Assembly (NCBI GenBank): GCA_937924755.1
Contig: CALEVZ010000019.1
Span: 1-34,170, forward strand
Direction: 5' to 3'
DNA length: 34,170 nucleotides
DNA from: an uncultured bacterium
Lineage (GTDB): Bacteria; Acidobacteriota; Thermoanaerobaculia; Thermoanaerobaculales; Thermoanaerobaculaceae
Below the pieces are notes generated by a model, which was given only the letters and a program-made list of their open reading frames with translations, was not told the DNA's origin and searched no databases. The position numbers and the translations under genes were made by a program. This document shows positions 1 to 34,170 of this stretch, piece by piece (within the stretch, counting starts at the first letter, position 1; every line of letters begins with the position of its first letter).

Positions 1-278
1 GCCGAAGCTCGCGTGTCCGATGGGAGCGCCCCCTGCTGAACGCCTCCCATACTGCACCGGCCTCCACGAAGGCCACCCAGAGTGCGAAGAGACGGATGAG
101 CGGCAGTCACCCGAACCGAAGGCGCTCCGGCTTCACCATCCTGCCTCGCTGCCCGGCCGGTCGGCCGCGCCGCTTCGCAGGGCTGCAAGCCCTCCCGGCC
201 GCGCCGCTCGTCTACCGCCTCACCGACCCCAGCCGCTCCCCCCCGCCCCCCCGCTTGACACGACCGACCTACTCAAAG

Positions 279-314
279 CCGTGACCGTGTCCGCGACCGT
301 GCCGGTGCCGGCGA
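279..314. repeat. Degenerate hexamer repeat (consensus TGNCCG), about 6 units
   Basis: Period-6 units read CCGTGA, CCGTGT, CCGCGA, CCGTGC, CGGTGC, CGGCGA. Rotated, the consensus is TGNCCG, the reverse complement of the CGGNCA units found at 4824-4895. Both copies are intergenic, so this is probably a simple-sequence family dispersed in this genome rather than coding sequence. Confidence 0.55.
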
Positions 315-328
315 GGTCCAGGCGTGGC

Positions 329-358
329 TTGACAGGATGCGGCGCGGCGCGGCACAGT
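329..358 (+). promoter_or_regulatory. Candidate sigma70-type promoter for ferritin-like gene
   Basis: A consensus -35 TTGACA at 329-334 is followed after 18 bases by CACAGT at 353-358, a weak -10. Transcription would start near 365, leaving room for the GGAGGGG ribosome binding site at 391-397. The -35 is strong; the -10 matches only half of TATAAT. Confidence 0.4.
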
Positions 359-401
359 GCGGCGGGAGGGGCGGCACGGCACCCCGCCCGGGAGGGGACA
401 G

Positions 402-872
402 ATGGGGCTCGAGATCGACTTCGCCAAGCTGGCGCCGCAGGACGTGCTGGACATCGCCACCTTCGTGGAGCGGGAGGCCCACGACCGCTACCAGGAGCTG
501 GCCGACGAGATGGACCGCCGCGGAGCCGGGGACGCGGCCGAGTTCTTCCGCGCCATGGCGCGCCGCGAGCTGCGGCACGGGGAGCGGCTGGCCACCCGCC
601 GCAGGGAGCTTTTCGGCGACGCCCCGGCGCACGTGCGCGACGTGGTCTTCTGGGAGATCGAGGCCATCGACTACCGCCAAAATTACCCGGCCATCACCCT
701 GCGGCAGGCCCTGGAGCTGGCCCTCTCCGCCGAGGTCAAGGCCCACGACTACTACGCCGGGGCCCTGGAGTACCACACCGACCCTGCCGTGGCCGACCTC
801 TTCGAGGAGCTGCGCCTGGCCGAGGTGGAGCACCAGCGCATGATCCGGGAGGAGCTGGCCCGCCTGGGGTGA
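402..872 (+). CDS. Ferritin-like (rubrerythrin-type) diiron protein, 156 aa
   Basis: This is a four-helix ferritin-like protein of the rubrerythrin type, without a rubredoxin domain. Family members bind a diiron site and act in peroxide reduction, iron handling or oxidative stress. The expected ligand pattern is visible: Glu25, then E56xxH59 (sequence ELRH), Glu111, and E141xxH144 (sequence EVEH). The ATG at 402 was chosen because GGAGGGG at 391-397 sits just before it. The frame stays open 15 codons further upstream, but that part is Arg/Gly-rich and has no ribosome binding site. The exact substrate cannot be told. The gene is followed by a terminator-like hairpin and so is probably monocistronic. 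Confidence 0.85.
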   Translation: MGLEIDFAKLAPQDVLDIATFVEREAHDRYQELADEMDRRGAGDAAEFFRAMARRELRHGERLATRRRELFGDAPAHVRDVVFWEIEAIDYRQNYPAITLRQALELALSAEVKAHDYYAGALEYHTDPAVADLFEELRLAEVEHQRMIREELARLG

Positions 873-876
873 GGCC

Positions 877-905
877 CTCGCCCCCGGGGCGAGCCTCTGT
901 TTCTG
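877..905 (+). terminator. Rho-independent-like terminator after ferritin-like gene
   Basis: The stem CTCGCC (877-882) pairs with GGCGAG (888-893) around a five-base loop and is followed by the pyrimidine-rich CCTCTGTTTCT. The U-tract is imperfect. It starts five bases after the stop codon. Confidence 0.5.
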
Positions 906-922
906 CGACTCGGTCTTTGCGC

Positions 923-928
923 TAAACT
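923..928 (+). promoter_or_regulatory. -10 hexamer TAAACT, 7 bases before radical SAM start
   Basis: TAAACT ends seven bases before the ATG at 936, so transcription would begin at or next to the start codon. There is no Shine-Dalgarno sequence. This suggests a leaderless mRNA. The same arrangement recurs at other genes in the window. Confidence 0.45.
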
Positions 929-935
929 CCTAACC

Positions 936-3533
936 ATGATGAACCTCCTCGACCCGACGGAGCTACGGGCGCGGCTGGAGCGCATCCTGCCCACGGTGCA
1001 GCGCCCCGGCCGCTACCTGGGGCTGGAGCGCCACCTCACCCGCAAGCCCTGGGAGGAAGCCGAGGTGCGACTGCTGCTGGCCTTCCCCGACGAGTACGGC
1101 ATCGGCATGTCCCACCAGGGCACCCGCATCCTCTACCACATCGCCAACGCCACCGCGGGGGTACTGTGCGAGCGGGCCTTTGCCCCCTGGCCGGACATGG
1201 CGGCGGCCATGCGGGCCGCCAGGGTGCCCCTCTATTCCCTGGAAAGTTTCCAGCCGGCGGCGGCTTTCGACGTCATTGGCATCACCCTGCAAACCGAGCT
1301 CAACTACGTCAACGTCCCTTATCTGCTGGACCTGGCCGGCCTGCCCCGCTGGGCCGCCGCGCGCGCCGAGCACCACCCGCTCATCGTGGGAGGCGGCCCC
1401 TGCATGGCCAACCCCGAACCGGTGGCGGAGTTCTTCGACATCTTCGCCATCGGTGACGGGGAGGTGCTGCTGCGGCGGCTGCTGGCCGCCCTCAAGGAGG
1501 CTAGAACAGCAGGGGTCTCTCGGGTGGAACTGCTACGGGCCCTGGCCCGCCAGGGGGGGTTCTATGTGCCCCGCTTTTACCGCTATACCCCTGCATCCCA
1601 CCCAGCCCGGGGGGGGCGCTGGGAGGCCACCGACCCTGCTGCGCCCTTGCCGGTACGGCGGGTGTTCGTGGAAGCCTTGGACGGCGCCGACGTACCCCCC
1701 GTCCCGGTCGTGCCCGCGGTGGAGGTGGTGCAGGACCGCCTGGGCATGGAGGTGGTGCGCGGGTGCACCCAGGGGTGCCGCTTCTGCCAGGCGGGGTACT
1801 GGTACCGGCCAGTGCGGGAGCACGACCCGCAGGTGGTGCTGGAGCGGATGCTGGCCCACGTGGCGGCCACCGGGTACGAGGAGGTGGGGCTCTTGTCCCT
1901 CTCCAGCGCCGACTACTCCCAGATCGAGCCCCTCGCCCACCATCTGGCGGAGGCGCTGGCGCCGCGCCGGGTGGGGGTGTCCCTGCCCTCCCTGCGCGCC
2001 GACTCGTTTTCGGTGGCGCTGGCCGACGCCGTCTCCCGGGTACGCAAGGCGGGCTTCACCTTCGCCCCGGAGACCGGCTCTGACCGGCTCCGGCGGGTGA
2101 TCAACAAGACCTTCACCAACGCCGACATGTTGGCCGCCGCTGAGGTAGCTTTCTCCCGCGGCTGGCAGCTCATCAAGGTATACGCCATGGTGGGCCTTCC
2201 CACCGAGACCGACGCCGACGTCAAGGAGCTGGCCGAGCTGGCCCGGGGGATCCTGGCCGCCGGCCGCCGGGCCGGTTGCCGCCGCCCCGAGGTGAAGGTG
2301 TCCGTGGGGCCCTTCGTGCCCAAGAGCTTCACCCCCTTCCAGTGGGAGCCCTTCGGCCCGGTGGGGGAGCTGGAGCGCCGCATCGGTCTGCTGCGCAGCC
2401 TCTTCCGCTCCATCCCCGGGGCCCGGCTGACCTGGAACGATCCCGCCGAGTCTGCCCTGGAGGCGTTGCTGGCCCGGGGGGACCGGCGCCTTGCGGCAGT
2501 GATCGCCCGCGCCCACGACCTGGGGGCGGTCTTCGACGGCTGGCGCGAGTTCGCCAACCTCCCCGCCTGGTGGCAGGCCGGCCGGGAGCAGGGGGTGGAC
2601 CTGGAGGCGGAGCTGGGGAGGCGGGACCTGGCCGCCACCCTCCCCTGGGAGGTCATCGATCCGGGGGTGCGCAAGGGCTACCTCAAGGCCGAGCTGCGGC
2701 GCGCCCTGGCCGAGCACACCACCCCCGACTGCCGCTGGGGGGACTGCCTGCGCTGCGGTATCCCCGGCGACGGCGCCGACACCCAGCTGGCCCCGACCAG
2801 CCTGGCGTTGCCGGGGGAGGCCGCCCCCGAGCGGGCCCGCGCCCGCAACGCCGCGTACCGGCTGCGGCCGGCCCCGCGTCTGTTGCCCCCCGCCGCCCCC
2901 GCCACCCAACCGCCGGCGTCGGCGCGGGTGCGGGTGTCGTTCGTCAAGCGCGGCGACGCCCGCTGGCTGTCCCACCGCAACGTCATGGACCTTTTCGAGC
3001 GGGCCCTGCGGGCAGCGGGGTGGCCGGTTCGCTACACGGAGGGGTACAATCCCCACATCCGCCTCTCCATGGGGCCGGCCCTGGGGGTGGGGCAGGAGGC
3101 CCGGAAGGACTACTTCGAGGTGGAGTGCTGCGACCGCGTGACCCCCGAAATGGTCCTCGCGGCCAACGCCGTGCTGCCACCGGGGGTGGAGCTCCAGGGG
3201 GTGGAGCCGCGGCGCGCCGGCGCGCCGGGCCTCGGGAAGGAGATTGTTGCCTTGCGTTACCACCTGCGCCCCGCCAACGGGGGCACCCCCTGGCCGGCCA
3301 CCCCGCCCCTGCCCGGCGTGCTGGCGTGGGAGCGGGAGGGCGACGACCTGCTCGTCACCCTCCGTGCCCGCGCCGGGGGGGAGGCCGGGGTGGGGCTGCG
3401 GGACGTGCTGGCGGCCCTGGGGGTGGAGGCCCACGGCGGCGCCGTGCGCATCGCCCGGGAGGTGCTCCTGGAGGGGGGCGCAGCCGCCCCTGCCGCCCGG
3501 TCACCCTCGACCGCCGCCCCCCACGTCTGCTAG
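936..3533 (+). CDS. TIGR03960-type radical SAM protein fused to DUF2344, 865 aa
   Basis: The protein has a B12-binding-like N-terminal region (roughly residues 60-200, with a VGGGPCMANPEP segment). A radical SAM core follows, with the cluster motif C277-x3-C281-x2-C284 (sequence CTQGCRFC). A cysteine-rich linker (DCRWGDCLRCG) leads to a C-terminal DUF2344 domain from about residue 663. This architecture and length match the TIGR03960 family fused to TIGR03936. Such genes often sit near RNase G and ribosomal protein genes in other bacteria, which is not the case here. The substrate is not established. The ATG at 936 has no Shine-Dalgarno sequence but is preceded by a -10-like TAAACT. All key cysteines are present and the gene is intact. 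Confidence 0.9.
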   Translation: MMNLLDPTELRARLERILPTVQRPGRYLGLERHLTRKPWEEAEVRLLLAFPDEYGIGMSHQGTRILYHIANATAGVLCERAFAPWPDMAAAMRAARVPLYSLESFQPAAAFDVIGITLQTELNYVNVPYLLDLAGLPRWAAARAEHHPLIVGGGPCMANPEPVAEFFDIFAIGDGEVLLRRLLAALKEARTAGVSRVELLRALARQGGFYVPRFYRYTPASHPARGGRWEATDPAAPLPVRRVFVEALDGADVPPVPVVPAVEVVQDRLGMEVVRGCTQGCRFCQAGYWYRPVREHDPQVVLERMLAHVAATGYEEVGLLSLSSADYSQIEPLAHHLAEALAPRRVGVSLPSLRADSFSVALADAVSRVRKAGFTFAPETGSDRLRRVINKTFTNADMLAAAEVAFSRGWQLIKVYAMVGLPTETDADVKELAELARGILAAGRRAGCRRPEVKVSVGPFVPKSFTPFQWEPFGPVGELERRIGLLRSLFRSIPGARLTWNDPAESALEALLARGDRRLAAVIARAHDLGAVFDGWREFANLPAWWQAGREQGVDLEAELGRRDLAATLPWEVIDPGVRKGYLKAELRRALAEHTTPDCRWGDCLRCGIPGDGADTQLAPTSLALPGEAAPERARARNAAYRLRPAPRLLPPAAPATQPPASARVRVSFVKRGDARWLSHRNVMDLFERALRAAGWPVRYTEGYNPHIRLSMGPALGVGQEARKDYFEVECCDRVTPEMVLAANAVLPPGVELQGVEPRRAGAPGLGKEIVALRYHLRPANGGTPWPATPPLPGVLAWEREGDDLLVTLRARAGGEAGVGLRDVLAALGVEAHGGAVRIAREVLLEGGAAAPAARSPSTAAPHVC

Positions 3534-3542
3534 CGTCCCCCC

Positions 3543-4160
3543 GTGCTCAACTGGATCTGGCTGGCCCTGGTGGCGATTTCGGTTCTGGTGGGTGCCCTCA
3601 CCGGCCGCCTGGAGGCGGTTACCCGGGCCGCCTTTGACGGCGCCCGCACCGCGGTGGAAATCTCCTTCGGGCTGGTCGGGATCATGACACTGTGGCTCGG
3701 CCTCATGCGCATCGCCGAGGCGGGCGGCTCCGTCCGCCTGCTCGCCCGCGCCATCCGGCCGCTGGCGCGGCGCCTGTTCGCCGACGTACCTGCCGAACAC
3801 CCCGCCCTGGGGGCGATGCTGCTCAACATCGCCGCCTCCTGGCTGGGCCTGGGCAACGCCGCCACCCCGTTAGGCCTCAAGGCCATGGAGGAGCTGCAGC
3901 GCTTGAACCCCAGACCCGACACCGCCAGCGACGCCCAAGTGACCTTTTTGGCCCTCAACACCGCCTGCATCACCGTAGTGCCGGCCACCATCATCGCCGT
4001 TCGGGTCAGCCTGGGCTCCGCCGATCCCACCGAGATCGTGCTGCCCACCTTGCTGGCCTCCTGCTGCGCCACCGTGGCTGCCGTGACCGCCGCCAGGCTG
4101 CTGGCCCGGCTACGGCCCTTTCGCCTGCCGCCGCCCGAGCACCGAGGGGAGGACCCGTGA
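3543..4160 (+). CDS. spmA: SpmA-like nucleoside-recognition (Gate) membrane protein, 205 aa
   Basis: This is a hydrophobic protein with several membrane segments and the conserved GNAATPLGLKAMEEL stretch typical of spore maturation protein A and the nucleoside recognition (Gate) domain family. In Bacillus, SpmA and SpmB are needed for spore core dehydration. Homologues are common in non-sporulating Gram-negative bacteria, where the role is not known. The GTG start at 3543 follows the radical SAM stop by nine bases and has no Shine-Dalgarno sequence. TAGCGT (3531-3536) could be a -10 for a leaderless message, though it overlaps the upstream stop codon. The stop overlaps the spmB start. Confidence 0.85.
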   Translation: MLNWIWLALVAISVLVGALTGRLEAVTRAAFDGARTAVEISFGLVGIMTLWLGLMRIAEAGGSVRLLARAIRPLARRLFADVPAEHPALGAMLLNIAASWLGLGNAATPLGLKAMEELQRLNPRPDTASDAQVTFLALNTACITVVPATIIAVRVSLGSADPTEIVLPTLLASCCATVAAVTAARLLARLRPFRLPPPEHRGEDP

Positions 4161-4696
4161 GCCTGGCCGAGTTCGCCCGCGCCGCCTCCACCTGGCTCAT
4201 CCCCCTGCTGCTGCTGGCCATCCCCCTGCTGGCGGCGGTGCGGCGGGTGAAGGTGTACGAGGTGTTCATCGACGGGGCCAAGGAGGGGTTCGGCGTGGCT
4301 CTCCGGATCATCCCCTACCTGGTGGCTATCCTGATGGCCGTGGGCATGTTCCGTGCCTCCGGCGCCATGGATCTGTTCGTGACAGCGTTGTCGCCGGTTA
4401 CCGCGGCGCTGGGGATGCCCGCGGAAGTGCTGCCGGTGGCCCTCTTGCGGCCCCTGTCCGGCAGCGGCACACTGGGCGTGGTCACCGAGCTGATGAAAAC
4501 CCACGGCCCCGACTCGTTCATCGGTCGCCTCGCCGCCACCCTTTACGGCTCCACCGAGACCACCTTCTACGTCCTGGCGGTGTACTTCGGGGCGGTGGGG
4601 ATCCGCCGCACCCGCCACGCCGTGGCCGCCGGCCTGGCCGGCGACCTGGCCGGCGTGGTGGCCGCCGTACTGCTCTGCCGCTGGATATTCGGGTGA
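4157..4696 (+). CDS. spmB: SpmB-like nucleoside-recognition membrane protein, 179 aa
   Basis: This is the partner of the preceding SpmA-like protein. The length (179 aa) matches the SpmB family, and family-like segments such as RPLSGSGTLG and YGSTETTFYVLAVYFG are visible. About five hydrophobic segments suggest an inner-membrane protein. The GTG at 4157 overlaps the spmA stop (GTGA) and is preceded by AGGGGAGGA at 4144-4152, which fixes the start. The frame is open far upstream, but that part is only a shadow of spmA. The pair probably forms one complex; its substrate in a non-sporulating organism is unknown. Confidence 0.88.
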   Translation: MSLAEFARAASTWLIPLLLLAIPLLAAVRRVKVYEVFIDGAKEGFGVALRIIPYLVAILMAVGMFRASGAMDLFVTALSPVTAALGMPAEVLPVALLRPLSGSGTLGVVTELMKTHGPDSFIGRLAATLYGSTETTFYVLAVYFGAVGIRRTRHAVAAGLAGDLAGVVAAVLLCRWIFG

Positions 4697-4823
4697 CTGC
4701 TGCCGGCGGAATTGACCACCACTACAGCCCTCGCCGCGCGTCGCTCGTGTCGGCCTTCCGTTGCCGCGCGGGGGCGGGCAGACCGCCGGAAGCACGCGAG
4801 CTCCTCGCCTCCGGGCCTCCTTG

Positions 4824-4895
4824 CCGTTACGGGCACGGACACCGCCAGGGCCACGGGTATCGAGACGGACACGGGCACGGAAACGGCCACCGTTC
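4824..4895. repeat. Degenerate hexamer repeat (consensus CGGNCA), about 12 units
   Basis: Successive six-base units include CGGGCA, CGGACA, CCGCCA, GGGCCA, CGGGTA, CGGACA, CGGGCA, CGGAAA and CGGCCA. The consensus is the reverse complement of the repeat at 279-314. Both are intergenic. Confidence 0.65.
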
Positions 4896-4925
4896 CGGCC
4901 GGGGCAAGCCATACCAACGGTGAGG

Positions 4926-4942
4926 GCGGGCCGGAGGCCCGC
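4926..4942. terminator. GC-rich hairpin between convergent genes
   Basis: GCGGGCC (4926-4932) pairs perfectly with GGCCCGC (4936-4942) around the loop GGA. There is no U-tract on either strand, so a role in ending transcription is only suggested by its position between two convergent genes. Confidence 0.35.
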
Positions 4943-5025
4943 GCACCCAGCGGCACGGCCGCAGGCACAAACCCCGCAGCTCCCGACTCCAAATCGCTAA
5001 GATGGCTGTACCTGGTACCCGAGGT

Positions 5026-6222
5026 TCAGGCCGGCGAGTCGACCCGGGAGAATGCCTGCGCCAGGTCGGCCAGGAGGTCCTCCACGTCCTCGCACCCCAC
5101 CGCCAGGCGCACCAGGCCCGGGGTGATTCCCTGCCGTCGCCGCTCTTCCTCCGGAACTGAGCGGTGGGTCATGGAGGCGGGGTGCTCGATGAGCGACTCG
5201 ACGCCGCCCAGCGACACCGCCAGGGTGATGAGCTGGACAGCGTTCATCAGGCGGCGCCCGGCCTCCACGCCGCCGTGCAGCTCGAAGGCGATCATCGCGC
5301 CGGGCCCAGCCATTTGCCGACGGGCCAGCTCGTGCTGGGGGTGGGAAGCCAGGCCGGGGTAGCGCACCCACTTCACCATCGGGTGGCGCTCCAGCCAGGG
5401 TGCGATGGCCATGGCGTTGGCCTGCGCCCGGTCCACCCGCATCCCCAGGGTGCGAACGCCGCGCAGCACCAGCCACGCCTGGTGGGGGTCCATGTTGAAG
5501 CCGAACGCCTGCACCACGTCGCGCAGCCGCGCCAGCACCCCTGCCTCCCGCGCCACCACGATCCCCGCCACCACATCGGAGTGGCCGTTGAGGAACTTCG
5601 TCATGGAATGCAGGACCACGTCGGCGCCGTGTTCGAGAGGACGCTGCAGGTGAGGACTGGCGAAGGTGTTGTCCACCACCAGCCGAGCCCCGTGGCGGTG
5701 GGCGATCTCGGCGGCCTCTGCGAGATCGACCAAGTCCAGAGTAGGGTTGGCCGGGGTTTCCACGAACACCAGTCGCGTCTCGGGGCGCAGAGCGGCCCGC
5801 AGCGCCTGGCCGTCTCCCGCCGGGACGAAGGTCGAGGTGATGCCGAACCGCGCCAGGTGCTTTTCCATCAGGCCCCGAGAGGGTCCGTACAGGGGGTGGG
5901 TGCCCGCCACGTGCTGGCCGGCATCCACCAAGGCGAGGACCGTCGCCGCCACCGCCGCCATCCCCGCCGCTGTGCCCACCGCCCCGACCCCTCCCTCCAG
6001 CGACGCCACGCACTCCTCGAGCGCCGCGATGGTGGGGTTGCCCAGCCGGGTGTAGATCAGTCCGTTCGAGCTGCCCTCGAATCGCCGCGCCCCCTCCTCG
6101 GCGGAGGGAAAGACGAAGGTGGAAGACTGGTAGATGGGCACCGACACCGCCCCGTGGTGCTCCAGGGGATCAAAACCCGCGTGAATGGCTTGGGAGTGCC
6201 GTCGCCTGTTGCCGTCGTTCAT
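5026..6222 (-). CDS. Cys/Met metabolism PLP-dependent enzyme, 398 aa
   Basis: This is a fold-type I PLP enzyme of the cystathionine gamma-synthase/gamma-lyase/beta-lyase/O-acylhomoserine sulfhydrylase family, acting in transsulfuration or sulfur amino acid breakdown in the cytoplasm. The PLP lysine is K209 in SMTKFLNGHSD, the aspartate facing the pyridine nitrogen is D184 (VVDNTF), and the phosphate-binding YTRLGNPT lies near residue 57. The position that holds the special cysteine in Pseudomonas methionine gamma-lyase is Pro here (LYGPSRG), which argues against that specific activity. The exact substrate cannot be fixed from sequence. The ATG at 6222 has a GGAGG site eight bases upstream. 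Confidence 0.88.
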   Translation of the reverse strand: MNDGNRRRHSQAIHAGFDPLEHHGAVSVPIYQSSTFVFPSAEEGARRFEGSSNGLIYTRLGNPTIAALEECVASLEGGVGAVGTAAGMAAVAATVLALVDAGQHVAGTHPLYGPSRGLMEKHLARFGITSTFVPAGDGQALRAALRPETRLVFVETPANPTLDLVDLAEAAEIAHRHGARLVVDNTFASPHLQRPLEHGADVVLHSMTKFLNGHSDVVAGIVVAREAGVLARLRDVVQAFGFNMDPHQAWLVLRGVRTLGMRVDRAQANAMAIAPWLERHPMVKWVRYPGLASHPQHELARRQMAGPGAMIAFELHGGVEAGRRLMNAVQLITLAVSLGGVESLIEHPASMTHRSVPEEERRRQGITPGLVRLAVGCEDVEDLLADLAQAFSRVDSPA

Positions 6223-6244
6223 GATCGCCTCCGACCCCGAAACT

Positions 6245-7126
6245 CTAGTCCGCGTCCCGACGCATCACCAACCACACCCCGGCCAGTACCACAGCGATGC
6301 CGACCCCCATGTACCAGGTGATCACCTCGTCCAGCAGCACCACCCCCAGCACCATGGCGACTACCGGGTTGATGTAGGTGGAGCTGGCCACCCGGGTGGC
6401 GTCCATGTGGCGGAGCAGGAAGAAGTACGCCGAAAACGCCAGCAGCGACCCGAACACCACCAAATAGGCCAGCGCCGCCACGGCGCGCCAGGTGAGGGGC
6501 CCCACCATCGCCTTCCCGCGCAGTGCCGCCACGGCCATCAGCACCAGCGCCCCGGAGAACATCTGGGCGACGGTGAGTGCCAGGGGGTCGTACCGCTCCC
6601 GGATGCGCCGCACCCCCAGCGCGGTGGCCGCCCAGATGAGGGCCGAGGTCACCACCACCAGCGCCGCCGCAAGCTCTGGCGTGACCGCCCGCCAGGGTGC
6701 CAGCAGAATCGTCGTGCCGACAAAGCCGAGGATCACCCCCACCCACCCCCCCAGCTTGAGGCGCGCCTCCCCGGGGTAGAGGGGGGTCAGCAGCGCCGCC
6801 CACACCGGGTTGACGGTGATGAGCAGCGCCGTGTAGGCGGAGTCGAGCCGCGTCTCGGCCCAGAAGATGGCGCCGTTGCAGACGCCGATGAACAGCACCC
6901 CCACCGCAAACGCCGGCAGCCAGTGGCGCAGGGGGCCGGTAAACCCGACGCCCCGCCAGCGCGCCCAAGCGTAGGCCAGCCCGGTGGCCAGCGCGTAGCG
7001 GATCCCCGCGAAAAAGAAGGGGTCGAAGCTCTCCAGCCCCACCTTAATGGCCAGGTAGGTGGAGCCCCAGATGAACGAGATCAGTCCGTACGCCGCCGCC
7101 AGCGAAATTCGCGAGGCACCCGCCAC
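6245..7126 (-). CDS. DMT/EamA-family transporter, 293 aa
   Basis: This is a ten-helix drug/metabolite transporter with two EamA repeats. The first begins with the typical FIWGSTYLAIKVG segment and the second carries LLAFSAYFFLLRH and ASSTYINPVVA. Members export amino acids or other small metabolites; the substrate is not predictable. I prefer the GTG at 7126 because TAGGAT (7135-7140) lies eight bases upstream as a -10 for a leaderless message and the product then starts where family members usually do. An ATG 13 codons further upstream (7165) gives a 306-residue version. It lies 22 bases upstream of the PLP enzyme gene, in the same direction. Confidence 0.85.
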   Translation of the reverse strand: MAGASRISLAAAYGLISFIWGSTYLAIKVGLESFDPFFFAGIRYALATGLAYAWARWRGVGFTGPLRHWLPAFAVGVLFIGVCNGAIFWAETRLDSAYTALLITVNPVWAALLTPLYPGEARLKLGGWVGVILGFVGTTILLAPWRAVTPELAAALVVVTSALIWAATALGVRRIRERYDPLALTVAQMFSGALVLMAVAALRGKAMVGPLTWRAVAALAYLVVFGSLLAFSAYFFLLRHMDATRVASSTYINPVVAMVLGVVLLDEVITWYMGVGIAVVLAGVWLVMRRDAD

Positions 7127-7134
7127 AGCCGCGC

Positions 7135-7140
7135 ATCCTA
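7135..7140 (-). promoter_or_regulatory. -10 hexamer TAGGAT, 8 bases before GTG of DMT transporter
   Basis: On the minus strand TAGGAT is followed by eight bases and then GTG (7126). There is no clear -35. The spacing fits leaderless transcription. Confidence 0.4.
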
Positions 7141-7208
7141 CACCGGCGCGCAGGTCGCCGCCCACCGGCGATGGCCCGCCCGGGTTCGGCGTCGAATCTC
7201 CGGGTCAA

Positions 7209-7235
7209 CCCCGACCCGATGGTTGTCGGTCGGGG
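7209..7235 (-). terminator. Hairpin downstream of mscL
   Basis: CCCCGACC (7209-7216) is the exact reverse complement of GGTCGGGG (7228-7235), with an 11-base loop. It begins about 20 bases after the mscL stop on the minus strand. Only two T's follow, so termination is plausible but weak. Confidence 0.4.
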
Positions 7236-7254
7236 CGGCGTCTTTGGCCGCGAC

Positions 7255-7656
7255 TTACCCGCGCGATTTCGCCAGCAAGTCGCGGATCTCCTCCAGGAGC
7301 ACCTCCTGCCGGGGGGGTGGCGGGGGCGCCGCCGGAGCCTCTTTGCCCTTCCGGCGCAGACGATTCATCCCTCTAATGAGCAAGAAGATGGCGAACGCGA
7401 CGAGGACGAAATCGACGGCGTGCTGGACGAACTGCCCCCAGCGCAGCGTGACCGCCGGGGCCTCACCGGCCGCTTCTTTGAGGACCACCGCAAACTTGGA
7501 GAAGTCCATTCCCCCCACGAGCAACCCCAGCGGCGGCATGAGAACGTCGTTCACCAGCGACGAGACGATCTTCCCGAAGGCTGCGCCGATGATGATCCCC
7601 ACCGCCATGTCCACGACGCTGCCGCGCATGGCGAACTCACGAAACTCCCTGAGCAC
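7255..7656 (-). CDS. mscL: Large-conductance mechanosensitive channel MscL, 133 aa
   Basis: MscL opens under membrane tension to release solutes on hypo-osmotic shock. The N-terminal amphipathic helix and first membrane helix are clear: [19 protein letters not shown] followed by [18 protein letters not shown]. The second membrane helix ([14 protein letters not shown]) and a C-terminal cytoplasmic bundle (residues 115-130) after a run of prolines complete the family pattern. The GTG at 7656 was chosen because AGAGGAGG stands directly before it. Longer versions from upstream ATG codons add residues not seen in the family. A TATGAT promoter lies just upstream, divergent from the ketosynthase operon. 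Confidence 0.95.
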
Positions 7657-7681
7657 AAGACCTCCTCTCTTTAAGCCGAGG

Positions 7682-7712
7682 ATCATACCGCGCACCGCCG
7701 CTTTTCTGCCAA
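7682..7712 (-). promoter_or_regulatory. Candidate promoter of mscL
   Basis: On the minus strand TTGGCA (7712-7707) and TATGAT (7687-7682) are separated by 19 bases. The -10 is near consensus, and the leader then runs about 25 bases to the GTG with a good Shine-Dalgarno site. The spacer is slightly long. Confidence 0.5.
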
Positions 7713-7745
7713 TCCGCGCAGGGAAGCAACGTTCGGCACGTCGAC

Positions 7746-7751
7746 TATACT
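7746..7751 (+). promoter_or_regulatory. -10 hexamer TATACT, 8 bases before ketosynthase ATG
   Basis: TATACT ends eight bases before the ATG at 7760, which has no Shine-Dalgarno sequence. This is the best example in the window of the -10-then-start arrangement that marks leaderless transcripts. Confidence 0.5.
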
Positions 7752-7759
7752 GACCGCCC

Positions 7760-8977
7760 ATGGCTGAGGTCTGGATCACCGGCATCGGCCTCGTCACCGC
7801 CCTCGGTTGCGACCGCGAAACCACCTGGAGCCGCCTCCTCCGGGGGGAGAGCGGTGTTGCTGCGCTGCGCCTGTTCGACACCGCGGGCTACCGCACCCAC
7901 CTGGCCGCGCAGGTGGACGACTCCTGCCTGGCCCTGCCATCGATAGCGGCGGCGGCGCTGCGGCACGCCTCGCGCACCTCCCGCCTCGGGATCGCCGCCG
8001 CCGCCGAGGCCCTGGCCGACGCCCGGCTGGCCGGGGAAGCGACGGTGCACCGCCCGTGGGCGGTGGTGTTCGGCGGCGGCTCGGCCGGACTGTTCGAGGC
8101 CGAATCGTTCCTCCGCCGGCGTCTTGCAGGCGGCCCGCGCACCCGTGCCCTCGAAGAGTTTCTGGAGGTGCCCCAGGACGCCTCCACCGACCGCGTGGCC
8201 GAGGCGTTCACCCTGGCCGGACCGCGGGTGACGGTCACCACCGCGTGTTCGTCCTCCACCGTGGCAGTCGGGCTGGCCGCCGAGATGGTGGCCGGCGGCG
8301 AGGTCGACGTCGCCTTGGCCGGGGGCGCCGACGGGCTGTGCCGCCTCACCTTCGCCGGCTTCAACTCGCTGCGCGCGGTCGACCCGCACCCCGCCAAGCC
8401 CTTCGACCGCCGCCGCAAGGGGCTGAACCTCGGGGAAGGCGCCGCGGTGCTGATTCTGGAGAGGGCCGAACGGGCGCTCGCCCGCGGCGCCCGCCCCTAC
8501 GCCCGGGTGCTGGGGTACGGAGTGACCGCCGACGCCTTCCACATGACCCAGCCGGACGCCAGCGGCGCCGCCTGGGAACGCACCATCCGCGCCGCCCTGG
8601 CCGACGCCGGCCTGACCCCTGAGGACGTCGACTACATCAACGCGCACGGCACCGCCACCGAGCAAAACGACCCCGCCGAGGCGGCCGCCTACCGGCGCGT
8701 GTTCGGCGAGCGGCTGGCGGGCGTTCCGGTGTCGTCGGTCAAGGGGGCCTTGGGGCACTGCCTGTGCGGCGCCGGCGGCATCGAGGCGGCGATCACCGCC
8801 CTCGCCGTGGCGCGCGGGATGGCGCCCCCTACCGCGGGGTTCGCCGAGCCCGACCCGGCGTGCCCGGTGGATCCGGTGCCGGGGGTGGGCCGCCCTTGGC
8901 CCATACGCGTGGCGCTGTCCGCGTCCTTCGCCTTCGGCGGCAACTCGGCCGCCCTCGTGCTGGGGAAGGTAACGTGA
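7760..8977 (+). CDS. fabF: Beta-ketoacyl-ACP synthase II-like (KS-alpha), 405 aa
   Basis: This is a condensing enzyme of the FabF/KAS II class, which joins malonyl-ACP units to a growing acyl chain by decarboxylative Claisen condensation. The full Cys-His-His triad is present: Cys163 in TTACSSST, His296 in NAHGTATE and His333 in [13 protein letters not shown]. Length and motif spacing match FabF. Its stop overlaps the start of a second, catalytically altered ketosynthase, so it may serve in a KS/chain-length-factor pair for a specialised polyketide or fatty acid rather than in housekeeping fatty acid synthesis. No acyl carrier protein, ketoreductase or acyltransferase gene is adjacent. Confidence 0.9.
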
Positions 8978-10116
8978 ACAGCGGCATGTTCATCTGCGCC
9001 GCGGGCGCCGTCACCGCCGCCGGGACAGGGATACCAGCGCTGGCGTCGGCGCTGGCGCAGCCCGACTGGCAGCCGACCCTAGGCCTCGAGCGTCCCGATG
9101 GGCCGCCCTTGCCCGTCGCCGTGTGCCGCGACTTTTCCACGCAAGGAGTCCTGCCGCCCATGGTGGCCCGCCGGCTGGACCGCCCGGCCCGCCTGCTGGC
9201 CGTCGCCGCCAGGGAGGCCCTCGGGGCCGTGGGCGCATCCCTCCCCTGGCCCCGGGACGAGGTGGGGGTGACCGCCGGCACCGGCAACGCCGGCACCGAG
9301 GCCCTCGTCGAGGTGCTGAAGGCCGTCTTCTTGGCCTCGCCCGAAGAGGCCCCCCCGATGCAGTTCCCCTCCACCGTGGCCAACGCTCCGGCCAGCCAGC
9401 TCGCCATCTTAGAGAAGTTCGGCGGTCCCAACCTGACCTTCGCCGAAAAGCAGGCGGGCGGGTTGCGCGCCATGGTGGAGGCGGGGCGCCTGCTGAGGCG
9501 GCAGCGGGCGGCGGCGGTGCTGGCCTGCGGTGTGGATGAGGCGCAGTGGCTCAACGCCGAGGCCTACCATCGCCTGCGTTTCACCCGCCGCAGCGCCAGT
9601 GGACCCGGCGCCATCCTGGGGGAGGGCGCCGTTGTTCTCCTGCTCTCCTTGAGCCCCGGCGACGCCCCGTTAGCCCGACTGGCCGGCTGGGGGGCCGCCG
9701 CGTCCCCCACCGCTACGCACCTCTACCCGTCCTCGGGCGACTCCCTGGTGCGCGCCATCATGCTGGCGCTGGAGCACGCCGGTGCCACCGCCGGCGACAT
9801 CGACCTTCTCCTCAGTCTGTACTCGGGCGCGCCGCGTCCGGCGCGGCTGGAGGCGGAGGCCCTCGCTGCCACCCTGGGCCGGCAACGGCCGGCGGTCCTG
9901 GCAATCACCGACCGCCTGGGCGAGGGGGCGTTTTCCAGCGCCCTGCGCGCCCTGGTGGCGGTGCTCGCGCTCGGCGGCACGCCGATCGCCTGGCCGGCGC
10001 CGCCGCACCTGGCGGCACTGGGGTTCCCCGACCTCAGCCGCCCCCCGCGCACGGCGCTGGTGACCGCCCTGGCCGGCGGCGGCTCGGCGGTGGCGGCGGT
10101 CCTCACGGCGCCGTAG
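8974..10116 (+). CDS. Chain-length-factor-like ketosynthase (KS-beta), 380 aa
   Basis: This protein has the thiolase-like fold of a beta-ketoacyl synthase, but every catalytic residue is gone. Where KS-alpha has the nucleophilic Cys, this protein has Gln160 in AEKQAGGLRAM, very like the EQAGGL motif of type II polyketide chain-length factors. The HGT histidine is replaced in LYSGAPRP, and the GH motif reads DRLGEGAFSS. Known KS-beta proteins dimerise with KS-alpha, set chain length and, with Gln, help decarboxylate malonyl-ACP to prime synthesis. The GTG at 8974 overlaps the KS-alpha stop (GTGA), so the two are coupled. The 3' end overlaps the convergent Mut7-C gene by 14 bases. The product is unknown. 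Confidence 0.82.
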   Translation: MNSGMFICAAGAVTAAGTGIPALASALAQPDWQPTLGLERPDGPPLPVAVCRDFSTQGVLPPMVARRLDRPARLLAVAAREALGAVGASLPWPRDEVGVTAGTGNAGTEALVEVLKAVFLASPEEAPPMQFPSTVANAPASQLAILEKFGGPNLTFAEKQAGGLRAMVEAGRLLRRQRAAAVLACGVDEAQWLNAEAYHRLRFTRRSASGPGAILGEGAVVLLLSLSPGDAPLARLAGWGAAASPTATHLYPSSGDSLVRAIMLALEHAGATAGDIDLLLSLYSGAPRPARLEAEALAATLGRQRPAVLAITDRLGEGAFSSALRALVAVLALGGTPIAWPAPPHLAALGFPDLSRPPRTALVTALAGGGSAVAAVLTAP

Positions 10117-10582
10117 GGTCGTGCAGGAACAGCTCGGCGAGACTTTGGGCGATGCGGGCGTGGTGCGTCCCCGGCCAGTACACCCGGCCGCAGACGTGAC
10201 AGCGGGAAAAGCGTTCGGCGTGCGCCGCCACGTACGGCGGCACCAGGTCGGCGACGGCGGCCCGCGGCACCTCCGCGAGCACCCCGTTGCAGCGCGAGCA
10301 GCGAGTGAAAAAACGCGCCGGATCGACTCTCAGCGGCAGGCGGCGGCGCAGTTCGGCCACCTCGCCGGCCAGCCCCGCGGCAGCCACCAGCAGCGCGCGC
10401 GGCCCGGCGCCCGACACCAGCGCGCGGTCGCGCGACAGCAACCACCGCTCCTCGCGCCGGCACACCGCCGCCAGCTCGTCGTCCGCGAGCGCGGGGTCGA
10501 ACAGCACGTCGTAACCGGCCAAGCGCAACCAGCGGGCGAGCGTCCCCAGCATCGCGTCGCAGCCGAAGCGCAGTGCGTCCAT
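10103..10582 (-). CDS. Mut7-C RNase-domain protein with zinc ribbon, 159 aa
   Basis: The N-terminus carries the Mut7-C (PIN-like) pattern: Asp9 in CDAMLGTLARWLRLAGYD, and later LLSRDRAL with a conserved Asp. Two cysteine pairs, CSRC and CHVC, form the C-terminal zinc ribbon typical of the bacterial stand-alone Mut7-C family, which are predicted ribonucleases. Length (159 aa) matches the family. The ATG at 10582 has no Shine-Dalgarno sequence; CACACT lies nine bases upstream and may act as a -10. It converges with the KS-beta gene (14-base overlap). The AG repeat at 10654-10679 lies about 70 bases upstream. Confidence 0.85.
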   Translation of the reverse strand: MDALRFGCDAMLGTLARWLRLAGYDVLFDPALADDELAAVCRREERWLLSRDRALVSGAGPRALLVAAAGLAGEVAELRRRLPLRVDPARFFTRCSRCNGVLAEVPRAAVADLVPPYVAAHAERFSRCHVCGRVYWPGTHHARIAQSLAELFLHDPTAP

Positions 10583-10630
10583 GTCGTTGCCAGTGTGCCA
10601 CGCCGCACCGCCACGCGCGGCCGGGAAACG

Positions 10631-10650
10631 AATCCCACTTTCGAGGGATT
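10631..10650. repeat. Inverted repeat AATCCC/GGGATT beside the AG tract
   Basis: AATCCC (10631-10636) and GGGATT (10645-10650) form a six-base stem with an eight-base loop. The right arm runs into TTGACA (10649-10654), so a protein binding here could affect a promoter that uses that -35. Confidence 0.35.
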
Positions 10651-10654
10651 GACA
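10649..10654 (+). promoter_or_regulatory. Consensus -35 TTGACA abutting AG repeat
   Basis: This is a perfect TTGACA directly followed by the dinucleotide tract. No convincing -10 is seen 16-18 bases on, since that position lies inside the repeat, so whether it works as a promoter is open. If it does, repeat length would set the -35 to -10 spacing. Confidence 0.3.
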
Positions 10655-10679
10655 GAGAGAGAGAGAGAGAGAGAGAGAG
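10654..10679. repeat. AG dinucleotide tract, 26 bases (13 units)
   Basis: This is an uninterrupted (AG)13 run, purine on the plus strand. It is the only long dinucleotide repeat in the window. It lies between the divergent Mut7-C gene and the small cysteine-rich protein gene, 52 bases before the latter's start. Tracts of this kind are prone to slippage and are a classic basis for phase variation. Confidence 0.9.
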
Positions 10680-10731
10680 GATTCCCGTCGTGCCGGCGAC
10701 GGCGCCGCGACCGGTGCAAAAGGGAGGAATC

Positions 10732-10980
10732 ATGTCGAGCTGGATTCGAGTCCTTGCGCTCCTCGCCCTCATCACGTCCGTTCTCGCCGCGCCGCACGTC
10801 GTCGTCGCCGACTGTGTCGGCCAGCGGCGCGCCTGTTTGGCCTCCGCGCTGATCGAGTACACTGATTGCAACAGCGGCTGCAACTGGTGGGGCTGCTTTT
10901 ACGGCTGCGAATGGCTTTACGATTTGGACAGGGCCGGATGCGTGTTGGAATACCTCGGATGTATCAATCCTTTGACGTGA
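10732..10980 (+). CDS. Small secreted protein with 8 symmetric cysteines, 82 aa
   Basis: I do not recognise this family. A Sec signal peptide (W4-A26: hydrophobic LALLALITSVLA, then VVA before D27) precedes a mature part of about 56 residues. Cysteines are at 28, 35, 46, 50, 55, 59, 70 and 77, giving C-x6-C-x10-C-x3-C-x4-C-x3-C-x10-C-x6-C, which reads the same in both directions. The steps of 7, 11 and 4 residues keep all cysteines on one face of each of two helices joined by the NWWG turn, so nested pairs 28-77, 35-70, 46-59 and 50-55 are likely. The inner four match the CX3C...CX3C plan of alpha-hairpinins. The mature protein is acidic (about 7 acidic and 3 basic residues) and rich in aromatics. 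The ATG at 10732 has AGGGAGGA upstream. Its stop overlaps a possible GTG of the next gene. Confidence 0.85.
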   Translation: MSSWIRVLALLALITSVLAAPHVVVADCVGQRRACLASALIEYTDCNSGCNWWGCFYGCEWLYDLDRAGCVLEYLGCINPLT

Positions 10981-11975
10981 GCGCGCGAAGCGGGGCGGCA
11001 GGGGCGGGCGCCGGCCCGCTCCTCGCCCGCGGCGCCCGGCCGCCTTGCCGCGCCCTTCGACGGCTGGGGGCAGTGATTCTGGCGACCGCCGCCGGGGCGG
11101 CGGCGGCGGAGCCGCTGCCTTTTCGCCTCGCGTTGCGCGCCTTCACGACAGCCGACCAGGTCCACGTCTTCGACGGGCGAACACTGTGGGCCCGGCCGTC
11201 GGCGGGAGGGCCGTGGCGGGAGCGGGCGCTGACCGGCAGGCGGGTGTTCGACGTGGGCTTTTTCCGCGGCCGGCTGTGGGTGCTGGACGAGGCGGGCGTC
11301 GCGGTGATCGGCGGCGGCGAGGCGGCGCCGCAGCCGGCCCTTTGCTCCCAGGCTTTTTCGCTGGCGGTGAGCGAGGGAGCGCTCTGGTGCGCGGAGCAGG
11401 CCGACGCCGCCGGGGTCGTCACGGTACGGCGTCATTCCCTGGCCGGGCAGGATGTCCCACAGAAGTGGCAGGTCCACGTCCCGGCGGAGACCGAGGAAAC
11501 GGCGCTGTCGCCCATCGCCCGCATGGCCCGTGCCTGCTGGTTTCTGCTCGCCGACGCTCACGGTGCGGTGGGCTTCTCGCTCAACCGCGCGCAACTCCTC
11601 TTCGCCCCCGCCGACGGCCCTGCGCGCGTGCTGCCGTGGACCTCGCCCTTGCAGGAGCTGCGCCAGGGCGTGCCGCACGGTTCCGCCCACCCGCGCCTGC
11701 CGGAGCTGCACGTGCAGGCGGTGGCGCTGCTGCCGGACGGCCGCCTGCTGGTGCTGCCCGGGCTCACCGCGCTGGGCGCCGATGGCACCGTCGGGCAGCG
11801 GGATCGGCTGCTGCTGCTGGCGCGCGACGGCCGTCGCGAGGCCGTGCTCCCCTTGCCCCGCCCCGCCGCCGCGCTGGTTTCGGACCCGGCGGGGCCGCTC
11901 ATCCTCTACCCCGACGACTCTCTGCAAGGGTGGCAGCAACTGCACGAAGCCGCGGCGGTGCGGGTCCCCCGATGA
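10977..11975 (+). CDS. Secreted protein, possible beta-propeller, about 332 aa
   Basis: No family is recognised. A hydrophobic signal segment (about residues 31-44, LGAVILATAAGAAAA) follows RALRR, so the protein is probably exported. The rest has recurring beta-strand-like units of the form 'GRLWVLDEAGVAVI', 'GALWCAEQ' and 'DGRLLVLPG', which resembles a propeller-type repeat protein; this is inference. The start is uncertain. GTG 10977 overlaps the stop of the cysteine-rich gene (GTGA) but gives a long N-terminal region before the signal. A GTG at 11073 is also possible but would remove the basic residues. The 3' end overlaps the permease start (ATGA), so the gene belongs to the operon. Confidence 0.7.
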   Translation: MSARSGAAGAGAGPLLARGARPPCRALRRLGAVILATAAGAAAAEPLPFRLALRAFTTADQVHVFDGRTLWARPSAGGPWRERALTGRRVFDVGFFRGRLWVLDEAGVAVIGGGEAAPQPALCSQAFSLAVSEGALWCAEQADAAGVVTVRRHSLAGQDVPQKWQVHVPAETEETALSPIARMARACWFLLADAHGAVGFSLNRAQLLFAPADGPARVLPWTSPLQELRQGVPHGSAHPRLPELHVQAVALLPDGRLLVLPGLTALGADGTVGQRDRLLLLARDGRREAVLPLPRPAAALVSDPAGPLILYPDDSLQGWQQLHEAAAVRVPR

Positions 11976-12646
11976 ATGTCGGTCGTTTCGCCGCCGTGGC
12001 GGGGTTGCAGCTGCGCCTGGGGTGGCGTCCGCTGGTGCGCGTGGCGTTCGCCCTCCTGGTCGGCCTTCTGCTCCTGGAGGTGGTGACGTGGCTCGCCGTC
12101 CGGGAGCCGCTGCCCCGGTTCGTGACGGGGTGGCGGATCGCCGCCTTCCTGCTCCTGCCCATCGCCTTCCTGGCCGGCGTGGTGCGCGGCGGCGACGAGC
12201 TGCGCGCCCAGGCGGTGCTCTGCCCGGTCTTCGTGTCGCGGCGCGCCTTCGTGTCGGCCGGTGTGCTGGCCCGCACCGGGGGGGTGGTGATCGCGGCGGC
12301 GGCCGCCCTCGCCGTGGGCCGGGCGCTGGTCGGTGCGCCGGGGGAGGGCTGGACGTGGGGGCGGATCGCCCTGCTGCTCCTGTGGATGGTGGAGCTGGCG
12401 CTCCTCACTTCCCTCCTGTCGGTGTTGGTACCCGGGGAGGCCAACGCGTTGGCCACCGTGGTCCTCCTAGCGGGCGCCGCGGTCGCCGTCGTCAACGGCG
12501 ACGCCCAGGCGCCCCCCGGGTGGGTCACCGCCCTCCTGCCCATCCTCTCCGACCCCCAGGAGCTTCCCCTCGCCCTCGGGCGGTGCGCGGCCACCAACCT
12601 GGCGCTGGCGGCCGCGCTGGCGGCGACCGTGCGGGAGCGCGCGTGA
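11972..12646 (+). CDS. ABC-2-like transporter permease, 224 aa
   Basis: This is an integral membrane protein with about six hydrophobic segments, among them VRVAFALLVGLLLLEVV, IAAFLLLPIAFLAGVV, VVIAAAAALAVGRAL, IALLLLWMVELALLTSLLSVLV and LATVVLLAGAAVAVV. Its position directly before an ABC ATPase, with overlapping start and stop codons on both sides, identifies it as the membrane part of an ABC transporter. ATG 11972 overlaps the preceding stop (ATGA), and its own end overlaps the ATPase GTG. The family is too divergent to name. Export or immunity-type roles are possible given the secreted neighbours, but the substrate is unknown. Confidence 0.75.
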   Translation: MNVGRFAAVAGLQLRLGWRPLVRVAFALLVGLLLLEVVTWLAVREPLPRFVTGWRIAAFLLLPIAFLAGVVRGGDELRAQAVLCPVFVSRRAFVSAGVLARTGGVVIAAAAALAVGRALVGAPGEGWTWGRIALLLLWMVELALLTSLLSVLVPGEANALATVVLLAGAAVAVVNGDAQAPPGWVTALLPILSDPQELPLALGRCAATNLALAAALAATVRERA

Positions 12647-13494
12647 GCGCGCCGCATCCTCCGCCCCTGCTGCAGGTGGACGGGGTGAGGCGCCTCTACC
12701 GTCGCGGTGTAAAACGCCCCCACCTGGCCCTCGACGGCGTCAGCTGCACCCTGCAGCGCGGGGTGGTCAACGCCCTTCTGGGCGACAACGGCGCCGGCAA
12801 GACCACCCTGCTGCGCATTCTCCTGGGGCAGCTGCGCGTGCATGGCGGGCGGCTGCACTGGCCCCTGGGCCCCCCCACGTGCCGCTTTCTGCCGGAGGAT
12901 GGCTTTCTCGCACCGGCGCTCAACAGCCGGCAGTGGGCGCCGGCACTCGGCGTCTCCGCCGCCGAACTCGCCGCGACGGCCGAAATCCTGGGCGCGAGCC
13001 GCCTTCTCGGGCGGGCCGCCCGGACCCTGTCCAAGGGCGAGCGCCGCCGCTGCGAACTGGCGCTGGTTCTGGCCGGCGGTGCGCAGCTTTACGTCCTGGA
13101 TGAACCCGCGACCGGGCTCGATGCGGCGCAAGTGGAAAGCCTCAAGGGGCTGGTTCGCGCCCTCGTCCGGCGGGGCGCCACGCTGCTGTTGAGCACCCAC
13201 CTGTTGCGGGAGTGGGAGGATAGCGTGGACCACGTGGTGCTCCTCCACCGGGGGCGGGTGCGCCGCGAGGCGGCGCTGGCCGCGCTGCTGGCGGAGTACC
13301 GGCTGTGGGTGCCCACCAGCACCCCCGCCCCTCCTCTCCCGCCCCCCGCCTTCCCCCTGCCCGGGCGCGCCGTCGCCCCCGCGCACGCCGCAGCCCCCCC
13401 GGGGTGGGAGGTGCGGCCCGTCACGCTGGCCGACGTGTTCCTCCGGGAGATCGCCGATGCGCTGGCTCCTCGTCCTCTCTCTGGCGGCGGCTGA
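12643..13494 (+). CDS. ABC transporter ATP-binding protein, 283 aa
   Basis: The nucleotide-binding domain has Walker A GDNGAGKTT (47-55), signature LSKGE (129-133), Walker B LYVLDEPATGLD (149-160) and the switch histidine H186 in STHLLRE. The usual Q-loop glutamine is not apparent: the region reads CRFLPEDG (80-87). The C-terminus has a proline-rich linker, then VRPVTLADVFLREI, like the tail of ABC-2 exporter ATPases. The GTG at 12643 overlaps the permease stop (GTGA). The last 38 bases overlap the next gene. It should energise the neighbouring permease; with six helices per permease, a homodimer is likely. Confidence 0.88.
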   Translation: MSAPHPPPLLQVDGVRRLYRRGVKRPHLALDGVSCTLQRGVVNALLGDNGAGKTTLLRILLGQLRVHGGRLHWPLGPPTCRFLPEDGFLAPALNSRQWAPALGVSAAELAATAEILGASRLLGRAARTLSKGERRRCELALVLAGGAQLYVLDEPATGLDAAQVESLKGLVRALVRRGATLLLSTHLLREWEDSVDHVVLLHRGRVRREAALAALLAEYRLWVPTSTPAPPLPPPAFPLPGRAVAPAHAAAPPGWEVRPVTLADVFLREIADALAPRPLSGGG

Positions 13495-15595
13495 TCCGTC
13501 GGCCGCGTGGGCCGCCGAGGTGCTTGCGGTGCACGGGCCCAGAGGCCCGGCCGAGCAGCTGCAGGCCTGGATCGAGTCGCCCGACGCCCCCTTCGCCGCC
13601 CTTCCCACGCACCAGGGCCAGGACGGCCGCTGGCGGCTGGAGCCGGGCGACACCGCCGGCCGCCCCCCGCACTCTCTCTGGCTGCGCGGGAAAGGGACCG
13701 CCTTTGCGGTCACCCCCTGGCCGCCGCCCGCACGCGTCGAGCTGCCGCCCCCCGGCACCCTGCAGCTGACTCTGACCACCCCCGACCCCGACCACCCCTT
13801 GCCCGCCACCCTTACGGTGCGCCTGTCCTGGACAGCCTCCCCCGGCGCTTCGCCGCGGGAGGTCCCGAGCTCCGCGTTCGACGTGCAATGGACGGCCGCC
13901 AGCGGCTCGCTGCGTTTGGAGGGCCTCCCCTTCGGCCCCGATCAGCGCTTCGATGTGGAGCTCGCAAGCCCCGGCCACGCCGCCGTGCAGCTCGCGCAGG
14001 TGGACCTGTGGACCCCGGAGCGCTGTCTGGGGAAGGTGGCGCTCCCCCCGGCGGGGCGGGTGTGCGGGACGGTGGACATCCCCGACGGGGTGGCCGAGCA
14101 GGAAGACGTGGAGATCCAGCTGACCTGGGGAGAGCAGCGGCGGCGGGTGCGCCCGGCGCACGGCGGGGGTTTTTGTTTTGCCGGAGCACCGCTGGCGGTG
14201 CTGGCGACGGTGCAGGCGGCCAGCCGCTTTCGCACCGGCGCCCCGGTCGAGGTGCGCGTGCCCGCCGAAAACGTCTCGCTCGCGCTGCCGCCGCTTGACA
14301 TCCTGGCCGGGGAGGTGATGACGGCGGACGGCCGCGCCGTGGAAGACTGCCAGGTGAGCATCGTCCCGGATCCGGGCACGGCGCCGCCCCCGCAGCTCGC
14401 CGAGCGGCTCGCATCCCTGGCCATGCAGGTGTCGTGCGCAGGGGGGAGGTTCCACACCCCGCGACCGTGGCCGCTCACGGCGCTGCTGCTGGAGGTGACC
14501 GCCCCGCCGCACCCGCCGCGGCGTCTGCACCTCGGCGAGGAAGAATCGGGCGAGGGGCTCAAGGTGGTGCTGGCAACGGGGCAGCGAGTCGAGGGCCGGG
14601 TGCGCGACGGTGAGCGCGGCGGACCCGTGGCGCACGCCAAGGTCACCCTCGCCTGTCCGGGCGGCGCGCCGGTCGCGGGCACGAGCGACGAGGAGGGGAG
14701 GTTCACGCTCACCGGCGTCGGCCCGGCCGGTCGCTGCGAGGGCCGGGTGGAGCACGCGCTGTTCCCGCCGGTGCGGGAAGCCGTCGCGGTGGCGACCGCG
14801 GAGGCGACCCTTTGGGAGGTCCGTCTCTACCCCGGCGTGCAGGTGAGCGGCGTCACCCTCGCCGCCCCCGAAGGCGAACCGGTGGCAGGAGCGCTGGTGC
14901 GGTTCGCGGGACCGGATGGGGCCCATGTGACGACCACCAGCGATCGGCACGGGCGCTTCCGCTCCGACCCCCTCGCCGCCGGGGTGTGGGGGGTTTTGGT
15001 GGAGCACGAGGGGCGGATCGCGGCCGCGGCGGAACTGGCCGTTGCGCCTCCCGCGCAGCCGCCGCCCCTCACCCTGTGGCTGGAGATGGGCGTGGAGGTG
15101 CTGGGCACGGTGGAGGGACTCACCCCGCCGGGGGTGGGCGCGGTGGTGACCCTCGGCGGCGAGGGAGCCCGCCGCAGCCGCACCACCACCGGTTACGGCG
15201 GCGTGTTCCGGGCGCGCGGCGTGGCCGCCGGGTGGACCCGCTTCACGGTGCGGCACGCCTCGCTGGCCGCCCCGTGCGCCGGAAAGGTGTGGATTCCCCC
15301 TCTCTCCCCGCCGCCCGTGACGCTGTCCTGCGCGCCCCCTTCGGTCAGCCTGCAGGTGGATCTGCGGGATGCCGGCGGCCGACCGGCGGCGGCGGCGCTG
15401 TTGGTGGTGGGCGTGGACGGTGACACCCGCACCTACCTGTGCGAGGTGGACACCGACGGGACGTGTCGGATCAGCCTGATCCCGGGCACCTACCGCGTCC
15501 TGCTCGGCCGGGGCGGGGCGGTGGAGCAGCTCTGGCAGGGGCCCGTGCTCGCCGACCGGCGGCTCGAGCTCGCCCTGCCGCCGGCGGCGCCGTGA
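13457..15595 (+). CDS. Secreted protein with carboxypeptidase-regulatory-like domains, 712 aa
   Basis: A short signal peptide (MRWLLVLSLAAADPSAAWAA, cleavage near residue 20) precedes a long beta-rich extracytoplasmic protein. At least three units of the carboxypeptidase-regulatory/CnaB-like type are seen at about residues 375-440, 460-530 and 546-600, each with the GxVxG...PVAGAxVxxxG...TxxxGxFxxxGV pattern (for example TSDEEGRFTLTGV and TTSDRHGRFRS). More than ten cysteines are spread along the chain (ERCLGK, GRVCGTV, LACPGG, AGRCEGR, TYLCEVD, GTCRIS), suggesting disulfides. It may be a surface or adhesive protein; the function is not known. ATG 13457 lies within the ATPase gene, so it is the last member of the operon. 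Confidence 0.78.
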   Translation: MRWLLVLSLAAADPSAAWAAEVLAVHGPRGPAEQLQAWIESPDAPFAALPTHQGQDGRWRLEPGDTAGRPPHSLWLRGKGTAFAVTPWPPPARVELPPPGTLQLTLTTPDPDHPLPATLTVRLSWTASPGASPREVPSSAFDVQWTAASGSLRLEGLPFGPDQRFDVELASPGHAAVQLAQVDLWTPERCLGKVALPPAGRVCGTVDIPDGVAEQEDVEIQLTWGEQRRRVRPAHGGGFCFAGAPLAVLATVQAASRFRTGAPVEVRVPAENVSLALPPLDILAGEVMTADGRAVEDCQVSIVPDPGTAPPPQLAERLASLAMQVSCAGGRFHTPRPWPLTALLLEVTAPPHPPRRLHLGEEESGEGLKVVLATGQRVEGRVRDGERGGPVAHAKVTLACPGGAPVAGTSDEEGRFTLTGVGPAGRCEGRVEHALFPPVREAVAVATAEATLWEVRLYPGVQVSGVTLAAPEGEPVAGALVRFAGPDGAHVTTTSDRHGRFRSDPLAAGVWGVLVEHEGRIAAAAELAVAPPAQPPPLTLWLEMGVEVLGTVEGLTPPGVGAVVTLGGEGARRSRTTTGYGGVFRARGVAAGWTRFTVRHASLAAPCAGKVWIPPLSPPPVTLSCAPPSVSLQVDLRDAGGRPAAAALLVVGVDGDTRTYLCEVDTDGTCRISLIPGTYRVLLGRGGAVEQLWQGPVLADRRLELALPPAAP

Positions 15596-15621
15596 GGCGC
15601 GCCCCAGCGGTCGTATTGTGG

Positions 15622-15640
15622 TAGCATCACGTTGGATGCT
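15622..15640 (+). promoter_or_regulatory. -10 TAGCAT overlapped by inverted repeat, before DUF465 gene
   Basis: TAGCAT (15622-15627) could be the -10 for the phospholipid operon. AGCATC (15623-15628) and GATGCT (15635-15640) form a perfect six-base inverted repeat across it and the likely transcription start. No good -35 is visible. Confidence 0.35.
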
Positions 15641-15661
15641 CGAAACCCCAAGGAGGTGCCC

Positions 15662-15880
15662 ATGACGTCGACCGCCGACAGGAGGGAGCAGCACGCTGCA
15701 ACGGAGCCGGAGCTGCAGCGGCTCTTCGAGGAGCACCAGGCGCGCGAGCGCCGCCTTGAAGAGCTCAAGGCGAAGGGTTGGCTGACCCTCGAAGAGGAAC
15801 AGGAAGTGAAGCGCTTGAAAAAGGAGAAACTCCAACTTAAGGATCGCATGGAGAGCTTCCGCCGCGCCCAATCGCAGTGA
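15662..15880 (+). CDS. YdcH-like DUF465 small coiled-coil protein, 72 aa
   Basis: This is a small, highly charged helical protein that fits the DUF465/YdcH family: the EEHQARERRLEELK segment is followed by the typical KRLKKEKLQLKDRMESF ending. The function of the family is not established. The ATG at 15662 has a near-perfect AAGGAGG at 15650-15656. A TTG ten codons earlier is in frame but lies upstream of that site. Its stop overlaps the psd start (GTGA), so it leads a phospholipid operon. Confidence 0.85.
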   Translation: MTSTADRREQHAATEPELQRLFEEHQARERRLEELKAKGWLTLEEEQEVKRLKKEKLQLKDRMESFRRAQSQ

Positions 15881-16524
15881 AGGACCCTCTCCTCCCCTTT
15901 GCCCCCGAAGGCTACCCCTTCGTGCTGGTCCCCACTGTGGCCGGGCTGCTGGCCTGGCTGTTCGGCTACCCCGCCATCGCCATCGCCGCCTGGGCAATCG
16001 CCGTCTTTTGCGTCGGCTTCTTTCGCAACCCGCCGCGCCATTCGGATGCCCCGGACAGCGCCATCCTGGCCCCCGCCGACGGCAAGGTGATTGCCGTCAC
16101 CAGCGCCCCACCGGCCCTGGTCGCGGCGGGGCTGCCCCAACAGATTTCCATCTTCATGTCGCCATTGAACGTCCACGTCAACCGCGCGCCCATCTCCGGG
16201 CGGGTGGCCGAGGCCCGCTGGTCGCCGGGGGCCAAGCTGCCGGCGTTCCGCGACAAGGCTTCGGACCTCAACGAACACGCCTTCGTCCGCCTGGAAGGGA
16301 AGCTGGGGAACGTGGCTTACAAGCAGATCGCCGGGTCGGTGGCGCGCCGGGTAGTGTGCGACCTCACAAACGGTGGGGAGGTAGAGCGCGGGCAGAGGGT
16401 GGGCATCATCAAGTTTTCGTCTCGAGTCGATCTCTTCTTGCCCGCCGGGGCTCGAATTGAGGTGGGGGTGAACCAGCGATGCCGGGCCGGCGTGACGGTG
16501 GTGGCACACTTCCCGCGGCCATGA
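15877..16524 (+). CDS. psd: Phosphatidylserine decarboxylase, short type, 215 aa
   Basis: The enzyme converts phosphatidylserine to phosphatidylethanolamine and uses a pyruvoyl group formed by self-cleavage. Family features seen are the N-terminal membrane segment, FFRNPPR (about 48-54), LAPADGKV, IFMSPLNVHVNRAP and the C-terminal IKFSSRVDLFLP. In the short family the cleavage site usually reads F-G-S-R; here it is F180-S181-S182-R, so the Gly before the cleaved Ser is replaced by Ser. The following gene makes its substrate, and the two overlap by ATGA. The GTG start at 15877 overlaps the DUF465 stop. Confidence 0.92.
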   Translation: MKDPLLPFAPEGYPFVLVPTVAGLLAWLFGYPAIAIAAWAIAVFCVGFFRNPPRHSDAPDSAILAPADGKVIAVTSAPPALVAAGLPQQISIFMSPLNVHVNRAPISGRVAEARWSPGAKLPAFRDKASDLNEHAFVRLEGKLGNVAYKQIAGSVARRVVCDLTNGGEVERGQRVGIIKFSSRVDLFLPAGARIEVGVNQRCRAGVTVVAHFPRP

Positions 16525-17330
16525 TCGCGCCGCGCGCCTACCGCTTCCGCCGCCCGCCCCGCCCCCGGGCCGAGTCGCTGCGGCGCGGTATCTATATCAT
16601 TCCCACCCTGTTCACCGTCGGCAACATGCTGGCCGGGTTCACGTCGATCCTCTTCTCGCTCAACGGCCGCATTGAAACCGCCGCCTGGCTGATCCTGCTG
16701 GCCGGCGTGCTGGATGGCCTGGACGGCCGGGTGGCGCGCCTGGCCAAGGTGACCTCCGAATTTGGCAAGGAGTACGACTCCCTCGCCGACGTCGTGAGTT
16801 TCGGCGTCGCGCCGGCGGTGCTCGTCTACCAGTGGGGGCTGTGGGGCATGGGGCGGTGGGGGTGGATGGCGGGCTTCCTCTTCCTGGTGGCCGGCTCGGT
16901 GCGGCTGGCACGCTTCAACGTGAAATCGGCCCTGGAGGACTCCTCGCGTTTCACCGGCCTGCCCATCCCCGGGGGCGCCGGCGCTCTCACCATGATGGTT
17001 CTCGTCGCCCCGGAGCCGGTGGTCAACCGACCAATGACCATTGCCGTGTGGGCCTTCGTCCTCACCGTCTCCTTTCTCATGGTGTCGACCATTCCCTACC
17101 GCTCTTACAAGGACTTGAACCTGCGCCGCCGCTTCCCGGCCACCGCCTTCTTCCTCATGGCGCTGGTGCTGGCGGTGATCGCCGTGTGGCCGGTGCCAAC
17201 CCTGGCAGTCCTGGCGGTGGTGTACCTGCTGTCGGGCCCCATCGAAAGCATACGCCGGTGCCGCCGCCGGAGTGTCGCGCCGTCCCTGAAGGAGACTCCC
17301 AGTGCAGACCCAGACGCTGAGCATCCTTGA
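16521..17330 (+). CDS. pssA: CDP-diacylglycerol-serine O-phosphatidyltransferase, 269 aa
   Basis: This integral membrane enzyme makes phosphatidylserine from CDP-diacylglycerol and serine, the step before Psd. The CDP-alcohol phosphotransferase motif is complete: D68-G69-x2-A72-R73-x8-G82-x3-D86-x3-D90. SFGVAPA and GLPIPGGAG segments typical of bacterial type II PssA follow. About seven hydrophobic segments are present. ATG 16521 overlaps the psd stop (ATGA); an upstream in-frame start at 16479 lies within psd and adds residues without family support. The 3' end overlaps the next gene by 29 bases. Confidence 0.93.
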   Translation: MIAPRAYRFRRPPRPRAESLRRGIYIIPTLFTVGNMLAGFTSILFSLNGRIETAAWLILLAGVLDGLDGRVARLAKVTSEFGKEYDSLADVVSFGVAPAVLVYQWGLWGMGRWGWMAGFLFLVAGSVRLARFNVKSALEDSSRFTGLPIPGGAGALTMMVLVAPEPVVNRPMTIAVWAFVLTVSFLMVSTIPYRSYKDLNLRRRFPATAFFLMALVLAVIAVWPVPTLAVLAVVYLLSGPIESIRRCRRRSVAPSLKETPSADPDAEHP

Positions 17331-18261
17331 CCCCACCTCCCTGCTCGGCCGGGAGATCATCGACGGTCTCGCCGCCGAGTTCCCCGATCTGCGCTGGCGT
17401 CTCTTTCACACCACCGGTGTCGACGAGCACCTCATCACCGAGATTGGCAGTCAACCCAGCGTCGTGGCTCCCTTGGAGGCCCTCGACGAGTTGACCGGCA
17501 GCGCCGCGGTGATCGTTTGCCGCCCCATCGATCCCCCGCGCGTTACCCTCCTGCTCGACTGGCTGACGCGACATCCCGAGGTAGCGTTGGTGGACGCCAG
17601 CCAGCCCGGCATCGCCGGCGATCGGGCGCTCACCGTCCTGGACCGCGCCCCGCGCCGCCGGGGCCAGCCCCGCTGGTACCACCTGCTCGACCCCGCCCTG
17701 GCCGGCCCCGTACGCCTGCTCCAGGCGCTGGCCTCGCTCCGCCCAGCGCGCGCCCACATCACCGTGTTTCGCTCCGCTTCCGGCTTCGGCAGCGGCGCCG
17801 TGGAGGAGCTGGCCGTGCAGGCGGCTGCTCGACTGTCCGGCCAGGCGCCCGCCTCACCGCGCCTGCTGCCGGCGGTGCTCGCCTTCGACTTGGCTCCGGC
17901 CCACAGCAACGTGCACGAACAACTCGCCCGTCAGACCGCCGACGTGCTGCCCGGCGTCGAGCTCCACCTACAGGCGGTGGAAACGGGGGTTTTCTTCGGC
18001 CACGCTGCCTCCTTCTTCGTCACCCTGCACGAGGCGGTCGGGGAACGGCGAGTGCGCGCCGCCCTGCGGGACGCCGGCATACGTCTCGCCCGCAGTTCTC
18101 AGTCGGTACGTCCCTCCGATCTCGTCGATGACGACGCCGCCACCTGCGCTCATCTCCGCGTCGCCGACACCGCCGTGCGCGGCTGGTTAGCGGCCGACGG
18201 CCTGCGCCTCGCCGGCGCCGCCGCCGTGGTCCGCATCACCACCGATGCCATGTCGTTCTAA
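17302..18261 (+). CDS. Degenerate aspartate-semialdehyde dehydrogenase homologue, 319 aa
   Basis: The overall layout follows aspartate-semialdehyde dehydrogenase (USG-1/Asd family): a Rossmann-like N-terminus, then VFRSASGFGSGAVEEL, which matches the T/S-x-QxxSGaGxxgxxEL region, and AFDLAPAHSN in place of the AFN..P segment. The catalytic N-P-N-C motif is replaced by D130-P131-A132-L133, so the nucleophilic cysteine is lost. The N-terminal glycine loop for NADP is also missing (DPTSLLGREI). It is therefore unlikely to be an active dehydrogenase. The reading frame is long and intact, which suggests a retained structural or regulatory role. The GTG at 17302 has GGAG upstream (GAAGGAGACTCCCA) and overlaps pssA. 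It is the last gene of the phospholipid operon. Confidence 0.75.
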   Translation: MQTQTLSILDPTSLLGREIIDGLAAEFPDLRWRLFHTTGVDEHLITEIGSQPSVVAPLEALDELTGSAAVIVCRPIDPPRVTLLLDWLTRHPEVALVDASQPGIAGDRALTVLDRAPRRRGQPRWYHLLDPALAGPVRLLQALASLRPARAHITVFRSASGFGSGAVEELAVQAAARLSGQAPASPRLLPAVLAFDLAPAHSNVHEQLARQTADVLPGVELHLQAVETGVFFGHAASFFVTLHEAVGERRVRAALRDAGIRLARSSQSVRPSDLVDDDAATCAHLRVADTAVRGWLAADGLRLAGAAAVVRITTDAMSF

Positions 18262-18295
18262 AGCGACCTCGTACGGGGTGACCGCCGACGTCGTG

Positions 18296-19645
18296 TCAGG
18301 GCCCTAACAGGCGCACCTCCTGGGTGCGAGCCGAGCCGTCGCCCTGACGAATCGACACTCGGGCAAAGACCTTTTGAGGTCGAGCGGCAAATCGAACGCG
18401 CCCCCCACCCAGGCGCGCCTCGGGCCCCAGGTAGGTGAGGAACAGGCGCACAGCGTTGGCGTTTCCAGGTACCGTTGGGGTCCAGCTCTCGCCCACCAGC
18501 CGGCCGAATTCGTAACCGCTGAAGTCGCCCGCGTCCGCGTCCGCCATCTGGCCGCCGGAAAAGCGTAGCTCCACCCAGTTGGCGGTGGTGGCCACGGCGC
18601 TGGCGTGGGGCGAATCGTTGATCACCGACACCTCGAGGTGGGAGCCGCTCCAGCTCCCGTACACCAGTGGGCGAGGGTTCGGCACACCGCCCCTGAAATA
18701 GTCGACGAAGGCTTCGAAACTCATACCCAGCGTGGGGGAGGGGCGCGGCAGGCCCACCGTATCCCAACCCACCAACCCCCCTCGCTGGGGCCGCAGGAGT
18801 AGCCGCAGGTCGCGGTGGTAGCGGCTGGTCTGGACTGCCTGCACGGTGACCGACGCGCCTGTGGGCAGCGTCGAGTTCCCCCACTCCACCGGGCGCTTGA
18901 GCACGAACTCGTCACCTCGCGCGCCGGGTCGATAGGTGGCCAAGCGCGAGCTGGCGAGGGAGGCGAGGGAAGCGCCACCTTTGGGATCCGGTTCGGCTAG
19001 CGGTCGCACCACGATGGCCGCTGTGAACGAACCTGCTCGCGCAGCCACGGCATCCAGGGATGCCAGATCGTCGTGAATGGTGGAGGGCGGCCACCCCAAC
19101 GCCTCGGGGTTGCCGAATACCACCGCCACCGGCAGCACCCCGGGCCACCCTTGCGCCGGCAGCCGCTCGGCCAGAACCGCGACCGGCAAGACCAGCTCCA
19201 CCCGTTCCCGGGCGCTCCTCGCCACCGCGGCGGCGAAACGTGGCAGGCCGGGGAAGAAGCGGCGCGCCGCCAGCACCAGGCTCGCCCCTCCCCCGGGCAA
19301 CCCACGACGCACCGGCGCCACCTGAGCGAGAAAGCTCTCGGCGTTCCCCGCCCCTTCGCCCTCTCCCTCCACCCACACCAGCCCGGCCACGCGCCACCCG
19401 GCGAGAGCATTGGCGGCCCCGATCTGGCCTAGCTCCAGATCGCTGCGGCGATCCGTCACCACCACCTTGCCCAGCGGCAGCACCAGGCCATCGACGCCCA
19501 GTCCTCGCGCCAGCGCCAAGCTCTCCGACGATGGCACTCCATCTAGCAGCCACACACGGTGGCTGAGGGCGCGGGGCTCCTGGGCCGCCGCCGCAGCGGC
19601 GAGCAGACCACCCAGAAGAAAAGTGGCAAGGACCCTCGCGCTCAC
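18296..19645 (-). CDS. Secreted protein of unknown function, 449 aa
   Basis: I do not recognise a family. A clear signal peptide (VLATFLLGGLLAAAAAAQEP) indicates export. The first half alternates beta strands and helices with phrases such as LARGLGVDGLVLPLGKV, WRVAGLVWVEGEG and GVLPVAVVFGNP, which could be a TIM-barrel-like domain. The second half is beta-rich (about residues 300-445), possibly a carbohydrate- or protein-binding sandwich. The GTG at 19645 is preferred over the ATG three codons upstream because TAGCAT lies seven bases before it, the leaderless arrangement seen elsewhere. It follows the kinase gene on the minus strand and converges with the Asd-like gene. Confidence 0.7.
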   Translation of the reverse strand: MSARVLATFLLGGLLAAAAAAQEPRALSHRVWLLDGVPSSESLALARGLGVDGLVLPLGKVVVTDRRSDLELGQIGAANALAGWRVAGLVWVEGEGEGAGNAESFLAQVAPVRRGLPGGGASLVLAARRFFPGLPRFAAAVARSARERVELVLPVAVLAERLPAQGWPGVLPVAVVFGNPEALGWPPSTIHDDLASLDAVAARAGSFTAAIVVRPLAEPDPKGGASLASLASSRLATYRPGARGDEFVLKRPVEWGNSTLPTGASVTVQAVQTSRYHRDLRLLLRPQRGGLVGWDTVGLPRPSPTLGMSFEAFVDYFRGGVPNPRPLVYGSWSGSHLEVSVINDSPHASAVATTANWVELRFSGGQMADADAGDFSGYEFGRLVGESWTPTVPGNANAVRLFLTYLGPEARLGGGRVRFAARPQKVFARVSIRQGDGSARTQEVRLLGP

Positions 19646-19652
19646 CGCTGGC

Positions 19653-19658
19653 ATGCTA
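19653..19658 (-). promoter_or_regulatory. -10 hexamer TAGCAT, 7 bases before GTG 19645
   Basis: On the minus strand TAGCAT is followed by seven bases and GTG. It overlaps the alternative ATG at 19654, so that ATG would probably not be in the transcript. The -35 is unclear. Confidence 0.4.
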
Positions 19659-22600
19659 GCAAATCAGTGTCTCGTCGCCACCCCCAAGAGCCAGCAGACC
19701 GCCGCCGGCTTTACGGCGAGTTCGGAGTTCTGACTGGGGCGCCCGCGTCGGCAGCGGGCAGCACGAGCTTCACCTCCAGGCCTTCGTCCAGGTTGCACGC
19801 CTCGGCCCGGCCGCCGGCGCGCTCCGCGACTCGCCGCACCACCGCAAGCCCCAGCCCGGAGCCCTGGCTCCTGGTGGAGAAATGGGGCTCGAACAGCCGC
19901 CCCAGGTGCTCCTCGGGAACCCCGCCGCCGTCGTCGCGCACCGCCAGCACCACCTGTCGACCGGCGCGCTCGGCCGAGACGACGATTCTTCCAGTGACCT
20001 TTTGCATAGCTCGGGCGCTGTTGTCCAGCAGGTGGCGAAGTGCCCGCGCCAGCCAGCGCCGATCGGTCAGCACCTCGACGCCGTCATCCCCGCGCACCTC
20101 CACCACGACCCCCCGTTGGCGAAGCACCTGGGCGTACTCGCGCACCACCTCCCCGGCCAGCCGCCCCACATCCACCCGCTCCGCATCCCAGTGTTCCAGC
20201 GCCACCAGGTGGGAAAAGTCCTGAGCCACCTCCGCCAGATGCTCGACCCGCTCGAGGATCTGCTCCGCGGCTAGAGCCGCTACCTCCCTCACAGCCTCCT
20301 CCCCCCGCCCCAACGCCACCTGTAACTCCTCCGCCCACAAACGAATGGGAGTCAGGGGGTTCTTCACCTCGTGGGCGGCAATACGCGCCAATTCCGCCAG
20401 AGAGGCCAGGCGCTCCGCGCGCGCCACCTCCGACAGGTCCTCCATCACCAACACCACCCGTCGCGGTGGAGTTGCGGAAAGGGGCACCGCGTGAATGCGC
20501 CACGCCTGGTCGGTGCCGCCCGGCGGGCGCACCACTTCGGAGGTGGCCTCACCGGACAGGGCATGCCGGGCCCGCCCCTGAAGTGACACCGCAAAGCGAT
20601 CGCCGAGCTGCGCCAAATCGTCGGCATCGCCCAGCAGGGCGCGGGCCGCCGGATTGGCGAGCTCCACCTTTCCATCCTCTCCCGCCACGATCACCGCCGC
20701 CGATAAGGCGCCCAGCACGCTTTCCAGCAAATCCCGCTGCCGGCGAACTTCCTCCTCGCGGCGCTGGACCCGCTCGGCCATGGTGGCGAACCCGCGCGAC
20801 AGCGCCCCCAGGTCCTCGTCCCGCGCCTCTGGGAACTCCTCCACCACCCGTCCTTCGGCCAGGCTTCTCGCCGCCTCCACCAGGCGCTGTAACGGGCCTG
20901 CCAGCCGCCGACCCAGTCCCTCTCCGATCACCAGCGCCAGCACCACCCCCCACACCCCCAGCACGGCAAACCACTCCGACGGCGAAGGTCCCACCCCCGA
21001 AGCGGACACCCGCATGCCCAGTACCCCCACCACCAGGGGCTCGTCCCCCGCCCGCAGCGGCGCGAACACCGAGGTTTCGTTGTCGCCCAAAACGACCGGT
21101 TCCCTCCACCCCCGCACCGCCCGGATGTAGGCCTCGGGCGAGGGCAGCGATGGCACCACCCCCAAAGCCAGGAGATCGGGGCGCGAGCAAAAGGCAATGT
21201 CGCCCCCCCTGTACACCGCCACCACGCCGTTGAGGTCGCGCACCAGCCACCCCATCTCGCGCTCCCACCCCATCGAGGCCAGGGGGCGGCTCACCGCCCG
21301 GCCCAGCTCCAGGCGCACCAGCTCCCGCTGGCGCACCCACTGTTGCGGCAGCGCCTGCGCCAGCAGCAGCACCGGCAGCGCCGCCACCCCTGCCAACAGG
21401 AATCGCAATCGCCCCACGAAGGTGCGCCGCTGGCTCCACCACGCCGCCAGGCGGAAGCGCTGATCCCACAGCGCCAGGGGAGCCAGCCCCCAAAGCGCCA
21501 GGGAGGCGGCCACGAGCAGCCATTCGGGGGTTGGCCTCCGCACCCACGGCACCGCCAGGACCACCTCGCCGTGGGCGCGCAGGTAGGCGAGAAAGCGGCG
21601 CTCCCCCACCTGCACCCGCCCCCAGGAGCGCAACGTCGCCATGGCGCGCCCCACATGGGCAGGCGACAGCGGCCGGAAGATCCCCCCACGGGCCACGGGG
21701 GCGCCCCCCCGGTCATAGGCAGCCACCGGCACCCCCACCCCACCCTCGTCCAGCGCCGCCAGAACGTCTTCCGGAAAAGGAGGGGCGAGGACGACGATGC
21801 GCCACCCACCGAGAAGCGTCCGGCTGGCAAGTTCCTGGGGGGGCGGCAGGTCGCCCAGGGGCGCGGCTCCCCAGCTCCCCTGGCGTTCACCGTCGGGTGA
21901 GACGAGCACCAGCGCCGCCCCCGGCAGGGTGCGCTCGAACTGCATCCACCTGGCGAGCCTTCCCAGCACCACCACCTGCTCCGCCGGGGGCAGGCGCACC
22001 AGGCCCGCCGTTGCCTCCCCAGGCAAGCTCTGCAGCAGCGTTCGCGCCGGGCGGTCGGCGCTCTCCAGCCGCGCCAGGATCGATTCCGTGGTGCCCACGA
22101 GCAGTTGCCGCTGCCCGCTTTCGGCCCCCGCCAGCAGGACCACCGCCGCCGCCACGGCCGCCAGGTGGCGGTGCACCAGCCCCCACCCCGCCACCGCCGC
22201 TACTCCAGCCGCCAGCAGGAGGGGATCGGCCCGAACCGCCCCCACCCCCAGCACCGCCCAGGTGACCATCGCCAGCCCGGCGGGCACGCGGCGGCGGTGG
22301 GCGGGCAGTCGGATCAGCAGAGCGGTCCACGCCACCGCCGCAGCCGCCAGCACCAGCCCGGGGGCCGCCGCCCGCTGGGCCGGCACCCCCACGCCCAGCT
22401 CCGCCAGCGCGCCGGCCTGCACCCAGGCGAGCGCCCCCACGGCGGGCAGAACGACCCAGCGCGCCCACGCCCCGCCACGCACCTGCCCCGTCAGCCACGC
22501 TGCCAGCGCCAGGATCACCACCATCCACCACGGGGACGCCAGCCAGCCCCCGGCGATCGCCCAGGCGCCCACCGCCAGTACCACTGGCACCCACCACCGC

Positions 22601-23405
22601 GCCATTCCGGCGGCCGCTAACAACACCACCAGCACCGCGACCGTCGCTCCGCCCGGGGCGCTCCACAGCTCGGGGCGGGAGGGCACCACCTCCACCCCCA
22701 ACCGACCAACGGCTGCGGTGAGAGGCACAACCTCCCCTTCCCCCGCCCGCAGCCGCAACAGCGCGGTACGCCCCGCCCACACCCCGAGGACGCGGCGAGC
22801 GCCCGCCTCGGGGTATCCGTTGCCGGCCACCACCGCGCCCACCGGCCGGCCGCCCTCGAACACCGGTTCGCGCCACCAAACCCACACCCCATCCACCGCC
22901 GCCTCCACGGCCACCGTCCGCTCCCCCAGCAGGCGCAGCCCCACCGGCAGGCGCGGCGAGGTGGCCGCCCAGGCCACCGGGGTGCCGCGATCATCGGCAA
23001 CGACAAGGGTGTCGATGGTGGAAAGTACCCTCCCCCGCAGGCGCTCGGCGCGGGTGAACAGCTCCTCCGGTTGCGCCTCGCCGCCGCCCCCGACCAGCAG
23101 TCCCGTCAGATCGCTCTGCTGCACCTCCCGCGCCAAGAGGTCGCTCACCTCTGACACCCGCCCGGCCAGCTGCGCCGCCGCCCTTGGGGGCGCCACGGCG
23201 GCGGGAAATGCGGCGTCGATCGCCAGCGCCGCTGCCACCAGCGCCGACGCCAGGGCCAGGGTGCCCCGCCGCGGGGCGCGGCGCCAGGCCACGGCCAGCG
23301 CCGCTGCGGCCAGGGGGAGGCGCAAGAAAAGGCTGGCGGACCCTAGTCCGGGCCACGGCCCGGCCGCCAGCGCCGCCGTCGCCAGCGCCGCAGTGTGTAG
23401 CCAGC

Positions 23406-25067
<1,662 letters not shown>

Positions 25068-25119
25068 GCTGGTCGCCTCCTCCCCAGACTCGACACGCCG
25101 CCCCCTGGGCGACGTGGCC

Positions 25120-26169
25120 CTATGCTACCGCGCCCTCGAGCACCAGGGACGGTGGCCGCGCCGCTGTGGAAACCCGCCGGGCATCCTCACCGGCGGCCGC
25201 CAGCGCCGCCGCGGCCACCGCCTCACGATCGGCCGGCACGGTCCACAGCAGTACGCTCCCACCTCCCCCAGCGCCGCACGCCTTGCCGGCCAGGGCGCCG
25301 GCCCCCAAGCCGGCCTCGATCACCCTCTCCAGCTCCGGGGTGGATACCTCCGGCGCCAGCCTCCGGCGTGCCTGCCACTCGGCGGCGATAGCTCGTCCCA
25401 CCGCCCTCTCATTGCGGACGACGATGGCAGCGCGGCACTCCCGAGCCGCGGCAGCAATTTCTCCCAGTGCTGCGGCGACGAGCCTGTCCCCGTCCACCCG
25501 GCGCCGGTACACCTCCCAGTTCACCATCCCCGAGTGGTGAGGTGCACCGGTGTAAATCACCACCAACCGCTGCTCGATCCAGCGCCGACGGCGGACCAGC
25601 CGCTCCATCCGCTCGCCGCCTGGGACCAGCTGGATGGCCAAGGCGCCGCCCAGGAGAGCGGGGTAGTAGTCCTGGCACCCCGTGGGTGTACCCAGTACGG
25701 CGGCCTCCACGTCCTTCAGTAGCGCCACCAGACGAGGGGGCGACAGACGCCGCCCGGCCAGCGCCAGGCACGCCCGCGCCACGGCCACCGCCAGCACCGA
25801 CGAGCCCCCCAGCCCAGAACCAAATGGAAGTTGTTCCACAACAGCGAGTTCAACACCGCCCTCCGGGACAAACGCGGCGGCCACCGCCGGCACCAGCTGC
25901 CCCGGTACCGGCGCCGGTTTGAACTCGACGGGGGTAGCGCCGGGCAGGCGCAGCCGCACCACCTCCTCGTCGGGCAGGCGCCAGGCCCGCAGGCGAACCC
26001 CTTCGCCCAGCGCCACGTTGACGGTCACCGCGCCGGGGTGAAAGCAGTAGAGCGGCCATAGATCCAGGGTGCCGCCGGCGAGGTCGGCGCGCCCCGGGGC
26101 GAACACGTCTACCCCCGTGAGGGGACCCCAGAGGTTCATGCCCATTGGCTCGAGAGGCGGCCCCGGCAT
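25120..26169 (-). CDS. GHMP-family small-molecule (sugar) kinase, 349 aa
   Basis: GHMP kinases phosphorylate sugars, mevalonate-type substrates or homoserine in the cytoplasm. Motif 1 is [18 protein letters not shown], the ATP-binding motif 2 is [18 protein letters not shown] and motif 3 is [15 protein letters not shown]. The GGTLDLWP form and [14 protein letters not shown] resemble heptose-7-phosphate and fucose kinases (the HddA type) more than mevalonate kinase. The substrate cannot be fixed. The start is uncertain: ATG codons at 26169, 26145 and 26139 are in frame and none has a strong ribosome binding site. It lies 18 bases after the M23 peptidase stop and 52 bases before hutU. Confidence 0.85.
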
Positions 26170-26187
26170 GGCCGCCGCGCAGCTCGC

Positions 26188-27450
26188 TTACCCGCCATGA
26201 GACGAGGCGCCATCGATGGCGGCGAGCTGCGAAGTCGCGAGCACGCCGGGCATTTCCAACAGCGCCAACAGCGCCTCGGCGCGCTTCGCAAAAGCCGGAC
26301 GGTCGGCCTCGCGCAGCGGCGGCGCCGGCTCCTGCCCTAGCCCTAAGGGGTTGAGGTACTTGCCATTGCGGGTCACCCGGTAATCCACGTGGGGACCGGT
26401 GGCCAGGCCGGTGGAACCCACGTAGCCGATGACCTGCCCCTGCACCACCCGCTGCCCCGGCGCCAGGCCCCTGGCGAAGCCGGAGAGGTGCAGGTAGGCG
26501 GTGGTGTACCCCCCGGCGTGCCGCACCTCCACGGTGTTGCCCCCCCCTCCCTTCCACCCCTGGAAGGTGATGGTGCCATCGGCGGTGACCATCACCGGCG
26601 TCCCCTCCGGCGCGGCGTAGTCCACTCCCCAGTGCGGCATTCGCTGGCCCAGCACCGGGTGGAGGCGGCTGGAGGAGTACCCCGAGGTAATGCGGGAGAG
26701 TTTCAAGGGCGCGCGCAAGAACTGCTTCTTCAGTGGCCGCCCACGCTCATCATAGTAGCCGGGGATGTTATCGGTGACGAAGCGCACTGCGGTGAAACGC
26801 CGGGTCCCCGTCCGGTACGAGGCGGCCAGGATGGGCCCGTAGCCTACCGTGGCGCCGTCGACCCGCCGCCGCTCGACCAGTACCGCGAAGCTGTCGCCGC
26901 GCTGCACCTCGCGGTGGAAGTCAATGTCCCATTGAAAGATTTCTGCCAGAGCAAGGGCCAGCGCATCGCCTTCGCCGAGGTTGGCCACCGCCTGAAAGAG
27001 CGAGGAGTCCACCTGCCCCGCCACCACCACCGACTCCCGATCCACCGGGCGCTCCTCCCGGCGCCCGGTGACCCCGCCCGGCGTCCGCTCCAGTACCACC
27101 TCCGAGGACCAGTCGGGCAGAAGGCGCACTGAGCGCACCCTCCCGTGGACGTCGCTGCGCGCCTCAGCCAGCAGGCCCACCGGCAGCGCACGCAGGTTTA
27201 GCAGTCGGCGAGCCTCCTGCACCCACTCGTGCACCTCGGCGGAGGCCAACCCCAACCGATTGAGCAGCCCCGAGAGCGTCTCTCCGCGGCCCAACGCCGC
27301 CTGGCGCACGACCTCGGGCAGGGTCAGCGGCACCACCACCAGCGCGCGGGCCTCGACCGCGTTCACCGCCGACGACGGCCGCAGCCACACCGTGGCGGCG
27401 ATGGCAAGGGCAACCCCAAGGATCCCCGCCCCTCGCAAGGCGGGAGTCAC
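26188..27450 (-). CDS. M23-family peptidoglycan endopeptidase, 420 aa
   Basis: This is an envelope zinc metallopeptidase that cuts peptide cross-links in peptidoglycan. An N-terminal membrane anchor or signal segment (GAGILGVALAIAATVWL) is followed by a LysM/OapA-like region (GETLSGLLNRLGL). The catalytic domain has HPVLGQRMPHWGVDYAAPEGTPV with the H-x3-D zinc motif, and TGPHVDYRV, where the usual H-x-H is H-x-D; this form is seen in a subset of the family. The GTG start at 27450 overlaps the stop of the thioredoxin-fold gene (GTGA). It is probably in the same transcript as that gene, the GHMP kinase and hutU. Confidence 0.9.
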   Translation of the reverse strand: MTPALRGAGILGVALAIAATVWLRPSSAVNAVEARALVVVPLTLPEVVRQAALGRGETLSGLLNRLGLASAEVHEWVQEARRLLNLRALPVGLLAEARSDVHGRVRSVRLLPDWSSEVVLERTPGGVTGRREERPVDRESVVVAGQVDSSLFQAVANLGEGDALALALAEIFQWDIDFHREVQRGDSFAVLVERRRVDGATVGYGPILAASYRTGTRRFTAVRFVTDNIPGYYDERGRPLKKQFLRAPLKLSRITSGYSSSRLHPVLGQRMPHWGVDYAAPEGTPVMVTADGTITFQGWKGGGGNTVEVRHAGGYTTAYLHLSGFARGLAPGQRVVQGQVIGYVGSTGLATGPHVDYRVTRNGKYLNPLGLGQEPAPPLREADRPAFAKRAEALLALLEMPGVLATSQLAAIDGASSHGG

Positions 27451-27887
27451 GGTCTCTCCCAGCTGGCCAGCAACCTCCGCACCTCGCTCACCGCCGGGCC
27501 GGCCTGGGCCTCCACCAGGCCCTGGCCGTTCACCAGCACCACTACCGGGGCACGAGAAATTTTCAGTTGCCGGAGAAGCTCACCCCGGGCATCGACGGCG
27601 CGGGGCCATCTGAGCCCGCGCTGGGGCAGCTTGGCCAGCCCCTCTGCCGGCTCGTCCTGGAACAGCACCACCACCCCCCGCCAGCCGCGGCGCGCGGCTG
27701 CCGCCTCTACCTCCGGCAGCACGGCGGCGAACTCCTGGGCCCCCGGCAGCCAGGAACTCCACAGCACCACCACCGCGGGTCCCGGGGAGAGAAGCTCGGC
27801 GAGGGAGAACGGCCCTCCCGAGGGGGTGCGCAGGTCGACGGCCGGAACTGCCAGGGCGAGGACGAGCGCTTGGGCAGCCACAGTCAT
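27447..27887 (-). CDS. Thioredoxin-fold protein lacking the CxxC motif, 146 aa
   Basis: This has the fold of a secreted TlpA/redoxin-type protein. A signal peptide (AAQALVLALAVPAVDL) is followed by the first strand and active-site loop VVVLWSSWLPGAQEF, and by the cis-proline loop ISRAPVVVLVNGQG. Where active thioredoxins have WCxxC, this protein has W46-L47-P48-G49-A50, so both cysteines are gone and it cannot act as a disulfide oxidoreductase. The ATG at 27887 was chosen because TAGACT lies eight bases upstream. A TTG six codons earlier is in frame but overlaps that -10. Its stop overlaps the M23 peptidase start. Confidence 0.75.
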   Translation of the reverse strand: MTVAAQALVLALAVPAVDLRTPSGGPFSLAELLSPGPAVVVLWSSWLPGAQEFAAVLPEVEAAAARRGWRGVVVLFQDEPAEGLAKLPQRGLRWPRAVDARGELLRQLKISRAPVVVLVNGQGLVEAQAGPAVSEVRRLLASWERP

Positions 27888-27895
27888 CGTCCGGG

Positions 27896-27901
27896 AGTCT
27901 A
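27896..27901 (-). promoter_or_regulatory. -10 hexamer TAGACT directly after a terminator
   Basis: TAGACT on the minus strand lies eight bases before the ATG at 27887 and two bases after the U-tract of the sigma-factor terminator. Transcription of the downstream genes would thus restart where the upstream message ends. Confidence 0.45.
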
Positions 27902-27903
27902 AC

Positions 27904-27940
27904 AAAAAAAACGAACCCGCGGCAAAGCGCCTCGGGCTCG
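27904..27940 (-). terminator. Rho-independent terminator of the sigma factor gene
   Basis: On the minus strand CGAGCCCG pairs with CGGGTTCG (one G-T wobble), with an inner GGC/GCC pairing, and is followed by eight T's. This is the clearest intrinsic terminator in the window. It begins 23 bases after the stop codon. Confidence 0.85.
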
Positions 27941-27963
27941 CCAGGTGCGTTTTTCGTGGTTCC

Positions 27964-28614
27964 TCAGTTCACCGGCCCCACCTGGGCGACCGGGGCCTCC
28001 TCGCCGCGCAGCATACCATCCACATCGAGATTCTCCGAGCGCAAGCGCTGCGGCCGGGCGTGTATGTAATTATAGCGTACGCCATAGGATAGCAACGCTT
28101 TCTCGAGCAGGCGACGACCGCGGTAGAGGCGGGACATGACGGTCCCCACGGGGATGGCGAGGATCTCGGCGATCTCCTTGTAGGAGTAACCCTCGATGTC
28201 GGCCAGCAGCACCACCACCTTGTAGTTGTGGGGCAGCGAGGTGACGGCCCGGCGAACTTCACCGTCCAGGGAACCATCGATGAGCTGCTGCTCGGGGGTC
28301 GGCACGCTACCGCCCTCGTGGCTCAGCAGGGCCGACTCGAAGGTCTCTTCCAGTTCGCCGAACTCCACCTGCGCCGGCAGTAGCTTGCGCCGCCGGTACT
28401 CGTTGATAAAGGTATTTTTCAAGATCTTAAAGAGCCATGCCTTGAGGTTGGTACCCTGCTGGAAGCTGTCGTAGTGGCGGAAGGCCTTCATGTACGTCTC
28501 TTGCAACAGATCCTCCGCGTCGTCGGCGTTGCGGGCGAGGCGGAGCGCGGTCTTGAACAGCTGCTCACGGTAAGGAAGGTCTGCGTCGAAGTTCCAAACA
28601 CCGGTGTGATCCAT
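27964..28614 (-). CDS. ECF-type RNA polymerase sigma factor, 216 aa
   Basis: This is an extracytoplasmic-function sigma factor with regions 2 and 4 only. Region 2 shows DAEDLLQETYMKAFRHYDSF and LKAWLFKILKNTFINEYRRR. Region 4 shows LPHNYKVVVLLADIEGYSYKEIAEIL and PVGTVMSRLYRGRRLLEKAL, the DNA-binding helix. About 35 extra residues follow region 4. There is no neighbouring anti-sigma gene, which is unusual for the class. The ATG at 28614 is preceded by TTGGAGGTCGCC. The TTG within that site opens the same frame four codons earlier but is part of the ribosome binding site. It has its own promoter and terminator and is monocistronic. Confidence 0.93.
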   Translation of the reverse strand: MDHTGVWNFDADLPYREQLFKTALRLARNADDAEDLLQETYMKAFRHYDSFQQGTNLKAWLFKILKNTFINEYRRRKLLPAQVEFGELEETFESALLSHEGGSVPTPEQQLIDGSLDGEVRRAVTSLPHNYKVVVLLADIEGYSYKEIAEILAIPVGTVMSRLYRGRRLLEKALLSYGVRYNYIHARPQRLRSENLDVDGMLRGEEAPVAQVGPVN

Positions 28615-28638
28615 GGCGACCTCCAACTCGTCAAGAAA

Positions 28639-28666
28639 TGTATATGAAACAGAGACCGCGTGTCAA
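28639..28666 (-). promoter_or_regulatory. Sigma70-type promoter of the ECF sigma gene
   Basis: On the minus strand a perfect TTGACA (28666-28661) is followed after 16 bases by TATACA (28644-28639). The leader then carries GGAGG before the ATG at 28614. It is the best housekeeping promoter in the window and is AT-rich compared with its surroundings. Confidence 0.7.
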
Positions 28667-28784
28667 GACCTGGAGGGGCGGTCGTCCACCGGGATGGGAT
28701 GGCGAAGATTGCGCACAAACACCACGACCCACCTGCTCGGCGGGTCGGATGCCTGTCTCGAGATACCGCCGCGGCCCCAGATAG

Positions 28785-28806
28785 CCACGAAGCTCGAGCT
28801 TCGTGG
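28785..28806. repeat. Perfect 22-bp palindrome downstream of atpE
   Basis: CCACGAAGCTC is followed immediately by its exact reverse complement, with no loop. It lies between the end of the ATP synthase genes and the sigma factor promoter. There is no U-tract, so it is either an operator-like site, an RNA-processing or end-protecting hairpin for the atp message, or a weak terminator. Confidence 0.75.
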
Positions 28807-28839
28807 CGCCCAACCGCGCCGGCCGGGAATGGGAGCCGT

Positions 28840-29166
28840 CTACTTGCCCAGAATGATGAACGCGATGACCAGGGCGTAGATGACCAGGGACTCGATGAAG
28901 GCGAGGCCCAGGAGCATGGTGATACGCACCGGGCCCGCCGCGCCGGGGTTGCGCCCCATCGACGTGCACGCGGAGGCGACGGCGCGAGCCTGGCCGAAAG
29001 CGCCCCCGAACGCCGCAAAAGCGATAGCGAACGCGGCGGCGGCAAACTTGGCCACATCCCGCATCGACGACGTCGCACCCTCTTCGACACCCTCCGACGC
29101 CAGGGCCGGTGCCGCCATACCCAGCACCACGAGTCCCAACACCACCAGCAGTACCTGCTTCCTCAT
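28840..29166 (-). CDS. atpE: ATP synthase F0 subunit c with signal peptide, 108 aa
   Basis: This is the rotor-ring subunit of F-type ATP synthase. An N-terminal signal-like segment (VLLVVLGLVVLGMAAPALA, cleavage near residue 23) precedes a normal two-helix hairpin: helix 1 about 40-62, polar loop R72-N73-P74, helix 2 about 82-105. The ion-binding carboxylate is E92 in AFIESLVIYALV. Q59, E92, S93 and Y97 align exactly in spacing with Q32, E65, S66 and Y70 of the Na+-binding c subunit of Ilyobacter tartaricus. The start has two Shine-Dalgarno sites in tandem (GGAGGA at 29180-29175 and 29187-29182), which fits the need for many copies. It is the last gene of the run; atpF and the F1 genes do not follow. 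Confidence 0.95.
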   Translation of the reverse strand: MRKQVLLVVLGLVVLGMAAPALASEGVEEGATSSMRDVAKFAAAAFAIAFAAFGGAFGQARAVASACTSMGRNPGAAGPVRITMLLGLAFIESLVIYALVIAFIILGK

Positions 29167-29209
29167 CGACCGTATCCTCCTTCCTCCTGCGAGGTCCTTT
29201 CGTGCTTGT

Positions 29210-29959
29210 CTAGTGCTCCTGCGCCACCGCTTCCGAGATATAGACCGAAGTCAACATGATGAAGATGAAGGTTTGAATGGTGGTGCCCACCACCCCCAGG
29301 CCCATCATCGCCCAGGGGATGACGAACGGCACCATGGCGAAGAAAATCCCCGATGCCGTGTGCTCCCCGAAGATGTTGCCGAATAACCGCAGCGCCAGGG
29401 ACAGCATGCGCGCCAAGTGGGAGATGACCTCCACCGGAAACATCAAAGGGGCGAGCCACCACACCGGCCCGGCGAAGTGCTTGAGCCACCCCAGCACTCC
29501 GTGATGGCCGAAGGCGACGATGTTGTAGAAGAGGAACGCGGTGATGGAGAGGGCAAAGGTGGTCGAGGTGTTGGCCGTGGGCGGCTGCAAGAAGAAGATC
29601 AGGCCGAAAAAGTTGGAGATGAAAATGAAGAAGGTCAGGGCGGCGATGAACGGCACGAAGCGGGCGCCGGCGTGGTGGCCGATGACGTCGTTGCACATGT
29701 TGCGGAGGGAACTCACCAGCACTTCCATCACCTGCTGCAGGGTCGATGGGCGCTCCAGCGACAAGCGTCGCCGGACCACGCTCAGCAACACCGCGATGGT
29801 GGCGACCACCAGGAGCGTCATGACCACGTGGTCGGGCAGCCACACTCCGTCCTCGCCGGCCACCCCCATGGCCTCCTGCCACCACTGGGGAGGTGCTCCG
29901 AAAAGCATGGAAATCAGCGAATTGACCGGGTGAAACAGGAAAGAGACGTGATGTTCCAC
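29210..29959 (-). CDS. atpB: ATP synthase F0 subunit a, 249 aa
   Basis: This is the stator membrane subunit that forms the ion half-channels beside the c-ring. The essential arginine is R191 in SLALRLFGNIFGEH, and the family helices FVPFIAALTFFIFISNFFGL and the C-terminal TIQTFIFIMLTSVYIS are clear. The GTG start at 29959 is separated by one base from the stop of the AtpI-like gene. Length is normal. Confidence 0.96.
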   Translation of the reverse strand: MEHHVSFLFHPVNSLISMLFGAPPQWWQEAMGVAGEDGVWLPDHVVMTLLVVATIAVLLSVVRRRLSLERPSTLQQVMEVLVSSLRNMCNDVIGHHAGARFVPFIAALTFFIFISNFFGLIFFLQPPTANTSTTFALSITAFLFYNIVAFGHHGVLGWLKHFAGPVWWLAPLMFPVEVISHLARMLSLALRLFGNIFGEHTASGIFFAMVPFVIPWAMMGLGVVGTTIQTFIFIMLTSVYISEAVAQEH

Positions 29960-29960
29960 C

Positions 29961-30341
29961 TCACCCTCGCCTTTCCGCGGGCTTGTCGCCCGCTCCCTCC
30001 GACAAACCCGCGCTTGCGAGCGCGATCACATAGCAACCCACTCCAAGCGCCACCGCCCACACATCCACGTGCTTCCTCAAGACCAAGAAGACTCCGAAAA
30101 GGGCCATCCACAGTACCCATCGTCCTGCCAGCTGGAGCACCGCGCGCAGGGAAAAGCGGGGTTTTGCCGGTTGCAGGATCCGGGCAAGCGCCCCCTCCAA
30201 CCAAAGTCCGTTGATGATACCCACGGCGGCAGTGGCGGTCAAGACGATGGCAGCGCGCTCTTGGCCCAGCGCCCAGAGAGTGATGGCCGCCGTGGTGGTC
30301 AAGGCCGCCCCGATCACCGCCGCCCGCCGTGCCACCACCAA
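29961..30341 (-). CDS. atpI: AtpI-like ATP synthase subunit I family protein, about 126 aa
   Basis: This is a small membrane protein with four hydrophobic segments, at the usual atpI position before atpB. AtpI helps assemble the c-ring or supply ions, and is not essential. Sequence conservation is weak, as is normal for the family (TAAVGIINGLWLEGALARIL is the most family-like part), so context carries much of the call. The start may be TTG 30341 or one of the two GTG codons directly after it. GGGGGAGGA lies just upstream and overlaps the atpZ stop. Confidence 0.75.
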   Translation of the reverse strand: MVVARRAAVIGAALTTTAAITLWALGQERAAIVLTATAAVGIINGLWLEGALARILQPAKPRFSLRAVLQLAGRWVLWMALFGVFLVLRKHVDVWAVALGVGCYVIALASAGLSEGAGDKPAERRG

Positions 30342-30599
30342 CTAGTTCCTCCCCCCGCCAGCGTTGCGGTCCTCTTCCTCCCCCACCCGGGCGGCAATGC
30401 GGAAAGCATTCAGGAAGCCCGCCATGACGCCGAACCCCGAGAACACCCAGGTGAGCCAGGGCCTGGTCCCCAGGGCGTCATCGAGAAAGCGCCCCCACAG
30501 GTAGCCAATGCCGATGGCCAGCGGAAAGGCCAGGCCCACCGAGGAGGCATCCGCCACCCGGCGCAGGGCGGCGGCGCGGCGGCGCCGCTCTTCGTTCAC
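30342..30599 (-). CDS. atpZ: AtpZ/AtpI-type two-helix ATP synthase accessory protein, 85 aa
   Basis: This short protein has two membrane helices (SSVGLAFPLAIGIGYLWGRFLDDALG and WLTWVFSGFGVMAGFLNAFRIA), the pattern of AtpZ, a putative F0F1-ATPase accessory subunit. GYLWGRFLDD and the GxxxGFxxxFR segment are characteristic. AtpZ and AtpI in other bacteria form a complex proposed to handle Mg2+ or Ca2+ or to aid assembly. The GTG at 30599 overlaps the nuoN stop (GTGA), which fixes the start; the longer frame upstream is a shadow of nuoN. Confidence 0.85.
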   Translation of the reverse strand: MNEERRRRAAALRRVADASSVGLAFPLAIGIGYLWGRFLDDALGTRPWLTWVFSGFGVMAGFLNAFRIAARVGEEEDRNAGGGRN

Positions 30600-32065
30600 G
30601 GCAAGGTGACGCCGATCAGCGCCGCGGTGGTGCGGGCGGCAGCGGCGAAGGGCGCCGGGTAGACGCCGATGATACCCACGAAGACGCCGCACACCCCGAT
30701 CGCCCTGGCCGTCCAGGGAGCGGCCAGCACCTCTGCTCCCTCCCCCTCCTGCCCTTCGCGCAGGTACATCTGCATGGCAATGCGGAGGTAGTAGTAGAGC
30801 GACACGGCCGACATGACCACCGCCACCACCACCAGCCACACGAAGCCGGCGTTGACCGCGGCGGCGAACACGTACAGCTTGCCCATGAAACCGGCGGTGG
30901 GCGGAATGCCGCCCAGCGACAGCAGGAACACCAGCATGCCGAAGGCCGCCAGCGGTTGGCGGCGGGCCAGCCCGGCGTAATCGGCCACGGTTTCGCCGGC
31001 GTACCCCCGCGACTCCAGCAGGATGACGAAGCCGAACGCCCCCAGGTTGGAGACCAGGTAGACGAGCATGTAAAACAGCACGCTCTGCACGCCCAGCTCG
31101 CTGCCCGCCAGCAAGCCCAGCAGGGCGTAGCCGGCGTGGGCGATGGACGAGTACGCCAGCATGCGCTTGACGTTATCCTGGGTGAGGGCGGCCAGGTTCC
31201 CCCAGATCATGGTGAGCGCCGCCGAACCACCCACCAGCCACACCCAGTAGGGGGTCAGGCCCTCCAGCCCGCCCAGGAAGACGCGCAAAAAGATGGCAAA
31301 GGCCGCCGCCTTGGGCCCCACCGACAGGAAGGCCGTGATCGGAGTAGGCGCCCCCTCGTAAACGTCCGGCGTCCACATGTGGAACGGCACCGCCGCCACC
31401 TTAAAGAGAAAGCCGCAGGCCAACAGCGCCATGCCGGTCAGCAGGGTCGGCGTCCGTTCCGCGCCCCCGAGCGCCGCCGCCATGGCGGCCAGGTCCAGGG
31501 AGCCCAGCTCGCCGAACAGCAGCGACAGCCCGTACACCAGCACTCCGGACGACAGCGCGCCCAGCACAAAGTACTTGCTCGCCGCCTCGTGGGATTTAAC
31601 CTCGCGCCTGAAATACCCCGCGAGCACGTAGGTGGACAGGGCCATCAGCTCCAGCCCCACGTAAATCGACGCCAGATTGGTCCCCGACGCCATCACCATC
31701 ATACCCACGGTGGCGAAGAGCACCAGGGAGTGGTACTCGCCGGGCCGATAGTCGTGCCGCTCGAGGTAGTCCCGGGACAGCAGGGGCGCCAGCGCCGCGG
31801 TGAGCAGGAACAGTACCTTGAAGAACACCGCGAAGGGGTCCAGCACGAACATGCCGGAGAAGAACAGGCGGCCCGCCTCGCTGACGTCCACGGCGATCTT
31901 CAGGGCGATGGCGGTGAGGCCCACCGAGGCCAGGGCGGTGACGGCCAGGCCGCCGTGCCGGCGGCCGCCGCCTCCCACCCCGGCCAGCAGCACCACCAGG
32001 GCACCGGCGGTGAGAGTCAGCTCCGGCAGCAGGGCGAGGAGGTCGGCGCGCAGGTCCATGTTCAT
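30596..32065 (-). CDS. nuoN: NADH-quinone oxidoreductase subunit N, 489 aa
   Basis: This is an antiporter-like membrane subunit of respiratory complex I. It has about 14 membrane helices with family motifs: SRDYLERHDYRPGEYHSLVLFATVGM (about residues 98-123), VPFHMWTPDVYEGAPTPITAFLS, VKRMLAYSSIAHAGYALLG and GGIPPTAGFMGKLYVFAAAV. The length is normal. ATG 32065 overlaps the nuoM stop (ATGA), with a second ATG two codons on. Its own stop overlaps atpZ, so complex I and ATP synthase genes appear to share a transcript. Confidence 0.96.
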   Translation of the reverse strand: MNMDLRADLLALLPELTLTAGALVVLLAGVGGGGRRHGGLAVTALASVGLTAIALKIAVDVSEAGRLFFSGMFVLDPFAVFFKVLFLLTAALAPLLSRDYLERHDYRPGEYHSLVLFATVGMMVMASGTNLASIYVGLELMALSTYVLAGYFRREVKSHEAASKYFVLGALSSGVLVYGLSLLFGELGSLDLAAMAAALGGAERTPTLLTGMALLACGFLFKVAAVPFHMWTPDVYEGAPTPITAFLSVGPKAAAFAIFLRVFLGGLEGLTPYWVWLVGGSAALTMIWGNLAALTQDNVKRMLAYSSIAHAGYALLGLLAGSELGVQSVLFYMLVYLVSNLGAFGFVILLESRGYAGETVADYAGLARRQPLAAFGMLVFLLSLGGIPPTAGFMGKLYVFAAAVNAGFVWLVVVAVVMSAVSLYYYLRIAMQMYLREGQEGEGAEVLAAPWTARAIGVCGVFVGIIGVYPAPFAAAARTTAALIGVTLP

Positions 32066-33705
32066 TGCCCCCCGCCGTGCTCCACGCCCGCCTCACCGCT
32101 GTGGCCCTCCGCCGCCGGGGCGTTGGCGGGGGCGGCGGGCAACGACGGCAGCGCCGCCATGGCGCGCCCCTCCAGGTAGTCAGGATCGACCACCCGCACC
32201 ACCCGCTCGATGGAGGGCTGCAGGATGCGGAAGAACGGCTTGGGATAAAGGCCGATCCAGAAGCACAGCACGATCAGCGGGATGAGCGTCCACTGCTCGC
32301 GCAGATTGACGTCCTTGAGAGTCTTGTTCTCCTCGTGGGTGAGCTCCCCGAAGAACACCCGCTGGTACATCCACAGCATGTAGGCGGCCCCCAGCACGAT
32401 GCCGGTGGCCGCGAACACCGCCCACCACACCGAGCGGTTAAAGGCCCCCACCAGGATGGTCAGCTCGCCGATGAAGCCGTTCAGGGTGGGCAGGCCGATC
32501 GAGGCCATGGTGATGATCATGAACATCATGGCGTAGATGGGCATGACTTTGGCGAGACCGCCGTAGTCGGCAATCATGCGGGTGTGCCGGCGCTCGTAAA
32601 CGATGCCGACGAGCAAGAACAGCGCCCCGGTGGACAGCCCGTGGTTGATCATCTGCAGCACCGAACCCGACAGGCCGTGGGGGTTCAAGGCGAACATCCC
32701 CAGCATCACAAAGCCCAAGTGAGAGACCGAGGAGTAGGCGACGAGTTTTTTCATGTCCTTCTGGGCCATGGCCACCAGGGCACCGTAAATGATGCCGATG
32801 ATGGACAGCCCCACCATCCACCACACCGCCTCGCGGGTGGCGTGGGGTAGCAGCGGCAGGGAGAAGCGGATGAACCCGTAGGTCCCCATCTTCAGCAGCA
32901 CCCCCGCCAGGATCACCGAACCGGCGGTGGGCGCTTCCACGTGGGCGTCGGGCAACCAGGTGTGGAAGGGGAACATGGGAACCTTGATGGCGAACCCCAC
33001 GAAGAACGCCAGGAACACCCAGAACTGCAGGCCATGGGGGATGCCCGGGCCGATCTGGAAGAGCACGCGCACGTCGAAGGTGGGATCGTGACCCAGCCCC
33101 GGCAGGCCGATGGCCGCCAGTCCGCTGGAGTTGTAGAAATAGAGGGCGAGGATACCCACCAGCATGAGCACCGAGCCCACCAGAGTGTAGAGGAAGAACT
33201 TAATGGCCGCATACAGCTTGCGGGGGCCGCCCCAGACCCCGATCAGGAAGTACATGGGGACCAGCATGACCTCCCAGAAGACGTAGAACAGCACGAAGTC
33301 CAGGGCCATGAAAACGCCCAGCATGCCGGTCTGCAGGACCAGGAGAAAGACGTAGTACTCCTTCTCCCGGTGGGTGATGGCGGTGAAGGAGCTGTACACC
33401 GAGATGAAGCCCAGCAGGGTGGTGAGCAGGATCAACAGCACGGAGATCCCGTCCACCCCGAAGATGTACTGGGCGCCGATGGCCGGGATCCACTTGGCCT
33501 CATAGAGGAACTGGAACTGCTCCCCCTCCGGGAGGTAGCGGAACCACAGCGGCACGGAGATGAAAAAATCGAGGCCCGCGGTAACCGTGGCGATGATCTT
33601 GATCGCTCTGGTCTGCTCGGACTTGACGAAGAAGATGATCACCAGGGCGCCGAGCAGCGGCAGGTAGCAAATCTGATTCAGGGGGTTGGAAAAGAATTCC
33701 AGCAT
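32062..33705 (-). CDS. nuoM: NADH-quinone oxidoreductase subunit M, 547 aa
   Basis: This is a proton-pumping antiporter-like subunit of complex I. The key glutamate is E145 in FWEVMLVPMYFLIGVWGG (E144 in E. coli). LPDAHVEAPTAGSVILAGVL, KKLVAYSSVSHLGFVMLG and FMIITMASIGLPTLNGFIGE are all conserved. A C-terminal tail of about 40 residues rich in Ala and Pro extends past the family end. The ATG at 33705 has GGAGG ten bases upstream and lies 21 bases after nuoL. Confidence 0.97.
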   Translation of the reverse strand: MLEFFSNPLNQICYLPLLGALVIIFFVKSEQTRAIKIIATVTAGLDFFISVPLWFRYLPEGEQFQFLYEAKWIPAIGAQYIFGVDGISVLLILLTTLLGFISVYSSFTAITHREKEYYVFLLVLQTGMLGVFMALDFVLFYVFWEVMLVPMYFLIGVWGGPRKLYAAIKFFLYTLVGSVLMLVGILALYFYNSSGLAAIGLPGLGHDPTFDVRVLFQIGPGIPHGLQFWVFLAFFVGFAIKVPMFPFHTWLPDAHVEAPTAGSVILAGVLLKMGTYGFIRFSLPLLPHATREAVWWMVGLSIIGIIYGALVAMAQKDMKKLVAYSSVSHLGFVMLGMFALNPHGLSGSVLQMINHGLSTGALFLLVGIVYERRHTRMIADYGGLAKVMPIYAMMFMIITMASIGLPTLNGFIGELTILVGAFNRSVWWAVFAATGIVLGAAYMLWMYQRVFFGELTHEENKTLKDVNLREQWTLIPLIVLCFWIGLYPKPFFRILQPSIERVVRVVDPDYLEGRAMAALPSLPAAPANAPAAEGHSGEAGVEHGGGQ

Positions 33706-33726
33706 CGCTTTCAGCCTCCGCCTCGC

Positions 33727-34170
33727 CTACCGGCCCAGCCACAGGGCCGCCGCCACCATCAGGACAAAGCCCACCGCCATGGCCAGCGCGTACGACTGCA
33801 CCACTCCCGGCTGCAGGCGCCGCAGGGCGCGGCTCGCCACCTCGTTGAGACGCGCCACCAGGTTGACCGCGCCATCCACCACGTTGAGGTCGAAAAACCC
33901 TGAGAAGAATGAAGTTGCGACGGTTACGTGACGGGCGCCGTTGACCGCCCCGTCCACCACGTGGGCGTCCACCTCCCAGCAGGCCCGCCCCAGCTTCACC
34001 GTCCCAGCCACCACGGTGGCGTCGTAGGCCTCATCCACGTAGTACTTGTTGGCGACGGCGCGGTAGAGGGCGGGCAGGCGCTCGGCCAGTCGCCGGGGCT
34101 TCTCGAAGGCCCGGGGTCCGAAGTAAAAGCTGCGGGCCAGGGCGATGCCCGCCACCGCCACCGCCACCGA
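33727..34170 (-). CDS. nuoL: NADH-quinone oxidoreductase subunit L, C-terminal part
   Basis: Only the last 147 codons are inside the window; the gene runs off the right edge. The segment ANKYYVDEAYDATVV is typical of the NuoL C-terminal region. It is followed by the long amphipathic lateral helix (FFDLNVVDGAVNLVARLNEVASRALRRLQPG) and a last membrane helix (YALAMAVGFVLMVAAALWL). Position before nuoM in the same direction supports the call. The first methionine in view (34167) is internal. Confidence 0.92.
   Translation of the reverse strand, partial: SVAVAVAGIALARSFYFGPRAFEKPRRLAERLPALYRAVANKYYVDEAYDATVVAGTVKLGRACWEVDAHVVDGAVNGARHVTVATSFFSGFFDLNVVDGAVNLVARLNEVASRALRRLQPGVVQSYALAMAVGFVLMVAAALWLGR

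Follow-up and report, generated by a model that had tools for sequence, protein, structure and literature searches.

A cysteine-less relative of aspartate-semialdehyde dehydrogenase encoded beside phosphatidylethanolamine synthesis genes in Acidobacteriota

Aspartate-semialdehyde dehydrogenase (Asd or ASADH, EC 1.2.1.11) is the enzyme to which the protein considered here, hereafter X, is most readily compared. The two are alike in whole-length fold and in the dimerisation domain PF02774, but X lacks the cysteine of the NPNC/GGNC motif and the substrate arginine, has an altered NADP loop and is encoded in another operon. A second described relative is USG-1 (E. coli b2319; structure 2hjs), which, like X, combines the ASADH fold with the absence of a cysteine at the catalytic column (51 rows aligned). 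Unlike X, which has lost loop glycines, USG-1 keeps all three in 50 of the 51 rows (GATGxVG), and the P-H-P and F-H motifs of most X rows are a further difference. USG-1 genes also lie near truA or asd, whereas X genes are found with psd-pssA: the neighbours of E. coli usg are pdxB, truA and dedA, and truA is present at 48 of 50 Pseudomonadaceae USG loci, none of which has psd or pssA. In Salmonella, usg is annotated as a putative Asd and has been linked to intracellular survival, according to the part of the source available (PMC6358828). The literature seen, itself available in part, gave no biochemical function for USG-1, and among the papers listed by searches on Asd or USG-1 with phospholipid synthesis and on phosphatidylethanolamine synthesis in Acidobacteriota, none describes X or its linkage to pssA.

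The X gene and its neighbours

The window, that is, the whole 34,170-nucleotide stretch of DNA analysed, belongs to a 3.35 Mb acidobacterial genome (G000) that is 96.9% complete. The initial annotation had described an intact X frame overlapping pssA, which in turn overlaps psd, and all three statements hold (Table 1). The longest pssA frame opens at ATG 16479; however, ATG 16521 is the likelier start because it and the psd stop overlap as ATGA. The Pfam match of PssA in the window search is CDP-OH_P_transf. X adjoins neither truA nor asd: psd and pssA precede it, and a long frame on the other strand follows. A promoter and terminator scan of positions 15400-18600 gave no promoter-like site and one terminator-like site, against 1.7 expected. 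The DUF465 gene ahead of psd is possibly an earlier member of the psd-pssA-X operon.

Table 1. Features of the psd-pssA-X region of the window.
Feature	Position	Strand	Basis
Small DUF465 protein, end overlapping psd start	15632-15880	+	DUF465
psd, phosphatidylserine decarboxylase	15877..16524	+	PF02666 (PS_Dcarbxylase), 128.6 bits
pssA, CDP-diacylglycerol-serine O-phosphatidyltransferase	16521..17330	+	TIGR00473, 143.2 bits (cut-off 107)
Shine-Dalgarno-like AGGAG within pssA coding region, 7 nt 5′ of the X GTG	17290..17294	+	Sequence reading
X, Cys-less protein of predicted ASADH fold, 319 aa, GTG start	17302..18261	+	ORF list, Pfam, predicted structure
Overlap of X start and pssA end, 29 nt	17302..17330	+	ORF coordinates
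NADP glycine-loop place, X codons 10-16 (D-P-T-S-L-L-G)	17329..17349	+	Alignment; GxxGxxG expected there
NPNC-aligned codons 128-131 (L-L-D-P) of X	17683..17694	+	Alignment; Pro131 at the nucleophile Cys place
Long ORF 3′ of X	18296-19654	opposite	No Pfam match above cut-off

Predicted fold and altered active site

Its family matches would most probably lead X to be annotated as aspartate-semialdehyde dehydrogenase. Its score against PF02774 is weak but above the curated cut-off (27.4 bits against 26), while the NCBIfam Asd models give at most 30.7 bits with cut-offs of 223 and more, so that the curated score for Asd is not reached. An AlphaFold2 model built with 31 sequences (pLDDT 79, pTM 0.76; residues 108-118 below 50) matches 2hjs, the Pseudomonas aeruginosa USG-1 homologue, with Z 29.1 and rmsd 2.9 over 306 of 319 residues at 17% identity, tied with Vibrio cholerae ASADH II (2r00, Z 28.3). 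Foldseek ranks 2r00 top (E 2.3e-19), and a profile of the X family run against the PDB places 2hjs first (197 bits) and the V. cholerae ASADH 2qz9 next (192 bits). The model thus predicts a complete two-domain ASADH fold, and its whole-length match bears out the recognisable Asd-family fold that had been claimed for X.

To compare active sites, 118 distinct cysteine-less loci of Acidobacteriota were aligned with 51 USG rows and 71 rows of true Asds, 69 of which are distinct. All 71 true-Asd rows have the catalytic cysteine (NPNC/GGNC); at the same column, the X family has proline in 107 rows, alanine in eight, serine in two, tryptophan in one and cysteine in none. In the window protein, NPNC aligns with L128-L129-D130-P131, which puts Pro131 at the nucleophile place. 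The loss of the catalytic cysteine reported by the initial annotation therefore stands, but its reading of the motif as DPAL does not, the alignment placing the NPNC site two residues upstream. R157 occupies the catalytic glutamine column and E227 the substrate arginine column, where only 10 of the 118 family rows have arginine, while H234 aligns with the acid/base His274, a histidine kept in 68 of the 118. We take the residue roles from E. coli, in which R267 is the substrate-binding arginine and H274 the acid/base histidine. The NADP glycine loop, said to be lost, is so for its first two glycines (D10 and S13) but not for the third (G16). Of the 118 family rows, 45 have the first, no more than a few the second, and 102 the third; those that retain the first and third may bind NAD(P).

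A catalytic cysteine displaced to another place was sought in the alignment and none was found, in keeping with the claim that the enzyme is dead. The window protein has just two cysteines, C73 and C282; both fall outside the catalytic column, and they occur in 46 and 11 of the 118 family rows, respectively. From its aligned residues, X cannot perform the thiol and hydride chemistry of ASADH. The replacements are themselves conserved: proline at the cysteine column in 91% of rows, histidine one column earlier in 84 of 118, proline at column 158 in 97% and histidine at column 232 in 92% (n = 118). Most family rows thus read P-H-P at the NPNC place, P-x-S for A-x-S after the glutamine column and F-H before G-H. 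The window protein departs from these motifs at columns 130 (D), 158 (S) and 232 (F).

Distribution, descent and operon linkage

In the phylum-wide search, in which the best five candidates per genome were scored, so that absences are less sure than presences, profile A3 matches at E ≤ 1e-3 in 255 of 395 genomes. Ninety-four of these were set aside by hand (E > 1e-20, true Asds among them), leaving 161 of 395 genomes bearing X, at least five of which are doubtful; judged by loci L228 and L229, the matches in G080, G100, G242, G250 and G315 may be true bacterial-type Asds. True Asds of the relatives score about 14-34 bits with A3. Membership by A3 score alone was rejected as a rule, since the true Asds L227, L228 and L229, which have NPNC, score 173-190 bits; they were dropped for their cysteine before counting, which reduced 121 distinct loci to 118. 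Such bacterial-type Asds with NPNC occur in some Acidobacteriota families, and G078 carries one plus X. Among the matches listed (80 of 155), those outside Pseudomonadaceae come from Acidobacteriota (records titled Thermoanaerobaculia, gp7, gp11 and Acidobacteriaceae) and from one record titled Acidimicrobiia, the rest being Pseudomonadaceae USG-1 (one record titled Pantoea). The Acidimicrobiia record (VFZK01000065.1, L065) has psd-pssA-X, and its tree-nearest X is that of a gp11 acidobacterium (L064); it would represent a mislabelled bin, contamination or transfer.

Descent was traced in a tree of 88 rows, seven of them USG, obtained by a quick search without bootstrap and containing several long branches, with Pseudomonadaceae and E. 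coli as the sampling outside Acidobacteriota. The Acidobacteriota X family forms one clade (SH-aLRT 100) outside the USG clade (seven rows, 91); the two share a joint branch (97), and true bacterial-type Asds fall outside it. Among the rows sampled, the X family is placed as sister to USG-1, and X appears on this evidence to be an old lineage of the ASADH fold that lacks the cysteine and occurs in much of the phylum. It is under purifying selection, with dN/dS of 0.09-0.33 in the 30 closest of 49 pairs. Over 82 loci, mean identity is 26.5% for X, 41.3% for PssA and 42.6% for Psd.

The linkage with psd-pssA was surveyed in the 118 loci, which were picked by the presence of X and not by linkage. 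Of the 116 loci with 900 nt or more of preceding sequence, 99 have a same-strand pssA as the immediate upstream gene; of the 70 with 1700 nt or more, 59 have pssA and 50 have both psd and pssA. In 67 of 100 loci, the probable X start falls in an overlap with the pssA stop, the median spacing being -4 nt. The arrangement is thus conserved in relatives, and its absence from them is not borne out. The 17 unlinked loci of the 116 comprise three of family f2 (L023, L026 and L032) with about 1.4-1.5 kb upstream, two with more upstream sequence than these (L037 and L062) and twelve from families f45, f49, f54, f60, f68 and f78. A special co-evolution of X with PssA, sought by distance correlation, was not found (partial r 0.29, versus 0.42 for X and Psd).

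PssA also occurs without X. Thirteen genomes of genus g21, of the same class as the window, have PssA above cut-off and no X match. Two of their regions were read for a hidden X after pssA, and the family profile gave E 0.18 at best without filters; the proteins encoded there look like a thioredoxin reductase and the binding protein of a transporter. Another 20 pssA regions, mostly from genomes chosen for having no strong X match, comprise 11 with a psd-pssA pair without X, two with a linked X (L274 and the short, weak L271 of G037) and the rest with pssA without X. Such pairs in other Acidobacteriota match the window in both enzymes and in their order, but pssA is followed there by another gene or by an opposite-strand gene. 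X is dispensable for PssA, given the g21 genomes and the 11 of 20 regions with psd-pssA alone.

The converse case, X without a recognisable PssA, is met in families f54, f68 and f78, where PssA was sought in 15 X-bearing genomes and no match was better than E 6.9e-7; one of the 15, G416, has an X match at 2.6e-15 only. In six of six loci read from this group, X lies beside an MsbA-like exporter and YicC. Because this group of families keeps X without recognisable PssA, X cannot be only a subunit of PssA. These genomes may lack phosphatidylethanolamine from the PssA route. More widely, an MsbA-like ABC exporter and YicC come after X in all eight loci of the unlinked clade outside f49, and YicC without the exporter does so in the three f49 loci with enough sequence. 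The full row psd-pssA-X-MsbA-YicC is present at L221 and L222 (f18) and at L243 (f62), and the 11 tree-placed loci among those twelve from f45, f49, f54, f60, f68 and f78 form one clade with L221 and L243 (SH-aLRT 95). Since L221, L222 and L243 keep the whole row, the unlinked clade most simply lost the front, psd-pssA, of a longer operon. Besides these three, the loci with X, MsbA-like exporter and YicC (an endoribonuclease family) in this order are L231, L236, L237, L238, L241, L244, L245 and L248; at L269, the exporter and YicC follow pssA and X is missing.

Possible roles of X

The initial annotation had presented X as a pseudoenzyme of lysine/threonine biosynthesis, and this tie does not hold. 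The second, intact asd whose search had been proposed is present in the window genome: its one other PF02774 protein (L001) is an Asd of the TIGR00978 type (391.6 bits, cut-off 301.2) that retains GATGVVG, NPNC, glutamine, arginine and histidine, and its gene adjoins that of aspartokinase. A single-sequence scan of genome contigs with the window X protein confirmed nothing. Among 59 relatives, TIGR01296 was tried as the test for true Asd and gave none above cut-off; TIGR00978 was used instead, and Asd of this type was found in 28. The window X protein is matched in 41 of the 59. Asd above the TIGR00978 cut-off occurs in 14 of these 41, G057 has an Asd of another type (L156; PF02774 140 bits, cysteine present), and the remaining 26 lack any further PF02774 match (E ≤ 0.001) and hence a recognisable true Asd. 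In 24 of these 26 there is no aspartokinase above cut-off either, and completeness is 95% or more for 10 of the 26; the relatives are draft genomes, in which a single absence of Asd proves little and the repeated pattern is what counts. X is therefore independent of the aspartate pathway, and in the tree its sister is the cysteine-less USG-1 group and not the Asd of its own genome. The Asd annotation is consequently unsafe for inferring lysine/threonine prototrophy, 26 of 41 X-bearing relatives having no recognisable Asd.

Nine relatives that are 95-100% complete (G003, G004, G006, G007, G017-G020 and G022) have neither recognisable Asd nor aspartokinase above cut-off, and for lack of such matches they seem likely to have lost the aspartate branch, which also supplies diaminopimelate. 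A role of X in linking homoserine supply to PssA was set aside, X being kept where asd and aspartokinase are gone. In the part of the source available, E. coli PssA is described as using homoserine too, about 270-fold less well than serine (PMC12221286).

Altogether, the ASADH fold, the lack of a nucleophile, the conserved replacements, purifying selection and the overlap with pssA in a lipid operon suggest that X could be non-catalytic and act in phospholipid and envelope synthesis as a regulator or scaffold, a reading that we prefer tentatively as the likeliest of those considered, though somewhat short of probable, and whose mechanism we infer. Because its gene overlaps pssA, translation of X would probably be coupled, with the psd-pssA mRNA as template. 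X would most likely work as a soluble dimer whose old substrate pocket takes up either a protein partner or a small ligand, for instance a nucleotide or an amino acid like serine; bound X would then adjust or organise the synthesis of phosphatidylserine and phosphatidylethanolamine. In one lineage, X would have stayed with the MsbA-like lipid exporter after psd-pssA left; any contact of X with PssA, with which linkage and gene overlap are seen, or with MsbA would be putative. Doubtful is a more specific version in which, ahead of the diversification of Acidobacteriota, the ASADH fold became a control of envelope lipid synthesis that senses a metabolite and sets PssA output or, where PssA is gone, serves the MsbA branch. 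X would then be the founder of an undescribed protein family, sensing in the old active-site pocket, which in most rows bears P-H-P and F-H.

The main rival of an accessory protein is a rebuilt active site, in which X would be a repurposed enzyme whose substrate is a lipid head group or a precursor and whose reaction needs no thiol intermediate. The replacements are conserved and not random (proline at the cysteine column and at column 158, histidine at column 232 and the two histidines kept in 84 and 68 of 118 rows), and purifying selection agrees with such a role. However, the window protein is without several of the motifs (D130, S158, F232) and its frame is still intact, conserved residues may equally serve folding or binding, and no chemistry can be named, so that we regard this explanation as rather unlikely. 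Somewhat less likely again is that X, like USG-1, acts generally in the envelope or in housekeeping, its adjacency to pssA being inherited operon order. It is kept without PssA in f54, f68 and f78 and adjoins YicC without the exporter in f49, the usg genes of E. coli and Pseudomonadaceae have the other neighbours given above, and no special co-evolution with PssA is seen. Against inherited order, the X-pssA junction has been held, with its overlap in 67 of 100 loci, despite divergence to 26.5% mean identity, and the gene after pssA varies in the X-less genomes read.

An active ASADH with a displaced nucleophile, which the complete predicted fold and the alignment of His234 with His274 would allow, is extremely improbable, since the cysteine, arginine, glutamine and two loop glycines are replaced (P131, E227, R157, D10 and S13), C73 and C282 are poorly conserved and lie off the active site in the alignment, and the window genome already has a normal Asd. 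Nor is X at all credible as a decaying pseudogene: it diverges faster than its neighbours and G037 has a short, weak copy, but the dN/dS values are low, and the matches listed have no internal stops save the fragmentary G055:C40 and G004:C195, from genomes that each also hold a full X copy.

A pseudoenzyme retained across the phylum points to a function hidden by annotation, and X is a candidate new component of phosphatidylethanolamine synthesis in Acidobacteriota. It also gives a comparative handle on USG-1, for which a solved structure, 2hjs, exists. In eight Pseudomonas USG-1 proteins (L080, L088, L091, L100, L108, L117, L119 and L124), a cysteine lies one column before the lost catalytic position.
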